Assembly: GCF_002909255.1 (NCBI RefSeq)
Contig: NZ_PIOB01000003.1
Coordinates: forward strand, 62,001 to 126,000
From: Arenibacter hampyeongensis
Lineage (GTDB): Bacteria > Bacteroidota > Bacteroidia > Flavobacteriales > Flavobacteriaceae
Direction: 5' to 3'
Length of the DNA stretch: 64,000 bases
Part shown: positions 1-64,000 of the stretch, one piece after another
Layout: each line of letters begins with the position of its first letter
Position numbering within the stretch: the stretch's first letter is position 1
Translations under genes and position numbers: made by a program
Notes under the pieces: generated by a model
Told to the model about the DNA's origin: nothing
Database searches by the model: none
What the model saw: the letters and a program-made list of their open reading frames with translations, nothing else

Positions 1-521
1 TGAAGCCCTTTCATTTCTTCCATGGTCTTAATGGGTTCCAAGGCCTGTTTTTCCAAGCTCTTTACCCGGTCGTCCCAAAACATGGGAGCATTTTCTGGGT
101 CATACTCATCCTTTCCAAGTATACCATTAAATGCTGTGTTTAAAATAGTCGGGGAATTACGTTTCATTAAGGGAATGTTATTGGGCTCCTTAAAAACTCT
201 TTTGCTGCCCAATCCCCTACCGTTACTACCAATGGAAAGATCTAAGAACTCGGCATAACCTGTAGCTGGATGATGGCAACTTGCACAGGCAATGTCTTTG
301 CCTCCTGCAAGAATGGGGTCGTAAAACAATAGTTTCCCCAAAAGTTCCTTCTCCTTTGAATTTGGATTGTCAAGGGGCATTTTAATGCTTTTTGGTAAGG
401 CCGCTACCTTGGCTATTTCTTTAGACTGTACGGAGTCCCCATGCTTCTCCTTTGCAGAATTGCCGCAACCCACCAGCAGTATGGACAGTATTATGGCACT
501 CTTACAAAAATAAATCTTCAT
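1..521 (-). CDS. Di-heme cytochrome c peroxidase family lipoprotein (3' end outside window)
   Basis: The reading frame opens with ATG at 519-521 on the minus strand and runs open to the window edge, giving about 173 residues. The N-terminus is an SPII signal peptide ending in a lipobox (LLVGC). A heme c motif CASCH follows near residue 80 in a context (GKLLFYDPILAGG, then ISCAxCH-like) typical of the MauG/CcpA peroxidase family, and a later MFWDDRVKSLE segment is also usual there. These proteins use two c-type hemes to reduce H2O2 in the periplasm. The second heme site would lie beyond the edge. It follows a Crp/Fnr gene on the same strand with a 70-bp gap, so control by that regulator is possible but only inferred. 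Confidence 0.85.
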   Translation of the reverse strand, partial: MKIYFCKSAIILSILLVGCGNSAKEKHGDSVQSKEIAKVAALPKSIKMPLDNPNSKEKELLGKLLFYDPILAGGKDIACASCHHPATGYAEFLDLSIGSNGRGLGSKRVFKEPNNIPLMKRNSPTILNTAFNGILGKDEYDPENAPMFWDDRVKSLEKQALEPIKTMEEMKGL

Positions 522-591
522 AAATCTCTACTTTTTCCTAGACAAGTTTAGCACTTAATATCCTCAATAACAAACACTAAACCTTCAAAAT

Positions 592-1224
592 CTATAAATC
601 CAACACTTTTATTTGATTTCTATAAAGTTTTATTTTGCCTTCGTTTTCCATTTTTTTCAATAATCGTGACACCACCACTCTCGAGGTGTGAAGGTCATAA
701 GCTATTTCTTGATGTGTGGCGTACAACAAGTCATCATTGGTAACTTTGGCCTTATCCTGCAAATGCTTCAGTAATCTTTCGTCCATTCTAAGAAAGGCAA
801 GAGTATCTATAGTCTCCATAAGCTCCATCATCCTTGCATTGTAACTGTCCAGGATAAACCGCTGCCAAGTCTTATATTTTCCCATCCAAGTTTCCATGTA
901 ACCTACAGGAATCATTAATATTTCGGTATCGGTTTCTGCTACAGCCCTTATTCCACTTTTTTTATTTCCCATGCAACAGGAAAAAGTCATGGCACAGGTG
1001 TCCCCTTTTTCAACAAAGTACAACAACAGTTCATTGCCGTCATCATCCTCCCTTAATACCTTAATAGCTCCACTTAGCAACAAGGGCATGGACTTAATGT
1101 TATCACCGATTTCCATTAGAGTTTGGCCTTGACTAACTTTTTTATAGCTACCAACTGTCCTAATTTCCTCCAACAACTCTGGTTCAAAAAGATAGCCATA
1201 ATGTAATTCCAATGCTTCTGTCAT
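592..1224 (-). CDS. Crp/Fnr family transcriptional regulator
   Basis: This 210-residue protein has the cyclic-nucleotide-binding-type beta-roll in the first half and a winged helix-turn-helix at about residues 170-198 (THQEIAYDLHTSR then VVVSRLLKKME), the usual Crp/Fnr order and length. It lacks the N-terminal cysteine cluster of E. coli FNR. Instead three cysteines (C77, C83, C84 in DTCAMTFSCCMGN) sit in the effector domain, which might sense redox state or NO; that is inference. It lies 10 bp after an aldose-epimerase-like gene and just before a cytochrome c peroxidase gene. It is the only Crp/Fnr-type regulator in the window and so the nearest candidate for the Fnr-like boxes at 42.5 and 56.3 kb. 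Confidence 0.9.
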   Translation of the reverse strand: MTEALELHYGYLFEPELLEEIRTVGSYKKVSQGQTLMEIGDNIKSMPLLLSGAIKVLREDDDGNELLLYFVEKGDTCAMTFSCCMGNKKSGIRAVAETDTEILMIPVGYMETWMGKYKTWQRFILDSYNARMMELMETIDTLAFLRMDERLLKHLQDKAKVTNDDLLYATHQEIAYDLHTSRVVVSRLLKKMENEGKIKLYRNQIKVLDL

Positions 1225-1234
1225 ACTTACCGTA

Positions 1235-2014
1235 TCAAATATTTGGTTGTATAATTACCGAAAAAATCTTCTCCATCCTATTTATATTTAGAAATCCGGT
1301 ATGCAGTTGTTCCTGGCGAACCGCATAGGGATAAAAGGAAATAGGTTCTATACACAGCATATTGGGAACCTCTGTCCACAACATAAAATTTCCAAAACCT
1401 TCCGTTTTTATGCCAAGTCCCCCAATATCCAATAAAGTAATGGAATTGCATTCCAAAATTGGCAGTGCCCTGCTTCCTGCTGCAAGTACCTCTTGTAAGG
1501 TAATTGTTCTATCACCGGCTTGTATCGTTACATTTTCTGAATGTAACTTAAAGGCCGGATGGTATCCCAACATAAATGGCATTCCCTCTTCACCCCTTAT
1601 CTTAAATTGAATTTTAAGTCCCTTTTCCATGATTTCGTAAGATTTCAGGAATTCGAAATCATAGGGCCATGCTAAATATTCTTCCGTGGATTTCGCTGGA
1701 AATTTAGAGTTTTTTATTTGAGTGCCGGAAACATATATTTTACTGAAAACTGCTTTCGTTTTGGTTTGGGAAACAAGTTCATATTCCATTTCCCTCAATA
1801 GACCATGTTGATCCTGTATTGCATTTCCTTTTGGAGTTGTAACCCTAAAATTGGCCTCAATGGTGGGACCTATTATTGGAAACATTTCAGTATCGGAATT
1901 TCGCCATCCCGGGCTACCCTTTTGATGAATATACTCATGGCCATGCACCTTATAGCCTACCAACTCACCAGCATCGATACCTACTATTTGATTATGTAGT
2001 TTCAAACTCACCAT
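1235..2014 (-). CDS. Aldose 1-epimerase (LacX-like) family protein
   Basis: The 259-residue protein belongs to the galactose-mutarotase-like beta-sandwich superfamily. Recognisable segments are PIIGPT near residue 47, DQHGLLR near 68, GYHPAF near 150 (catalytic-His region) and a C-terminal WTEVPNMLCIEP block. Family members interconvert sugar anomers in the cytoplasm; the LacX-like branch has no well-defined substrate. There is no signal peptide. It is followed 10 bp later by the Crp/Fnr gene on the same strand and may be co-transcribed with it, though no functional link is evident. Confidence 0.8.
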   Translation of the reverse strand: MVSLKLHNQIVGIDAGELVGYKVHGHEYIHQKGSPGWRNSDTEMFPIIGPTIEANFRVTTPKGNAIQDQHGLLREMEYELVSQTKTKAVFSKIYVSGTQIKNSKFPAKSTEEYLAWPYDFEFLKSYEIMEKGLKIQFKIRGEEGMPFMLGYHPAFKLHSENVTIQAGDRTITLQEVLAAGSRALPILECNSITLLDIGGLGIKTEGFGNFMLWTEVPNMLCIEPISFYPYAVRQEQLHTGFLNINRMEKIFSVIIQPNI

Positions 2015-2085
2015 GTACTTGCACTTTTTATCTGAAATTCAACTATTTACAGTCCTTGTAGGACCAACATAATTATCCAATGCTT

Positions 2086-3327
2086 CTACTCGAATTGTAT
2101 GGCTTTTACCGGAGAAATTTTAGTTATAATATAGGACGGCACAAGCAACATCAGTAGGCATAAAACCAACACACCAAGATTAAGGAACAAAACCGTTAAA
2201 ATATCAATGTGCACGGGAATATAATCTATATAATATTCCTTCGGGTTTGGAAACTTAAACATACGAAATTTATACTGCAACCCAATAATGCCCAATCCAA
2301 TGATATTACCCAACAACAGTCCAACACCTATCAAATAAGTAGCATTGTACAAGAATATCTTACGTATACTCCAATTGGAAGACCCCAAGGCTTTTAAAAT
2401 CCCTATCATTTGGGTGCGTTCCAAAATTAAAACTAGAAGTGCCGTAATCATGTTAATACCTCCCACAATGATCATTATACCAATGATCAGTGCTATATTA
2501 AAATCGAATAGGCCCAACCATTCAAAAATTCTATAGTATTTGTCCTTTATGGTCTGAGTATCCAGATCGGACAAAGTTTTTCCATAAATTTCTTTGGCCT
2601 TATTGTCTATTTCATCAAAATTATCGACAAATATCTCAAAGTTACCCACTTCATTATCCGCCCATTTATTCATATGCTGAATGTGACGCAGGTCGATAAA
2701 AATATAGGATCCATCCAGCTCTTCAAAACCACTATCGTAGATTCCCGTAATAGTAAATTTCCTTTGATTGGGCATTTTGGATTCATCATCTTCCTTAAAG
2801 AAAATAGCAACGAACGAATCGCCCGTTTTCAGTCTTAGTCGATTAGCCAGTACCCGTGAAATTAAGGTCTCATCATTGATTTCTCCTACGAAATTGGGTA
2901 AGGCCCCATCTACCAGAAACTCCTTAAAAACCTCCCAATTATAATCGGCCCCAACCCCTTTGGCTATAACCCCTTCAAAAGTTTCTTCCGTTCTTATTAT
3001 ACCGGCTTTAGTAGCTACTGCCTGAATATGCTGTATTCCACTAACCGATTTAAATTGCGGATAAAAATCCTGATCAAGGGAAACAGGGACCATGGACACG
3101 TCGGAAGTGTTGTTGTCATAGTTATATATCTGGATATGGCCATTAAAGGCGGCTATTTTTTCGCGTATCTTGTGCTTTAATCCAACTCCGGTCGAAATGG
3201 CCACCAACATCATTATTACTCCCAATGAAATTGCCGCAATAGCTATTTTTATTATTGGTGCAGATATGCTAATTTTATGCTCCTTCCCTGTAACAAGGCG
3301 CTTGGCAATAAAAAATTCTAAATTCAA
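2086..3327 (-). CDS. Lol-type ABC transporter permease (FtsX/MacB fold)
   Basis: The 413-residue inner-membrane protein starts MNLEFFIAKRL and has one transmembrane segment near residues 22-45, a large periplasmic MacB-PCD-type domain, and three C-terminal segments near 279-302, 325-350 and 375-400. This is the LolC/LolE topology, so its likely job is lipoprotein release toward the outer membrane, with an ATPase encoded elsewhere. The CDS begins only 3 bp from the divergent start of the neighbouring lipoprotein gene, so its promoter must lie inside that gene. Confidence 0.85.
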   Translation of the reverse strand: MNLEFFIAKRLVTGKEHKISISAPIIKIAIAAISLGVIMMLVAISTGVGLKHKIREKIAAFNGHIQIYNYDNNTSDVSMVPVSLDQDFYPQFKSVSGIQHIQAVATKAGIIRTEETFEGVIAKGVGADYNWEVFKEFLVDGALPNFVGEINDETLISRVLANRLRLKTGDSFVAIFFKEDDESKMPNQRKFTITGIYDSGFEELDGSYIFIDLRHIQHMNKWADNEVGNFEIFVDNFDEIDNKAKEIYGKTLSDLDTQTIKDKYYRIFEWLGLFDFNIALIIGIMIIVGGINMITALLVLILERTQMIGILKALGSSNWSIRKIFLYNATYLIGVGLLLGNIIGLGIIGLQYKFRMFKFPNPKEYYIDYIPVHIDILTVLFLNLGVLVLCLLMLLVPSYIITKISPVKAIQFE

Positions 3328-3330
3328 TTT

Positions 3331-4578
3331 ATGGCAGTTTTTTCCGTTTTCAAAAATACAGTTTTATTATTGTTTTTTACACTTTCTTCTTGTGGAAACC
3401 CTACCAAAGCCCATAATAAGGAACTTAATTCCCAAGTGGCTCAAGACACCTTGGCTACCAAATTGCCCATAGTCGTAGCCGCCAATAGAACCGAAGCCTA
3501 TCTACCCTTGTTACAAGGAAAAAAAGTAGGTGTGGTGGCCAATCAGACCAGTGTTATCTTTAAAGATACCGAACCCCTATCCTACACCCATATTGTAGAT
3601 TCACTTTTGTCCCTAAACATTGATATTAAACAAGTATTTGCACCAGAGCACGGGTTTCGAGGCGAGGCAGATGCAGGTGAAAAAGTGAGCGACGGCAGGG
3701 ACGAAAAAACCGGGCTTCCCATAATTTCCCTATACGGAAAGAACCGTAAGCCCTCTAGTGAACAATTAAAAAACCTTGATGTTGTACTATTCGACATTCA
3801 GGATGTAGGGGTAAGGTTCTATACCTATATAGCCACCATGCAATTGGTCATGGAGGCATGCGCCCAAAACAACATTCCTGTAATTGTCTTGGATAGGCCA
3901 AATCCGAACGGACACTATGTAGATGGCCCCACCATGGAAACCGAACATAGAGGATTTTTAGGAATGACCAATATTCCTTTGGTATATGGTATGACCATTG
4001 GGGAATACGCCAATATGATCAATCAAGAGGGTTGGTTGGAAAATAAGGCTGTAGCGAACCTAACCGTAATACCAATGGAGCACTACGATCATCACAAGGA
4101 TTATATTCTACCTATTAGGCCATCTCCAAACTTACCTAATAACACCTCAATTTATCTTTATCCCAGTTTGGGATTGTTTGAAGGAACAAATGTTAATGCA
4201 GGTCGTGGAACAGAATTTCAATTTCAGCGTTATGGCGCCCCCTTTATGGACAGTACCCAATACAACTTTAAATATATACCCGTCCCAAATTTTGGATCTA
4301 AGGACCCAAAACATAATGGTAAAATTTGTTACGGCAAGGACCTGTCACAGACTCCAAAAATGAATACTGTGGATTTGAATTATATATTGGACGCCTATAG
4401 AAACACTAAAGACAAGAGTCTGTTCTTTAATAACAGTGGCTTCACCAGACATGCAGGGACTGAAGTTTTACAAAAGCAGATAGAAACAGGTCTTTCCCAT
4501 GAAGAAATTAAGAAGACTTGGCAAATTGATATTAACCGTTTCAAGAAAATAAGGGCCAAATACCTTATTTACAATTGA
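3331..4578 (+). CDS. DUF1343 / NamZ-type exo-beta-N-acetylmuramidase lipoprotein
   Basis: The 415-residue protein begins with an SPII signal peptide (LLLFFTLSSC, lipid Cys near residue 21). The body matches the DUF1343 family: GKKVGVVANQTS near residue 70, FAPEHGFRG near 111, LFDIQDVGVRFYTYI near 152, DRPNPNG near 187 and LFEGTNVNAGRGTE near 280. DUF1343 includes NamZ, which removes MurNAc from the ends of peptidoglycan fragments, so a role in cell-wall turnover is likely. The start codon lies 3 bp from the divergent permease start, and the 3' end overlaps the convergent hydroxylase gene by 10 bp. Confidence 0.88.
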   Translation: MAVFSVFKNTVLLLFFTLSSCGNPTKAHNKELNSQVAQDTLATKLPIVVAANRTEAYLPLLQGKKVGVVANQTSVIFKDTEPLSYTHIVDSLLSLNIDIKQVFAPEHGFRGEADAGEKVSDGRDEKTGLPIISLYGKNRKPSSEQLKNLDVVLFDIQDVGVRFYTYIATMQLVMEACAQNNIPVIVLDRPNPNGHYVDGPTMETEHRGFLGMTNIPLVYGMTIGEYANMINQEGWLENKAVANLTVIPMEHYDHHKDYILPIRPSPNLPNNTSIYLYPSLGLFEGTNVNAGRGTEFQFQRYGAPFMDSTQYNFKYIPVPNFGSKDPKHNGKICYGKDLSQTPKMNTVDLNYILDAYRNTKDKSLFFNNSGFTRHAGTEVLQKQIETGLSHEEIKKTWQIDINRFKKIRAKYLIYN

Positions 4579-5420
4579 CGTGTAGATTCCAAATCCATCT
4601 TTTCCGGAGATTTGTAGCGCTTAAAAGGAATTTTCAACAAGGCCCCTATATTGGAATTCTCCTTTTCATTGGGATAGGTATCCACTCCATATACTATTTG
4701 ATCGTTGGGCAATTTTAGGAAGGTTCCAAAAAGACGGTCCCAAATAGAAAAAATATTTCCATAATTACTATCCGTATAGGGTAATTTATAGTGATGATGC
4801 ACTTTGTGCATGTCCGGTGAGACAATAACCCAACTCATTACATTATCCACCTTTTTGGGCAGTGAAATATTGGCATGGTTAAATTGCGACAAAACAACCG
4901 AAAGAGCCTGATATATCATAATTATGGCCACTGGAGCCCCAACCACGAAAGTCCCAAAGCAGGTAAATGCAAAACGGACCAGACTTTCTCCTGGGTGGTG
5001 CCTATTGGCAGTAGTAGTGTCTACCTCGTGATCCGTATGATGAATAAGATGAAAGCCCCATAGCACTTTAACCTTGTGCTCTACCCAATGGGCCAACCAA
5101 GCACTAAGTAAATCCAACAACATTACTCCCACCAATACCTTTAGCCATATGGGCATAATGGGCAACCAATTCAACACGCCAAAATCATTTGCTATGGTCC
5201 AATCACTGGTTTTTAAAAGTAAAAAAGCCAATGGAAAATTAACCAAGATGGTAGTAAGCGTAAAGAAAATATTAATTCCGGCATGTCTTATCTTGCTGTA
5301 TTTTAATTGAAACAAGGGAATAATGTACTCCAATATCCAAAAAAAGGCTATCCCTGAAACCAAAATGATACTTCGGTGTGCAGAAGGTATAGTTTCAAAA
5401 TAAGTATAAATTGATTCCAT
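4569..5420 (-). CDS. Sterol desaturase / fatty acid hydroxylase family membrane protein
   Basis: This 283-residue protein has several hydrophobic segments and the histidine clusters of the di-iron membrane hydroxylases: HWVEH near residue 112, HLIHHTDHEVD near 124 and HKVHHHY near 205, plus TANRHHP near 137. Members hydroxylate or desaturate sterols, fatty acids or carotenoids; the substrate cannot be read from sequence. It converges on the DUF1343 gene with a 10-bp overlap of the ends. Confidence 0.88.
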   Translation of the reverse strand: MESIYTYFETIPSAHRSIILVSGIAFFWILEYIIPLFQLKYSKIRHAGINIFFTLTTILVNFPLAFLLLKTSDWTIANDFGVLNWLPIMPIWLKVLVGVMLLDLLSAWLAHWVEHKVKVLWGFHLIHHTDHEVDTTTANRHHPGESLVRFAFTCFGTFVVGAPVAIIMIYQALSVVLSQFNHANISLPKKVDNVMSWVIVSPDMHKVHHHYKLPYTDSNYGNIFSIWDRLFGTFLKLPNDQIVYGVDTYPNEKENSNIGALLKIPFKRYKSPEKMDLESTRQL

Positions 5421-5515
5421 TGTCTAAATTTACAAAATAGTTGTCGGGTATAAAACGTATAAAAGTGAATTGAAAGTTTTGTAAATACCGGTATAAAAAC
5501 TAAAACAAATCCTTT

Positions 5516-6013
5516 CTACTTAAGACGTATTAATTTTTTCATTTCTTCCACAATATTATAGGCCGCCGGGCAAATGGCCACATTTTTCAGGGTAAGATGA
5601 CTAATTTGCTGAAACTTTTTTCTGTCCGTGTGGGGAAATTCGCGGCAGGCCTTGGGTCTTACATCATAGATGGAGCAGTAATTTTCCGCATCCAAAAACG
5701 TACATGGAACCCCTTGCAATACATAATCATTATCCTCATCCAACCTCAAAAATTCATCAATAAATTTTTGGGGTTTCATCCTAAAATGCTTCGCAATACG
5801 CTCCACATCAGCATTGGTAAATAGGGGCCCAGTAGTCTTACAACAATTGGCACAGTTTAGGCAATCGGTCTTTTTAAACTCTGCCTCATGTAAGTCCTGC
5901 ATAATATAATCAAGGTCTTTAGGCGGTTTTCTCTTTAGTTTTCCAAAGAATTTCCTATTCTCGTTGTGCTTCTCCTGTGCAAGCTTGGGAAGTTGCTTAA
6001 TTACCTCATCCAT
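5516..6013 (-). CDS. YkgJ-type cysteine cluster protein
   Basis: The 165-residue protein carries the conserved cysteine pattern of the YkgJ/UPF0153 (CxxCxxCC) family: DCLNCANCC near residue 56, then CTFLD, YCSIYD and RPKACREFPH. The cysteines probably bind a metal or Fe-S cluster; the function is not established. It is divergent from the methyltransferase gene at 6077, with 63 bp between them. Confidence 0.85.
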   Translation of the reverse strand: MDEVIKQLPKLAQEKHNENRKFFGKLKRKPPKDLDYIMQDLHEAEFKKTDCLNCANCCKTTGPLFTNADVERIAKHFRMKPQKFIDEFLRLDEDNDYVLQGVPCTFLDAENYCSIYDVRPKACREFPHTDRKKFQQISHLTLKNVAICPAAYNIVEEMKKLIRLK

Positions 6014-6076
6014 TATGGAATAAACTTTTAAAAGTTGGTTAAAAGTCCCACATTTGCATCAAAATAACAAATTTAT

Positions 6077-6790
6077 ATGGCTAAGGACATTTTGGGCAAT
6101 GCACTCTTGGATTATCAATCAGGTAATTACACTGAGGATATCAAGACATATTCCTCCTTGGATGAAGAGGATATTATTCCTGTCCCCTACCTATTTAGGG
6201 ACTTTAAAAAAATGCCCCCTTTGGAACAAAAGGCCCTGAAGTATTGCAAAGGCAGTGTCCTGGACATTGGTTGTGGCGCAGGTAGCCATAGTCTTTATTT
6301 ACAAAAAAAAGGATTCTCGGTAACGGCCTTGGACAATTCCCCTGGAGCCATTGATACGTGTCAAAAAAGGGGATTGGAGCAAACTGTTTTATCTGGCATC
6401 CACGATTTTGACCTTCATAAATACGACACCCTTCTTATGCTTATGAACGGAATAGGCATAGTGGGAAAGTTGAAAAACATCGACTCCTTTTTTACACATT
6501 TAAAATCGCTCTTAAAACCTAAGGGGCAGATCCTTCTGGATTCCAGTGATATTATTTATATGTATGATGAGGATGAGGATGGGGGATACTGGATTCCTGA
6601 CGACCAAGATTATTACGGAGAGGTGACCTTTGAAATGGAGTATAAAGGCGAGAAAAGTGAACCTCTTGATTGGTTGTATATGGATTACAACACCTTACAA
6701 CGTGCCGCTAACGCCAATAACTTGGCTTGTGAGCTTGTAAGCAAAGGAAAACATTACGACTATCTAGCTAAACTTACACAATTAAGGTAA
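6077..6790 (+). CDS. Class I SAM-dependent methyltransferase
   Basis: The 237-residue protein has the SAM-binding motif I VLDIGCGAGSHSLYL near residue 60, motif II ALDNSPGAID near 83 and a DTLLMLMNGIG strand near 115. The substrate is unknown. There is no signal peptide, so it is cytoplasmic. It starts 63 bp from the divergent YkgJ gene. Confidence 0.85.
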   Translation: MAKDILGNALLDYQSGNYTEDIKTYSSLDEEDIIPVPYLFRDFKKMPPLEQKALKYCKGSVLDIGCGAGSHSLYLQKKGFSVTALDNSPGAIDTCQKRGLEQTVLSGIHDFDLHKYDTLLMLMNGIGIVGKLKNIDSFFTHLKSLLKPKGQILLDSSDIIYMYDEDEDGGYWIPDDQDYYGEVTFEMEYKGEKSEPLDWLYMDYNTLQRAANANNLACELVSKGKHYDYLAKLTQLR

Positions 6791-6851
6791 TACCTGTGGA
6801 AATTTGTCGTTATCTTTAAAGTAACATGCCCTTATTCCAAATTTATTAAAA

Positions 6852-7631
6852 ATGAAGAAGTTATCCATTTTAATTTTCTTGACCTTTGCCTTAATTCTAG
6901 GCTGTTCCAAGGACTCCAATGAAAGCGACGCCCTAAAGGTAGACAAGACAGCAAATTTAAAAGGTCCAGGCGATTCGGCCAATGAATTCCTTTCCGACTC
7001 CAAATTTAAAAACTTAATGATTGAAATTGGTTATGTAACTAATTTCAGACCCACAGAAACAGCGATTACCAATTTTGTAGACCTTCTTAAAGAACGGACC
7101 CACAAGGATAATATTAGCATCATTTACAAGGAATTGAAATCCCCACAAAAGGATAGCCTAAATGTGGAGGAAATAGCCGATCTGGAAAAAGAAAATAGAA
7201 CTATCTACAATAATGAAGACACTTTAGGGCTTTACATCTATTTTACCGATGCAGCTTCCAGTGATGATAAACCTGAAGAAGATCTGGTTACACTTGGAGC
7301 CGTTTACAGAAATACCTCCATGGTTATTTACGAGGCTACCGTTAGAAAATTGGCCGCCAGGAGTTCCCTAATTAGTAATTCTACTGTAGAAACTGCCACT
7401 TTAAACCATGAGGCAGGTCATTTATTTGGTTTGGTCGACCTGGGAACACCATCTGTTAACGAGCATCAAGATCCGGATGCCAAAAGTCACTGTAATATTC
7501 AGAATTGTCTAATGCGGGCAGAACTACAATTTGGCTGGGGAATGGCCAAAATGTTGACCTCAAAAGGTGGAGCGGTCCCTAATTTTGGAGTGGAATGCAT
7601 TGCAGACCTTCAAGCCAATGGAGGAAAGTAG
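6852..7631 (+). CDS. Predicted zinc metalloprotease lipoprotein
   Basis: The 259-residue protein has an SPII signal (LTFALILGC, Cys near residue 19). Near residue 186 it has a zinc site HEAGHLFGLVD, i.e. the HExxHxxGxxD pattern of metzincin-like peptidases, followed by a CNIQNCLM segment in which the Met may be the Met-turn. It is probably a surface or periplasmic peptidase. Substrate unknown. It sits 61 bp after the methyltransferase gene. Confidence 0.8.
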   Translation: MKKLSILIFLTFALILGCSKDSNESDALKVDKTANLKGPGDSANEFLSDSKFKNLMIEIGYVTNFRPTETAITNFVDLLKERTHKDNISIIYKELKSPQKDSLNVEEIADLEKENRTIYNNEDTLGLYIYFTDAASSDDKPEEDLVTLGAVYRNTSMVIYEATVRKLAARSSLISNSTVETATLNHEAGHLFGLVDLGTPSVNEHQDPDAKSHCNIQNCLMRAELQFGWGMAKMLTSKGGAVPNFGVECIADLQANGGK

Positions 7632-7781
7632 CCATAAAACCCTTGGCAAAAACCAAATATAGGTATTGATCAACTCTAAAGATTTCTTCAAGAAAGAATC
7701 ACTAGAACTAAAGGAACAAAGCTGAATAAATTTAAATTCCCGGAAAAATCCTGTTGGGCACTTTCGGATTTACCTTGGGAA

Positions 7782-7810
7782 CTAGTTTCCAGTTTCTAGT
7801 TTCCAGTTTC
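7782..7810 (+). repeat. Two tandem copies of a 14-bp unit
   Basis: The unit CTAGTTTCCAGTTT is present twice back to back (7782-7795, 7796-7809) in the gap before ridA. Short tandem units of this kind occur between flavobacterial genes; no function is apparent. The rest of the gap 7632-7860 shows nothing else clear. Confidence 0.8.
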
Positions 7811-7860
7811 TAAGATAATAATTGCTAATTTTACGATCCATTAATATTGAATCAATTCAA

Positions 7861-8241
7861 ATGAAAAAAATAATTACCACAAAAAATGCCCCTGCGCCAA
7901 TAGGACCATACAATCAGGCTATTTTGGCAGGTAACACCTTATATATTTCCGGACAAATACCCATTGACCCCAAAACCGGGGAATTGGTATCTGGGGATAT
8001 AAAAAAGGAAACAGAGCAATCCATGCAAAATTTAAAAGCCATTCTTACCGAGGCAGGAATGACTTTTGAAAATGTTGTTAAATCCTCAATCTTTGTAAAG
8101 GATATGCATCAGTTTGCACAAATAAATGAGGTATATGGCGCTTATTTTGATGCGGATACCGCTCCAGCCAGGGAAACAGTTGAAGTAGCAAATCTACCCA
8201 AGTTTGTAAACGTGGAAATATCCATGATCGCGCTTAAATAG
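7861..8241 (+). CDS. ridA: RidA family reactive-imine deaminase
   Basis: Start chosen at ATG 7861 (MKKIITTKNAPAPIGPYNQ), because the extra 13 residues of the longer frame from 7822 do not belong to the family. The resulting 126 residues match RidA/YjgF: APAPIGPYNQAI at the start, LYISGQIPIDP near residue 30, the catalytic-Arg segment APARETVEV near 104. RidA hydrolyses enamine/imine intermediates made by PLP enzymes. Its last 8 bp overlap the convergent kinase gene. Confidence 0.93.
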   Translation: MKKIITTKNAPAPIGPYNQAILAGNTLYISGQIPIDPKTGELVSGDIKKETEQSMQNLKAILTEAGMTFENVVKSSIFVKDMHQFAQINEVYGAYFDADTAPARETVEVANLPKFVNVEISMIALK

Positions 8242-9085
8242 AAGCTCTGTGGAACTCAACAAGACCTTCAATTGGTCTTTGCCTAATAACACCAAGTACC
8301 AAATCATTTCTTTCAACCACAGTTGCCAGTTCCTCACGTAGGTAATAGGCTATACTGCCCACAAAACTTACAGGAACTTTTGTAGCCAATTCAAACTGCA
8401 TGATATAGTTATTAATAAACTGCTGAAAGCCTTTATCTATAACTCCCCTGCAATATGGATGATTTTTATTTTCTACTATAAATCTGGCAAAAGTGGCAAG
8501 ATATGTATTGGGATTAGGTTGCTTGTACAAATTTTCCTTGATTACGTCGGCATCCAAATTATATTCCTTGGCGAATTTGGTAGCCAAATCTTGCGGCATT
8601 TTATTAAAATAGTAATCCCTTATCAATTTTCTCCCGAAAAAGTTACCGCTACCATCATCCATGGGAATATACCCCAATGAGGTAACTTTTTGATGTAATT
8701 CTTCACCATCATAATAGCTGCAATTGGAACCTGTTCCTAAAATACAAACAATTCCATGTTGCCCTAATTTTGTTGTGGCGAATATTGCGGCATAAGTATC
8801 TTCCTTTACTTCTGCTTTTGCCTTGGGAAAAAAATCGTTAAAAATCTCTGTTAAAAACTTTTTCATCCTATCGGTTCCACATCCGGCGCCATAGAAAAAT
8901 AAGTGTGTAACATTCTCCCTGTTCTTGGAAAGTTCAAAATTATTGGCCAAACGGTCTTCGATTACAGGACGGGTCAATACTTCAGGGCTTAATCCCAAAG
9001 TTTGTGTCATGAATAACTGGTTACCCTTGTCATCCAAGGCAATCCAATCCGATTTTGTTGCGCCACTATCTACAATCAATATCAT
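8234..9085 (-). CDS. BadF/BadG/BcrA-type kinase, N-acetylglucosamine kinase-like
   Basis: The 283-residue protein has the ASKHA ATPase fold: phosphate-1 loop VDSGATKSDW at residues 5-14, CILGTGSNCSYYDG near 115 and DDGSGNFFGRKLI near 142. Bacteroidota proteins of this size are usually annotated as GlcNAc kinase-like. A sugar kinase role fits the glycolytic neighbours gapA and pfkA upstream on the same strand, but a hairpin terminator separates it from gapA. Confidence 0.82.
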   Translation of the reverse strand: MILIVDSGATKSDWIALDDKGNQLFMTQTLGLSPEVLTRPVIEDRLANNFELSKNRENVTHLFFYGAGCGTDRMKKFLTEIFNDFFPKAKAEVKEDTYAAIFATTKLGQHGIVCILGTGSNCSYYDGEELHQKVTSLGYIPMDDGSGNFFGRKLIRDYYFNKMPQDLATKFAKEYNLDADVIKENLYKQPNPNTYLATFARFIVENKNHPYCRGVIDKGFQQFINNYIMQFELATKVPVSFVGSIAYYLREELATVVERNDLVLGVIRQRPIEGLVEFHRASI

Positions 9086-9105
9086 ATAACAAGTTTATTA
9101 AAAAA

Positions 9106-9147
9106 GAATCCTGAAAATAAGCAAAATATCGCTCACTTTCAGGATTC
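9106..9147 (-). terminator. Rho-independent terminator after gapA
   Basis: A perfect 11-bp inverted repeat (GAATCCTGAAA at 9106-9116, TTTCAGGATTC at 9137-9147) with a 20-nt loop is followed, reading the minus strand, by a run of five T. It lies between the end of gapA and the start of the kinase gene. Confidence 0.75.
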
Positions 9148-9169
9148 ATTAAATTATTACCCAATAAGA

Positions 9170-10189
<1,020 letters not shown>

Positions 10190-10195
10190 TTAAAA

Positions 10196-11182
10196 TTATG
10201 TTGTCATGATATCGGAAACCCGCATAAGTTCCTTATCAATTTTTGTATGTCCTTTTATTGCCTTACTGATCGGCGTCAATGTTATAGTATTATCTTGTAT
10301 ACCCACCATTAAGTTGGTTTTCCCATCCAATAACGCTTCAACCGCCTTTACTCCCATTCTACTTGCCAAAACACGATCAAAACAGGACGGCGACCCCCCT
10401 CTTTGCATATGCCCTAATACGGATACCCGAACATCGTAGATAGGAAGGTGCTCTTCTACATATTCCTTAAGTTCAAAAACATTTTTACCCGTTTTATCCC
10501 CTTCGGCCACCACCACTATACTGGATGATTTACCAGATTGCTTACTGCGTTTTAAAGATTCCAATAATCTTTCAAGGCCAAGGTTTTCCTCTGGAATCAA
10601 TATCTCTTCGGCTCCTGCACCAACACCTGCATTTAATGCGATATGTCCAACATCCCTTCCCATAACCTCTACGAAGAAAAGTCTATTATGTGAACTGGCC
10701 GTATCCCTAATTTTATCTATACATTCGACAGCTGTATTTAAGGCTGTATCAAATCCTAACGTATAGGTAGTTCCAAAAATATCGTTGTCGATTGTACCCG
10801 GTATTCCAATTATAGGAAAATTAAACTCCTTGTTAAAGGTCAATGCACCAGTAAAGCTACCATCTCCTCCAATAACAACAAAAGCATCTATTCCAGCAGC
10901 TATTAGTTGATCATATGCTATCTGCCGGCCTTCTTTGGTCCTAAATGGCATACAACGGGCCGACTTTAGGATAGTTCCGCCCTTATTAATTATATTGTTG
11001 ACGCTACGTGCGTCCATAACCTTAAAATCACCTTCCATCATGCCTTCATATCCTCTGTAGATACCAACACATTCTACTTTTAAATAAGCACATGTACGCA
11101 CCACTGCCCTAATTGCAGCGTTCATTCCCGGTGAGTCTCCTCCTGATGTAAATACACCAATTTTTTTTATTGCTGAAGCCAT
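10196..11182 (-). CDS. pfkA: 6-phosphofructokinase
   Basis: Start chosen at ATG 11182 (MASAIKKIGVFTSGGDSPG); the 9 residues further upstream in frame are not family sequence. The 328-residue product has GGDSPGMNAAIR (ATP-binding loop), GGDGSFTG near residue 105, the catalytic PGTIDNDI loop near 128 and QRGGSPSCFDR near 260. This is an ATP-type PfkA that commits fructose 6-phosphate to glycolysis. It is followed by gapA. Confidence 0.96.
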   Translation of the reverse strand: MASAIKKIGVFTSGGDSPGMNAAIRAVVRTCAYLKVECVGIYRGYEGMMEGDFKVMDARSVNNIINKGGTILKSARCMPFRTKEGRQIAYDQLIAAGIDAFVVIGGDGSFTGALTFNKEFNFPIIGIPGTIDNDIFGTTYTLGFDTALNTAVECIDKIRDTASSHNRLFFVEVMGRDVGHIALNAGVGAGAEEILIPEENLGLERLLESLKRSKQSGKSSSIVVVAEGDKTGKNVFELKEYVEEHLPIYDVRVSVLGHMQRGGSPSCFDRVLASRMGVKAVEALLDGKTNLMVGIQDNTITLTPISKAIKGHTKIDKELMRVSDIMTT

Positions 11183-11319
11183 AAAAATTTTAAAAGGCAA
11201 AACTAGCAAACTTATTTCAATAAATACGCGACTTTGGCTTTAATTTGACAATAGTGGAGCACTAAAACGTTTGCGTTGAATATTTTCTTGAAAATTGTTA
11301 AATTCATAATCAATCTTTA

Positions 11320-11345
11320 GCAAAAAGTGATTTTTCCCTTTTTGC
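11320..11345 (-). terminator. Possible terminator hairpin after tamB
   Basis: GCAAAAAG (11320-11327) and CTTTTTGC (11338-11345) form an 8-bp stem with a 10-nt loop, 31 bp beyond the tamB stop. The stem is AT-rich and there is no strong T run beyond it, so the call is weak. Confidence 0.35.
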
Positions 11346-11375
11346 CAAAATGGATTAAAACAGCCTTAAAATCAA

Positions 11376-14300
11376 CTATTTTTTCTTTCCTAGAATTTTA
11401 AGCATTAGCTCTTTAAAACTATTGAAATCTACCTGATAGGAAAGTCCAACACCTTGGGTGTATCCCTGACGATCTGCAAGAAATTGTTGAATTTCGTTTT
11501 CCCTGTTGAATATTTTTGCGCTGAGGGTCCCTTCTTCGTTTAATAAAATCTGTACTTCCACGTCCCCGGCAACCACTGTTTCCGTTACTCCGCCTACCGG
11601 GACCCCTACCCTTCCGTTTAGAAGTACCCGATCGCTGATTTGGGTGGACAAGGTTACCCCTACTCTATTTTCCGTCTGTATATCGGTACTTCTATCCAAA
11701 ATACCTTGCTCATAGGACAAGCCCAAATTCAGTTTATCGTTATCCCCCGCCAATAAGGAATTGAGAATTCCAGAAGCCGATTGAAGAAGGTTCCCTGTAA
11801 CAGCTTGCTGATTGATACCTGTTTGGTCATTGACAAAAGATCCTTGAGCCAATAAAAAAAGTGCGTTTCTTTCGGCAATTGTAGGATCCTGCAATCTATA
11901 TTCCAATTCCGATTTTACAATGGAATTGGTTCCGGGAAAATCGATTCTCCAATCTATGATCGGGCTTTCCAACTCACCAGTAAGTCTTACAACCACGTCG
12001 GTCGGTATTCGTCTAGTATACCCAGGATTATCCAATAATGGAGCAGGATTGGCATTTAGGGAATAAACGGCTTCCATATTTAGCTGAGCTGCCAAGGGTT
12101 CCCTTTCCCAGGTAATATTACCTCCTGGCTTTACCCTGAAGGTTTTATCCACTATACCACCAAACTTATAGCGAAACTGGCCAGTGACAACTACAAAGTC
12201 ACCGTACATATTAAACTTACCGTTAGTGTTGATTTCAATAAATAAAATCCCCGCACCTGTTCCTTTCAAGGAACTGCCTGTTTTGGTGTCCACAACAATT
12301 TCTACCTCTGCATCGGGAGTAACATCCAAATTAAAGGCCAGCTCAAGGCCCTCCACTTCTTTAAGAACACGTTGGGCGGTATCCGTATTTTCTGGCTTTT
12401 TACCCACGAAATTGATAAAAGAAAAATCTCCAACACTAACTACATCGCTAATTGGGATTTTCAAGGAGGTCCCCCGCGCCGTTTCCCCATCCACATTTAT
12501 CGTAAGGGCATTGGTTGGCCCAAATATTCTCCCCGTACCATTTAAATAACCAGCCCCATAGTACAACACTTCTTCCTTAAACGGTGTATTTAGAATTAAA
12601 AAACGGTCATTATTGGTATCAACATCCAAATCCAAACTCCAATCCCTAAATAATTTATGTGTAATTGTACCGTCCAGTGTAGCTTTGGTATTCATGGCTA
12701 CATCGGTAAGTTTAATTTTCTGAAAATTAAAGGTTTGATTGGTCAACCTAACCTTGGAGAAGGGTGCAAAACTATAATCAACGTTTAAATACGGAATTGC
12801 TATGCCGGCTTCATTTAAGGACAGCACTCCACTCATATCGGGATTATTTATGGGTCCCCTTAGTATGGCACTACCCTGCAATAAACCCCTAATATTGGTA
12901 ATAACCCCTTCGCCCAATGGACTAAAAGGCTCTAAATTAAACTTGTTGAAATCAACTATCAGATTGGCTTGGGGAATCTCCTCACGGTTTGAGATATTAC
13001 CTACAACGCTAAGCTTTTCAAACCCCTTATCCACTAAGGAGGTATTCACAACAAAATCGGTCAGATCCCTATTGCCAACTATGCCAATAGCCAGATCTCC
13101 CAAAGTAATATCGTTGACACCAAAATTCTTAATATTTAAATTGGAGGAAGGCAGATAAACATTGTCCTTCTGCAAAACGTTCAAGGTTCCATTGACCTCC
13201 CCATGTAACTTTAGGCTATCTATAGAGGGTGTAATCTTGCCCAAGGTCACTATTTTAAACTGCAGCTCAACATCTTTATAAGTGGAATCCGCCAATTGAC
13301 CTCTTAACCGAATTTGCTCCTGTTCATTATTGTTCATTACTATTTCCTCAATAGTAATACTATCCAGTGTTTTGTTGAGAATTACCTTATTCTTGTTATT
13401 GCCGTCCTTGTTGAGTATCCATTTATTCCCCTTAAAACTAATATCCGAAGTTTTTAAACCGATAACGGATTTGTTTTCCTTATTAAAGGTATGGTAGAAA
13501 TTCAGGTTATAACTATCATTATATTCGCTCCCCCCCCGAAACTCCGTTCTAAAAAATAAGGTATCCTTTAAGGTGGTATTGATTAAATTAAAATCTTTTA
13601 CATCATAGTAGGGCGTTGCAAGATCACCGATGGAAACATAGGTATTAAACAAGGGGTTCTTATTATCTATCTTTACATCAATGTTATCCAATTCATTGCC
13701 ATAAGCCATTATACTAGGCGATTTAAAGGTGAGCTTAAAATCCCCTTCATCCGCTATGATATTTCCTCTAATAAAGGTGTTGGGGTCAAATTTCACCTCT
13801 GGAAAAAACACATCCACAATCTTGTTATAGATTTTAAAATTAAAGGCCAACCTTTGATTTTTTGAAATATTGAAAGGTCTATAATTGGTGTAAATACTTC
13901 CCAAAGAATTTTGTAGCAACCTACCCAGTTCTTTTACCTTGAAATTACCTTTCAAAAATCCAGTAATGATATCCGGGGAATTAATATCTATAATTCGTGT
14001 ACTGTCATTTTCAAATGTGGACGAAACTTTAAAATCCTCAAAGTAGTAGGTGTCGTTTTTATTTTGATAATTGGTTTTGGTAAACTTTATATCCCCTACA
14101 ATATTATCCAAGGAATTCCCGGTAATATCCATATTTACATCCCCTTTAAATATGGAAACACTATCCTTTATAAAGTTTATTTTTTTGAGATCCGCATAAT
14201 CTACCGAGGCAATGAAGTTGAAATTATTTCTATTTTCGGCAAAATCCGCCAATCCTTTAAAACTAAACATTATATTTTCGTCCTTACACAATAGGGATCC

Positions 14301-15707
14301 ATCAAAAAGTTGTTCTTTAATAATCCCCGATACGCTTATATCCTTATAATCGTAGCCGTTAAAATTTAAGGAATACACCTGCCCAATTACTTCAGTATTT
14401 AGATATTCCATGACAACACCTTTACCCTCCACATTAAAATCCAGATTGGCCATGCCCACATCTTTTCTTTCAATTAGATTTCCCAGGTCAAAATCGATCA
14501 ATGAGACAAACCCCTTGTAGGAGGCGTCGTCTATATGGTCTATATCTGTAAGTTCCAGATCCACATAACTGCTCCCAATGAGGGTATTAATGTTGGCTTT
14601 GGCATTTATTGAAGATTCGGTGATTAGGGCCTCCCCACGTACCGTAAACTGGCCCAATTTCTGTATTGAAGACGGCAACACATCCAAAATATTGGGCAAC
14701 AATGCCCTGAGCTCGTAGTAGTTGGAAGTAATATTTTTCATATTTGCCGTTAGGGCAAATATGCCATCCTTGGCGAACAAATTTTCAAAATTAAAGTCCC
14801 CACGGATACCGGTATTATCCATGGTTAAAAACAGGTCGTTCGTATTTAAATCGTTCAATACCCCGTCTACCTTGGTAGAGAAAGTTACTATTTTATCGCT
14901 TCCAAATTGGTTATAAAGCAAGTTTACTTCATTCAAGGCCACTGTAGACTCAATGAATTCTGCATCAATTTTCACCTTGTTCAAAAAATCCCTAAAGTCT
15001 TCCCTATCATAATCGAATACTACTTTACCCAATAAATGGGACTGAGGGGTCTTAATACTCAAGGAATCAAATCGCATTTGTTGTTTTGTATACTTAAACT
15101 CGGTAGCCATTTTCTCTACCACCACACCCCTTGTGCTCCTAAAGGACATCTTTTGAATATTAGAAGTTACGTCAGGGCCAATTATGGTAAATTCCGAGGC
15201 CGAGATGTTTAGATTATCAAAATTCAGCATTTCAGTAGTCTCTCGATTTTCATCAATGAGCTTAAATTTACTATCCGTTATTTCAACATCAGCGGAAGAA
15301 AAATAAAATGGGGGCGTTCCGGGTTTGCGCGGTTTTTTATCATCCAATTTATCAATAAAAACCTCAAGGTTGGTATTGTTGTTGTCCTGGTAGGTTTTAA
15401 GCTTAAAATTGAGTCGCTCAATAGCTATATCACCAAACTCCAGTTTACCGTTCACCAAATTGCGAACATTTAGGATGGAAGTACTTAAATTATCAATATA
15501 AAATAGAGTATCCTGTTTATAATCTTCAATATAAACACCTTGAAGTGAGGTATCCCACGAAATTAAGGAAATTCTTAAGCGCTCAATATTAATGTTTGTA
15601 CCAAATTCCTTGTTGATTTCTGTAGTGGCATACTTGGCAAAAAGTGTCTGGACAAAAGGCAAAGAAAGTATTACACTACCCAAAACGCAAATAAGAACGA
15701 GTACCAA
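11376..15707 (-). CDS. tamB: TamB family translocation and assembly module protein
   Basis: A 1443-residue protein with an N-terminal membrane anchor (VLVLICVLGSVILSLPF), a very long repetitive beta-rich body and a C-terminal TamB (DUF490) domain over about the last 400 residues, including GGNITWEREPLAAQLNMEAVY and a final KELMLKILGKKK. TamB spans the periplasm and helps outer-membrane protein insertion or lipid transport. The start is uncertain: the first possible common codon is TTG at 15707, yet the 15 codons upstream (to a stop at 15750-15752) encode a basic KKLRKILVRVF stretch that looks like the normal cytoplasmic end, without an ATG. It is divergent from tsaD, as is common in flavobacteria. 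Confidence 0.9.
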   Translation of the reverse strand: MVLVLICVLGSVILSLPFVQTLFAKYATTEINKEFGTNINIERLRISLISWDTSLQGVYIEDYKQDTLFYIDNLSTSILNVRNLVNGKLEFGDIAIERLNFKLKTYQDNNNTNLEVFIDKLDDKKPRKPGTPPFYFSSADVEITDSKFKLIDENRETTEMLNFDNLNISASEFTIIGPDVTSNIQKMSFRSTRGVVVEKMATEFKYTKQQMRFDSLSIKTPQSHLLGKVVFDYDREDFRDFLNKVKIDAEFIESTVALNEVNLLYNQFGSDKIVTFSTKVDGVLNDLNTNDLFLTMDNTGIRGDFNFENLFAKDGIFALTANMKNITSNYYELRALLPNILDVLPSSIQKLGQFTVRGEALITESSINAKANINTLIGSSYVDLELTDIDHIDDASYKGFVSLIDFDLGNLIERKDVGMANLDFNVEGKGVVMEYLNTEVIGQVYSLNFNGYDYKDISVSGIIKEQLFDGSLLCKDENIMFSFKGLADFAENRNNFNFIASVDYADLKKINFIKDSVSIFKGDVNMDITGNSLDNIVGDIKFTKTNYQNKNDTYYFEDFKVSSTFENDSTRIIDINSPDIITGFLKGNFKVKELGRLLQNSLGSIYTNYRPFNISKNQRLAFNFKIYNKIVDVFFPEVKFDPNTFIRGNIIADEGDFKLTFKSPSIMAYGNELDNIDVKIDNKNPLFNTYVSIGDLATPYYDVKDFNLINTTLKDTLFFRTEFRGGSEYNDSYNLNFYHTFNKENKSVIGLKTSDISFKGNKWILNKDGNNKNKVILNKTLDSITIEEIVMNNNEQEQIRLRGQLADSTYKDVELQFKIVTLGKITPSIDSLKLHGEVNGTLNVLQKDNVYLPSSNLNIKNFGVNDITLGDLAIGIVGNRDLTDFVVNTSLVDKGFEKLSVVGNISNREEIPQANLIVDFNKFNLEPFSPLGEGVITNIRGLLQGSAILRGPINNPDMSGVLSLNEAGIAIPYLNVDYSFAPFSKVRLTNQTFNFQKIKLTDVAMNTKATLDGTITHKLFRDWSLDLDVDTNNDRFLILNTPFKEEVLYYGAGYLNGTGRIFGPTNALTINVDGETARGTSLKIPISDVVSVGDFSFINFVGKKPENTDTAQRVLKEVEGLELAFNLDVTPDAEVEIVVDTKTGSSLKGTGAGILFIEINTNGKFNMYGDFVVVTGQFRYKFGGIVDKTFRVKPGGNITWEREPLAAQLNMEAVYSLNANPAPLLDNPGYTRRIPTDVVVRLTGELESPIIDWRIDFPGTNSIVKSELEYRLQDPTIAERNALFLLAQGSFVNDQTGINQQAVTGNLLQSASGILNSLLAGDNDKLNLGLSYEQGILDRSTDIQTENRVGVTLSTQISDRVLLNGRVGVPVGGVTETVVAGDVEVQILLNEEGTLSAKIFNRENEIQQFLADRQGYTQGVGLSYQVDFNSFKELMLKILGKKK

Positions 15708-15738
15708 AAATACTCTGACCAGGATTTTTCTTAATTTT

Positions 15739-15765
15739 TTGATAGGGCTTTATGTTTTACCTTTG
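15739..15765 (+). promoter_or_regulatory. Putative tsaD promoter
   Basis: A TACCTTTG box (15758-15765) fits the Bacteroidota -7 consensus TAnnTTTG and lies 26 bp before the tsaD ATG. A TTG at 15739-15741 could be the -33 element, though the 16-bp spacing is a little short. Confidence 0.45.
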
Positions 15766-15791
15766 TACATTCAAATTTTATTCCAAACAAA

Positions 15792-16817
15792 GTGGAAAAT
15801 AAAACTATTTATATTCTTGCCATTGAATCCTCTTGTGATGACACTTCTGCCGCGGTATTATGCAACAATAGGACGCTGAGCAATGTTGTGGCCACTCAAA
15901 AAATACATGAGGAATATGGCGGGGTTGTTCCCGAACTTGCCTCAAGGGCTCACCAACAAAATATAGTTCCTGTAGTGCACCAAGCGTTAGCCAAAGCAAA
16001 TATCGATAAAAATCAGTTATCAGCCATAGCTTTTACACGTGGACCAGGACTTATGGGTTCTTTATTGGTAGGAACCTCCTTTGCAAAATCCCTTTCCTTG
16101 GGATTGGACATTCCCTTAATAGAGGTAAACCATATGCAAGCCCATATTTTATCGCACTTTATTGAAGAAGAAAATTATAAAATACCTTCCTTCCCCTTTT
16201 TGGCAATGACCATTAGCGGAGGACATACGCAAATTGTATTGGTGAAGGATCATTTTGTTATGGAAATTTTGGGAGAATCATTGGATGACGCGGTAGGGGA
16301 AGCTTATGACAAAAGTGCAAAACTATTGGGTCTGCCCTATCCCGGGGGACCATTGGTGGACCAATATGCACAATTGGGCAATCCTAAGGCATTCCCCTTT
16401 CCCAAACCCAAAGTGGACGGACTCAACTTTAGTTTTAGTGGCTTAAAGACCAGTATACTCTACTTTATTCAACGCGAAACAAAAAATAATCCCAACTTTA
16501 TTTCCGAAAATCTGAACGATATCTGTGCCTCCATCCAATTTACCATCATCAATATCTTAATGGATAAATTAAAAAAAGCGGTAAAACAAACTGGTATTAA
16601 ACAAATAGCCATTGGAGGTGGTGTCTCGGCAAATTCGGGTATAAGACAGGCCTTGCAAAATGCTGAGGATAAATGGGGATGGACAACTTTTATTCCCAAA
16701 TTTGAATACTGTACGGATAATGCTGCCATGATCGGTATCGTAGGATATTTAAAATACAAAGAATTAAACTTTGTAGATCAAAGCATTACCGTTAAGGCTA
16801 GATATGCGATTGAATGA
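15792..16817 (+). CDS. tsaD: tRNA N6-adenosine threonylcarbamoyltransferase TsaD
   Basis: The 341-residue protein has the Kae1/TsaD signature: AIESSCDDTSAA at residues 10-21, the metal-binding HMQAHILSH near 114, SGGHTQIVLV near 139, and a C-terminal GGGVSANSGIR near 277 with DNAAMIG near 313. With partners TsaB/C/E it attaches threonylcarbamoyl to A37 of ANN-decoding tRNAs. It is full length and starts a plus-strand gene series. Confidence 0.97.
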   Translation: MENKTIYILAIESSCDDTSAAVLCNNRTLSNVVATQKIHEEYGGVVPELASRAHQQNIVPVVHQALAKANIDKNQLSAIAFTRGPGLMGSLLVGTSFAKSLSLGLDIPLIEVNHMQAHILSHFIEEENYKIPSFPFLAMTISGGHTQIVLVKDHFVMEILGESLDDAVGEAYDKSAKLLGLPYPGGPLVDQYAQLGNPKAFPFPKPKVDGLNFSFSGLKTSILYFIQRETKNNPNFISENLNDICASIQFTIINILMDKLKKAVKQTGIKQIAIGGGVSANSGIRQALQNAEDKWGWTTFIPKFEYCTDNAAMIGIVGYLKYKELNFVDQSITVKARYAIE

Positions 16818-16933
16818 AAAGGCTCCCGACTGATAGTTCATTTTGGGAAATGGTTCTTGTTTCAGAAAACAGATATTATGACTTTGAACCAATTCATTTA
16901 CATGGATTTTGTATCTTGATATTTTTAAATGTT

Positions 16934-17281
16934 ATGGCATTCAATGAACAATTGGCAAAACGGCTTAGGGCTAGTTTTGAACTTCAACCCCAATCTATCC
17001 GATCCAACATTTCCGAAAAGAAAATGTTTGGTGGACTTGCCTTTTTGTATGGCGGAAAAATGACCGTCGGAATAGTAAAGGACGACCTTATGGTAAGGAT
17101 TGTTACCCAAAAAATGGAAAAAACGCTAAAATCCAAACATGTGAGACCCATGGATTTCACAAAACGCCCCATGAAAGAATTCATTTATGTTTCGCAAGAA
17201 GGAATTGCCACTGAGGAACAGCTATTAAATTATATTGAATTGGGACTTGAACACGCAAAACAAAAACTGAATAGTTTGTAA
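16934..17281 (+). CDS. TfoX/Sxy N-terminal domain protein
   Basis: Start chosen at ATG 16934 (MAFNEQLAKRLR), since the upstream 40 codons of the open frame overlap tsaD and do not look like family sequence. The 115-residue product has the TfoX_N pattern EKKMFGGLAFLYGGKMTVGIVKDDLMVRI. The stand-alone domain is of unknown function; the link to competence known from Sxy should not be assumed. Confidence 0.85.
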   Translation: MAFNEQLAKRLRASFELQPQSIRSNISEKKMFGGLAFLYGGKMTVGIVKDDLMVRIVTQKMEKTLKSKHVRPMDFTKRPMKEFIYVSQEGIATEEQLLNYIELGLEHAKQKLNSL

Positions 17282-17400
17282 TCATTACTATTAACTATTC
17301 AATTGTTCTACCGTCCCGAATTAGGAAGCAACACCGACCAAAATAATTTTCAGAACCAAAAGGCTTAAGAAAATAGTTTTTTTAATGTTTTTAAATTAAT

Positions 17401-18861
17401 ATGAGGTACAATAAATTTTTCATTGGCCTTTTACTCATGGTTTTGGTAAATCAGAATTCTGTATTTTCTCAAAAGTCTTGGGTGAAAAAATTACCTGGTA
17501 TCGGGACTTTTTCCTCTCCGAGAATAGCAGACCTAAATCAAGATGGTACTGGCGATATTATCATAGGGGCCGGAAAAGAGGAATTAAAGCGCTCCGATTC
17601 TGCCGTCATTGCCGTAAGCGGAATAGACGGAAAGCTACTTTGGAAAGTGTCGGCAAAGGATCAAATATTTGGTTCGGCCACTCTCAAAGACATTAACAAC
17701 GACAAAATATATGATGTTTTTATTGGAGGCCGATCAGCTCAATTATTGGCTATTAACGGGAAAACAGGCAAAATAATTTGGCGATTTGAACCTCCAAAGA
17801 ATCAAAAAAAAGAATGGTTCAACTTTTACAATCCACAATTTATTCCGGATCAGAATAATGACGGACAGGAAGATCTACTGGTCTCCAATGGTGGAAATGT
17901 ACTGAAAGGACCATATGACCCTGATAGACCTGTGGGCTATTTGGTAATCTTAAACAGTAAAAATGGTGCGTTAATTCAGAAAGCGCCAATGCCGGATGGA
18001 AAAGAGACCTATATGTCCGTAACCGTATTGCCTAATGTATCCGAAAATTTTAGGAATGTAATCTATGGGACCGGTGGAGAAACCATGGCTGGCAACCTTT
18101 ATGCAACATCCATCAAAGATATAATGACAGGGGATATATCCAACTCCATTACCCTGGCCTCTGGAAACTCCTCAGGGTTCATAGGGCCCGCTGCCTGGGT
18201 GGATATAAACAATGATGGAGTGCATGACATTGTGGCCAATACTTTTGATGGCAGAATGATAGCATTGGATGGTATAACCTATAAACCCATTTGGAACATG
18301 GTTATGCCAGATACGCAGGCCTACGGTTCCATTGCGATAGGGAATTTCACAGACGATTCCATCCCGGATTTTTTTACTTCCTACGCTCAAGGTCAGTGGC
18401 CTAATTTGGAATGGTCCAAACAAATAATGGTCAACGGAAAAAATGGCAAAGTAGAATTAATGGATTCGTTGGGGTATTATCAAATGAGCACGCCCATAGC
18501 GGTTGATTTAAACAATGACGGAAAGGAAGAGGCCATTCTACCAATGAACTACCAAGTGATTGACAGTCTGCAAATGAAATACTTTTACAATGATCTGGCC
18601 GTTATCGATTTCTCCAAAAAAGAAACCACCAAATTAAATTTAAATTACGAAGGCAATAATCTATCTTCCACGCCATGGGTTGGAGATTTGGACAATAACG
18701 GATTTTTGGATATCATTTATATTCATGGTACAAATCTCAAACAAACCTATACCTTTGACGGATTAAAAATAAACAGGATAGACACAGACATCCCAATAAG
18801 TCAAAAAATAAAATGGGGAAGTTATATGGGCAGTAATTACAATGGGGTGTATGACCATTAA
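17401..18861 (+). CDS. Secreted FG-GAP / beta-propeller repeat protein
   Basis: The 486-residue protein has a Sec signal peptide (MRYNKFFIGLLLMVLVNQNSVFSQ). It then has repeated calcium-binding-type loops DLNQDGTGD, DINNDKIYD, DQNNDGQED, DINNDGVHD, DLNNDGKEE and DLDNNGFLD, characteristic of FG-GAP/VCBS beta-propellers, mixed with PQQ-propeller-like segments (SGIDGKLLWKV, NGKTGKIIWRF). It is probably a periplasmic or surface protein. No catalytic site is visible. The preceding 120 bp show no clear promoter. Confidence 0.8.
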   Translation: MRYNKFFIGLLLMVLVNQNSVFSQKSWVKKLPGIGTFSSPRIADLNQDGTGDIIIGAGKEELKRSDSAVIAVSGIDGKLLWKVSAKDQIFGSATLKDINNDKIYDVFIGGRSAQLLAINGKTGKIIWRFEPPKNQKKEWFNFYNPQFIPDQNNDGQEDLLVSNGGNVLKGPYDPDRPVGYLVILNSKNGALIQKAPMPDGKETYMSVTVLPNVSENFRNVIYGTGGETMAGNLYATSIKDIMTGDISNSITLASGNSSGFIGPAAWVDINNDGVHDIVANTFDGRMIALDGITYKPIWNMVMPDTQAYGSIAIGNFTDDSIPDFFTSYAQGQWPNLEWSKQIMVNGKNGKVELMDSLGYYQMSTPIAVDLNNDGKEEAILPMNYQVIDSLQMKYFYNDLAVIDFSKKETTKLNLNYEGNNLSSTPWVGDLDNNGFLDIIYIHGTNLKQTYTFDGLKINRIDTDIPISQKIKWGSYMGSNYNGVYDH

Positions 18862-18897
18862 AACCATGTCTTCCTAAAATTGAAATTTCCTAAAATT

Positions 18898-19602
18898 ATG
18901 CAACTGTTCTACCATCCTGAATTAGAAAACAGCGCGGACCAATTTATTTTTCCAACCGATGAAAGCAGGCACATATCCAAGGTTTTACGCAAAAAATCAG
19001 GGGATATCCTACAAATTACCAACGGCAGGGGCATTTTTTTTGAAGCCGAAATTCTGATTCCAGACCATAAAAAATGTACCGCTAAAATAATTTCCAAAAC
19101 CCAAATAGCTCCAAAACCATATCAACTTCATATGGTTGTGGCACCTACAAAATTGAACGATCGCTTCGAATGGTTTTTGGAAAAAGCCACAGAGATCGGT
19201 GTTCATGAAATAACACCAATTATTTGCGACCATTCCGAAAGAAAAATAATTAAAATGGACCGGATGGAAAAAGTAATCCAATCGGCCATGAAACAATCCT
19301 TACAGGCCTACCTTCCACAATTAAATCCGGCCATGCCCATTAAGGAGTTCCTCGTACAACCAAAAAATGGTGAGCTCTTCATAGCGCATTGCGAGGAAGA
19401 TAAAAAAAAGGAATTATCCCATTTGGCAACCCCCCAAAAAAAATATACCATCTTAATTGGGCCAGAAGGCGACTTCTCTCCTGAAGAGATAAAATTGGCC
19501 CTTGGAAACGGATTTCAGGCTGTTGCTTTGGGAAACACAAGATTGCGCACAGAAACTGCTGCCATTGTAGCCTGTACATCCATGGCCTTAATTAACTTGT
19601 AA
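18898..19602 (+). CDS. rsmE: 16S rRNA (uracil(1498)-N(3))-methyltransferase
   Basis: Start chosen at ATG 18898 (MQLFYHPELE); the longer frame from a TTG at 18880 adds 6 unneeded residues. The 234-residue protein has the PUA-like N-terminus (DESRHISKVLRKKSGD), KATEIGVHEITP near 95 and the SPOUT knot IGPEGDFSPEEI near 185 with ALGNTRLRTETAA near 210. RsmE methylates U1498 of 16S rRNA. Confidence 0.95.
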   Translation: MQLFYHPELENSADQFIFPTDESRHISKVLRKKSGDILQITNGRGIFFEAEILIPDHKKCTAKIISKTQIAPKPYQLHMVVAPTKLNDRFEWFLEKATEIGVHEITPIICDHSERKIIKMDRMEKVIQSAMKQSLQAYLPQLNPAMPIKEFLVQPKNGELFIAHCEEDKKKELSHLATPQKKYTILIGPEGDFSPEEIKLALGNGFQAVALGNTRLRTETAAIVACTSMALINL

Positions 19603-19760
19603 ACTGTTTCATTAGAGTACATTTAAAAAGAATACTAATTAAATCCAATGGGCTCAAACAAAACTACTTGGCAGCACACCCTAGTAGGATATACCTATCG
19701 CAATAGTTTTTTAACTCGTTAATATTCTTAAATTTGAATACCTTAATTTTCCACGTTTAC

Positions 19761-20411
19761 ATGAAGCAGTTGATTGCGATCCTTATTATTTTCAATTTTT
19801 ATATGGCTACATCTTTACACGCCCAGGAAATTGCTATTTTAAAATATGGTGGTGGTGGGGATTGGTACGCCAATCCCACTGCACTTCCCAATCTCATAAA
19901 ATTCTGTAACCAACAATTAAGGACTACAATAGATTCCAAACCGCAAACGGTGGAAGTAGGCAGCCCAAATATATTTCAGTATCCCTTTTTACATATGACG
20001 GGTCATGGAAACATATTTTTCTCCCAGGAAGAGGCAGATAACCTTAGAACCTATTTAATGGCAGGTGGATTTTTACATATAGATGACAACTTTGGAATGG
20101 AACCTTACTTACGCAAAGAACTGACCAAAGTATTTCCAGATAAGGAACTTACCGAATTAGGGGCAGATCACCCTATATTTCAGCAACAATTCCAATTCCC
20201 AAAAGGATTGCCCAAGATACACGAGCATGATGGTCAACGGCCCCAAGCCTTTGGAATCTTCGATCAAAACCGCCTAATCCTACTTTTTACATTTGAAAGC
20301 GATCTTGGGGACGGATGGGAAGATCCCGAAGTGCATAACGACCCTCAGGAGGTACGCATAAAGGCTCTACAAATGGGGGCCAATATAATCTCATACGCTT
20401 TTAAAAGTTAA
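19761..20411 (+). CDS. DUF4159 domain secreted protein
   Basis: Start at ATG 19761 (MKQLIAILIIFNFYMATSLHAQE), which gives a clean Sec signal peptide; the frame from TTG 19734 adds 9 residues. The 216-residue product is DUF4159 almost throughout: LKYGGGGDWYANPTALPN, then FLHMTGHGNIFFSQEE and GGFLHIDDNFGM, a fold related to glutamine amidotransferase-like/ThuA-like domains. Function unknown. It lies 3 bp before the next gene, so the two are probably co-translated. Confidence 0.88.
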   Translation: MKQLIAILIIFNFYMATSLHAQEIAILKYGGGGDWYANPTALPNLIKFCNQQLRTTIDSKPQTVEVGSPNIFQYPFLHMTGHGNIFFSQEEADNLRTYLMAGGFLHIDDNFGMEPYLRKELTKVFPDKELTELGADHPIFQQQFQFPKGLPKIHEHDGQRPQAFGIFDQNRLILLFTFESDLGDGWEDPEVHNDPQEVRIKALQMGANIISYAFKS

Positions 20412-20414
20412 GTT

Positions 20415-21503
20415 ATGACATCAAAGACTATTGCCGAAGGTATCTTAAGGGCTCTTGGAATTGTTGTGGCAATTGTAATCCTTTTGATTTTCCTGCATAA
20501 AATAAGCGCTGTTTTAATATACATTGCCATAGCGGCGGTGGCCAGCTTAATTGGACGGCCCATTGTTTTATTTTTTCGTCAGAAGTTAAAATTCAATAAT
20601 ACCATAGCCGTTATTATAACCATGATATTCCTTGTTGGAATTGTTGCTGGGGTGATAGCCTTGTTTGTCCCATTGTTAATTCAACAGGGCCAAAACTTAT
20701 CCCTGCTCAACATTGAAGCCCTACAGGGAAATTTAGAGGATTTATACGGACAGCTCTTGGAATATTTTGGTGTTAAATCAGAAGATTTGGAGCAGGGCAT
20801 TAAGGATTCTCATTTGTTTTCAAACTTTAACTTTGGGATTCTCCCTGATTTCCTAAATTCAGTAATCGGTATATTGGGCAGTTTTAGTGTAGGTCTATTT
20901 TCTGTATTATTTATAGCCTTCTTCTTTTTAAAGGACAGCAAGCTTTTTGAGGAATCCATCCTCACCCTAATCCCTAAGAACAATGAAAATAGATTTCAAC
21001 ATTCCATGGAAACCATTAAAAATCTACTTTCCAGATATTTTGTCGGTCTCGTGTTTCAAATCCTGATCTTGTTTGTCATTTATTCCATTGTCCTTTTCAT
21101 CTTTGGGATAGAAAACGCCATAGTAATCGCCTTCCTTTGCGCCCTTCTAAACCTTATTCCTTATATAGGCCCTATAATAGGGGGAATATTGATGGCAGTT
21201 TTAACCATGACCAGCAACGTAGGGGCAGATTTTAGTACGGTGATTTTACCCAAAACCGGCTATGTTATGATAGGATTTATTATTGGCCAATTGGTAGACA
21301 ACTTTTTTTCCCAACCCTTTATTTTCTCCAGCAGTGTAAAGTCGCACCCATTGGAAATTTTTCTGATCATCATTATTGGTGGATTACTTCTTGGAGTTAC
21401 GGGTATGATTATTGCCGTACCAGGATATACGGCCATAAAGGTAATTTTAAAGGAATTTTTCTCCGACAATAAGATCGTAAAATCCATTACAAAAAATTTA
21501 TAA
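20415..21503 (+). CDS. AI-2E family (PerM/UPF0118) transporter
   Basis: A 362-residue membrane protein with two N-terminal transmembrane pairs (about residues 14-60 and 68-92), a soluble stretch near 95-150, and about four C-terminal segments. It contains ENAIVIAFLCALLNLIPYIGPIIGG near 230 and a final PLEIFLIIIIGGLLLGVTGMIIAVPGY, both hallmarks of the family. Members export small molecules such as AI-2 or ions; the substrate here is unknown. Confidence 0.9.
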   Translation: MTSKTIAEGILRALGIVVAIVILLIFLHKISAVLIYIAIAAVASLIGRPIVLFFRQKLKFNNTIAVIITMIFLVGIVAGVIALFVPLLIQQGQNLSLLNIEALQGNLEDLYGQLLEYFGVKSEDLEQGIKDSHLFSNFNFGILPDFLNSVIGILGSFSVGLFSVLFIAFFFLKDSKLFEESILTLIPKNNENRFQHSMETIKNLLSRYFVGLVFQILILFVIYSIVLFIFGIENAIVIAFLCALLNLIPYIGPIIGGILMAVLTMTSNVGADFSTVILPKTGYVMIGFIIGQLVDNFFSQPFIFSSSVKSHPLEIFLIIIIGGLLLGVTGMIIAVPGYTAIKVILKEFFSDNKIVKSITKNL

Positions 21504-21510
21504 TTCCACC

Positions 21511-22689
21511 TTGAATAATAATATTTTAACATCTGAAATTCAAGATTTTATAAGTGAAAATTTAAGGACGGACCTTATATCCATTTTATTGAAACCGTTA
21601 AATTTCAAAGGTGTAACCAACAAGGAAATTGCTGAACAAATTGAAGCAAAGGTTAAATGCCAGTCTAAACTTCCCACTTGGTTTGGCACACCAAACATTT
21701 ATTACCCCAACAAACTAAATATAGAACAGACCTCTTCCGAAATCACAGCCCAATATAAAGCAGGTCTGTTAAGAGGTAAGTCGGTTTTGGATATGACAGG
21801 CGGCTTTGGGGTGGACAGTTATTTTTTTAGTCTTTGTATGGAGCGGGTTCATCATTGTGAAATGAACAGGGACCTTTCCAAAATAGCCGATTATAATTTT
21901 AAGATTTTGGGTAGGACCAACATCCATACCCATTCAATGGACGGCATAGATTTATTAAAAAATTCCGAAGTTACTTTCGATTGGGTATTTATAGATCCCT
22001 CTCGCCGGCACGACTTAAAGGGAAAGGTTTTTTTATTGTCCGATTGCCTTCCAAATGTCCCCCGTAATCTAGACACCATTCTTTGTAGGGCAAAGAATAT
22101 AATGATAAAAACCTCCCCTCTACTGGATATATCGGCAGGTCTTAAGGAGTTGGGCTTTGTTAAGGAGATTCACATTGTTGCAGTTAAAAATGAAGTGAAG
22201 GAAATCCTGTGGGTTTTGGAACATGCTTACGAAAATGAAGTACTAATAAAAACGGTAAACCTATCCGGAATAGAAATAGAACGGTTTGACATTGGGCTTG
22301 AGGAAGAAAAATTGGCGCTTTCCAACTTCTCCGATCCACAGGAATATTTATACGAGCCCAATTCAGCCATCCTAAAGTCAGGCGCTTTTAAAACCCTTGG
22401 GAATAAATTTAATTTGTTCAAACTACACGACCATTCACACTTATACACCAATAGCTATCTCTTGGAATTTCCGGGGCGAACCTTTAAAATTTCAAAAACC
22501 ATTCCCTTCAACAAAAAAGAAATCCAAAAACTTAACCTGAACAAAGCCAATATTACAGTGCGTAATTTTCCTATGAGCGTCGCCGAAATAAGAAAAAAAT
22601 ACAAGATCAAGGACGGAGGGGAGGTATATCTATTTTTTACCACCAATCCCGAAGGTGAAAAAATTGTAGTTCATTGTCATAAATTATAA
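21511..22689 (+). CDS. SAM-dependent methyltransferase with THUMP-like domain
   Basis: The 392-residue protein apparently starts with TTG at 21511 (MNNNILTSEIQDF); no ATG lies near the expected N-terminus. Motif I VLDMTGGFGVDSYFF is near residue 91, DPSRRHDLKGKVF near 162, and a C-terminal THUMP-like segment ends FTTNPEGEKIVVH. It is conserved in Bacteroidota; an RNA substrate is likely from the THUMP-like part but unproven. It begins 7 bp after the transporter gene. Confidence 0.82.
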   Translation: MNNNILTSEIQDFISENLRTDLISILLKPLNFKGVTNKEIAEQIEAKVKCQSKLPTWFGTPNIYYPNKLNIEQTSSEITAQYKAGLLRGKSVLDMTGGFGVDSYFFSLCMERVHHCEMNRDLSKIADYNFKILGRTNIHTHSMDGIDLLKNSEVTFDWVFIDPSRRHDLKGKVFLLSDCLPNVPRNLDTILCRAKNIMIKTSPLLDISAGLKELGFVKEIHIVAVKNEVKEILWVLEHAYENEVLIKTVNLSGIEIERFDIGLEEEKLALSNFSDPQEYLYEPNSAILKSGAFKTLGNKFNLFKLHDHSHLYTNSYLLEFPGRTFKISKTIPFNKKEIQKLNLNKANITVRNFPMSVAEIRKKYKIKDGGEVYLFFTTNPEGEKIVVHCHKL

Positions 22690-22734
22690 GGGCCGTACGC
22701 AGCATTTTATAGCTACAATTAAGTAGCCTAATAT

Positions 22735-22777
22735 GTGAGACTTCTCGTCGTTCATTCCTCGCTCTGTCGAAGTGACT
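22735..22777. repeat. Candidate dispersed intergenic repeat
   Basis: The stretch contains ACTTCTCGTCGTT, TCCTCGCTCTGTCGAAGT and ends in AGTGACT, resembling the short dispersed motifs seen between Bacteroidota genes. Only one copy is in this window, so the call rests on resemblance alone. Confidence 0.35.
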
Positions 22778-22836
22778 ATTATGGTCTGGATTTCACTTGG
22801 AGTCACTTAAAAGATCCAGGAATCCCTTAAACAATT

Positions 22837-23583
22837 TCAATCGCAATCCCATTTAAAATTAGCCACTTTATCATTGGATGCGGTTCCAAGATTGTAATGC
22901 CACCATTCCGTTCGAATGGCCCAAAAACCATATTTTTCCATGGTTTCCTTCAACAACAACCTATTGTCTAGAATTAATTTTGGCAGGTCCAAGTTATCAT
23001 GATAAGCCCTTTTTCCAAAAAAATCAAAATCGGTACCCATATCCAGTTCCTTACCTTCCAAGCTAACCAATGTAATATCCACTGCACCACCCTTATTATG
23101 GATCGACCCCTTTACTGGGTTTGCCACATATTGTGGATTAGGAACTATGGCCCACATTTTATATTGTACATCATTGGGACGATAGCAGTCGAAAAATTTT
23201 ATTTTATACCCCTTGCCCATTAATTCCGTGTTGACCAAAAGAAGTGCCCGCGCCGTTTTTACTCTGGTATAGCACTCTGCACAATCGTATACCTTGGCCT
23301 TTAAAAAATTATTTTCGGTGGCATATCGCAGGTCATATACAAAATCATCACTGTAATCGGCTAGCCTAACAAATAGGGTATCCGCCAGGCCCTCAAGGGA
23401 TTTCAATTTGGGGCCTGGCACTTCTTCCCTCTCCCCATTTTGTATTATCAATGAGTCGTCTCCCTTCAATTCGGTTTCAATCTCATTCTTTATATTCTTG
23501 TTTACAGCTACCTCCTTACACCCAAAAAGAAGAGCCATTGCCAAAATGGCCATTCCTTTAAAAACTGTCCAATTCCCATTCAT
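22837..23583 (-). CDS. VanX-like D-alanyl-D-alanine dipeptidase (peptidase M15D), lipoprotein
   Basis: Start chosen at ATG 23583 (MNGNWTVFKGMAILAMALLFGC), giving an SPII lipoprotein signal; the frame from TTG 23598 adds 5 residues. The 248-residue product has the M15D zinc site: SIHNKGGAVDITL (SxHxxGxAxD) near residue 160 and EWWHYN (ExxWH) near 230, with FDCYRPNDVQ upstream. The family hydrolyses D-Ala-D-Ala. In a Gram-negative, cell-wall recycling rather than vancomycin resistance is the likely role. Confidence 0.9.
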   Translation of the reverse strand: MNGNWTVFKGMAILAMALLFGCKEVAVNKNIKNEIETELKGDDSLIIQNGEREEVPGPKLKSLEGLADTLFVRLADYSDDFVYDLRYATENNFLKAKVYDCAECYTRVKTARALLLVNTELMGKGYKIKFFDCYRPNDVQYKMWAIVPNPQYVANPVKGSIHNKGGAVDITLVSLEGKELDMGTDFDFFGKRAYHDNLDLPKLILDNRLLLKETMEKYGFWAIRTEWWHYNLGTASNDKVANFKWDCD

Positions 23584-23651
23584 ATATTCCTGTGCCAATA
23601 ATTATTCCTTTAATCTCCGGGAACGTAGCGTTCCCAACAACAAATAAACAA

Positions 23652-23675
23652 AAAAGCCCCGAAATAGGGGCTTTT
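23652..23675 (-). terminator. Rho-independent terminator
   Basis: A perfect 9-bp inverted repeat (AAAAGCCCC at 23652-23660, GGGGCTTTT at 23667-23675) with a 6-nt loop. On the minus strand it lies 64 bp after the small-subunit gene and ends in a T run. Confidence 0.85.
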
Positions 23676-23738
23676 AATATATCCAATAGGGTATCGTAAA
23701 TAAATACCGATCCTTACTTAAAACCAATTTTATTGGAC

Positions 23739-24458
23739 CTAGGTTAAAAGGTTGCCCTTATCGTCCCAAGTAGCGATCTCGTTTCTGGTACTTTGATCGA
23801 TACATTTTGCGACCCATTCGGGATCGTAGGACACCCCATGCTGTTCCAACACATCGTCCGGAACACCATCCCATACATTGGGCGTATTTCCTTTATAGCC
23901 CAGTTCGGCAACTCCTACTTTGGAGGAATAATAACCACAAACCGTTAATCCGCGCATCAAATAGAAAAATTGTATTTCGAGCGGTTGCCCGTCCAACGAT
24001 TTTTCAGGATCATGATAACATATGGTATCCAATATCTGCTTTTGTTGTTCCAAATCAATCAATTTAAATTCGGTTCCGAAATCGTTATTGCTCTTATGGT
24101 CCAACCACATTAGCCCCCCTTTAAGCGTAAGCTGCAGCTCAGGGATATCCTTACCCATAAATTCTATAAATTCCGGAACCTCTGCTTCAATGGGTCCTCC
24201 GTTAGGTTCCCTAGGGGGAAGTATTACGGTACTCAATACCGCTATGGTCTCCATTTCATGTTCCGTAAATAGCTGTTCTGCATTTAATTTTTCAATAAGC
24301 TCCAACTCCTCTGGAGTACGACCAAAATAATGGGTGTTTTCAGCTGCGGCAACAGCTTCGTTTGCCGTATCCGTTCCATCGGTCTTACAGCCATGAAAGG
24401 CCATGGCGGATGCTCCCGCACCAAGAATTATTGTTTGTATACTCTTTCTTCTATCCAT
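23739..24458 (-). CDS. Gluconate 2-dehydrogenase subunit 3-like Tat lipoprotein (copy 1)
   Basis: The 239-residue protein starts MDRRKSIQTIILGAGASAMA, a twin-arginine-type signal, followed by a lipobox (AFHGCK, Cys near residue 25). The rest matches the small subunit of periplasmic GMC dehydrogenases: ELFTEHEMETIAVLSTVILP, FIEFMGKD, YSSKVGVAELGYKGN, PNVWDGVPDDVL. The small subunit carries the Tat signal and probably pulls the folded flavoprotein across the membrane. It lies 3 bp after its GMC partner. A second copy is at 27438-28145. Confidence 0.88.
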   Translation of the reverse strand: MDRRKSIQTIILGAGASAMAFHGCKTDGTDTANEAVAAAENTHYFGRTPEELELIEKLNAEQLFTEHEMETIAVLSTVILPPREPNGGPIEAEVPEFIEFMGKDIPELQLTLKGGLMWLDHKSNNDFGTEFKLIDLEQQKQILDTICYHDPEKSLDGQPLEIQFFYLMRGLTVCGYYSSKVGVAELGYKGNTPNVWDGVPDDVLEQHGVSYDPEWVAKCIDQSTRNEIATWDDKGNLLT

Positions 24459-24461
24459 GGT

Positions 24462-26183
24462 CTAGATATTTTGCTGTTTTAATTGTTCAATAATATAATC
24501 ACTGGCACGCCAGGATAAAGCCAAAATGGTCCAAGTACAGTTCTTGTCCGCTTGGGAAGTAAAGGGCCCTGCGTCTACAATAAAGACATTGTCCACATCG
24601 TGTAATTGATTGAATTTATTCGTGACCGATGTTTTGGGATCATTGCCCATTCTTGTAGTACCAACTTCATGTATAATACGACCTGGAGCCTCCAGTCCAT
24701 AATCGCGATCTTTGCCGGGCTTTTCCCCTAAAGGCTCTGCCCCTATATTGTGGAAGATCTCCTCAAAAGTATCCTGCATATGCTTGGCCTGATTTTTCTC
24801 CAAATCGGACCATTTGTAATTAAACTTTAATACGGGAATGCCAAATTGATCCACTGTAGTAGGGTCTATTTCACAATAGTTCTCCTTACGGGCAATACCT
24901 TCGCCCCTTCCGGCAATACCCAGTACGGACCCGTAATATTTTTTTACATCATCGCGCAAGCTATCCCCATAACCTCCTACTTTTATCCCAAAGAACTTAT
25001 TAAATTCATTGGGGTTAAAACTAAAACCATAGCCAGGCATCTTCATGCCACCGCCGACTTCTATATGATATCCCCTAGGAAAATCCAATTTGGAATTATC
25101 TCCCCACCAAGGAGAGTATACATGGTTACTGCCCACCCCATCTTCATTATAAGATACTTTTCTGTTCATCAATGACGGAACGAAGGCAGCTCTACTGGCC
25201 CCGGTAGAATCGTGCAGGTACTTCCCAACAACGTCACTACTATTTCCCAATCCGTTAGGGTGCTGTTTACTTTTGGAATTCAAGAGAATACGGGCGGAAC
25301 TACAGGCGGAGGCTGCCAAAACCACAACCTTGCCTTTTAATTTGTATTCTTTTCTATCGTCCTTACTGATGTAAGACACGCCTGTTGCCTTGCCTTCTTC
25401 ATTGGTAGTCACTTCCCGCACTACACAATTGACAAATAATTTAATTCGGCCACCGCTTTTTTGCGCTGGAAATATAAGACAACTTCCCGATGAGAAATCG
25501 GCATATACAGAACAGGAGCGTGAACATTGTCCACAGTAGAAACAGACGCCACGATCCGCATTAATTCTTTTGGTTAACATGGAAAGTCTACCTGGAATAG
25601 TAGGTATTCCTGCCTTTTTGGCTCCATTTATATAGAAAACCTCATGTAATCTTGGTTTTGGGGGAGGAAGGAAAAATCCGTCTGGATCATTTTCCAGTCC
25701 TTCATTCGTTCCAAATACCCCGATTAATTTATCTACCTTATCATAATACGGTTTTACATCATCATAACCTATAGGCCAATCCTCACCATGACCGTCCCTG
25801 GTCTTCCCCTTAAAATCCTTTGGTCCAAAACGCAGGGAAATTCTCCCCCAGTGGTTTGTACGCCCCCCTAACATGTGTGACCTAAACCAATCAAATTCAG
25901 TACCTGGTTCACGGGTATACGGCTCTCCTTCTATCTCCCAACCGCCATAGGCGGCATCAAATTCGCCAAATGCCCTAGTTGTTCCAGCCCCCCTTCTAGG
26001 AGATTCATAATTCCATTTTAATTGGTTCATAGTTTTGGGATCTGCCGGATCAAAAAACGGTCCAGCCTCAACAACCGCCACATTGAGACCGGCATCGGCC
26101 AACTGCTTCGTGGCCATACCGCCACCTGCACCCGAGCCGACAATTATTACATCATAAATTTCTGAGGATTCTTTTATCTGCAT
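24462..26183 (-). CDS. GMC family oxidoreductase, large subunit (copy 1)
   Basis: A 573-residue flavoprotein: FAD-binding VIIVGSGAGGG near residues 13-23, VVEAGPFFDP near 36, GGRTNHWGR near 105, and the GMC C-terminal motif HEVGTTRMG near 507 with an Asn (ADKNCTW) near 546. A cysteine-rich GVCFYCGQCSRSC stretch near 216 resembles the region binding a 3Fe-4S cluster in FAD glucose dehydrogenases. It has no signal peptide, consistent with export piggy-backed on the Tat subunit. The likely reaction is oxidation of a sugar or glycoside hydroxyl in the periplasm; substrate unknown. The copy at 28150 is very similar throughout. Confidence 0.9.
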   Translation of the reverse strand: MQIKESSEIYDVIIVGSGAGGGMATKQLADAGLNVAVVEAGPFFDPADPKTMNQLKWNYESPRRGAGTTRAFGEFDAAYGGWEIEGEPYTREPGTEFDWFRSHMLGGRTNHWGRISLRFGPKDFKGKTRDGHGEDWPIGYDDVKPYYDKVDKLIGVFGTNEGLENDPDGFFLPPPKPRLHEVFYINGAKKAGIPTIPGRLSMLTKRINADRGVCFYCGQCSRSCSVYADFSSGSCLIFPAQKSGGRIKLFVNCVVREVTTNEEGKATGVSYISKDDRKEYKLKGKVVVLAASACSSARILLNSKSKQHPNGLGNSSDVVGKYLHDSTGASRAAFVPSLMNRKVSYNEDGVGSNHVYSPWWGDNSKLDFPRGYHIEVGGGMKMPGYGFSFNPNEFNKFFGIKVGGYGDSLRDDVKKYYGSVLGIAGRGEGIARKENYCEIDPTTVDQFGIPVLKFNYKWSDLEKNQAKHMQDTFEEIFHNIGAEPLGEKPGKDRDYGLEAPGRIIHEVGTTRMGNDPKTSVTNKFNQLHDVDNVFIVDAGPFTSQADKNCTWTILALSWRASDYIIEQLKQQNI

Positions 26184-26292
26184 ATTGGAATAAATTAATA
26201 TTGAACTTCAATATAAGTTTAAAATGTAGTCAAATTAGATTTTTTTAACCAAACAACCTCAAAATTCATGTAATTTGGTATAAAACCATTGA
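26184..26292 (-). promoter_or_regulatory. Upstream region conserved with that of the second GMC operon (copy 1)
   Basis: Three blocks recur in the same order and nearly the same spacing upstream of both GMC genes: CAATATAAGTTTAAA (26209-26223), TTCATGTAATTTG (26265-26277) and AAAACCATTGA (26282-26292). Block 1 starts 26 bp from the start codon in both copies. The conservation suggests a shared promoter or operator retained after duplication. 26293-26498 shows nothing else clear. Confidence 0.65.
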
Positions 26293-26498
26293 TATTTGAT
26301 AAAATATTATTAGAAGAGACAATTCTTTGAAAGCAACCCTGAAGATTAAGGTTCCAATTCCTTTACTAATAACCCTATGGAATAAAAAAATATTTTTACC
26401 CATCCTCATAGCATTAAGCTACCATAATCTTCAGTTTAGTCTCCAAAGATTTCATGCCTCCTACTTCCATTCAGCCCATCTACTTCCCTTAAACAAAT

Positions 26499-26524
26499 AA
26501 AAAAGCCCCTAAATAGAGGCCTTT
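26499..26524 (-). terminator. Rho-independent terminator after the TIM-barrel gene
   Basis: Read on the minus strand, AAAGGCCTCT pairs with AGGGGCTTTT through a 10-bp stem with two G-U wobbles and a 4-nt loop, followed by a T run. It lies 37 bp after the stop at 26561. Confidence 0.75.
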
Positions 26525-26560
26525 GAGTTAATATCAATAATATTTTGAATGGATGGGAGA

Positions 26561-27394
26561 TTATTTTAATCCCTTTAAATACTCTAAACTCTTGGGTACT
26601 TGTTCCACAACCCTGGAACATTCGTCCTCAATGAACATATACTTGATGCCCAACTTCTTGGCCTCTGCAACAACTCCCGCTATATCTACTTCCCCAGTTC
26701 CCAAAACCACATTTGTTTCCACATCGGCATGGCCGGTATTGTCTTTTTTGGTCCCTTTTTGCATGTCCTTCAAATGCATTAAAATAAATTTGGAAGGATA
26801 TTTTTTAAGCAGTTTAAGCGGGTCGACACCTGCGTGATGCACCCAATAAACATCCATTTCAAAATCGAAATATTTGGCATTCTCTGCCATATAATCAAAA
26901 AGGGTTCCGGCCTTATAGGGCCTGAATTCAAAACCATGGGCATGATAGGCCAATTTTAATCCATTTTTTCTAAGAAGCTCTCCTGCCGTGTTAAATACCT
27001 CAACAGCCTTTTGGGCATCCGATATACCAAAATTATTACCATCGTGTGGTATCCATGCGCACATCACATAGGTGGCGCCGTAACTTTTGGCCTTTTTTAC
27101 AACCTCCTCCGGTGCATTGGCCAAATCGTTAAATCCGGCACCAATACTGACCACATTTAAGTTGTTTTTGGCAAGTAACCCTTTAAACTCCTCCTCGGGC
27201 ATCCCATAGCTATCTCCTCCTTCCAGAACGGAGATACCCCAGTCATTTATCAATTTTAAGGTGCTTGGAATATCTTCCTTAAACTGATTTCTAAGGCTGT
27301 ACAATTGTAATCCCACCTCTTGGGCCGTTACAGTTGGAGTACCGAAAAAAACCATGGCCAATAAAAATAGCGATAGGAGCTTTAATTTATTCAT
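26561..27394 (-). CDS. Secreted sugar phosphate isomerase/epimerase-type TIM barrel
   Basis: The 277-residue protein has a Sec signal (MNKLKLLSLFLLAMVFFGTPTVTAQ) and an AP-endonuclease-2/xylose-isomerase-like barrel: EVGLQLYSLRNQFKED, YHAHGFEF near 155, FDFEMDVYWVHHAG near 177, HLKDMQKG near 210 and FIEDECS near 255, giving His/Glu/Asp metal ligands. Its location between two GMC dehydrogenase operons on the same strand suggests it acts on their oxidised sugar product, for example as a 3-keto-glycoside epimerase or lyase; that is inference. It is 43 bp downstream of the copy 2 small-subunit gene and may be in that operon. Confidence 0.85.
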   Translation of the reverse strand: MNKLKLLSLFLLAMVFFGTPTVTAQEVGLQLYSLRNQFKEDIPSTLKLINDWGISVLEGGDSYGMPEEEFKGLLAKNNLNVVSIGAGFNDLANAPEEVVKKAKSYGATYVMCAWIPHDGNNFGISDAQKAVEVFNTAGELLRKNGLKLAYHAHGFEFRPYKAGTLFDYMAENAKYFDFEMDVYWVHHAGVDPLKLLKKYPSKFILMHLKDMQKGTKKDNTGHADVETNVVLGTGEVDIAGVVAEAKKLGIKYMFIEDECSRVVEQVPKSLEYLKGLK

Positions 27395-27437
27395 CTTTTG
27401 TTTAATTACTTAAATTCCCTGTACAACTTAAGACCTT

Positions 27438-28145
27438 CTAGGTCAATAAATTACCTTCGTCATCCCATTCAGCCATTACGTTGCGCTTACTTTGGTCCAC
27501 ACATTTGGCAATCCACTCCGGATCATAGGATTTTCCATGCTTTGCCAGCACATCTTCCGGTACTCCGTCCCAAACGTTGGGGGAATTACCTTTATACCCC
27601 AAATCCTCAATACCCTCCTTGGAAGTATAATATCCCGTTACGGTTAAATTGCGGATCAGTGAAAAGAATTGTTGTTCATATGTTGGATTTTCCTTGTCAG
27701 GAAAAGCAATGGCATCCATAATCTCCTTTTGTTGGGCTTCAGTAGCAGTTTTAAATTCCACTCCATATTCCTTATTGCTTTTATGGTCCAACCACATAAG
27801 TCCCCCTGCAAGAGGAGTTTGGTATTCAGGAATATCCTTTGCCATGAACTCTATAAAATCTGGTACCCCAGCATCTGTTGCATTACCATATGAGCCATTG
27901 GCCGGTATTATTAAAGCGCACAATACTCCCAAAGACTCCATTTGATGTTCATTAAAAAACTGTTCCGCATACAGCTTTTTCAACAATTCCTTTTCTTCCG
28001 GGGTACGCCCAAAATGTTTTTCATCCTGTACCAGAGCATCGGCAGCTCCAGCCTCACCTTCGGTTCCTGGTTTACATCCATTTATTGCCAATCCGCCTGC
28101 TACACCTCCAAGAATAATGGACTTTATACTTTTTCTTCTATCCAT
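27438..28145 (-). CDS. Gluconate 2-dehydrogenase subunit 3-like Tat lipoprotein (copy 2)
   Basis: A 235-residue paralogue of the protein at 23739, with the same MDRRKSI twin-arginine start, a lipobox (AINGCK, Cys near residue 24) and the same blocks (FFNEHQMESLGVLCALIIP, FIEFMAKDIPE, YTSKEGIEDLGYKGN, PNVWDGVPEDVL). It is encoded 4 bp after its GMC partner. The C-termini of both copies are nearly identical (DDKGNLLT versus DDEGNLLT). Confidence 0.88.
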   Translation of the reverse strand: MDRRKSIKSIILGGVAGGLAINGCKPGTEGEAGAADALVQDEKHFGRTPEEKELLKKLYAEQFFNEHQMESLGVLCALIIPANGSYGNATDAGVPDFIEFMAKDIPEYQTPLAGGLMWLDHKSNKEYGVEFKTATEAQQKEIMDAIAFPDKENPTYEQQFFSLIRNLTVTGYYTSKEGIEDLGYKGNSPNVWDGVPEDVLAKHGKSYDPEWIAKCVDQSKRNVMAEWDDEGNLLT

Positions 28146-28149
28146 AATA

Positions 28150-29868
28150 CTAGATATTTTGTTTTTTCAATTGCTCAACTATATAATCTGATGTTCTCCA
28201 AGCCAAGGCCAAGATGGTCCAAGTAGGGTTCTTATCCGCTTGCGAGACAAAGGGACCTGCATCAACAATAAAAACGTTATCCACATCGTGCATTTGTTCC
28301 CATTTATTGACTACGGAAGTTCTAGGATTATCCCCCATCCTTGTGGTACCTACCTCATGAATAATTTCTCCAGGGTTTAGCAAACCATAATCCCTATCTT
28401 TTCCGGCCGGTTTGCCTATGACCTGTCCCCCCATATTGTCAATTATTTCCTCAAAGGTTCCTTGCATATGCCTGGCTTGTAGACGTTCGTGATCGGACCA
28501 CTGATAATTAAAGCGCAATACTGGAATACCAAATTCATCAACCTTTCCTGGGTCAATTTCACAATAGTTACTTTCCAAAGCTATGGATTCCCCACGACCG
28601 GCAAAACCGATCATTGCTCCGTAATATTTCTTTACATCCTCCCTAAGGACATTGCCATAGCCTCCAACTTTTTCACCTAAGAACTCATTCAGCGCATTTG
28701 GGTTAAATCCGAAGCCGTAGCTCGGCATCCCCAAACCGCCCCATATTTCTATATGATAACCTCTGGCAAAATCCAGTTTTTTATTGTCCAACCACCAAGG
28801 TGTGTACACGTGCATACCGCCTACACCATCTTCGTTGTATGTCTTTCTGTTCATCAATTCAGGGACAAATCCGGTCATTCCCCCTCCCGTGGAGTCGTGC
28901 AGATACTTTCCTACAACTCCGCTACTGTTGCCCAGTCCGGCAGGATGTTGCTTACTTTTGGAATTCAATAGGATTCTTGCGGTACTACAGGCCGATGCAG
29001 CCAGGACAACAATTTTCCCCTTTAAGCCATATTCTTTGCGATCCTCCTTGTTGACATAAAGTACCCCGGTGGCCTTACCTTCCTCATTGGTAGTTACCTC
29101 CCGTACCATGGCGTTCACAAAAAGGTCTATTTGGCCTCCATTCTTTTGCGCGGGGAAGATTAAACAACTTCCTGATGAAAAATCGGCATATATTTGACAA
29201 GACCTGCTACATTGTCCGCAATAAAAACAGACTCCGCGATCGTTGTTTATCTTTTTTGTCACCATGGACATCCTTGAGGGGATGACGGGAATATTGGATT
29301 TCCTGGCTCCATCTATATAGTACAGTTCATGCAATCTAGGTTTAGGGGCAGGAAGGAAAAACCCGTCCGGCTCGTTTTCCAAACCTTCTTTTGACCCAAA
29401 AACACCAATTAACTTGTCTACCTTATCATAGTAAGGTTTTACATCTTCATAACCTATAGGCCAGTTTTCCCCAAGACCATCAATATCCTTGTGCTTAAAA
29501 TCGCGTTGACTGAAACGCAGGGAGATACGTCCCCAGTGATTGGTTCTACCCCCCAACATACGTGACCTAAACCATGAAAATTTTGATCCATTTTTTTGAG
29601 TATAAGGTTCCCCGTCAATTTCCCAACCGCCATATGCAGCATCATATTCCCCAAATGCCCTTGTGGTACTGGCACCTCTCCGAGGAGATTCATATGGCCA
29701 TTTCAATTGTGTTATCTGTTCAGGATTTTTGGGATCAAAAAACGGACCCGCTTCTACAACGGCCACTTTTAGCCCCGCCTCGGACAACACTTTTGTGGCC
29801 ATACCACCACCGGCACCGGACCCAACTATGATGACATCATAAATAGTTGATGATTCTTTTATCTGCAT
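28150..29868 (-). CDS. GMC family oxidoreductase, large subunit (copy 2)
   Basis: A 572-residue paralogue of the protein at 24462, alignable end to end. It has the same GSGAGGG FAD loop, GGRTNHWGR, Cys-rich GVCFYCGQCSRSC near residue 216, HEVGTTRMG near 506 and ADKNPTW near 545. It keeps the canonical Asn-Pro where copy 1 has Asn-Cys. It probably works with the small subunit at 27438 as a periplasmic glycoside or polyol dehydrogenase passing electrons to a cytochrome c; the substrate may differ from copy 1. Confidence 0.9.
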   Translation of the reverse strand: MQIKESSTIYDVIIVGSGAGGGMATKVLSEAGLKVAVVEAGPFFDPKNPEQITQLKWPYESPRRGASTTRAFGEYDAAYGGWEIDGEPYTQKNGSKFSWFRSRMLGGRTNHWGRISLRFSQRDFKHKDIDGLGENWPIGYEDVKPYYDKVDKLIGVFGSKEGLENEPDGFFLPAPKPRLHELYYIDGARKSNIPVIPSRMSMVTKKINNDRGVCFYCGQCSRSCQIYADFSSGSCLIFPAQKNGGQIDLFVNAMVREVTTNEEGKATGVLYVNKEDRKEYGLKGKIVVLAASACSTARILLNSKSKQHPAGLGNSSGVVGKYLHDSTGGGMTGFVPELMNRKTYNEDGVGGMHVYTPWWLDNKKLDFARGYHIEIWGGLGMPSYGFGFNPNALNEFLGEKVGGYGNVLREDVKKYYGAMIGFAGRGESIALESNYCEIDPGKVDEFGIPVLRFNYQWSDHERLQARHMQGTFEEIIDNMGGQVIGKPAGKDRDYGLLNPGEIIHEVGTTRMGDNPRTSVVNKWEQMHDVDNVFIVDAGPFVSQADKNPTWTILALAWRTSDYIVEQLKKQNI

Positions 29869-29976
29869 ACTCTTAAGAATTAATTTTGAAGCTCAATATA
29901 AGTTTAAACGATATTAAATTAAAATTTTTTATCCGAACAACCTTAAAATTCATGTAATTTGACACAAAACCATTGA
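29869..29976 (-). promoter_or_regulatory. Upstream region conserved with that of the first GMC operon (copy 2)
   Basis: CAATATAAGTTTAAA (29894-29908), TTCATGTAATTTG (29949-29961) and AAAACCATTGA (29966-29976) match the blocks upstream of copy 1 with equal distance to the start codon (26 bp) and a 1-bp spacing difference. Confidence 0.65.
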
Positions 29977-29997
29977 AAATCGTCAAATACTTCTGAA

Positions 29998-30135
29998 CAA
30001 GTCCATGAGGCATCGAATGGAAACCAATGATAACATTTAGGCGCACGCCCGTTCCTTTCGGGCGGGCCCGCCTAAATGGAATGGGACAGGCAAGCGTTGG
30101 AGCATTCAAATCCCACTTAGTGAATAAAAATATTT
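29998..30135 (+). repeat. Dispersed 137-bp intergenic repeat, copy A
   Basis: It starts CAAGTCCATGAGGCATCG and ends GGAGCATTCAAATCCCACTT then AGTGA. The core has the perfect 12-bp palindrome GGCGGGCCCGCC and a CGCCCG/CGGGCG hairpin. A second copy in the same orientation lies at 46816-46951. The core is much richer in G and C than the surroundings. The rest of the gap, 30136-30249, shows nothing recognisable. Confidence 0.85.
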
Positions 30136-30249
30136 AAAGTAGGGCAAGTTTAGCAATTACCCCGGTATCTGTTGACCCAGAGACATTAAAAATGCTCCAA
30201 GGGGTTACAAAAATTAAATTGCCTTGCCATTAATTAAAAAAACTGCTGC

Positions 30250-32361
30250 CTAGAAATTTTTCAATTGTTCCAGAGCTTCCTGTGTAGTGGCCACCGGTAA
30301 TTTACAGGTGTGGTCCTGGCAAACATAAATAAAGGTTCCATCATCGGCATAGCGCCCTTTGAACAAAGGCAACTCACTACTTTTATTGCTTCCTACAATT
30401 AAGGTATTTGGTAAATTTTGCTGCTGTAATTCGGCCAATAACTGCTTGGCATCATCGCCCACAACGGCAATTTCATAAAAGGGCAATGCCGATTTGAGCA
30501 ATAAGGAATTCCATTTGGAATAGTTGTAGGCATTTTCCTCTAACACTGGAATCATGGACGAAAGCATTGACCGGGCCTTAAGTGTAGCTTCTTTATTGTA
30601 ATCTATATGCCCTAAAAGGAGTAAATTCTCTGCCATAACGGCATTGGGTGAGGGCAAAACCCCATCATCGGTCTTAATTATTTTGGCAATTAGTTCGTCA
30701 CTGGAGTTAAAACTGTACATGCCCGAATTTTCATCTGCAAATTTATTATTGGCAATTTTATTCATGTTTTTGGCAAAATCCAAATAATTGGAAGCCATTG
30801 TTGAACCGTACAATTTTAAACTGGCATTGGCCAAAAAGGAATAATCCTCCAAAAAACCATCACTCTTTTTACTTCCCTTTTTGAAGGTATGTAGCAACTG
30901 ATCTTTGTCCAAACTATTTTTCTCAATAAAACGGAACACTTCTTCCGCCTTGTTCAAATAAGCCGTCTTGCCAAAAGTATTATAGGCATCTACAAAGCCA
31001 GTAATTAATAGGGCATTCCATGAAGTAATGATTTTATCATCCGTATTGGGCCTAATTCTTTTATTTCTTTCGGTTAATAATTTTTCTTGCCATCGGCCTA
31101 GATAGGCTTCCCAATCTTCATTGGAAATATTATTTTCTTTAATAAATTCCGCGTCGCCAGTGGTCCTAGAAAGAACATAGGCATCGTTTTCCCATATATT
31201 GGAACGCTTTATATTGAAGTATTTGGAGAACAATTCAAAATCCGAACCTAGTATAGATTTTAGCTCTTCTTCTTTCCAAACATAAAATTTACCCTCCTCA
31301 CCTTCACTATCCGCATCGATAGCTGCATAATAACCACCATCAGGGTTTTTCATCTCCCTATCCAAAAAAGAAATGGTTTCCTCCACCACCTTTTTATAAA
31401 GTGGCTCATTAAACACCTTGTAAGCCTTGGAATAAAGGCTTATTAACTGTGCATTGTCATATAACATTTTCTCAAAATGTGGCACCTTCCATTGGGAATC
31501 TGTGCTGTACCTGTAAAATCCACCCGCAATATGATCGTAGACCCCACCCCAGGTTATCCTATCCAATGTGGTTCTAACAAAGCTTCTGGCGGACTCATCA
31601 TCTGTTAAAACTGCATAATCCAACAAAAAATCCAAATTAACTGGAATCATAAATTTTTGTGATCCATTATTTCCGCCCCATTTCAAATCCCAGTTATCCT
31701 TCCATTTTTCAACACTTTTATTTAAAACCTCGGGAGTCAAAACTCCAAGATCTGAACCAGGCACTATTATATTTACTTCCTGTATCCCCTGAGCAACCAT
31801 ATCAGCATACTCGTTGGCTTTTTTAGGGTCATCCTTATATAGCTTGCTAACCTCGGACAAAACCTTGCTCCATTGTTCTTTGGTATGGTAGGTACCCCCA
31901 TAAATGGGCTTTCCGTTAGGCAACGTAATTACATTCAGAGGCCATCCACCATTGCCATTGATAAGCTGTAAGGCGGTCATATACACATGATCAACATCCG
32001 GTCTTTCTTCCCTATCTACTTTTATACTGATAAAATTTTCGTTCATTAACTTGGCCACTTCCTCATCCTCAAAAGTTTCCTCTTCCATAACGTGACACCA
32101 ATGACAGGAAGAATAACCCACACTTACCAAGACCAACTTATCTTCCTTTTTGGCATCTTCAAGAGCTTCTGGACTCCATGGTCTCCAATTGACAGGGTTA
32201 TGGGCGTGTTGTAATAAATAGGGACTCGTTTCATGAACAAGGTCATTGGTGTATTTGTGGTCGTTTTTCTGACCCTTTATATCGGCACATGAAAATAAGA
32301 TCATTGTCATCAAGAAAAATAGATTAACAAAAGAAAACCTAAGGCAGTAACTTCGCATCAT
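30250..32361 (-). CDS. DUF255 thioredoxin-domain lipoprotein (YyaL/SPATA20 family)
   Basis: Start chosen at ATG 32361, giving an SPII signal ([11 protein letters not shown]); the longer frame opens with TTG at 32409. The 703-residue protein begins with the DUF255 thioredoxin fold ([17 protein letters not shown], then [12 protein letters not shown] with a CHWC active site near residue 85, and [16 protein letters not shown]). An alpha/alpha toroid with [12 protein letters not shown] and [18 protein letters not shown] follows. The family fits a cellobiose-epimerase-like barrel, but its activity is not settled. The lipoprotein signal is notable since many relatives are cytoplasmic. Confidence 0.88.
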
Positions 32362-32449
32362 AAAGACTAAATATTGTTCAGTTTTGAAAAATACAACAAT
32401 TGATTTCAATTATGGTAGAATCAGATAAAGTTCTACCTCTATTTGATTG

Positions 32450-33181
32450 TTAATTTTTGGATAAATCCTCCTTTTTTTGCCTTACAAACCATTCATAAAG
32501 CTCATCATTTTCATAGGCCTTGTCCCAAGCGTTGTGTCCAACACCCTTATAAATTGTAAAATCCACATTATAACCCATTTCCTTTAATTTGGCTACCATT
32601 TCTACAGATTCCGAGATGGCAATCGACTTATCCTGATCCCCGTGAAAGACTCTAATTGGCATGTTTTTATTTATCCATGAGGCATAAGGTACCGGTGTCA
32701 TTCCACAAACAACGGCCAAAGCGGCAAATTTATCCGGATATTGAACGGCCATTTCCCAGGCTGCCCCACCGCCCCTACTAAGTCCGGTAAGGTATATTCT
32801 ATTTTCGTCCACTTTATTTTGGGCAATAATGGTATCCAAGAGTTTATTTACAGCTCTAGTGTTCCACCACATTTTTTCGTTGGGATTCTGGGGAGCTAGA
32901 ATTAAAAAAGGAAATTTCTTGCCACGGGCAATGAGTTTTGGAGGACCATTTCGTTTAACGGATTTTAAATTCCCTCCCGATTCACCTCCACCATGTAAAA
33001 AAAGTAATATAGGAAACTTCTCGTCCGCATTTACCTCATAATTTTCAGGGTAATAAAGATAGTAGCGCAATGTTTCCGAAGTAGTAACCTCCATTTCGGA
33101 ATGTACCAATTCTGGGGATGATTGGGAGGCGCAACCCTCAAAAATAAATAGGCAGCAAAAAATTAATACTATTTGTTTCAT
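32450..33181 (-). CDS. Esterase/predicted peptidase, alpha/beta hydrolase lipoprotein
   Basis: The 243-residue protein has an SPII signal (IFCCLFIFEGC) and an alpha/beta-hydrolase core: LLFLHGGGESGG near residue 60, nucleophile elbow GLSRGGGAAW near 137, Asp in RVFHGDQDKSI near 184 and His in VGHNAWD near 222. It resembles the polyhydroxybutyrate-depolymerase/LpqC-like predicted peptidases, so a feruloyl- or acetyl-esterase role on polysaccharides is possible. It is 88 bp upstream of the DUF255 gene on the same strand. Confidence 0.82.
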   Translation of the reverse strand: MKQIVLIFCCLFIFEGCASQSSPELVHSEMEVTTSETLRYYLYYPENYEVNADEKFPILLFLHGGGESGGNLKSVKRNGPPKLIARGKKFPFLILAPQNPNEKMWWNTRAVNKLLDTIIAQNKVDENRIYLTGLSRGGGAAWEMAVQYPDKFAALAVVCGMTPVPYASWINKNMPIRVFHGDQDKSIAISESVEMVAKLKEMGYNVDFTIYKGVGHNAWDKAYENDELYEWFVRQKKEDLSKN

Positions 33182-33479
33182 CTAGTTAAATTTATTCTTC
33201 ATTCTAGGCCAAATGGAATTTACCTAAAAAAATATCCATGTCATCAACTTCTTAATACGACTCATTTCATGCTATTTTTATTGATATTCCAAAGGAATTA
33301 TTGTAATTATCACACACCGTTCCAATTTGTACTGTAATCGGCAAATTGATGTTATTTTTTTCAAATTACCGTGTATATACGTTTATTTAACATTCTAGAT
33401 CATTCCTTAAACAAAAAACAGGATAATAGTTATAAAAGTCAAAAAGTGTTTTCTATTAGAGTTTTCAGTTTTACTTTGG

Positions 33480-33491
33480 TACTTTTATCGA
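33480..33491 (+). promoter_or_regulatory. Putative kdgK promoter element
   Basis: TACTTTTATCGA lies 19 bp before the kdgK ATG and resembles a -7 box (TAnnTTTG with one mismatch). The identical 12-mer occurs upstream of the nagB-like gene at 36751-36762. The rest of the 33182-33510 gap is AT-rich and shows nothing else certain. Confidence 0.45.
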
Positions 33492-33510
33492 GGATAACAA
33501 ACATTTTAGT

Positions 33511-34533
33511 ATGAAGAAAGTCATCACTTTCGGAGAAATACTCCTAAGATTATCAACCGAAAGACACCTTCGTTTTTCGCAGGCAACCAATTTCAACGCT
33601 ACCTATGGAGGTGGAGAGTTTAACGTAGCGGTATCTCTTGCCAATTATGGTTTTAACACCGAATTCGTTACGCGCTTGCCGAAAAACGATATTGGTGATT
33701 GTGCCCTACAAGAGATAAGGAAATACAACGTAGCCACTACGAACATACAGTTTGGCGGTGAGCGTTTGGGCATTTATTTTTTGGAAACTGGTGCAGGTAC
33801 GCGCGGTAGCAAAGTAGTCTATGATAGGGCCAGCAGTGCCATTGCAGAGATAGAGACGAACACCATCGATTGGGAAGCTGTTTTTAAAGGCGCCGATTGG
33901 TTTCATTGGAGCGGGGTAACACCTGCCATTTCAAGCAATGCAGCGGCAGTTTGTTTGGAAGCCGTGAAGGCTGCCCATAAGATGGGAATCACCATTTCCT
34001 CCGATTTAAATTACCGTTCCAAATTATGGAAATACGGGAAAGAACCAAAAGATATTATGCCGGAACTGCTAAAGTACAGCAATGTTATTTTAGGTGATTT
34101 GGATACTGCATTTTTTATGACAGGTCAGGAAAAGCAAGACCCGGATTATCAAGATATGGACTCGTTGCCCGAACTATACGATCTCTTATACAAAAACTCT
34201 CCGAATCTAAGTTATGTGGCTACTACCCTACGCTATTCGGTAAATGCTTCGCACCAAAAAATAGGAGGTATCCTATATGATGGAAAAAAAATACATTACG
34301 CAAAAATCAGGGAAGTAACTCCCGTGGTAGACCGTGTAGGTAGTGGCGACGCCTTTATGGGAGGTTTGATTTATGGTCTATTGCAAAATTCAATAGACAA
34401 TCAGCACACTATCGATTTTGCTGCAGCAGCTTGCTGTATAAAGCACACCATTACTGGAGATTTCAACTTAGCCAGTCTTGAAGAGGTAGAGCAATTGGCA
34501 GGAGGGGAATCTTCGGGAAAAGTAAGCAGATAA
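33511..34533 (+). CDS. kdgK: 2-dehydro-3-deoxygluconokinase (PfkB family)
   Basis: The 340-residue sugar kinase has the PfkB N-terminal glycine pair (YGGGEFNVAVSLANYG near residue 30) and the C-terminal signature DRVGSGDAFMGGLIYG near 272 with the catalytic Asp. It phosphorylates KDG to KDPG. The assignment is strengthened by eda 16 bp downstream and uxuA next to it, completing mannonate to pyruvate plus glyceraldehyde 3-phosphate. Confidence 0.92.
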   Translation: MKKVITFGEILLRLSTERHLRFSQATNFNATYGGGEFNVAVSLANYGFNTEFVTRLPKNDIGDCALQEIRKYNVATTNIQFGGERLGIYFLETGAGTRGSKVVYDRASSAIAEIETNTIDWEAVFKGADWFHWSGVTPAISSNAAAVCLEAVKAAHKMGITISSDLNYRSKLWKYGKEPKDIMPELLKYSNVILGDLDTAFFMTGQEKQDPDYQDMDSLPELYDLLYKNSPNLSYVATTLRYSVNASHQKIGGILYDGKKIHYAKIREVTPVVDRVGSGDAFMGGLIYGLLQNSIDNQHTIDFAAAACCIKHTITGDFNLASLEEVEQLAGGESSGKVSR

Positions 34534-34549
34534 AAACAAGTAGATTCAT

Positions 34550-35218
34550 ATGTCACAGTTTACAAGAATTGAAGTTGCCACATTAATGAAGGAAACTGGG
34601 CTTGTACCCCTATTCTATCATCCAGATGTGGAATTAGGAAAAAAAATATTAAAAGCATGTTACGACGGTGGCGCAAGATTAATAGAATTCACCGCACGTG
34701 GAGATTTTGCCCACGAGGTATTTGCAGAATTAAACAAGTTTGTCATTAATGAATTACCGGAAATGGCCGTAGGTGTGGGATCCGTAACCGATGCGGCAGC
34801 CGCTTCGCTTTATATGCAAATGGGCGCCAATTTCATTGTTACTCCTTCCTTTCGCGAAGATATTGCCATAGTCTGCAATCGCAGAAAAGTCTTATGGAGT
34901 CCTGGATGTGGCTCCCTGACAGAAATAAATAGAGCAGAGGAACTGGGCTGTGAAATCATAAAACTATTTCCTGGCGCCAATTACGGACCAAGTTTTGTCA
35001 AGGCAATTAGAGGACCTCAACCATGGACCAACGTGATGCCTACGGGCGGGGTAACCTTGGAAGAGTCAAACTTAAAAGGTTGGTTCAGTGCAGGGGTCAC
35101 CTGTGTAGGCATGGGCTCTAACCTAATAAGCAAATCGGTATTGGAGAACAAGGATTACAAGGGTCTGGAACAGACCGTACGGGAAACTCTTGCCCTGATA
35201 AAGAAAATCCGGAATTAG
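34550..35218 (+). CDS. eda: 2-dehydro-3-deoxyphosphogluconate aldolase
   Basis: A 222-residue class I aldolase: LVPLFYHPDVELGKKI near residue 18, ARLIEFTARGDF near 42, GVGSVTDAAAASLYM near 74, Schiff-base region FIVTPSFREDIA near 94, and KLFPGANYGPSFVKAI near 137 with NVMPTGGV near 160. It splits KDPG to pyruvate and glyceraldehyde 3-phosphate. It is the second gene of the kdgK operon. Confidence 0.94.
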   Translation: MSQFTRIEVATLMKETGLVPLFYHPDVELGKKILKACYDGGARLIEFTARGDFAHEVFAELNKFVINELPEMAVGVGSVTDAAAASLYMQMGANFIVTPSFREDIAIVCNRRKVLWSPGCGSLTEINRAEELGCEIIKLFPGANYGPSFVKAIRGPQPWTNVMPTGGVTLEESNLKGWFSAGVTCVGMGSNLISKSVLENKDYKGLEQTVRETLALIKKIRN

Positions 35219-35257
35219 TTTTGAGCCTATAATTGGCTTCCTAATATATTAGTAATA

Positions 35258-35295
35258 GAAAAACCTCCAATTTTGTTCAAAAATGGAGGTTTTTC
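35258..35295. terminator. Bidirectional terminator between eda and uxuA
   Basis: A perfect 12-bp inverted repeat (GAAAAACCTCCA at 35258-35269, TGGAGGTTTTTC at 35284-35295) with a 14-nt loop and T tracts on both strands, placed between convergent genes. Confidence 0.9.
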
Positions 35296-35342
35296 TTTAT
35301 ACCTTCTTCAGTATTTTTCCAATACGTGGAATTTAATTTATC

Positions 35343-36530
35343 TTATAAAGACTTTCTTATTCCCAATTCTAGCCCTCTTAATTCTGCAAGACCTCTAAGC
35401 CTTCCAATGGCAGAATACCCTGGATTTGTTTTTTTCCTAAGGTCATCCAACATTTTATGACCGTGATCTGGACGCATCGGCATTCTCAAATCCTTCCTTC
35501 CAAAAGCACTTCTTTTTAGTTGCTCTTCCACCAAAGCTTTCAGTACTCCATACATATCAACGTCCCCGGCCAAATGATCGGCTTCGTGAAAATTACCCTT
35601 TTCATCCCGCGCTGTACTTCTCAAGTGCATAAAGTGAATACGATGACCTAAGCGCTTTACCATTCCCACCAAATCATTGTCCGCCCTAACGCCAAAAGAC
35701 CCGGTACAAAATGTTAGTCCGTTATTGGGGCTATCCACTGCATTGTACAGATCTAAAATATCCTGCTCAGTACTCACCACCCTTGGCAGCCCAAGAATGG
35801 GATAAGGTGGGTCGTCAGGGTGAATACACATCCGTACCCCTCCTTTTTCGGCAACCGGAATAATACTCTTTAAAAAAGAAAACAGATTTTCCTTTAATTC
35901 TTTGGCTCCAACACGATCATAGGTGGCCAATATCTTATTAAATTCCTTTAGGCTATAACCTTCCTCTGCCCCTGGCAGGCCAGCAATAATATTTTGGACC
36001 AATTTCTTCCTATCCTTTTCGGAAGTTTTTTCAAAATACTCCTTGGCTGCTTTCTGCTCCTCCGTTGTATATGATTTTTCCGCTCCAGGACGTTTTAGCA
36101 AGAATAGTTCAAATGCGGCAAAAGCAGCCTTTTCGAACCTCAAGGCTGTAGATCCGTCTTCCAACTCAAAATCCAGGTTGGTACGTGTCCAATCCAAAAC
36201 AGGCATAAAATTGTAACAAATTGTATCAATTCCACAGGAGGCCAAATTGGCTATCGTTATCTTGTAATTTTCCACATATTCCTGATAGTTGCCCTGCTGT
36301 GTCTTAATACTTTCATGTATGGGAACACTTTCTACTACCGACCAGGTCAATCCAACCGATTCAATCGCCGCTTTTCGTTTCTTAATTTCCTCCACAGGCC
36401 AAATGTCCCCATTGGGAATGTGATGGAGGGCAGTAACTACCCCAGTAGCTCCTGATTGTTTAATATCCATCAGGCTAACAGGATCTTTGGGTCCATACCA
36501 CCTCCATGTATTTTCTAAAGTCAAACTCAT
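35343..36530 (-). CDS. uxuA: Mannonate dehydratase
   Basis: Start chosen at ATG 36530 ([20 protein letters not shown]); the 17 residues upstream in frame do not match. The 395-residue length equals that of E. coli UxuA. Motifs: [13 protein letters not shown] near residue 29, [12 protein letters not shown] near 115, [16 protein letters not shown] near 245, [13 protein letters not shown] near 290, HFMHLRST near 315 and [10 protein letters not shown] near 360. It dehydrates mannonate to KDG, feeding kdgK and eda transcribed toward it. No uxaC or uxuB is in the window. Confidence 0.95.
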
Positions 36531-36750
36531 TAATTTTATTTTTTTAAGTAAAATATCACTCCAAAAGCGGCAACTCGACAAATTTATTTCAATTCGGCTA
36601 TTCCTGAAAATAAATAATTCACCAATATATTAATTTTAAAAGTATTGTAAAGACCATACTTGAGAAAGATTAAAAGTATAACAAAATATATTTTATACTT
36701 AAACTTGGTTAAATTTCCTTATCTTTTTTAGGCATTTGAATAGTTTGTAC

Positions 36751-36762
36751 TACTTTTATCGA
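36751..36762 (+). promoter_or_regulatory. Putative promoter element of the nagB-like gene
   Basis: TACTTTTATCGA, identical to the 12-mer before kdgK, lies 34 bp before the chosen nagB-like start and 11 bp before an upstream mini-ORF at 36774. Confidence 0.45.
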
Positions 36763-36773
36763 TTCAACCAAAA

Positions 36774-36800
36774 ATGAACAAAAAATCTAGCTATCCATGA
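36774..36800 (+). other. Possible leader mini-ORF (8 codons) coupled to the nagB-like gene
   Basis: ATG at 36774 opens an 8-codon frame (MNKKSSYP) whose TGA stop overlaps the ATG of the next gene as ATGA. It could be a translational-coupling leader or chance. No ribosome-binding site supports it. Confidence 0.3.
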
Positions 36801-38725
36801 TTAAAAGTAAAATCGACAAGGTTACCAGTTTTGAAAAAAGGTTTGAAAAAATCAACACGGTCATCTTTGAATCTTCAGAGGTTGCGTCCAAAGCAGCGGC
36901 GGCTGAAATTGCGACATTAATTAAGAAAAAACAAAAAGCAAAGGAGATGTGTGTCCTTGGACTCGCCACAGGTTCCACTCCAAAAAGACTGTATGCCGAA
37001 CTTGTTCGTTTACACCGGGAAGAAAACCTTAGTTTTAAAAATGTGATAGCCTTCAACTTGGATGAATACTATCCAATGGAACCGGATGCTATACAAAGTT
37101 ATGTGCGATTCATGAAGGAATTGCTATTTAACCATGTAGATATAGAACCTGGAAATTATCATATTCCAGATGGAACATTGGAGAAAAAGGATATAGCGGA
37201 TTATTGTAAAGAGTATGAGGCCAAAATAGACGCCTTGGGTGGTATAGACCTACAAATCTTAGGAATTGGTGGTAACGGACATATTGGTTTCAACGAATCC
37301 GGTTCCCTTCCCAATTCCAAGACAAGATTGGTTACTCTGGATCATATTACCAGAGTTGCGGCGAGTAAAGATTTCCAAGGTCTGTACAATACCCCCAAAA
37401 CAGCGATAACACTGGGAATAAAACAAATTATGCAGGCCAAGCAAGTAATCCTTATGGCCTGGGGTGAAGGTAAATCGTCTATCATTAAAGCTTCCGTTGA
37501 GGGACCTATTACGGAACAGGTGCCTGCATCCTATCTACAGGAACATCCTAATAGTGTGTTTATCCTAGATAATGGATCTTCTACCAAACTTACAAGGATT
37601 AGTACCCCATGGATAGTAGAGAAGGTAGAGTGGGATGAAAAAATGATCAAGAAAGCCGTTGTTGGGTTGGCACTAAGATTGAAGAAAGCAGTACTTATGC
37701 TTACAGAGGCCGACTATATTGAAAATGGTATGAGCGATTTATTGACAGAAGTTGGCGACGCTTATGACATTAATATTAGAATTTTTAATAAACTACAACA
37801 TACCATTACCGGTTGGCCAGGAGGAAAACCCAATGCGGAAGACAGCAATAGACCGGAAAGAGCAAATCCGGCGAAAAAGCGAGTACTTATTTTTAGTCCA
37901 CACCCAGATGATGATATAATTAGTATGGGTGGTACATTTATGCGTTTGCAGAACCAAGGACATGAGGTACATGTAGCGTATCAAACCTCTGGAAACATAG
38001 CTGTTGCCGACGATGAAGCTTTGCGCTTCTCCGATTTCGTGATCGATTACAACCGTTCCTTTGGACTAGACAATAAAAAATCAGTTGAAATTTACAAAAA
38101 GGCCACTGAGTTCATAAAAAACAAAAAGACCAGTGAAATTGATATTGAAGAGGTAAGAAATATCAAAGGACTTATACGTAGAAGTGAAGCTAGGGCTACC
38201 AGTTATTATGTTGGTCTTACGGACGATCAGATACATTTTAATGATCTACCTTTTTATGAAACCGGTACTATTGAGAAAAACCCTCCAGGAGAGGCAGATA
38301 TCAAGATTACCATGGATTTGATCGAAAAAATTAAACCCCATCAAATCTACGCCGCTGGAGATTTAGCAGATCCACACGGCACACACAAAGTGTGTTTGGA
38401 CATTGTTTTTGAGTCCTTAAAACGACTCAAATCAAAATCTTATATGAAAGATTGTTGGTTATGGTTGTACAGGGGAGCATGGCAAGAATGGGATATTGAG
38501 GACATAGAAATGGCCGTTCCAATGAGCCCAAGTCAGGTTTTGGCAAAGAGATATGGAATTTTCAAGCATCAATCCCAAAAGGATGGCGTGGTTTTCCAAG
38601 GATCTGATTCCAGGGAATTTTGGCAACGTGCAGAGGATAGGAACAAGGAAACTGCAGCCAAATACGATGAATTGGGATTGGCGCATTACGCTGCTATGGA
38701 AGCATTTGTCCGTTATAAATTTTAA
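36797..38725 (+). CDS. nagB: Glucosamine-6-phosphate deaminase fused to a PIG-L (LmbE) deacetylase-like domain
   Basis: A 642-residue two-domain protein. Residues about 20-280 are NagB: LGLATGSTPKRLYAELV, NLDEYYPM near 90 and GIGGNGHIGFNESGS near 154. From about 355 to 640 there is a PIG-L domain with the metal motif FSPHPDDDIISMGG near 370 and DPHGTHKVCLD near 528. NagB converts glucosamine 6-phosphate to fructose 6-phosphate and ammonia; the PIG-L part suggests a linked N-deacetylation. The fusion is known in Bacteroidota, but the second domain's substrate is unproven. Confidence 0.9.
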   Translation: MIKSKIDKVTSFEKRFEKINTVIFESSEVASKAAAAEIATLIKKKQKAKEMCVLGLATGSTPKRLYAELVRLHREENLSFKNVIAFNLDEYYPMEPDAIQSYVRFMKELLFNHVDIEPGNYHIPDGTLEKKDIADYCKEYEAKIDALGGIDLQILGIGGNGHIGFNESGSLPNSKTRLVTLDHITRVAASKDFQGLYNTPKTAITLGIKQIMQAKQVILMAWGEGKSSIIKASVEGPITEQVPASYLQEHPNSVFILDNGSSTKLTRISTPWIVEKVEWDEKMIKKAVVGLALRLKKAVLMLTEADYIENGMSDLLTEVGDAYDINIRIFNKLQHTITGWPGGKPNAEDSNRPERANPAKKRVLIFSPHPDDDIISMGGTFMRLQNQGHEVHVAYQTSGNIAVADDEALRFSDFVIDYNRSFGLDNKKSVEIYKKATEFIKNKKTSEIDIEEVRNIKGLIRRSEARATSYYVGLTDDQIHFNDLPFYETGTIEKNPPGEADIKITMDLIEKIKPHQIYAAGDLADPHGTHKVCLDIVFESLKRLKSKSYMKDCWLWLYRGAWQEWDIEDIEMAVPMSPSQVLAKRYGIFKHQSQKDGVVFQGSDSREFWQRAEDRNKETAAKYDELGLAHYAAMEAFVRYKF

Positions 38726-38747
38726 ACTAAAATTTATTTATAAACAC

Positions 38748-38778
38748 AAAAAGGCTGCCTGATCGGGCAGCCTTTTTT
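38748..38778. terminator. Bidirectional terminator between nagB-like gene and the Met/His-rich lipoprotein gene
   Basis: AAAAAGGCTGCC (38748-38759) and GGCAGCCTTTTT (38766-38777) form a perfect 12-bp stem with a 6-nt loop and T/A tracts on both sides, between convergent genes. Confidence 0.92.
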
Positions 38779-38795
38779 ATGGAGGTAAGTTTTAT

Positions 38796-39659
38796 CTAGA
38801 ATTCCAATTCAAAGTACAGCGAACTGGCTTCGTTTTCAACGGTAACATCTTCGCCTTTCAACACCACTCCAGTGTCATTCAGCAACTTCAGATTAAGCTT
38901 CCAATACCCTGTCATGGTCAATGACAATTTTCCATTGTAACTTTTAGCATTGCTATCATAGGTCAAATCCACGTTGTTAGGGGAACTGTGGTTACCCATA
39001 CTAGGCATACGTGGATCAAGTGTTACGGAATAATTTTCCACAATGGGAAAACTCATCATATTTTCCATTTTAAATAACATTGCCCGTATATCGTTAATCG
39101 CCACTTGTGGGTCTGTGGGTTCAACCATGGCCAAGACATACCTTATATCATCACTTCCCATAAAGGAGGTCACCTTTTGTTTACCATCGCTGGGAGCTGC
39201 AACATCTATGGTTTCCGTCAAAGAATATTCTTGCCCCTCCACCGTATAAGTAAAAGTTATGTCCCAAAATTCATCCGCGTTTCCTGGCATTTGAAATATG
39301 ATGTATCCTTTGGCAACCGTGTTATGTTCCTCTGTAACGGCTAGGTCGGATTTAGGACAGGAATGATTCATACTCGACATATGCATAACGGGCAACCATG
39401 TTATTTGAGGATTGGCAAAGTAGCTTTCATCTGCATTGTTTTTTATACGTACGAAGATCTCATTATACCCGGTAGTAAAACCATTATTCCCTTCGGAATA
39501 TAGCTCCAAACTGTGCCCATTGGCAGCGATGCTTGCAAGTAAATTAAATTCTGCCATTGGATTTTCATCCATTTTTGGGGTATCGTCCCCATCTGATGTA
39601 CAAGAACCTAATACCAATGCTACAATGAATGTTACTATAAATGATTTAATTGTTTTCAT
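38796..39659 (-). CDS. Met/His-rich lipoprotein, FixH/YtkA-like, probable copper-related
   Basis: The 287-residue protein has an SPII signal (FIVALVLGSC, Cys near residue 20) and two similar immunoglobulin-like halves. The first carries WLPVMHMSSMNHSCP near residue 88, the second DPRMPSMGNHSSPNN near 215. Such Met/His clusters are typical copper(I) ligands, and the second resembles YtkA/FixH-type domains. It is the last gene after an OprC-type TonB receptor (17-bp gap), so a role in handling imported copper in the periplasm is a reasonable inference. No direct functional data are known to me. Confidence 0.7.
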   Translation of the reverse strand: MKTIKSFIVTFIVALVLGSCTSDGDDTPKMDENPMAEFNLLASIAANGHSLELYSEGNNGFTTGYNEIFVRIKNNADESYFANPQITWLPVMHMSSMNHSCPKSDLAVTEEHNTVAKGYIIFQMPGNADEFWDITFTYTVEGQEYSLTETIDVAAPSDGKQKVTSFMGSDDIRYVLAMVEPTDPQVAINDIRAMLFKMENMMSFPIVENYSVTLDPRMPSMGNHSSPNNVDLTYDSNAKSYNGKLSLTMTGYWKLNLKLLNDTGVVLKGEDVTVENEASSLYFELEF

Positions 39660-39676
39660 TTTTGTTTATTATTAAG

Positions 39677-41698
39677 TTAATTTATTGAATAAGAAAGTGT
39701 TAAAAAGAAATTTCTTCCCATGCGCGGAATGTTCTTCCAATCGGTGTAAGTGGAGTAATTTTCATCAAAAATATTCTCTACCCCGAATTTCGCATACATT
39801 GAATCGTTATTAAAATTAAATGTCTTCCCAAAGGTCAAGGAACAAACGGTATACGCCTGAGTCAGGTCTTCCCCAAAATCTGGATTATAGTTGACTTGTT
39901 TTGCTGCTCCGGTTATCCTTAAACCGGCAGAAAATGATCTGCCGTTATATTGAAGACCTGATCGATATGAAAATGGACTTATAAATGGAATATTTTCCTG
40001 ATTATTGTCGGTACCTCGATGATAGGAAATTAATCCAGTCCATTTCAATTCTGGCAGAACTGCGTATTCCATATCCAATGAAGTGTTGAACAAATTGGCG
40101 TACTCCAAATTTTTATAAATCTTGACTCCATCCGCACCAATAGTCATTACACTAAGTGAAGGATCAACCTCTCCAATGATGTAATCTTTAATGTGAAAAT
40201 AATTAGCCTCCGCAGTCAACTTAAATTTGGATTTCTCCCAAGAAATCTTGGCATTGGCCTCCATTGATTTTTCGTTGACAAGTCCGGGATCCCCAATATA
40301 ATCGTGGTTATCAAAACTATTGAACAAATAAAACCCATATCCCTCGGTAACGGAAGGCGCCCTATCCCCATAAGATAGTCCGGCATTGAAATGCCATGGC
40401 ATCCACATTTTATGCCATTGCCCAGAAATACTTTTCAGGAAACGGGTTTTGGATTTTTCCATCTCCGGATAAAAAATTCTTAGACTGTTCAATCCGAATT
40501 CGTCCGCCACATTCTGATTCTGCACGGCCATTCTGGTCGCTATTTTTAAAAAGCTTCCATTTAAATTGAGCTCATCCTCTACATACACCCCGGCATTGGT
40601 GGTACGTACATCTGGCCAAGTAAGCATAAACATGGGCAACTCGTTGGGGTCGTTGGGATACATGGTCATTTCTGCCAATGACTTATTGTAATAACCATCC
40701 ACTTTGAACAAAAATTGATGTTTTTTCAGCCTTAAGAAGGCTTGCGAGAAGAATCCATAAGTATCGCTCCAACCGGGCATATCCATATGAATAGGTACAT
40801 CGGGCCTTTTAGTATCGTCCATTACATGAGTAACCTTATTAAAATACAACTTGGATTTCCAATCCCTTAAACTGCCCCATAAATCATCCTGTTCAAAACC
40901 AACGGATGCAATGATAGCCCTGGCCAATGAAACATCCATTGTTAATGCCGGATAACCTACATCCCTGGCCTCATCAAAAATAATACTCGCTGTTAGTGCC
41001 CGATCTTCGGCGATTTTATAACCACCGTTGGCTGAAACATTATATTTTTCAAATTGGGAAAACTGAACTTCCTCATCACCTCCTGCAAAATAGTTTTCTG
41101 CCTTGCGATAAATAATATCGGTATCCACATAGAAGTTGGAATCTGAATAATTAAGCTCGGCACCAACAATACTCATCTGGTTGTTGCTTTCGAAACCGGT
41201 CTCCAAACCGCCGTAAAATCCAGTCTCCTTAAAATTGCCCCTATCCAACTCCAAATCAATGGCGCCACCAATGGTGGTTCCGTGCTCGGCGCCTTGCTGG
41301 CCAGAAGCTATATGGGCTTTTGACAAATTGGACACATCCACATAAGATGTTATGGGATCCATCTTGTCCGTACAGGCACCAAAAATCCTCATCCCATCTA
41401 TAGTAACCGAAAGTCGTTCCGAGAACATATTGTTCAAAGTAGGTTCCCAAGCATAGGCACCCCGTTTCACCATATCCACTTTTTTTGACGATTCCAAATA
41501 TTCGTCCAAGGTTGATAAGGGTTTTGGCTGGCGATGGTAATCCAAAGCCTTTCTTGCCGATATCAGGATAACTTCGTCCAAATTGATCGTAATAATCGAA
41601 TCCCTTTGTAAAATTAATTCCTGAGCGCCAATGTAAATAGGAAATAGAAATATCCCTAACAAAAGCACCCGCCAAGATATTGGTTTGCTCGTTGCCAT
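39677..41698 (-). CDS. OprC/NosA-like TonB-dependent copper receptor
   Basis: Start chosen at ATG 41698 (MATSKPISWRVLLLGIFLF, signal peptide ending IGAQ); a longer frame begins at GTG 41740. The 673-residue protein has a plug (LDEVILIS, GAYAWEPTLNNMFSERLSV, IDGMRIFGACTDKMDPITSY) and a beta-barrel ending in the aromatic-type C-terminus FFLTLSYSIN. The GACTDKMDP element reproduces the CxxxM copper site (C109, M113 here) known from Pseudomonas OprC, and further Met-rich loops occur (MDMPGW, MTMYPNDPNELPMFML). NosA/OprC supplies copper for N2O reductase, and a nos cluster lies 6 kb away. Confidence 0.85.
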   Translation of the reverse strand: MATSKPISWRVLLLGIFLFPIYIGAQELILQRDSIITINLDEVILISARKALDYHRQPKPLSTLDEYLESSKKVDMVKRGAYAWEPTLNNMFSERLSVTIDGMRIFGACTDKMDPITSYVDVSNLSKAHIASGQQGAEHGTTIGGAIDLELDRGNFKETGFYGGLETGFESNNQMSIVGAELNYSDSNFYVDTDIIYRKAENYFAGGDEEVQFSQFEKYNVSANGGYKIAEDRALTASIIFDEARDVGYPALTMDVSLARAIIASVGFEQDDLWGSLRDWKSKLYFNKVTHVMDDTKRPDVPIHMDMPGWSDTYGFFSQAFLRLKKHQFLFKVDGYYNKSLAEMTMYPNDPNELPMFMLTWPDVRTTNAGVYVEDELNLNGSFLKIATRMAVQNQNVADEFGLNSLRIFYPEMEKSKTRFLKSISGQWHKMWMPWHFNAGLSYGDRAPSVTEGYGFYLFNSFDNHDYIGDPGLVNEKSMEANAKISWEKSKFKLTAEANYFHIKDYIIGEVDPSLSVMTIGADGVKIYKNLEYANLFNTSLDMEYAVLPELKWTGLISYHRGTDNNQENIPFISPFSYRSGLQYNGRSFSAGLRITGAAKQVNYNPDFGEDLTQAYTVCSLTFGKTFNFNNDSMYAKFGVENIFDENYSTYTDWKNIPRMGRNFFLTLSYSIN

Positions 41699-41886
41699 AA
41701 GTATTGTGCATACCTTATGGGCACATCTAATAATTTTCACACCTTTAAGTTTAAGTTAATTGTCTAAAAAAAAGAATTGTAGAATTAAGAAGAGGTGCAA
41801 GCACTATGCTCTCACATTAAAAATTTAATTAATCTATTTGAGAATAAATTTTTAAAATCCCTTAACGACAGTTTTCTGATTTTTTA

Positions 41887-41970
41887 GATAATACAATTGC
41901 TTTAGAAGCCATAATAGTGACAAGGGAATTACAATAATTCCCAAACTACCATGGCGATAATTGTATTATC
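41887..41970 (-). other. Nested inverted repeats between the small Cys protein gene and the TonB receptor gene
   Basis: GATAATACAATT (41887-41898) and AATTGTATTATC (41959-41970) form a perfect 12-bp outer stem enclosing a second hairpin, GGGAATT (41924-41930) with AATTCCC (41936-41942). The outer right arm covers the stop codon of the 124-residue gene. There is no T run, so it looks like an RNA structure in the operon leader or spacer rather than a simple terminator. Confidence 0.6.
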
Positions 41971-42340
41971 CCAGCTCGGGAGGCTGTGCAATATCTGTAG
42001 TATATAAGCCAGTAATTAGAATCTGGGTACTTTTATAGTTATTCTGAATGCTATTTCGGTATTCATTTCCAGTTCCTAAGACCGTCAATGGCTCGAATGA
42101 AGAGATAAACTGGATTTCCAAGTTGAATCGTTTGCCTTCAAACGGATTTTTATCACTCCCTTCAGATTCTTTTGCCAACTGTTTTGCCAAATAACATTTA
42201 CCATCACAATGTAAAGAGGGAGTATCCCTATTTTCACAAAGATTCTCCACTATATAGGTATAATTTACAGCATACTCAGCTAAGGGCCACAAGGGCTTTA
42301 TCAGCATGATCAAGGCAACAAAGAGTATAACTTGCTTCAT
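41966..42340 (-). CDS. Small Cys-containing exported protein (CDGKCYL motif)
   Basis: A 124-residue protein with an N-terminal hydrophobic segment (VILFVALIMLIKPLWPLAEY), then LCENRDTP and HCDGKCYLAKQL near residues 44-55, and a short C-terminal TDIAQPPELG tail. The same layout is seen in small Bacteroidota proteins next to TonB receptors; function unknown, metal binding by the Cys/His cluster is plausible. It is the first gene of the presumed copper-uptake operon and is preceded by an Fnr-like box. Confidence 0.75.
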   Translation of the reverse strand: MKQVILFVALIMLIKPLWPLAEYAVNYTYIVENLCENRDTPSLHCDGKCYLAKQLAKESEGSDKNPFEGKRFNLEIQFISSFEPLTVLGTGNEYRNSIQNNYKSTQILITGLYTTDIAQPPELG

Positions 42341-42439
42341 TATTTATTTTTAAACTTCTAAATTACAACTGTTATCTGGCCGTAATTTTTTAGGAACGCA
42401 GGATCGAATGATATAGGGCCTGCTTTTTATAATCCTGAA

Positions 42440-42447
42440 CAAAGATA
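42440..42447 (-). promoter_or_regulatory. -7 promoter box of the copper-uptake operon
   Basis: On the minus strand the sequence reads TATCTTTG, an exact TAnnTTTG match, 100 bp before the start codon at 42340. The Fnr-like box centre is 30.5 bp upstream of its first base. Confidence 0.6.
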
Positions 42448-42470
42448 AATCATATTATAAACATAAAAAG

Positions 42471-42484
42471 ATGACAATTATCAT
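42471..42484. promoter_or_regulatory. Fnr-like box upstream of the copper-uptake operon
   Basis: ATGACAATTATCAT is a near palindrome (arms ATGAC/ATCAT, 4-bp spacer) close to the Crp/Fnr pattern TTGAT-N4-ATCAA. With transcription starting about 6 bp after the -7 box it would be centred near -43, a class II activator position. The same layout occurs at the nos promoter (56333-56346). Confidence 0.5.
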
Positions 42485-42563
42485 GAACCTTGAATTTTTG
42501 GGTTTAAACAAAAAATACTAAAAACAAGATTATCAATGGGAATTAATTTTATTTAGGATAAAT

Positions 42564-42594
42564 TTGTCCGAAATAAGATTATGCCTTATATTTG
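42564..42594 (+). promoter_or_regulatory. Promoter of the Rrf2 operon
   Basis: TTG (42564-42566), a 20-bp spacer and TATATTTG (42587-42594) make a textbook Bacteroidota -33/-7 promoter ending 23 bp before the ATG. ATTTAGGATAAAT (42551-42563), a small inverted repeat, abuts the -33 element and could be an autoregulatory operator. Confidence 0.65.
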
Positions 42595-42617
42595 TACCGA
42601 TCTAATTTAGAGTCACT

Positions 42618-43052
42618 ATGTTTTCCAAAGCCTGCGAATACGGAATAAAAGCCACTATATATATAGCCGTCAAGTCTATGCACCAAGAACGTGTAAGCCT
42701 TAAAGAGATTGCGGAAGAAGTGAATTCCCCAGTGGCATTTACAGCTAAAATATTACAGTTGTTGGCCAAAAGTGGCATTATTGATTCCCATAAGGGTCCA
42801 ACAGGAGGGTTTCAGATCGATGAATCCAGAATAGATAACATTAAATTACACGATATTGTACATGCCATTGACGGCGATAATATTTTTAATGGCTGCGGTC
42901 TGGGACTAAAACAATGCGATGCCAGTCAGCCTTGTCCGGTTCATCATAAATTTGTAGTGATTAGGGACAATCTAAAGATAATGCTGCAGAATACCAGCTT
43001 GTACGAATTGGCTATAGGCTTGGATATTGGTCTAACCCATTTGAAAAGATAA
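42618..43052 (+). CDS. Rrf2 family regulator, NsrR-like
   Basis: The 144-residue protein has the Rrf2 winged HTH (ACEYGIKATIYIAV, VSLKEIAEEVNSPVAFTAKILQ, GPTGGFQI) and three cysteines at 93, 100 and 106 (NGCGLGLKQC then QPCPVHH). These match the positions that bind the NO-sensitive Fe-S cluster in NsrR (and the related cluster of IscR). It heads a run of genes for NO and Fe-S damage response, so NO sensing is the likely role. It is divergent from the copper-uptake operon. Confidence 0.85.
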   Translation: MFSKACEYGIKATIYIAVKSMHQERVSLKEIAEEVNSPVAFTAKILQLLAKSGIIDSHKGPTGGFQIDESRIDNIKLHDIVHAIDGDNIFNGCGLGLKQCDASQPCPVHHKFVVIRDNLKIMLQNTSLYELAIGLDIGLTHLKR

Positions 43053-43095
43053 TTTTTTAAATTATTAAAAGATAAAAAGGTATTAAACTCTTTAT

Positions 43096-43533
43096 ATGAA
43101 AAACTTAACACGTAATCTACCAATAATAGCCTCCGTTTTTTTATGGATCGGATTTGTAGGGGCCATAAGTTTTATGGAGGCTTGGCTAAAATTCCAAGTA
43201 CCCACGCTTACATTGTCAGTGGGACTGGGCATAGGTAAATTAGTGTTCAATGCATTAAATAAAGTGGAATTGGTTTTGGCTATAATCATTTTGCTTGCGT
43301 TATACAGGACTTCTAAAGAGATGTTTTCATGGAGAAATCTCTTTTTTTTCATTCCCTTGGCCATTCTAATTTTTCAGACCATAATTCTCCTACCCATCTT
43401 GGACACCAGGGCTATGGCAATTATTGAAAATAATCCTGTTCCCATGTCCAATGCCCATCTATATTATATAGGTCTGGAAGTGGTCAAAGTAACAGCATTA
43501 TTCATTTATGGAATTAATTTCAATAAAACCTAA
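43096..43533 (+). CDS. Four-TM membrane protein of unknown function
   Basis: A 145-residue protein with four predicted transmembrane helices (about residues 8-27, 55-77, 83-105, 122-140). A WIGFVGAISFMEAWLKFQVP stretch is followed by a cytoplasmic-looking YRTSKEMFSWR. I do not recognise the family. It lies 43 bp after the Rrf2 gene and 3 bp before the dioxygenase gene, so it belongs to the same operon and presumably to the NO response. Confidence 0.75.
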   Translation: MKNLTRNLPIIASVFLWIGFVGAISFMEAWLKFQVPTLTLSVGLGIGKLVFNALNKVELVLAIIILLALYRTSKEMFSWRNLFFFIPLAILIFQTIILLPILDTRAMAIIENNPVPMSNAHLYYIGLEVVKVTALFIYGINFNKT

Positions 43534-43536
43534 ACC

Positions 43537-44499
43537 ATGAAGGACATTATCCAGAAAATAACAGAAAAATACCAATCCCTTGGGGAGAATCCGGATACTT
43601 ATCTTCAGGGTCTTCTCCATTCAAAACCAATCACCTATTGGGATTACGTTGAAGTTGACACCTTACTCTCCCTTCAAAAACCACGTACCAATTTTAAGGA
43701 TGAGTCCATTTTTATAATGTACCATCAGGCAACCGAACTATTTCTAAAAATGATGCTGCATGAACTTGAGCAAATAGTAGCGGAACCAAATCCTACCACG
43801 AAATTTCTTACTACCAAACTGGATCGACTTATAAAATACACCACTATGTTGATCACTTCCTTTGATATTATGACAGTGGGCATGGACTATGACGATTACA
43901 ATGCTTTTCGCACTACCCTTACCCCCGCCAGCGGTTTTCAATCTGCACAATTTAGGTTTATAGAACTTCATTGTACATCCTTGACCAACCTAATAAGCAT
44001 TGGAAAGAAAAGCAAACTATCCAATAATCCCGATTTAAGGGAATGTTTGGAACATGTCTATTGGAAAGATGCAGGTACCAATCCCAAAACGACCGAAAAA
44101 TCATTGACATTAGAACTTTTTGAAGAAAAGTACCTAACACAGTATACCAAAACCGCTAAAAATTTAATGGGCAACACCCTGGAGGACAAGTTGGCACAAC
44201 TACCCTATATACCTGATGCCCTAAGAAACAGACTTCGCAAATTTGACCAGCTTTACAACATTGAATGGCCATTGGTCCATTTACACACCGCAGAACATTA
44301 CTTGGATAAAAAAGGTCACAACAAAGCAGCAACTGGAGGCTCTGAATGGAAAAAATACCTCCATCCGAAATATCAGCAGCGCAAATTTTTCCCGGCTTTG
44401 TGGACGGAAACCGAAAAGCAAAACTGGGGTATGAACAACAAATATGAAGACTATGGAAGTATTGAACAGACCCGAATTAACGCACCTGCAGGTAGGTAA
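43537..44499 (+). CDS. Tryptophan 2,3-dioxygenase family heme protein
   Basis: A 320-residue protein with the TDO core: DESIFIMYHQATELF with the distal His63, SGFQSAQFRFIE with the substrate-carboxylate Arg140, WPLVHLHTAEHYL with the likely proximal heme His248, and TGGSEW near 266. TDO opens the indole ring of tryptophan to N-formylkynurenine. Its place between an NsrR-like regulator and Ric, without kynurenine-pathway genes, is unusual and suggests a heme/NO-related function; that is inference. The cupin ORF overlaps its 3' end by 56 bp. Confidence 0.88.
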   Translation: MKDIIQKITEKYQSLGENPDTYLQGLLHSKPITYWDYVEVDTLLSLQKPRTNFKDESIFIMYHQATELFLKMMLHELEQIVAEPNPTTKFLTTKLDRLIKYTTMLITSFDIMTVGMDYDDYNAFRTTLTPASGFQSAQFRFIELHCTSLTNLISIGKKSKLSNNPDLRECLEHVYWKDAGTNPKTTEKSLTLELFEEKYLTQYTKTAKNLMGNTLEDKLAQLPYIPDALRNRLRKFDQLYNIEWPLVHLHTAEHYLDKKGHNKAATGGSEWKKYLHPKYQQRKFFPALWTETEKQNWGMNNKYEDYGSIEQTRINAPAGR

Positions 44500-44749
44500 A
44501 AATCTTAAAATCCTACAAATTAAGGCCTTGACCGGTATGGGCATGCCTAAGCATCACAGTACCAGGGAAGCAGTAATCGTTGTTCTAGAAGGTAAAGCAA
44601 TCCTTAAAACCAAGGATACTGAATATCTTTTGGAGAAAGGAACCTCAATGTTGGTGCCTGCTGGATTGGAACACAGTCTTGCCATACTAGAGGAATTTGA
44701 AGCAGTTGCCATAATGGCAAAAGATTCTAATATAAATTTTAACAATTAA
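44444..44749 (+). CDS. Small cupin protein
   Basis: A 101-residue single-domain cupin: HHSTREAVIVVLEGKAILK near residue 37 and GTSMLVPAGLEHSLAIL near 67, so the metal-binding His residues of both cupin motifs are present. It starts 56 bp inside the dioxygenase gene in another frame (ATG 44444 or 44453), which implies translational coupling. Function unknown; context points to the NO/oxygen stress response. Confidence 0.82.
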   Translation: MKTMEVLNRPELTHLQVGKNLKILQIKALTGMGMPKHHSTREAVIVVLEGKAILKTKDTEYLLEKGTSMLVPAGLEHSLAILEEFEAVAIMAKDSNINFNN

Positions 44750-44754
44750 TAATC

Positions 44755-45480
44755 ATGGAAAATTTAATGACCAAAAACATTGGGGAAATAGTAGCTGAAA
44801 ACTATCGCACAGCGCAAATATTCAAAAACCATAAAATAGATTTTTGCTGCAAGGGAAACAGAAGCATCGTAGAGGTGGCCGAAAAAAATAAGCTGGATGC
44901 CAATCTTCTGTTACAGGAAATTGAAACAGTACAGCATCAAACAGGCGATAACAATATCGATTTTAAAACTTGGCCATTGGACCTACTGGCAGATTACATT
45001 GAGAAAAAACATCATCGCTACGTGGAGGCACAGATACCAATTTTAAATCAATATCTGGCCAAATTATGCCGTGTTCATGGAGATAGACATCCTGAATTAT
45101 TCGAAATCACCGAACATTTCAACAAAAGTGCTGGAGAACTGGCCATGCATATGAAAAAAGAGGAACTGATTGTTTTCCCTGCCGTACGCAAAATGATACA
45201 GAGCAAACACTATGGCAATCCATTGGACGAGCAACATTTTGGCACCATCCAAAATCCAATACAAATGATGATGCAAGAGCATGAAAACGAAGGGGACCGT
45301 TTTAGGATTATTGATGAATTAAGCAATAACTACAATCCACCTGCCGATGCCTGCAACACATACCGTGTAACATTTTCACTGCTACAGGAATTCGAGGAGG
45401 ATCTGCATAGACATATACATTTGGAAAATAACATTCTCTTCCCAAAAGCCATAGCCTTGGAAAAAGAATTAAACCAATAA
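44755..45480 (+). CDS. ric: Iron-sulfur cluster repair di-iron protein (Ric/ScdA/YtfE)
   Basis: A 241-residue protein with the N-terminal ScdA domain (IGEIVAENYRTAQIF, HKIDFCCKGNRS with C31-C32) and a hemerythrin-like di-iron domain (KKHHRYVEAQIP, HGDRHPELFEI, HMKKEELIVFPAV, MQEHENEGDRF, LHRHIHLENNILFP). Ric repairs Fe-S clusters damaged by NO or peroxide. It follows the cupin by 5 bp. Confidence 0.95.
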   Translation: MENLMTKNIGEIVAENYRTAQIFKNHKIDFCCKGNRSIVEVAEKNKLDANLLLQEIETVQHQTGDNNIDFKTWPLDLLADYIEKKHHRYVEAQIPILNQYLAKLCRVHGDRHPELFEITEHFNKSAGELAMHMKKEELIVFPAVRKMIQSKHYGNPLDEQHFGTIQNPIQMMMQEHENEGDRFRIIDELSNNYNPPADACNTYRVTFSLLQEFEEDLHRHIHLENNILFPKAIALEKELNQ

Positions 45481-45669
45481 ATCTAGTCCTCCACTAATAA
45501 AATGCTTGAGGAAATATTCAGGAAAACCAATCCGGCACGGTTAATGACTTTACCATTGAGTCCCCCCAACCGAACCGTATTGGTCCCTGTTTTCCCAATC
45601 ATCCATCAAAGATCATTATTAAGAAAATGCCCAACAAGATAAATAGACGATAACTTAAAAACAGTGACT

Positions 45670-46131
45670 ATGAAAACCAAACCTATTAAAAGACACCAGG
45701 CCCTGCAACCCTTGAGCAGGGACCATCATCAAGGTTTACTATTATCTTGGAAAATTAGGACTGGTTTTGCCAAAGGCATATCTGTAGATCGCATAAAGAA
45801 CTACACCGACTGGTTTTACAAAAACCATTTAACACCACATTTCAAGGAAGAGGAAAAATACATCTTTCCCATTTTGGGAAATGATAATGAATTGGTAAAA
45901 AAGGCCATTGCACAGCACAGAAGGCTGGAGCGCCTATTCAGTAGTCCTTTGGAATTAAAAAAGTCTCTAAGTAGAATAGAGGAAGAATTGGAACAGCATA
46001 TCCGATTTGAGGAAAGGGTGCTTTTTAATGAAATCCAGAAAGTAGCCACAGAACAGCAGTTACAATTTATTTTGGAACATCATTCAGAAACCAAATTTTT
46101 GGATAATACCACGGATAATTTTTGGGAATAA
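45670..46131 (+). CDS. Hemerythrin domain protein
   Basis: Start chosen at ATG 45670 (MKTKPIKRHQALQPLSRDHHQG) rather than GTG 45664. The 153-residue protein has hemerythrin ligands: LSRDHHQGLLLSW, HFKEEEKYIFP near residue 57, AQHRRLERLF near 80 and LEQHIRFEERVLFNEI near 105. It probably binds a di-iron site for O2 or NO sensing or scavenging. A 189-bp gap separates it from ric; I saw no clear promoter there. Confidence 0.88.
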   Translation: MKTKPIKRHQALQPLSRDHHQGLLLSWKIRTGFAKGISVDRIKNYTDWFYKNHLTPHFKEEEKYIFPILGNDNELVKKAIAQHRRLERLFSSPLELKKSLSRIEEELEQHIRFEERVLFNEIQKVATEQQLQFILEHHSETKFLDNTTDNFWE

Positions 46132-46140
46132 AAACAAAAA

Positions 46141-46434
46141 ATGAACATTATGAAACTTTACAACCAGTTGTTGAACGAGTTTAAAAGGGAACAAACAGGG
46201 TATTCCACCATTGCTATTATTGGTCAGAGCTGTATTGGATCTGTAGCTGCTATGGTATTACTAATGAACCAAATGCCGACCTTTATCAAATTGACTTTAC
46301 TTTTTCTGGTTACCATATTCTGTATGGCCTATAATGGTGCGGTTTTGGCCCAATTAAGTGCCAAAACAACCTTTAACCTTCTCGTTTTAAGCGTCCTTTT
46401 TAGTATCATGACCATTATTGGAAATCTTGTTTAG
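46141..46434 (+). CDS. Small three-TM membrane protein
   Basis: A 97-residue protein with about three hydrophobic helices (about residues 21-43, 47-65, 76-96). Not recognised. It is 9 bp after the hemerythrin gene and 5 bp before the ferredoxin gene, hence part of the operon. Confidence 0.75.
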   Translation: MNIMKLYNQLLNEFKREQTGYSTIAIIGQSCIGSVAAMVLLMNQMPTFIKLTLLFLVTIFCMAYNGAVLAQLSAKTTFNLLVLSVLFSIMTIIGNLV

Positions 46435-46439
46435 AATAA

Positions 46440-46781
46440 ATGTTAAAAGAGAAGTATAACTTTACGTATATCGACGAATTTGGGGATAGTAATTCTGCAG
46501 AATTCAGACTAAATGAATACCATAGCCTAATGGATCTTCTTTTTGACAAGTATCTACAGGAATGGGGAGATTGTAAAGGCAGGGCATGGTGCGGAACATG
46601 TCATATACAAATTCTAAAAGGGACATTAAGTGCAAAAATGCAGAGCGATGAAAAACATACTTTGTCCAAATTGGATGGTGTCACAGTACAAAGCAGATTG
46701 GCATGTCAAATCCCTGTTAATGCTGATTTACATAATATTGTATTTAAAGTAATAACGGAAAACGATTTCGGAACCAACTAA
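46440..46781 (+). CDS. 2Fe-2S ferredoxin
   Basis: A 113-residue beta-grasp ferredoxin with Cys45, Cys51, Cys54 (GDCKGRAWCGTCHIQI) and Cys89 (SRLACQIPV), the plant/adrenodoxin-type cluster pattern. It can pass electrons to a reductase in the operon, e.g. for NO detoxification or Fe-S repair. It is the last gene of the Rrf2 operon. Confidence 0.88.
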   Translation: MLKEKYNFTYIDEFGDSNSAEFRLNEYHSLMDLLFDKYLQEWGDCKGRAWCGTCHIQILKGTLSAKMQSDEKHTLSKLDGVTVQSRLACQIPVNADLHNIVFKVITENDFGTN

Positions 46782-46815
46782 TTGTCAACCCGGCAAAAGG
46801 TCAATTACCTCAGGG

Positions 46816-46951
46816 CAAGCCAATGAGGCATCGGATGGAAAACGCTGAAACATTTCGATGCCCGCCTCAATAGAACGGGCAGGCCCGCCCGAACGGTACA
46901 GGCGAACAAGCGTCGGAGCATTCAAATCTCACTTAGTGAGTGAAAATAATT
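46816..46951 (+). repeat. Dispersed 137-bp intergenic repeat, copy B
   Basis: Same orientation as copy A at 29998-30135. Ends match closely (CAAG...ATGAGGCATCG at the left; GGAGCATTCAAAT then CACTTAGTGA at the right). The core (GAACGGGCAGGCCCGCCCGA) has diverged but keeps the GC-rich palindromic nature. It separates the Rrf2 operon from the truncated hemoglobin gene. Confidence 0.85.
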
Positions 46952-47030
46952 GTGACCATGAATACCTAAAGCCGTTTTTATAAACTTTTTTAAACAAGAA
47001 TAATTATCACCAACTAAAAATTGAACAGAT

Positions 47031-47038
47031 TACCTTTG
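47031..47038 (+). promoter_or_regulatory. -7 box of the truncated hemoglobin gene
   Basis: TACCTTTG matches TAnnTTTG and lies 30 bp before the ATG. A weak Fnr-like half-site AATTATCAC lies at 47002-47010. No good -33 TTG is present at the usual distance, which fits an activator-dependent promoter. Confidence 0.5.
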
Positions 47039-47068
47039 TGATTTGTCCAAAGAAGTTAAATTAAACTT

Positions 47069-47467
47069 ATGTCATTAAGATCTGAAATTAAAACGAGACA
47101 GGATGTTAATCTTTTGGTGGTTAATTTCTACGCCAAAATTAGAAAACACCAAATATTGGGACCCATTTTCAATGGCATAATCAAAGATTGGGACAGTCAC
47201 CTTGAATTGCTCACCGATTTTTGGGAGAGTCAATTATTGCTGCAACGAAAATATATGGGCAACCCCATTGTAGTCCACCAAGAGGTAGACGAGAAAATGA
47301 ACCATACTATAACCCCTGAGCATTTTGGACTTTGGTTAAACGAATGGTTTGCGACGATTGATGAACATTTTGAAGGAGAGGTGGCATGGATAGCGAAAAA
47401 CAGGGCCCAAAAAATGTCTACCATGCTGTATATGCAGATTTATCAGCATAGAAATAAGGGAGCTTAA
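47069..47467 (+). CDS. Group III truncated hemoglobin
   Basis: A 132-residue globin: Tyr21 at the B10 position (NFYAKI), LTDFWESQLL near residue 48, and KYMGNPIVVHQEV with the proximal His70, then HFGLWLNEWFATI. Group III globins bind O2 and NO and are often linked to microaerobic or nitrosative conditions. It lies between the NO-response operon and the nos cluster. Its last 4 bp overlap the convergent membrane protein gene. Confidence 0.92.
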   Translation: MSLRSEIKTRQDVNLLVVNFYAKIRKHQILGPIFNGIIKDWDSHLELLTDFWESQLLLQRKYMGNPIVVHQEVDEKMNHTITPEHFGLWLNEWFATIDEHFEGEVAWIAKNRAQKMSTMLYMQIYQHRNKGA

Positions 47468-48681
47468 ATCCCTGCCTTTGAAACTTCACCCTTTGATTGC
47501 CAAAGTATCAATATCAAAGCAATAGGAATTAGAACACTGCCTATGACCAAGAATTTTAAGTGCCCTTCAAATAATGGCCAGCCCAACCAACCTGCAATGC
47601 CCTTATAAAAAATAAGTAATTCCGTTATTGCAAAGCCCAATAAATAAACTATATAGCTGGATTTTGAGAGCTTTATCAATCCCAAAAATTCCAAAAAGAA
47701 GAACAGGCCCACAGTAATGACCCCTAAAAAAGTCCAATGCAAATAGCCTATGGTGAAATCCAACACCGTTGAAGCCAAGTTGGAAAAGTAGGGCATGGCA
47801 GTGAGCAATTGCAATGTCATTTTGACAAATAACAATACAGTCGCCAATTTTAGAATTCCAAATTGGAATTTGGAAATAAACGATTGCAATACCAACCTAT
47901 TTCCGTAAAAGATCTTTATTAAAATACCAAATCCGATCAATTGCAGCAATGCGCCCAATCCCCCCAGAATATAGTATATCAATTCTGGTTGTGTCCAAAG
48001 GGTAGACAGGAAAAAGCTCAGTACTATCCCCACTAAGGTGGTCCAGAAAAATTTCTTAAAAATCGAAGGAGAAATAATAATTTGCTGCTTTTCCAACAGA
48101 TAAAAAAGGAGTCCGGCCAACGCCAGTATCATCCATCCATTATATTGAAAATGTAGGTAAAAGTAGATGGCCAATCTGTACCAAATAGATTCGGGTCCCA
48201 AAATGGTCATAATAGCACCCAGTGCCCAAGGCCCAAGACTGGAAACTATCATAAACCAAAGGGCAGCCTTAACACAGATATAGGCCTTGGTGTTCTTTAA
48301 GGAGTTGGGAGCGTTTTTTATAAAAAATGCCGAAAACCAATAGGAGGCCAACAAAAATAAGGTAGAAAAAACAATGGAAAACAATGCATATCCTTGAAAG
48401 GGAAAGGAAAGCAGCATTCCCAACAAACAAAATTGTGTAAACCAGAAAATCCTTCGATATTTCCTTTGCAATTCCTGCTTGTTCAAAAAAAGGTGATAGA
48501 GCAAGGTGGTCAGCGCAATATAAACCCAGCCCAAAAGCGCTATATGGGAATGTGTATGCACTATAAAGCGGTAATTAATCGGCATTGGGGCAACCACAAA
48601 AGTACGCAATACAACCCCTAGTAGTGCCGCCAATAAAAAATAGCCTAAGGATACCTTAATATGGATTTTAGTGTTAATCAC
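47464..48681 (-). CDS. Multi-pass membrane protein resembling heme-copper oxidase subunit I / NnrS
   Basis: A 405-residue protein with about 12 transmembrane helices. FIVHTHSHIALLGWVYIALTT near residue 40 and LHFQYNGWMILALAGLL near 178 place histidines in helices as in cbb3/NorB-like subunit I, but the full set of six metal ligands is not evident, so it is more likely a heme- or copper-binding relative. It starts 29 bp after nosY and ends the nos cluster, so a role in copper or NO/N2O metabolism is inferred. Confidence 0.6.
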   Translation of the reverse strand: MINTKIHIKVSLGYFLLAALLGVVLRTFVVAPMPINYRFIVHTHSHIALLGWVYIALTTLLYHLFLNKQELQRKYRRIFWFTQFCLLGMLLSFPFQGYALFSIVFSTLFLLASYWFSAFFIKNAPNSLKNTKAYICVKAALWFMIVSSLGPWALGAIMTILGPESIWYRLAIYFYLHFQYNGWMILALAGLLFYLLEKQQIIISPSIFKKFFWTTLVGIVLSFFLSTLWTQPELIYYILGGLGALLQLIGFGILIKIFYGNRLVLQSFISKFQFGILKLATVLLFVKMTLQLLTAMPYFSNLASTVLDFTIGYLHWTFLGVITVGLFFFLEFLGLIKLSKSSYIVYLLGFAITELLIFYKGIAGWLGWPLFEGHLKFLVIGSVLIPIALILILWQSKGEVSKAGI

Positions 48682-48710
48682 GCTTGATTGAAATTCTGCT
48701 AAAGGTACTA

Positions 48711-49493
48711 TTAAAAATCCTTTCTTTTAGCCACGTAACTCAACCGCCAAACGGGGATTATAGTCCATAGCAGCAGCATACAAATAGACATGACCAGCCC
48801 AAAATTGGTGCCGAAAAACTGCTTAAAAATAGCTCCGGTATACCCCAATAGAGCGGAAATATCCAATTTTAACAATATTAGGGTTCTGGATAGATCTATA
48901 GGATTGAACATAGTGGCTACCAAAGAAAAACTATCCAAGGGATATTCCTCAAAAACGATCAATGACATTAAAAAGAGTCCGTCATAGATAACGGCCAAAA
49001 ACAGCCAGGCCAATACGGCATACCCAAAACCCTTTATCCTATTTTCATTGGACAGGGCAATGTTGAAAGCAACTGCAGTAAAGATCAAGGTTAAAAAGGC
49101 TCCAGTAATCAACAATAGTGAAAAATCCCAAATGGCATTACTTTCAAACAATCCATACAAGGCAAAGGGGATTCCCAAACCTAGAACCAAGCTCATAGTA
49201 AGCGAACCTGCCACTCCAAAATACTGACCCAAAAATATGGAAGATCTTTTAATGGGCTGTGCCAAAAGAAGCTCAGTGAATTCCTTGGAGTTGTAATAGT
49301 ACATTACCCCAAATATGGTCCCTATCAAAGGTACCAGTACTATAATTACATTCATTAAGGTAATAACTGCCTTGGACAGCTCGTTGTTTAAAAATAACAA
49401 TACGAACCCCAATAACAGATAGAACAGGAAATAAACATAACTCCATCTGCTGCGCATTAGGTCGTAAAAACTGTATTTTAATATCTTAATCAT
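48711..49493 (-). CDS. nosY: NosY-type ABC transporter permease
   Basis: Start chosen at ATG 49493 (MIKILKYSFYDLMRSRWSYVY), giving 260 residues, the usual NosY length; the 35 extra residues of the longer frame lie in nosF. There are about six transmembrane helices, with FGVMYYYNSKEFTELLLAQPIKRS near residue 70 (EFTELLLAQPI is typical of NosY). With NosF and NosD it supports maturation of the copper-sulfide site of N2O reductase. Overlaps nosF by 8 bp. Confidence 0.88.
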   Translation of the reverse strand: MIKILKYSFYDLMRSRWSYVYFLFYLLLGFVLLFLNNELSKAVITLMNVIIVLVPLIGTIFGVMYYYNSKEFTELLLAQPIKRSSIFLGQYFGVAGSLTMSLVLGLGIPFALYGLFESNAIWDFSLLLITGAFLTLIFTAVAFNIALSNENRIKGFGYAVLAWLFLAVIYDGLFLMSLIVFEEYPLDSFSLVATMFNPIDLSRTLILLKLDISALLGYTGAIFKQFFGTNFGLVMSICMLLLWTIIPVWRLSYVAKRKDF

Positions 49494-50196
49494 TCTTGTT
49501 GTGAGTTGATATTGCCGCGATGGCATGTTCAAAATTAGTTTGTCCTGTTTTGGTCTTAAGCTCGGCAATACTTCCCTTAAAGTAAATTTCACCCTCAAGA
49601 AGGTAAACTATCTCATCGGAAACTTCTTCTACGAACTGCATAATATGGGAGGTAATCAAAAAGGTTTTTCCTTGGGCCTTTTCCTCGGAAATAAGTTCCT
49701 TTAGTCGAATCATGGACAAGGGATCCAGACCATTTGTAGGTTCGTCCAAAATAATCAAAGGACTATCGAACATAAAGGTGAGTACTATATTCACCTTTTG
49801 TTTGGTACCACCGGAAAGGTTGCTCAATTTTTTATCCAAAAAAGGCTCCAATCCAAATAGGCTGATAAGCTTTTTCTCATCACTGGGTTTTTGCCTTATG
49901 TCCTTTATCATTGCTATTAATTCCTTGACCTTTAAGTTTCCGGGAAAATTAGCTATTTGGGGGAGATAATTTATATCCTGACGATACCTCCACTTATTTT
50001 TTATCTTTAAATCCATCACAGAAATAGTCCCCTTATTGGGAATCACCATTCCTAGGATTGTTTTTATCAGGGTTGTTTTACCTGAGCCATTGGGCCCAAG
50101 GATAGCAAAAATACCCCCTTGATCGATATCGAGTTCCAATCCGGCCAGTACTTCATTTTTGCCGAATTTCTTATGTAAGCTTTCAACGTGTATCAT
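49486..50196 (-). CDS. nosF: NosF-type ABC transporter ATPase
   Basis: A 236-residue ATPase: Walker A GPNGSGKTTLI near residue 35, signature LSGGTKQK near 127, Walker B LIILDEPTNGLDP near 146, switch His in LITSHIMQ near 180. Its position between nosD (4-bp ATGA overlap) and nosY identifies it as NosF, which powers NosDFY. Confidence 0.93.
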   Translation of the reverse strand: MIHVESLHKKFGKNEVLAGLELDIDQGGIFAILGPNGSGKTTLIKTILGMVIPNKGTISVMDLKIKNKWRYRQDINYLPQIANFPGNLKVKELIAMIKDIRQKPSDEKKLISLFGLEPFLDKKLSNLSGGTKQKVNIVLTFMFDSPLIILDEPTNGLDPLSMIRLKELISEEKAQGKTFLITSHIMQFVEEVSDEIVYLLEGEIYFKGSIAELKTKTGQTNFEHAIAAISTHNKND

Positions 50197-51431
50197 TTGA
50201 TCTTTTTCATTAACGGTTTTGCATCAACCAACGCATCCGGTGTAAATACAGGGGATACTTTTTCCGAAAAATCGATAATATCCATAAATAAACTGCGCAA
50301 CAGTATAATGGTCTCTGGTGTTCTGTTTACGATATAGGAAAATAATTTTACGGGTCTGTAGGGAACATCGCCCATGCCGTTCCTGTCCAAATCGTAGCCT
50401 GTGTAGTTGCTCCAATAGTTTTCTTCAAATATATTATCGTTCAAATTACTATTGTAGGCAAGATCGAAGGAGTTGTACATAAAATTATTGTGGATAAAGG
50501 TATTGGCATAACAGGCCCCACGTACTTTAATGGCCCAACCATTTTTTATAAAGTTATTTTTAGAATAATTTATCCTGTTGGACCCCTCAATACTGATACC
50601 TATCGTATTCTCTTCAAATGTATTGCCAGTAATTTCGGCATCATTTATCTCCTTCAACAACACTCCAAATGAGGCGGTACCCCAATTTTTTTTAAAGGTA
50701 TTGCCCAACATTTTTATTCTTTTGGAAAACATGACCGCAACTCCTGCCCCATTGTTCTCAAAGGTATTGTTCTTATAGATGTCATCATTGGAAAACATAA
50801 AATGCAACCCATAACGAAGATTGTTGGAACTGATATTGTTTTCAATTATTATGTTGTCCGAAAACTCCAAATAAATACCATCCCGTACATGCTGCACTAT
50901 ATTTCTTTCCACAACAATGTTTTGGGAATACCATAATTGTATGCCATTGCCAGAATTATATTCATCCACGGCATCTCCAATAATCTTATTGTTGTATACC
51001 TTTCCATTCTTACACTTTTCCAGATAAATACCGAAAAACAACTTTTCAAGCACCACATTCTGTATCAGAAAATCTTCGCTCTTTACTACCCTTATGGCGG
51101 CATAATCTGCCGTGTAACTGGTTCCGACGTTAATAATAAACAATCCGTCTATGGTAACATTATTTGAAACTATAGTTATGATTTCCCCCTGATCTTCCCC
51201 GTCAACTACAGGATAGTTTTCCCCTATAATGGTCAAGGGTTTGTTTACCTGAATATTATATTCCTTATATGTCCCTTTTTTAATTAATAGGGTATCAAAA
51301 TCAGCGGCCACAGCTATGCCTTCCCTAATAGTTTTCACCTCGCAGGAATTGCAGACTGTAATTGTTCCTGCCCATAAATGATTCCCAAAGAATAGCCATA
51401 ATAAACCTACAAAGACACTAATTTTTCCCAT
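50193..51431 (-). CDS. nosD: Copper/sulfur-maturation protein NosD
   Basis: The 412-residue periplasmic protein has a signal peptide (ISVFVGLLWLFFGNHLWAG) and a right-handed beta-helix of repeated Asn/Ile rungs (e.g. DNIIIENNISSNNLRYGLHF, GNTFKKNWG, GNTFEENTIGISIEGSN). The C-terminal NosD segment ENYWSNYTGYDLDRNGMGDVPYRP is present. It is needed to build the CuZ site of NosZ. It overlaps nosF by 4 bp and the upstream cupin by 1 bp. Confidence 0.94.
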   Translation of the reverse strand: MGKISVFVGLLWLFFGNHLWAGTITVCNSCEVKTIREGIAVAADFDTLLIKKGTYKEYNIQVNKPLTIIGENYPVVDGEDQGEIITIVSNNVTIDGLFIINVGTSYTADYAAIRVVKSEDFLIQNVVLEKLFFGIYLEKCKNGKVYNNKIIGDAVDEYNSGNGIQLWYSQNIVVERNIVQHVRDGIYLEFSDNIIIENNISSNNLRYGLHFMFSNDDIYKNNTFENNGAGVAVMFSKRIKMLGNTFKKNWGTASFGVLLKEINDAEITGNTFEENTIGISIEGSNRINYSKNNFIKNGWAIKVRGACYANTFIHNNFMYNSFDLAYNSNLNDNIFEENYWSNYTGYDLDRNGMGDVPYRPVKLFSYIVNRTPETIILLRSLFMDIIDFSEKVSPVFTPDALVDAKPLMKKIK

Positions 51432-51724
51432 TATCTAATGATCAAAAATTTGGAGTTTTCTTCGGCAGACACCCAATGTGGAACTTCTTTGGGGAAACTA
51501 AAGTGTTGTTGTTCTTTAATGGGATAGGATTTACCATTGATATGAAACATAATTTCACCTTCCAAAACAATCAATTGCGCATCGGTTGGAGCAATATGTT
51601 CCGGAAAAATAGCCCCTTTTTCCAAACTGATGTTCAAAATTTCCAAAACCTCAGTTTTCACCAATTTATTTACCTGGAGCTTATTGTATTCTTGGTTTTT
51701 GATCTGATTATTAATGGCGTACAT
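51431..51724 (-). CDS. Small cupin of the nos operon
   Basis: A 97-residue cupin: GAIFPEHIAPTDAQLIVLEGEIMFHING near residue 36 and HFSFPKEVPHWVSA near 73. It has His ligands of both motifs. It is fused tightly to nosD (1-bp overlap of stop and start). Its role in nos expression or maturation is not known to me. Confidence 0.82.
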   Translation of the reverse strand: MYAINNQIKNQEYNKLQVNKLVKTEVLEILNISLEKGAIFPEHIAPTDAQLIVLEGEIMFHINGKSYPIKEQQHFSFPKEVPHWVSAEENSKFLIIR

Positions 51725-51852
51725 AGTTATTGTATTGTTTTAATGAATAATTTCTTAAATTTTTATAAGCATGAAGGGCGGAATAATGCAACATTTGCAT
51801 TACAGTTATCAATTGCCCTAAGTTTGATACCTATAAGACATTTAATTACTTA

Positions 51853-52287
51853 CTATAACTGAAATCTTAGTTTTAATTGTTCCCACGTCAATAAGTCTCC
51901 CTCATAGGTCATAAGGGCATCCACAGCGGCCTTTTCTGTCTTAAAAGCCGTTAAAAATTCGCCCATAGGGCTTGGAATACGAACACTTATAAGATAAGTT
52001 GCCATTGTGGCATCAATTAACTCCCCGGGTTGATCGAAGTCGTTTACCAAATAAAGGGCAATTTGCTTCTGGTCTATATCCTTGATATGATTCATCATAC
52101 ATTCACTTGCATCGAACTTAAAGACTTTACCTTTATCCGTAACTATTTCAGCTGCATGTTGCCTATCTACTATGGTCATACTACAGAAGTGACAGCCATC
52201 AGATCCATAAGCTATAGGTTGGGGACCAATTCTACAGGAAGTTGCAAATAATAAGAATAATAACATAACTATTCTGTAGTTAACCAT
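51853..52287 (-). CDS. nosL: Copper chaperone lipoprotein NosL
   Basis: Start chosen at ATG 52287 (MVNYRIVMLLFLLFATSC), which gives an SPII lipoprotein signal; the longer frame overlaps the upstream gene. The 144-residue product has the NosL copper motif GCHFCSMTI near residue 30 and FDASECMMNHI near 60. NosL delivers Cu(I) to apo-NosZ in the periplasm. 17 bp separate it from the upstream membrane protein gene. Confidence 0.92.
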   Translation of the reverse strand: MVNYRIVMLLFLLFATSCRIGPQPIAYGSDGCHFCSMTIVDRQHAAEIVTDKGKVFKFDASECMMNHIKDIDQKQIALYLVNDFDQPGELIDATMATYLISVRIPSPMGEFLTAFKTEKAAVDALMTYEGDLLTWEQLKLRFQL

Positions 52288-52304
52288 ATCTTTATTTTTT
52301 AAAA

Positions 52305-52949
52305 TTATGCGGCCACTGCCTCTTTTGACCCCTGTTTTTCTTCTGACTTCTTGCTCTTCCAACCTAAATATGACGCTACCACAGTAAGAGTCATTCCAAC
52401 AAACATCATGTAACCACCAGTGCTCGGAAGTGAAGTTACATCAAAATTCAACATTTTCTGATTCCCGAACAAAGGCGGCTTATAAGTCATGGGCGTCCCA
52501 TCCTCATTAACCACTTTTATAATGGCGTGGGGATCTAAATTTGAGCCATAGTCCGTTAACCATACATTAAAATCATACATGCCTAAGATTCCTAAAATGG
52601 ACATAAGTAGAAACCAGCCCAAAAACCATCTGTAGCCTACTTTTCCAAAAAAACCCAATAACCCTATAAGTACTCCGAGGCCTACCATTCCGATAATAAC
52701 CATAGGAAATATATTAAACTCCCACATTTCTCCAGGTTTGGGTATGGTCTTCATACCTATATAGTGATTGAGTCCGTCTATATTCTGCAAATCAAATTCA
52801 GAGACACCCTGAATTCCCGTGATATGTATATTCATGCCCAAGGGCTCTGGATACTGTGGTGCGCCCAACATGATGTTCCATAAAGGAAAGGCAAACAAAC
52901 CCAATAAAAACAATGGGCCAATGATCATTAATAAACTTGCTTTTTTCAT
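52305..52949 (-). CDS. nos-cluster membrane protein, unknown function
   Basis: A 214-residue protein with four hydrophobic helices (about residues 5-25, 79-104, 107-127, 183-202). An extracytoplasmic loop contains GLNHYIGMKTIPKPGEMWEFN and another DGTPMTYKPPLFGNQK. The helical-loop His/Met residues could bind copper or heme. It lies between nosZ and nosL, a position often filled by such a protein in Bacteroidota nos operons. A terminator separates it from nosZ, so it may have reduced read-through expression or its own promoter. Confidence 0.8.
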   Translation of the reverse strand: MKKASLLMIIGPLFLLGLFAFPLWNIMLGAPQYPEPLGMNIHITGIQGVSEFDLQNIDGLNHYIGMKTIPKPGEMWEFNIFPMVIIGMVGLGVLIGLLGFFGKVGYRWFLGWFLLMSILGILGMYDFNVWLTDYGSNLDPHAIIKVVNEDGTPMTYKPPLFGNQKMLNFDVTSLPSTGGYMMFVGMTLTVVASYLGWKSKKSEEKQGSKEAVAA

Positions 52950-53018
52950 TACTATGGTCTTTATAAATTACAAATCAAAAAAATGTTTTGGATGGTTTTC
53001 CTATTCTTCAATTTGTTA

Positions 53019-53055
53019 AAAAAGCGGGCAGTTAGTTAAACCAGACCCGCTTTTT
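53019..53055 (-). terminator. Terminator after nosZ, inside the nos cluster
   Basis: AAAAAGCGGG (53019-53028) and CCCGCTTTTT (53046-53055) form a perfect 10-bp stem with a 17-nt loop, 27 bp after the nosZ stop and ending in T on the minus strand. Confidence 0.85.
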
Positions 53056-53081
53056 CTATTAAAAACTAAAAATAAGTAAAG

Positions 53082-55043
53082 CTAATCGCCTAGGGACCAT
53101 GAAAGTTCTATATTGGAACTTGCTGGTGAAACCCTAACATAACCTTGCATCTCTTGGTGGAGTGCCGAACAGAAATCGGTACAGTAAAACGGCCATACCC
53201 CAACTTGCTTAGGCTCCCAAATTATTGTCTTGGTCTGCCCGGGCATAACCAACAATTCTGAGGTATTTGCTCCTATCACAGCAAAACCGTGTGGTACATC
53301 AAAATCCTGCTCTTGATTCGTTATATGAAAATAAACCTTATCACCTACCTTGACACCTTCAATGTTATCGGGGGTAAAATGGCTTCGGATCGTAGACATA
53401 TAAATATGAACATCCTTACCTTCACGGACCACTTTGGCATCAGCTGCACCTAAAGTAGCGTACGGGTGTTTGTTATCTGCGAGTTTATAAAACTTTTTCG
53501 ATTTAGGAGCCAACAGTTCAGCTGGGATACCTGCCGCATAATGTGGTTCACCATGAGTGGGAAAATCATAAATAAGCTCCATTTTACCCCCTGATATATC
53601 ATATAATTGGGCAGAATGCTCCAATTCTGGACCAGTAGGCAAATACCGGTCCTTGGTAATCTTGTTCATAGCTACCACGTATTTACCAAATGGTTTTCTG
53701 GAGTTACCACCGGGAATCATCAAGTGTCCAACGGAATAGTAGGTAGGTTTTCTATCGATAACTTCCCATGTGCCTAGTTTCCACATAACCACCTCCGATG
53801 AAATAAAGAAGGTAGTATAGGCATTACCCTCACCGTCAAACTCTGTATGTAATGGTCCAAGACCACCGCTTTTTACGGTTCCCGCTAGGACGTCCTCAAA
53901 TTTTAGGATAGGAATACCATAGGCCTCTCCATCAAATTTCTTACCCTCAATGGCTGCTATCATCTTATCAAAAGAGTGTACCGTTAAATCAGCGGACAAT
54001 TTTCCATTTCCAATAATATATTCTCCAGAAGGATCAACATCACAACCATGAGGTGATTTTGGGGTTGGTAAGAAAAACACTGCTCCCGGGATTTTAGTTG
54101 GGTCAACTGTTAAAACTTCCTTTACCATGGTAGAAGTGGCCGTGTGTGTTTCATCACTGTACACATTATGCGCATAATTTGCTGGCATTTTTGTTCCACC
54201 ACCATTGTTTACATACTCCTCAATTTTTTTCCAGTTGATAGCTGCAATAAAATCCTTATCATTTTGAGAGGCATTAACTTCCAATAAGGTATTGGCCTCC
54301 TCAGTGTTGTAGGTAGTAAAGAAGAACCATCCGTGAGATTTCCCCCTACCTGGATGTGAAAGGTCATAATTGAAACCTGGCATCAGTATTTGAAACTTAA
54401 TATCCATTCGACCATCTTCTGGATCTACACTAATAAAAGAAAGTGCTCCCTTAAAATTACCCTTGTAATCCTTAATGGGCATATCGGCCTGTGGAACAGG
54501 TACCGAAAAACGGGTTCCTGCAACAACATACTCCGTATTTTCCGTAATGAAGGAAGAACTGTGGTTACCTGCACTGTTGGGAACCTCTATAATCTCGGCG
54601 GTCTCAAAAGTTTGAAGGTCAATTCTTGCTATACGAGGTGTATTGTTACCGTTTATAAAAATCCATCTTCCATCCAATTCGCCATTGGTTTGGCTAATGT
54701 CCGGGTGGTGTGAATCATCCCATGGAACAAAACCGAAGGAGGTATTCAACATAGGTTTGGTCTCTTCGGAATAACCGTAGCCAGAGGTGGGAAATTGTGA
54801 GAATACCGGAATTTCCTTGAACATTCTTCCAGATGGTAAACCGTAAACTGTTAGATTGCCACTATATCCTCCAGACATAAAAGCGTAAAATTCATCATGT
54901 TCCCCGGGAGCCACATACACTTTTTCTGCATTACTCGAGTTTAATGCTCCGGAAGAACCTTTACCTTGGTTACCATTACCGCAACTCGTCAATAATGCGG
55001 CAAAGCCCAAGAGTCCCAAAACTAAATAAGTATTTCTTTTCAT
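53082..55043 (-). CDS. nosZ: Nitrous oxide reductase, clade II (Sec-dependent)
   Basis: A 653-residue protein with a Sec/SPII-type signal (GFAALLTSC, Cys21) instead of a Tat signal, the mark of clade II NosZ. The propeller part holds SHPGRGKSHGWFF, MPANYAHNVYSDE and SPHGCDVDPSGEYIIGNGK, whose histidines belong to the CuZ site. The C-terminal cupredoxin has the CuA motif with C621, C625, H629 and M632 (WPFYCTDFCSALHQEM). It reduces N2O to N2 in the periplasm. No nosR is present, as usual for clade II. Confidence 0.97.
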   Translation of the reverse strand: MKRNTYLVLGLLGFAALLTSCGNGNQGKGSSGALNSSNAEKVYVAPGEHDEFYAFMSGGYSGNLTVYGLPSGRMFKEIPVFSQFPTSGYGYSEETKPMLNTSFGFVPWDDSHHPDISQTNGELDGRWIFINGNNTPRIARIDLQTFETAEIIEVPNSAGNHSSSFITENTEYVVAGTRFSVPVPQADMPIKDYKGNFKGALSFISVDPEDGRMDIKFQILMPGFNYDLSHPGRGKSHGWFFFTTYNTEEANTLLEVNASQNDKDFIAAINWKKIEEYVNNGGGTKMPANYAHNVYSDETHTATSTMVKEVLTVDPTKIPGAVFFLPTPKSPHGCDVDPSGEYIIGNGKLSADLTVHSFDKMIAAIEGKKFDGEAYGIPILKFEDVLAGTVKSGGLGPLHTEFDGEGNAYTTFFISSEVVMWKLGTWEVIDRKPTYYSVGHLMIPGGNSRKPFGKYVVAMNKITKDRYLPTGPELEHSAQLYDISGGKMELIYDFPTHGEPHYAAGIPAELLAPKSKKFYKLADNKHPYATLGAADAKVVREGKDVHIYMSTIRSHFTPDNIEGVKVGDKVYFHITNQEQDFDVPHGFAVIGANTSELLVMPGQTKTIIWEPKQVGVWPFYCTDFCSALHQEMQGYVRVSPASSNIELSWSLGD

Positions 55044-55077
55044 TGTTTATAATTTAATTGATAATTGAGTTTTATAA

Positions 55078-55659
55078 TTATTCCGAAGGAGGCAACATTA
55101 CCTTATCTACAACATGTACAATTCCATTGCCCGCAGGGATACTGGCAATAATTTTTGCACCACCAACAAAAACATCCTCACCCTTTACTTCAACGGTAGT
55201 GTTCTGATCATTGGCCTGTCCCAATTTTTTAAACTTCATTAAAAAATCCTTGCTGTAATTACCTGCAGTAACATGAAACTTTAAAATATTTGCCAAAGCA
55301 TCTTTGTTCTCCGGTTTTAACAGATCTTCCACAGTGCCTGCCGGTAGAGCGGCAAAAGCCTCATTGGTTGGAGCAAACACCATTAAGGGTCCTGCATTCA
55401 CCAATGCGTTTTCCAATTGCGCAGCCTGTACCGCTGCCACCAATGTGGTATGGTCTGGAGATCCAATGGCTATTTGCAATACATTGGGGGTAGAGCCATC
55501 ATCAGCAATAAAGGCTTGACCCTGCTTTTCCGTTGCTTCCGTACCAACATTGTTGGAATTTGGAGTCGTAGCCGTCTTTGATTCATTTTTACAACTGAAC
55601 GTAAGGACCAGAATAAAAAATGACATCATCAGTAATTTTATGTAATTAGTTGATATCAT
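55078..55659 (-). CDS. Fasciclin-domain lipoprotein
   Basis: A 193-residue protein with an SPII signal (FFILVLTFSC, Cys23) and one FAS1 domain from about residue 70: TTLVAAVQAAQLENAL, PLMVFAPTNEAFAALP, VEDLLKPENKDALANILKFHV, GIVHVVDKVMLPP. FAS1 domains mediate adhesion or protein contacts. It is encoded between the cytochrome c and nosZ genes (34 and 18 bp gaps), so it is part of the nos transcript; its role there is unknown. Confidence 0.9.
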   Translation of the reverse strand: MISTNYIKLLMMSFFILVLTFSCKNESKTATTPNSNNVGTEATEKQGQAFIADDGSTPNVLQIAIGSPDHTTLVAAVQAAQLENALVNAGPLMVFAPTNEAFAALPAGTVEDLLKPENKDALANILKFHVTAGNYSKDFLMKFKKLGQANDQNTTVEVKGEDVFVGGAKIIASIPAGNGIVHVVDKVMLPPSE

Positions 55660-55677
55660 AGTAGTATATATTTAAAA

Positions 55678-56184
55678 TTATAAGGTTCTAAAGTATTCCA
55701 ATACTGCTCTTGCCTGTTCTTCTGTTAGACTTTGATTGGCCATTGGCGCGCCGTTAAATTCGGCCAATAAAGCTTTTGCCAATGGATCTTCCTTAACCAT
55801 AACCTCAGGATTCAAAATCATGTTCATGACCCATTCTGGACTACGTCTTTCCAAAACACCATTTGGGGCCGGTCCAATGAACTTCTTACCAATCCTATGG
55901 CAAGCCAAACACATTTGACCGTATATTTCTTCTCCTTTTTTAGCCATTTCCTGATCAATATCAGCCGCCAAGGTTACCGAGGTAATTGGCCCCACTCCCT
56001 TATTGGTTAAATCCACGGTCTCTGATGCAGATGTTGTTGCTGCCGCCGGAGTTGTGGCAGGCTGCTCGGTTGTAGTTTTTGCCCTATCTACACTAAAGCC
56101 TTCTTTTTTCTTTTCTTCCTTACCTCCACAGCTCATCATCAAAACTGAAAAAAGAACTGCGCTACTTTTTAAAATTATTTTCAT
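55678..56184 (-). CDS. Cytochrome c lipoprotein of the nos operon
   Basis: The 168-residue protein has an SPII signal (Cys19), a low-complexity Ala/Thr linker (residues about 38-56), and a class I cytochrome c domain with heme motif CLACH at 92-96 and an axial Met in APMANQSL near 151. It is the first gene of the nos operon and is the probable electron donor to NosZ. Confidence 0.92.
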   Translation of the reverse strand: MKIILKSSAVLFSVLMMSCGGKEEKKKEGFSVDRAKTTTEQPATTPAAATTSASETVDLTNKGVGPITSVTLAADIDQEMAKKGEEIYGQMCLACHRIGKKFIGPAPNGVLERRSPEWVMNMILNPEVMVKEDPLAKALLAEFNGAPMANQSLTEEQARAVLEYFRTL

Positions 56185-56302
56185 TTGCTTGTCATTTAAT
56201 TGTTATAGGTCACTTGTTTATTAATTATTCGTAATATTCTCATCGGTTTCATTAAAATGGTCTATTCACTAATTGTTTATCGGTTTTATGAATTTATTTG
56301 GA

Positions 56303-56310
56303 CAAAATTA
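56303..56310 (-). promoter_or_regulatory. -7 promoter box of the nos operon
   Basis: On the minus strand it reads TAATTTTG, an exact TAnnTTTG match, 118 bp before the cytochrome c start codon. No TTG is at the usual -33 distance, which fits an activator-dependent promoter. Confidence 0.55.
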
Positions 56311-56332
56311 GGTCGCCATTGAAACAAAAAAC

Positions 56333-56346
56333 ATGATATAAATCAT
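56333..56346. promoter_or_regulatory. Fnr-like box upstream of the nos operon
   Basis: ATGATATAAATCAT has perfect inverted arms (ATGAT/ATCAT) with a 4-bp spacer, like the Fnr consensus with changed outer bases. Its centre is 29.5 bp upstream of the -7 box, or about -42 from the expected transcription start. The same geometry is seen before the copper-uptake operon. The rest of the gap to 56799 holds no other feature I can name, only AT-rich sequence. Confidence 0.55.
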
Positions 56347-56799
56347 ATTAAGGATAAAAATGTCCTTTTTTTAATATTATAGCGGTTCTGAAAAATACCC
56401 AGTGGCACTTTCCTTTGGAAATAACCCTTAAATGAAAATCAAGATATTGATTATCAATACACTACTTATCACATTCTATAAATCCATTAATTTCCGGATG
56501 ACCGGAAATGGCCCCGACGCATTTGTCATTTAAATCTTTTACATATCTTAGTGAAAGCACAAAACTGGAATCATTGGTGCTATTGCGCCTAATAATATTT
56601 AGGACTATTTCAAATAACTTTCAGCCTTAAAATTGAAAGAGAAGCATGGGATACGTTAGATTTCCATTATTGCTAAATGGTTTATAAGCGATTTACCTTT
56701 AGATGGACCTTAATAATCCTTGGAAATTTTTTAGCTAATTGATCCTGGCACTTGTTATCCAGTAGGATAATTCTGTGCCGGGTTATGAAACTGTAATAT

Positions 56800-57279
56800 A
56801 TGACCCACTACAATATCATTGTTGATAAAGAAAATTTCAAGATTGGTCCTAAGGATATTGAATCCATGGACATGATTGCCACGGGCTCTCTGAAATATCA
56901 TTCCTTAATGAACAACCAATCCTTTGTCATACAAATCTTGGATGCCGATTTTGCCAACAAAACAATGACTATAGAGGTAAATGGCAATAGTTATGAAATG
57001 TACCTAGAGGACGAATACGATCAGATGGTTAATAAAATGGGGTTATTAACTGCCAAGACCCATAAAATAAATAGTATTAAGGCCCCTATGCCCGGGCTTA
57101 TTATAGATATTATGGCCACTATTGGCCAAGAGGTATTAACGGGCACCCCACTGATCGTGCTTTCTGCCATGAAAATGGAAAATATAATCAACTCTACTGG
57201 GGAAGGTGTTGTAAAGAATATTAAAGTCAAGGTTAATGATGCGGTTGACAAAGGACAGATTATAATTGAAATGGAATAA
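56800..57279 (+). CDS. Biotin carboxyl carrier protein of an acyl-CoA carboxylase
   Basis: A 159-residue protein whose last 70 residues are a biotinyl domain: IKAPMPGLIIDIMATIGQEV near 90 and AMKMENIIN with biotinylated Lys125. The N-terminal part (YHSLMNNQSFVIQI) is as in stand-alone Bacteroidota BCCPs of propionyl-CoA-type carboxylases. It lies 13 bp before the biotin carboxylase gene. Confidence 0.9.
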   Translation: MTHYNIIVDKENFKIGPKDIESMDMIATGSLKYHSLMNNQSFVIQILDADFANKTMTIEVNGNSYEMYLEDEYDQMVNKMGLLTAKTHKINSIKAPMPGLIIDIMATIGQEVLTGTPLIVLSAMKMENIINSTGEGVVKNIKVKVNDAVDKGQIIIEME

Positions 57280-57292
57280 GCTTAGCATAAAG

Positions 57293-58771
57293 ATGAAAAA
57301 AATATTGGTAGCCAACCGAGGAGAAATAGCTTTACGCATCATGCGGACGGCACAAAAGATGGGTATAAAAACTGTTGCTGTTTATTCGGATGCTGATAGG
57401 GAGTCTCCCCATGTACGCTTTGCAGACGAAGCGGTTCATTTAGGAAATTCACCCTCCTCAGAATCTTATTTGGATATGGATAAAATAGTGAATGCAGCCC
57501 TCCATACCAAGGCTGAGGCTATTCACCCAGGCTATGGATTTTTAAGTGAGAATGCCGCTTTTGCCCAACTTGTAACCAAAAACGGCATCAGTTTTATAGG
57601 TCCAAAACCACATGCCATTGAAGTTATGGGCGATAAATTAGCGGCCAAGGAGGCCGTAAAAGGTTATAATATCCCAATGGTACCTGGAATAGAGGAGGCC
57701 ATTACCGATATTGTCTTGGCCAAGAAAATTTCCCAAAAGATCGGCTTTCCCGTTTTAATAAAAGCCTCCGCCGGGGGTGGAGGTAAAGGCATGAGGGTAG
57801 TCCGTCACCTTTCCGAACTAGCGGAGCAAATGGAGCGTGCCATCAGCGAGGCCAAGGCAGCTTTTGGAAATGGTTCTGTTTTTTTGGAAAAATACATTGA
57901 ATCTCCCAGACATATAGAGATCCAAGTACTGGCCGATACCCATGGCAATATATTACACCTATTTGAGCGGGAATGTAGTATCCAAAGAAGACATCAAAAG
58001 GTTGTGGAAGAGGCTCCATCCGCCATTTTGACCCCCGAAATAAGAACAGCCATGGGCGAAGCCGCCGTAAAAGTAGCCAAGGCCTGTGATTATGTAGGTG
58101 CGGGAACCGTGGAATTCCTATTGGACCGGGAAAACAATTTTTATTTTCTTGAGATGAACACTCGTTTACAGGTGGAGCATCCGGTAACGGAATTGATTAC
58201 CGGTATTGATCTTGTGGAGCAACAAATAAAAATTGCAAGAAATGAAAAACTGGCCTTTACACAGGAAGATTTAAGTATAAAGGGCCATGCCCTGGAAGTA
58301 AGGGTCTATGCGGAGGATCCCATGAACAATTTTTTACCCAGCATAGGCACTTTGGAAATCTATAAGCGTCCCAGTGGCGAAGGTATAAGATTGGATGACG
58401 GTTTTGAAGAAGGGATGGCCATACCCATGTACTATGACCCCATGCTGGCCAAATTAATTACCTACGGCAAAGATCGTGAGGAAGCCATTCAGTTAATGAT
58501 CCGTGCCATATCGAAATTTAAGATCAAAGGAATTTCCACTACCCTACCCTTTGGAAAGTTTGTTTGTGAACATGAAGCCTTTACTTCCGGGAATTTCGAC
58601 ACTCATTTTGTTAAGAACTACTTTACTCCGGAATTATTAAACGAGCAATATGGGCAGGAGCGTAAAATTGCAGCCTTGGTTGGTTTAAAGCTTTTCTTGG
58701 AGCACAAGGAAAAACTCAAGCTCCCCGATTATAAAATCTCCAATTGGTCATTAAAAAGATCCAAGAAATAA
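57293..58771 (+). CDS. Biotin carboxylase subunit of acyl-CoA carboxylase
   Basis: Start chosen at ATG 57293 (MKKILVANRGEIALRIM); the frame open from 57266 adds 9 residues that overlap the preceding gene. The 492-residue enzyme has the ATP-grasp KASAGGGGKGMRVV near residue 160, ERECSIQRRHQKVVEE near 228, EMNTRLQVEHPVTE near 288 and the C-terminal BC domain. It carboxylates the BCCP biotin. Similar size to AccC. Confidence 0.93.
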   Translation: MKKILVANRGEIALRIMRTAQKMGIKTVAVYSDADRESPHVRFADEAVHLGNSPSSESYLDMDKIVNAALHTKAEAIHPGYGFLSENAAFAQLVTKNGISFIGPKPHAIEVMGDKLAAKEAVKGYNIPMVPGIEEAITDIVLAKKISQKIGFPVLIKASAGGGGKGMRVVRHLSELAEQMERAISEAKAAFGNGSVFLEKYIESPRHIEIQVLADTHGNILHLFERECSIQRRHQKVVEEAPSAILTPEIRTAMGEAAVKVAKACDYVGAGTVEFLLDRENNFYFLEMNTRLQVEHPVTELITGIDLVEQQIKIARNEKLAFTQEDLSIKGHALEVRVYAEDPMNNFLPSIGTLEIYKRPSGEGIRLDDGFEEGMAIPMYYDPMLAKLITYGKDREEAIQLMIRAISKFKIKGISTTLPFGKFVCEHEAFTSGNFDTHFVKNYFTPELLNEQYGQERKIAALVGLKLFLEHKEKLKLPDYKISNWSLKRSKK

Positions 58772-58816
58772 ACACCACATGGACCATAAACTTTAAATGG
58801 TAAAAAGCAATACTTA

Positions 58817-60358
58817 ATGAAGGACAATATAAAATCACTCGAAGATAAAATTGCCAAGGCAAAATTGGGTGGCGGCCAAAAACGTATAGAGGCCCAACAT
58901 GCCAAGGGCAAGCTAACTGCCCGTGAGCGTATTCATTTTTTACTGGATGAGGGTTCGTTTGAGGAGTTGGGTGCTTTGGTTACCCATAGAACCAAGGATT
59001 TTGGAATGGGCAAGCAAATATTTTATGGCGATGGGGTAGTCACCGGCTATGGAACCATTAATGGTAGACAGGTTTGTGTTTTCGCCCAGGATTTTACCGT
59101 ATTCGGAGGTTCGCTTTCCGAAACCCATGCCGAAAAGATTTGCAAAGTAATGGATATGGCCATGAAAATAGGAGTCCCCATAATTGGATTGAACGATAGC
59201 GGTGGCGCAAGAATACAGGAAGGCGTGCGATCATTAGGGGGCTATGCCGATATCTTTCACAGGAATGTAATGGCTTCGGGTGTTATCCCTCAAATATCTG
59301 CCATAATGGGCCCCTGTGCAGGAGGAGCGGTCTACTCGCCGGCCATGACCGACTTTACACTTATGGTGGAAAATTCAAGCTATATGTTCGTCACCGGACC
59401 CAATGTCGTGAAAACGGTCACCAATGAAGAGGTTAGTTCAGAAGAATTGGGCGGGGCCATGACCCATGCCACCAAATCCGGGGTTACCCATTTTACAGCG
59501 GAAAACGACTTGGAATGTATTGCACAAATAAAGGAACTCATTGGGTTTTTACCTCAGAATTGTGAGGAAATGGCCAAACCACTGGCCTATTCATTAAATA
59601 CGGAAATCCGGGAAAAGTTGGAAACCATTATCCCCGAAAACGCCAATCAGCCGTATGATATGCGACATATCATAACTGAAATCATTGATGACTCCCCATT
59701 CTTTGAAGTCCATAAACATTATGCAGAAAATATAGTCGTGGGATTTGCAAGATTGGCGGGAAGAAGTATTGGGGTCGTAGCCAATCAGCCCATGAGCTTG
59801 GCTGGAGTTTTAGATGTGAACAGCTCCAAAAAAGCTGCCAGATTTACCCGTTTTTGTGATTGTTTCAATATTCCACTTTTGGTATTGGTAGATGTTCCCG
59901 GATTCCTTCCGGGTACGGATCAGGAATGGAATGGTATCATTACCAATGGTGCCAAGTTGCTCTATGCCCTGAGTGAGGCCACAGTTCCCAAGGTCACTGT
60001 TATTACTCGAAAAGCCTACGGTGGTGCATATGACGTTATGAATTCCAAACATATTGGGGCCGATCTCAACTATGCATGGCCTGGGGCCGAAATTGCAGTA
60101 ATGGGCGCCAAAGGAGCCAGTGAGATCATCTTTAGAAAAGAGATCACTTTGGCAGATGACCCAGAAGCTGTACTAAAAGAAAAAGAGGAGGAATACGCCA
60201 ATAAATTTGCCAATCCCTATTCCGCGGCGGAAAGAGGATTTATAGATGAAGTTATTTTTCCACGAAACACCCGTAGGAAATTAATAAGGGCCTTTGCCCT
60301 CTTAGAGAATAAAGTAGTGAATTTGCCCAAAAAGAAACATGGAAACATACCTTTGTAA
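58817..60358 (+). CDS. Acyl-CoA carboxylase carboxyltransferase subunit (propionyl-CoA type)
   Basis: The 513-residue protein is full length for PCCB/Mmd[19 protein letters not shown] near residue 34, [21 protein letters not shown] near 93, [20 protein letters not shown] near 121, [16 protein letters not shown] near 166, and [14 protein letters not shown] near 357 with the second oxyanion AYGGAYDVM near 400. With the two preceding genes it forms a three-subunit propionyl-CoA (or related acyl-CoA) carboxylase; the exact acyl group cannot be fixed from sequence. Confidence 0.93.
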
Positions 60359-60400
60359 TTTCGCTTAAAACTTAAAGTAATTTTGAATCAATAATTTCGC

Positions 60401-61267
60401 ATGGGCAACTTAGAAGAACTTATACAATTACTTACCCTGGAACGTATCAACGACAATACCTTTGTGGGACAAAACTATCAGGCTCCTTGGGGCCGTGTTT
60501 TTGGGGGTCAGGTATTGGGACAGTCATTGCATGCCGCCTACCAAACAGTATCCAACGATAAGATGGCCCACTCCATGCACGGGTATTTTATTTTGGGGGG
60601 CGACCTTAGCCTTCCCATTACCTATGAAGTAGATCGTCTAAGGGACGGACGTAGTTTTACCACACGTAGAGTGGTAGCCAAGCAAAACGGCAAGGCCATC
60701 TTTAACATGGCCGCATCTTTTCAGGTCAAGGAAGATGGGGTGGAGCATCAGATTACCATGCCCAATTTAATTACCCCAAAAAAGTTAATGAACAGCTTGG
60801 AACAAATTGAGGAAATGGAAAAAACAGATCCAGATTCCTATAATCTTATAAAACTTACCCATCCCAAGGTATTTGAATTTAAACCTGTAGAACGCCTTAC
60901 CTCCCTGCTTGCTAAAAATGGCCCGCCATTTAACCACATGTGGATGCGCTCCACTGAAAAGGTAAAAGCCGATTTGCCACTACAACAGCAACTATTGGTC
61001 TATGCCTCCGATTACAACATTCTTACGACTGCTTCCCTACCCCATCGGGAAGAACTTAGAAAAGGGAAGACTTTTTATGCCAGTATAGACCATGCCATTT
61101 GGTTCCACCGCAATTTTAAAATAGATGAATGGCTTTTGTATACTATGGACAGTCCCAGTGCTGGTAATTCCAGAGGGTTCTCCAGGGGGAGTATTTTTGA
61201 CAGAAATGGTGTTCTTGTAGCCTCTGTGGCACAGGAAGGATTGATGCGCAACACACAGTCAGATTAA
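60401..61267 (+). CDS. tesB: Acyl-CoA thioesterase II
   Basis: A 288-residue double-hotdog thioesterase: GRVFGGQVLGQSLHAAYQTV near residue 28, HSMHGYFILGGD near 58, RDGRSFTTRRVVAKQNGKAIF near 80, and C-terminal FYASIDHAIWFHRNFKIDEWLLY near 225 with the catalytic Asp, then SRGFSRGSIFDRNG. It hydrolyses medium/long acyl-CoAs and follows the carboxylase genes by 42 bp. Confidence 0.94.
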   Translation: MGNLEELIQLLTLERINDNTFVGQNYQAPWGRVFGGQVLGQSLHAAYQTVSNDKMAHSMHGYFILGGDLSLPITYEVDRLRDGRSFTTRRVVAKQNGKAIFNMAASFQVKEDGVEHQITMPNLITPKKLMNSLEQIEEMEKTDPDSYNLIKLTHPKVFEFKPVERLTSLLAKNGPPFNHMWMRSTEKVKADLPLQQQLLVYASDYNILTTASLPHREELRKGKTFYASIDHAIWFHRNFKIDEWLLYTMDSPSAGNSRGFSRGSIFDRNGVLVASVAQEGLMRNTQSD

Positions 61268-61634
61268 TGGCATTGGCAATAGATATAATTACATCAATTT
61301 TGGTACTATTTATGTTAGACCGATCCCTACAAGAATATTTCTGCATATGTCAAAGCTCCTTCTTGCGCAATGGAACGGGATTTAGGCCAATCTTTCCTAG
61401 ATTAATTATTTACGGGCCATAATAGACCAACTACCCTATGCTAAACTTCCATTAACATCCTTGAAGTACTTTTACGTTCATGAATCCACCTGCGGTTTAT
61501 CCTTGGTAAATAACCGTTTACCCGAACAAAATTTTTCCACTCGTTATTTAACCAGTTTTTATCCCTTTTAACCACTAAATTTTCATTTAGGGCAAGGCTA
61601 GCCGAATTTTGCCCTATAACATTAAATAAAAAGT

Positions 61635-61805
61635 ATGAAAACATTATTACTCGTTAAAGAAATTTATTCCGAAGGATTTAAAAACCTAGGTAACATCATT
61701 GTCAAGAATTATTTCAAAGCCTTCCTGTGGTTCAGTATAGCTATGTTTGTCGTGGTATTGTACGCTTTCATTTTTAGATTGTCCACTGGATTTATTTGGG
61801 ATTAA
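61635..61805 (+). CDS. 56-residue membrane protein (DUF6747-like)
   Basis: ATG at 61635 opens a 56-residue frame starting MKTLLLVKEIYSEGFKNLG, with one transmembrane helix (about residues 32-48) and ending RLSTGFIWD. It closely resembles small proteins widespread in flavobacteria (DUF6747). Function unknown. It is preceded by a 367-bp gap, 61268-61634, in which I see nothing clear. Confidence 0.75.
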   Translation: MKTLLLVKEIYSEGFKNLGNIIVKNYFKAFLWFSIAMFVVVLYAFIFRLSTGFIWD

Positions 61806-61825
61806 AAAATAAGAAACCCATTAGT

Positions 61826-61972
61826 ATGAAAGGTATGCAGTATTTAAGGGAATTATTGCTAGGAAAAAGTGGAGGAATTGAAGTTCCAATAACACTAAAG
61901 TTGTTGTTGATATTGGTGTTTCTTTGCTTTTTCCTAGCCTTGTTCTCAATCTTACTATATACTTTCGAATAG
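61826..61972 (+). CDS. 48-residue single-TM membrane protein
   Basis: ATG at 61826 opens a 48-residue frame: MKGMQYLRELLLGKSGGIEV, then a strongly hydrophobic helix (about residues 22-45) and a short YTFE tail. It starts 20 bp after the previous small gene, so they may be co-transcribed. Its amphipathic start and single helix make a real small membrane protein likely. The following 200 bp hold no clear feature. Confidence 0.55.
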   Translation: MKGMQYLRELLLGKSGGIEVPITLKLLLILVFLCFFLALFSILLYTFE

Positions 61973-62181
61973 AATATTTTTGTTGCAGAACCTTTGGTTT
62001 TGCATGCTTTCAACTTTATACTATTTTTTTTGTTATGTTAGTTCCCCCAGCTAGACAACATAACCAGAACAGGTTTTTTTGATGTTGCTCTTAGGACAAG
62101 CTTAGCTTTAAAATAAATTATGGATATTATCCAAAATAATGGAAATATTCCATAATTTAGCATACCTTTTTTGGGTGTGCG

Positions 62182-63396
62182 ATGGAAAAAACAATACTTC
62201 ATTTGGATTTGGATACTTTTTTTGTATCCGTAGAGCGACTTCAAGACAGTAAATTGGAGCATAGGCCCATACTCGTCGGTGGCGTTAGCGACAGAGGGGT
62301 GGTGGCAGCATGCAGCTACGAGACCAGAGGTTTTGGAGTGCATTCCGGCATGCCTATGAAAATGGCCAAGGAACTTTGTCCAGAAGCCATCATCATAAAA
62401 GGGAATGCGGGAAACTATAGCAAGCATTCCGATATCGTAACCGATATTATTAAAGAACACGTACCCCTATTTGAAAAATCCAGTATCGATGAATTTTACG
62501 CCGATCTTACCGGAATGGACCGATTTTATGGTTGCCACCAATATTCCACCGAGCTACGCCATAAAATTATTAAGGAAACCGGACTTCCCATTTCCTTTGG
62601 CTTATCAGCGAATAAGGTAGTATCCAAAGTGGCCACCAATGAAGCCAAGCCCAACAATGAATTAAGGATAGACATAGGGCACGAGAAACCGTTTTTAGCG
62701 CCTTTATCCATTAAAAAAATACCTATGGTGGGCGACAAAACCTATCAGACCCTCCGAAATTTGGGCTTGCGACAAATAAAAACCATTCAAGAAATGCCCA
62801 TGGATATGATGCAACGGGTGTTGGGCGCCAACGGGGGCGTAATTTGGAAACGGGCCAACGGCATAGACAATACCCCTGTTATTCCTTTTTCCGAACGTAA
62901 ATCCATTTCCACCGAACGTACTTTTGACAAGGACACCATAGATGTCATTAAACTGCGGGGAATCCTTATTGCCATGACCGAGAATCTGGCCTATCAGTTG
63001 CGGAGGGGAAAAAAACTAACCGCCTGTATTGCTGTAAAAATTCGCTATTCGGATTTTAACACCTATTCCAAACAACTAAAGATTCCTTACACCAGTGCGG
63101 ACCATATCCTAATTCCCAAGATTTTGGACCTCTTCAATACGCTTTACAACAAAAGACTGTTGATTCGGCTGATCGGTATTCGCTTCAGTCATTTAGTACA
63201 GGGCCATTACCAGATCAATCTATTTGATGATACCGAGGAAATATTAAATCTCTACAACGCCCTGGACAAGATCAGGGAACGCTATGGGGATAAAAGTGTT
63301 ATAAGGGCCTCCGGTATGGGAGCCAAAACCATTGGCAGAATGCAGAACCCGTTCAACGGACAACCACCGATAGTATTGGCACACCGGAAACAGTGA
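62182..63396 (+). CDS. dinB: DNA polymerase IV
   Basis: A 404-residue Y-family polymerase: LHLDLDTFFVSVERLQD at residues 6-22 with the metal Asp, YETRGFGVHSGMPMKMAKELCP near 50, SSIDEFYADLTGMD near 100, GLSANKVVSKVATNEAKP near 140 and little-finger domain from about 240. The end, LFDDTEEILNLYNALDKIRERYGDKSVIRA, is typical of Bacteroidota DinB. It is an error-prone translesion enzyme, often SOS-linked; no LexA box was identified. Confidence 0.96.
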   Translation: MEKTILHLDLDTFFVSVERLQDSKLEHRPILVGGVSDRGVVAACSYETRGFGVHSGMPMKMAKELCPEAIIIKGNAGNYSKHSDIVTDIIKEHVPLFEKSSIDEFYADLTGMDRFYGCHQYSTELRHKIIKETGLPISFGLSANKVVSKVATNEAKPNNELRIDIGHEKPFLAPLSIKKIPMVGDKTYQTLRNLGLRQIKTIQEMPMDMMQRVLGANGGVIWKRANGIDNTPVIPFSERKSISTERTFDKDTIDVIKLRGILIAMTENLAYQLRRGKKLTACIAVKIRYSDFNTYSKQLKIPYTSADHILIPKILDLFNTLYNKRLLIRLIGIRFSHLVQGHYQINLFDDTEEILNLYNALDKIRERYGDKSVIRASGMGAKTIGRMQNPFNGQPPIVLAHRKQ

Positions 63397-63408
63397 TACT
63401 GTATTAAA

Positions 63409-63432
63409 AGTTCAAGGTTCAAGGTTCAAAGT
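63409..63432. repeat. TTCAAGG tandem repeat
   Basis: AGTTCAAGGTTCAAGG then TTCAAAGT is built of three 8-bp-like units. A similar motif in inverted orientation is at 63611-63634 (ACTTTGAACTTTCCAACTTT then GAAC). Confidence 0.75.
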
Positions 63433-63478
63433 GTACGGCTGTACGTCCCTAATACAGGGGAGGTGCTTTTTTTTTAAC

Positions 63479-63527
63479 GTCATTGCGAGCCTGTCTACCG
63501 AAAAGGAGGCGCAGCGCGGCAATCTGT
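63479..63527. repeat. GTCATTGCGAG...GCAATCTG dispersed repeat element
   Basis: CGTCATTGCGAGCC at the left and CGCGGCAATCTG at the right resemble a widespread intergenic repeat of bacterial genomes whose ends can pair (ATTGC/GCAAT). It lies in the gap between dinB and queE. Confidence 0.6.
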
Positions 63528-63610
63528 TAATTGCAGTGGCGCCAGTACACAGTTGTGGGTAATCAGTATTAAGAATTGAGTAGTTGGCATCCAGTATTCA
63601 AAGATCCTTA

Positions 63611-63634
63611 ACTTTGAACTTTCCAACTTTGAAC
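63611..63634. repeat. Inverted counterpart of the TTCAAGG repeat
   Basis: ACTTTGAAC occurs at 63611-63619 and AACTTTGAAC at 63625-63634. It is the reverse complement of the TTCAAAGT-type units at 63409-63432, forming long loose inverted repeats around the element at 63479. Confidence 0.7.
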
Positions 63635-63647
63635 ATTCAACTTAGGT

Positions 63648-64000
63648 CTACGGTATATTCAAATACTTATGCGTTTGAAGCGACACTTTCCACTTGGGGT
63701 TTTGCATAACATAATCTACGATCCAAGGGGTGACCTTATCCCTTACACTCCATTCCGGCTGCAGGTACAAAATACAATCCTTATTGGTCTTGGCCGCCTG
63801 TTCTTCGGCAAAAATAAAGTCGTGCTTATTGTACACTATCATCTTTAATTCATGTGCCTTGTCATAGATAATGCCTTCTGGCAACTTATTCTTTTTTGGG
63901 GAGAGACAGATCCAATCCCAGGTTCCTGAAAGTGGATAGGCTCCTGAAGTTTCTATATGCGTCTTTAGGTTTTTGGCCTTTAGGGCATCTGTTAGAGGCC
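63648..64000 (-). CDS. queE: 7-carboxy-7-deazaguanine synthase (C-terminal part; 5' end outside window)
   Basis: The minus-strand frame is open from the window edge to the TAG at 63648-63650, giving about 117 residues. THIETSGAYP, TWDWICLSPKK and YLQPEWS match the C-terminal part of QueE, a radical-SAM enzyme of queuosine/preQ0 synthesis. The N-terminal radical-SAM CxxxCxxC motif lies outside the window. Confidence 0.88.
   Translation of the reverse strand, partial: PLTDALKAKNLKTHIETSGAYPLSGTWDWICLSPKKNKLPEGIIYDKAHELKMIVYNKHDFIFAEEQAAKTNKDCILYLQPEWSVRDKVTPWIVDYVMQNPKWKVSLQTHKYLNIP

Follow-up and report, generated by a model that had tools for sequence, protein, structure and literature searches.

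The genes for N2O destruction and for predicted copper import in Arenibacter hampyeongensis carry the same putative switch, an ATGAY-N4-RTCAT palindrome, at nearly the same promoter position. This arrangement recurs across many relatives and points to a low-oxygen regulon. As a sequence-based prediction, control of N2O reductase and copper import by a common Crp/Fnr-type box is well supported by the computed boxes, spacing, conservation, gene content and co-occurrence.

The window, i.e. the whole stretch of 64,000 nucleotides that was analysed, comes from a genome of 5.43 Mb. It contains a clade II nos cluster on the minus strand (56184 to 48711) in the order cytochrome c, fasciclin protein, NosZ, a protein without a family hit, NosL, NosD, NosF and NosY. 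NosZ is 96% identical to the NosZ of several Arenibacter species. Among 17 clusters from relatives, the fasciclin-domain gene adjoins nosZ in 13 and the gene order from 48711 to 52949 is kept in all 17. A copper operon encoding a small cysteine protein, a TonB receptor and a lipoprotein-like protein lies on the same strand (42340 to 38796). The features discussed below are as follows.

56333..56346, minus strand: nos box ATGATTTATATCAT, putative site of an Fnr-type activator, predicted centre at -41.5, 29 bp from TAnnTTTG
56303..56310, minus strand: -7 box of the nos promoter, TAATTTTG (TAnnTTTG consensus and -12 to -5 position as excerpted from PMC9723704)
55678..56184, minus strand: cytochrome c gene, first of the nos cluster (PF00034)
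55078..55659, minus strand: fasciclin-domain protein of the nos cluster (PF02469)
53082..55043, minus strand: nosZ, nitrous oxide reductase of the Sec-dependent type (clade II; TIGR04246 at 948 bits, cut-off 625)
48711..52949, minus strand: downstream nos genes NosL1, nosL, nosD, nosF and nosY (PF05573, PF05048 and PF00005, hits listed jointly for the nosL/nosD/nosF stretch)
52305..52949, minus strand: NosL1 (a working label), no family hit
51853..52362, minus strand: nosL
42618..43052, plus strand: Rrf2-family regulator, divergent from the copper operon (PF02082)
42471..42484, minus strand: predicted copper-operon box ATGATAATTGTCAT, centred at -42.5, 30 bp from its -7 box
42440..42447, minus strand: -7 box of the copper operon, TATCTTTG (TAnnTTTG)
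41966..42340, minus strand: leading gene of the copper operon, encoding a small C-x9-C-x3-C protein, recurring upstream of the receptor
39677..41740, minus strand: TonB-dependent copper receptor, OprC/NosA-like (TIGR01778, 133 bits)
38796..39659, minus strand: lipoprotein-like protein, accompanying the receptor in relatives, no family hit
592..1224, minus strand: Crp/Fnr-family protein (profile match), judged not to be the regulator of the box
C24:271949-272632: Fnr-like protein (PF00027 and PF13545)

NosY was assigned from its position in the cluster, as Pfam gives no hit. Transcription is predicted to start near 56298 for nos and near 42435 for the copper operon. At 44755-46131, in the interval that separates the copper operon from nos and downstream of the Rrf2 gene, lie the genes of a possible nitric-oxide response group: a ScdA/RIC-type di-iron repair protein and a second hemerythrin-domain protein.

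The nos and copper boxes are the only two ATGAYN4RTCAT sites in the window. Both had been noticed in a sequence-only reading, and re-reading the letters confirmed their places and distances, with 29 bases from palindrome centre to -7 box at nos and 30 at the copper promoter. The flavobacterial -7 box TAnnTTTG is placed at -12 to -5 in the excerpted text of PMC9723704; the box centres would then fall at -41.5 and -42.5, counted from the predicted starts.

Across the genome, ATGAYN4RTCAT occurs at 54 sites, against 24 for the reversed pattern, which was discounted as a control because of its stop triplet and its bias in coding DNA. The spacing histogram was therefore used to estimate chance. The pattern TGAYN4RTCA-N{8,38}-TAnnTTTG has 39 matches genome-wide (7 for the reversed control), 19 of which share a single spacing of 29 bp, while the other 20 are spread over the remaining 30 of 31 spacings. 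With a background of 0.67 matches per spacing, the Poisson probability of the 29-bp peak is about 2e-21, so the spacing at nos is far beyond chance, and the random scatter that the sequence-only reading had named as fatal to a shared switch was not seen. A looser scan (TGAN6TCA with 22 to 24 bases) returned 27 matches against 7 in the control, 21 of them at 29 bp. We re-examined 27 ATGAYN4RTCAT sites for a -7 box at 28, 29 or 30 bp, tolerating one mismatch: 20 had such a box, always at 29 bp, and the remaining seven had none. Chance is expected to supply between about 0.7 (histogram) and 2.3 (looser-scan control) matches per spacing, and some of the 19 to 21 box-promoters of this genome will be chance matches.

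The same spacing is found at nos loci of other organisms. We surveyed the best 80 of 491 named nosZ loci within 2.6 kb upstream of nosZ. The palindrome is present in 79 of these 80 and lies exactly 29 bp from a -7 box in 74 (65 distinct promoters), the only spacing found between 20 and 37. Together with the spacing peak, this led us to reject a chance palindrome at nos. The first base of the half-site is A in 99% of the 74 nos promoters, and 63% A and 32% C in the 19 promoters of the A. hampyeongensis genome. In five relatives (L245, L251, L253, L254 and L257), another box with the exact spacing lies roughly 2.4 to 2.9 kb further upstream than the nos box. Across 199 genomes of the family, 1670 box-promoters have the exact spacing, compared with 176 for the control. 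Outside the family the architecture was found as well. We scanned 148 further genomes of the class that passed a 90% completeness filter (three belong to the same family and one to the same order); the strict pattern stood at the exact spacing 520 times, with 12 control matches (hand count) and none of the pattern in 27 genomes.

The sequence-only reading had proposed a genome search for the motif upstream of TAnnTTTG; among the genes that follow are nirK-, hemN- and fnr-like genes and those of stress proteins. Strict boxes precede a multicopper-oxidase/cytochrome c fusion on C2, read as NirK; a HemN-like radical SAM protein (HemN_C just under the cut-off) and the fnr gene, both on C24; and, on C27, universal stress proteins (one of them scanned), a patatin, a PAS kinase/receiver-Crp regulator and a DnaJ-type protein. 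Others precede a DeoC-family aldolase and a pyridine nucleotide-disulphide oxidoreductase (both on C1) and a sulfate-permease family protein (C4). A norC-like gene is preceded by a palindrome whose -7 box has one departure. At C22:448694-450030 (L288:8695-10031), a strict box stands ahead of the genes for a small protein containing cysteine and for an AraC-type regulator that has a CxxC close to the N-terminus. The region C27:94000-134000 (L103, L104) is an island with a high density of these boxes; it encodes numerous universal-stress-like proteins, PAS histidine kinases and two receiver-cNMP-HTH_Crp hybrids. One of its palindromes (C27:127111) has a -7 box at 29 bp on each strand.

Five proteins of the A. 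hampyeongensis genome score over the HTH_Crp_2 cut-off. Three of them, the Fnr-like protein on C24 and the two receiver-Crp hybrids on C27, have a T-E-x-x-I-R recognition helix that keeps the equivalents of E181 and R185; the helices of the window protein (592-1224) and of a C23 protein lack the glutamate. The half-site contacts given in the excerpt of PMC1274295 are R180 with G3 and E181 (of CRP) with A6. The three proteins keep the glutamate and lack the arginine, which fits a TGA without a preceding G two bases before it. The C24 and C27 proteins fit better as regulators than the 592-1224 protein.

The C24 Fnr-like protein combines a cNMP-type fold with a Crp helix-turn-helix, PF00027 and PF13545 both being over cut-off. 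Its best match among solved structures is 2gau, a Crp/Fnr protein with an unstated signal, ahead of FNR, whose chains match at E about 1e-21. Cysteines 4, 7, 53 and 106 are present in all 30 aligned sequences (the best 30 of 125 matches). The CxxC aligns with that of FNR and C106 falls on the distal FNR cysteine; the third N-terminal cysteine of FNR is absent, and cysteine 53 is extra in each of the best 30 matches. The protein would probably sense oxygen through an Fe-S cluster. At 29 bp, a strict box precedes fnr in 11 of the best 30 loci (the own genome and ten others), and for the other 19 genes none was found in the 400 bp searched. The fnr gene is divergent from a heavy-metal P-type ATPase gene, with hemN-like and cbb3-type oxidase genes within 20 kb.

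The number of box-promoters follows the presence of these proteins. An Fnr orthologue was counted in 119 of 125 matching genomes (best hit of 142 bits or more) and a hybrid in 86 of 93 (partial-only matches dropped). Among the 199 family genomes, which are related and unequal in size, so that counts and tests are not independent and kinship and size confound the comparison, those with both regulator types average 14.2 box-promoters (control 0.9), those with Fnr only 7.8 (1.1), those with a hybrid only 9.7 (0.9) and those with neither 1.7 (0.4); all 87 genomes with nosZ over cut-off have an Fnr or a hybrid, against 69 of the 112 others (Fisher P 2.5e-13). There are exceptions in both directions. 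Three of the 43 genomes with neither regulator still carry five or more box-promoters, among them G048 (82% complete), with 10 box-promoters and sub-threshold fragments of nosZ. Of the 70 Fnr-only genomes, 11 have fewer than four, with G100 and G144 below their own control.

The 87 nosZ-bearing genomes comprise 35 with both types, 28 with Fnr and no hybrid, and 24 with a hybrid and no Fnr orthologue. The last group implies that the box can persist without Fnr, and also favours a reading in which the receiver-Crp hybrids with their PAS kinases act alone here, Fnr having other targets or being secondary. The box-dense C27 island, which includes the promoter of a PAS kinase/hybrid pair, is consistent with this. 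We nevertheless consider it improbable, given the 28 genomes that have Fnr without any hybrid and the strict box before fnr itself in 11 of the best 30 loci.

The sequence-only reading had proposed that one regulator, perhaps the Crp/Fnr protein at 592-1224, co-induces nos and copper import. Conservation upholds the shared box, and the proposed protein fared badly as its regulator. It belongs to the right family, is encoded in the same window and has homologues in 167 of the 199 family genomes, but its recognition helix reads S-R-V-V-V-S-R, without an equivalent of E181, and the number of boxes does not follow its presence. In genomes without Fnr or hybrids, there are 1.8 boxes per genome where a 592-1224 homologue is present (n=20) and 1.65 where it is absent (n=23). 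The homologue is missing from four of the 87 nosZ-bearing genomes (G066, G088, G136 and G141, three of them 80-87% complete), and the two of these that were inspected (G088 and G141) keep the nos box. We rejected this protein and give it very little credence as the regulator.

It is just as doubtful that the box belongs to an Rrf2/NsrR-type repressor. The Rrf2 gene at 42618-43052 is divergent from the copper operon, and Rrf2 homologues adjoin the nos promoter in five of 17 clusters (L248, L250, L256, L257 and L260), several of them divergent from nos. However, the TGA-N6-TCA geometry is of Crp/Fnr type, the rigid position at -41.5 suits an activator and not a repressor sitting over the promoter, and the same box also precedes fnr, hemN-like and universal stress protein genes. 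Furthermore, a locus with both boxes (L247) has no Rrf2 homologue in the 18 kb fetched, which makes Rrf2 an unlikely regulator.

Turning to the copper promoter, its receptor is below the TIGR01778 equivalog threshold (cut-off 472) and is therefore termed OprC/NosA-like. The OprC copper ligands C123xxxM127 and H305xM307 are kept in all 45 aligned receptor homologues, own copy included (10 receptors without fetched loci were left out of the alignment). The receptor and nosZ co-occur: nosZ is present in 32 of the 40 family genomes with the receptor and in 55 of the 159 without it (P 2.5e-7, 199 family genomes). The small C-x9-C-x3-C protein has no match in Pfam or NCBIfam; it accompanies the receptor across genera and is a possible copper chaperone.

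Because the 30-bp spacing is weakly enriched in the own genome (three sites, P about 0.03), support for the copper box comes from its conservation. The receptor is present in 16 of 18 Arenibacter genomes, own genome included, and all 16 have the copper box at 30 bp (13 with a perfect TAnnTTTG and three with one departure), one base further out than other boxes. In the family as a whole, 25 of the 40 genomes with the receptor have a copper box: 16 strict at 29 bp, two at 30 (the own genome and G027), three at 28 and four at 29 bp with one departure in the -7 box. No box was found in the other 15, of which ten have the most divergent receptors (42-46% identity); the search at the copper promoter admitted no departure from the strict -7 box in G084, G094 and G153, and a guessed start was used for the small gene of G169. 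A receptor homologue lies within 10 kb of nosZ in 18 of the best 80 named loci. In all 17 assessable loci, a copper box at 29 bp stands ahead of the small gene, and in 16 of these the -7 box is perfect. One locus (L086) was left out of this count since the contig ends within its receptor and its box belongs to nos, and another (L042), with a nearby receptor of 22% identity, was counted through its small protein and the box of that protein. In several relatives the copper operon stands inside or just before the nos cluster, still with its own box. That only the nos box is real and the copper box a chance palindrome, as the weak 30-bp enrichment and the 15 receptor-bearing genomes without a box might suggest, is thus hardly credible, since the box is kept at 30 bp in every receptor-bearing Arenibacter genome and at 29 bp in other genera.

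We judge it likely that these observations reflect an Fnr-type regulon of Flavobacteriaceae in which a class II box co-induces nos and copper import at low oxygen, with the C24 Fnr as the most likely regulator. We infer its binding, activation, signal and regulator-promoter pairing as follows. ATGAY-N4-RTCAT would be the operator, bound by a Crp/Fnr dimer at -41.5 (-42.5 at the Arenibacter copper promoter). With sigma-A holding the TAnnTTTG -7 box, the dimer would contact RNA polymerase in the manner of a class II activator. Low oxygen would switch on nos, along with nirK-, norCB-, hemN-like and stress-protein genes, and at the same time the OprC/NosA-like receptor operon, so that the supply of copper would increase along with N2O reductase. 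The Fnr-like protein at C24:271949-272632, which has four invariant cysteines and a box before its own gene, is the most likely regulator; the receiver-domain Crp hybrids, two of which are on C27, probably read the same box and would replace Fnr in some relatives.

In the control of proteobacterial denitrification, FNR, ANR and DNR act from a class II site near -41.5 and have hemN among their targets, as is predicted here. The system described here would work like these and differs in half-site and cysteine set. The half-site is ATGA, against TTGA for FNR, ANR and DNR, and the FNR/DNR box TTGAT-N4-ATCAA is not matched by ATGAY-N4-RTCAT. The -7 box here is the Bacteroidota TAnnTTTG, and a copper receptor operon has its own box. 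One of the four FNR cysteines is elsewhere in the C24 Fnr, and receiver-Crp hybrids probably share the box. FixLJ-FixK comprises a PAS kinase and a Crp/Fnr-type activator. As in that system, P-type ATPase and cbb3-type oxidase genes are found near the regulator, whereas the receiver and Crp domains are here fused in one protein. In the excerpt of PMC1274295, the proteobacterial FNR, ANR and DNR are likewise Crp/Fnr-type activators with nir, nor and nos targets, and the DNR box is TTGATnnnnATCAA, with half-site TTGAT where ATGAY is found here. The same excerpt describes HcpR/HcpR2 and NnrR as members of the Crp/Fnr family that also go with nitrogen-oxide genes; their boxes differ (GTAACnnnnGTTAC, TTGACnnnnGTCAA and TTGcgnnnncgCAA), and HcpR2 occurs in Bacteroides with regulons mostly of hcp only.

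NosA of Pseudomonas stutzeri and OprC of P. aeruginosa are likewise TonB receptors with a CxxxM/HxM site and a genetic link to N2O reductase. Unlike these, the receptor here scores under the TIGR01778 cut-off, has a promoter box in common with nos and is frequently encoded within or close to the nos cluster, together with a small cysteine protein and a lipoprotein. According to the excerpted text of PMC8610252, the CxxxM/HxM copper site is the OprC motif, OprC and NosA are made anaerobically, and the role of NosA in loading N2O reductase is disputed, with conflicting results in P. stutzeri.

Among the matches listed in the open PMC literature, there is no paper on an ATGAY-N4-RTCAT box and no description of how clade II N2O reducers of Bacteroidota switch nos on. 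In the excerpt of PMC8510549, a Crp/Fnr homologue of a Flavobacteriales MAG is placed near MalR and a Bacteroides MalR matrix is used; this motif is not mentioned there.

The wider reading, to which we give about even weight for and against, is of a family-wide and possibly class-wide anaerobic regulon of Bacteroidota with its own half-site, ATGAY. An Fe-S Fnr with shifted cysteines and phosphorylation-driven receiver-Crp hybrids would converge on one box and interchange between genera, and the copper importer for N2O reductase, under a box of its own, would belong to the regulon. Clade II N2O reducers of Bacteroidota are a greenhouse-gas sink, and with the box, its position and candidate regulators defined, the switching of nos becomes directly testable. 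The link between nos and copper is relevant to the dispute over what NosA/OprC does in the loading of N2O reductase, and the box may help to predict low-oxygen genes from flavobacterial genomes.
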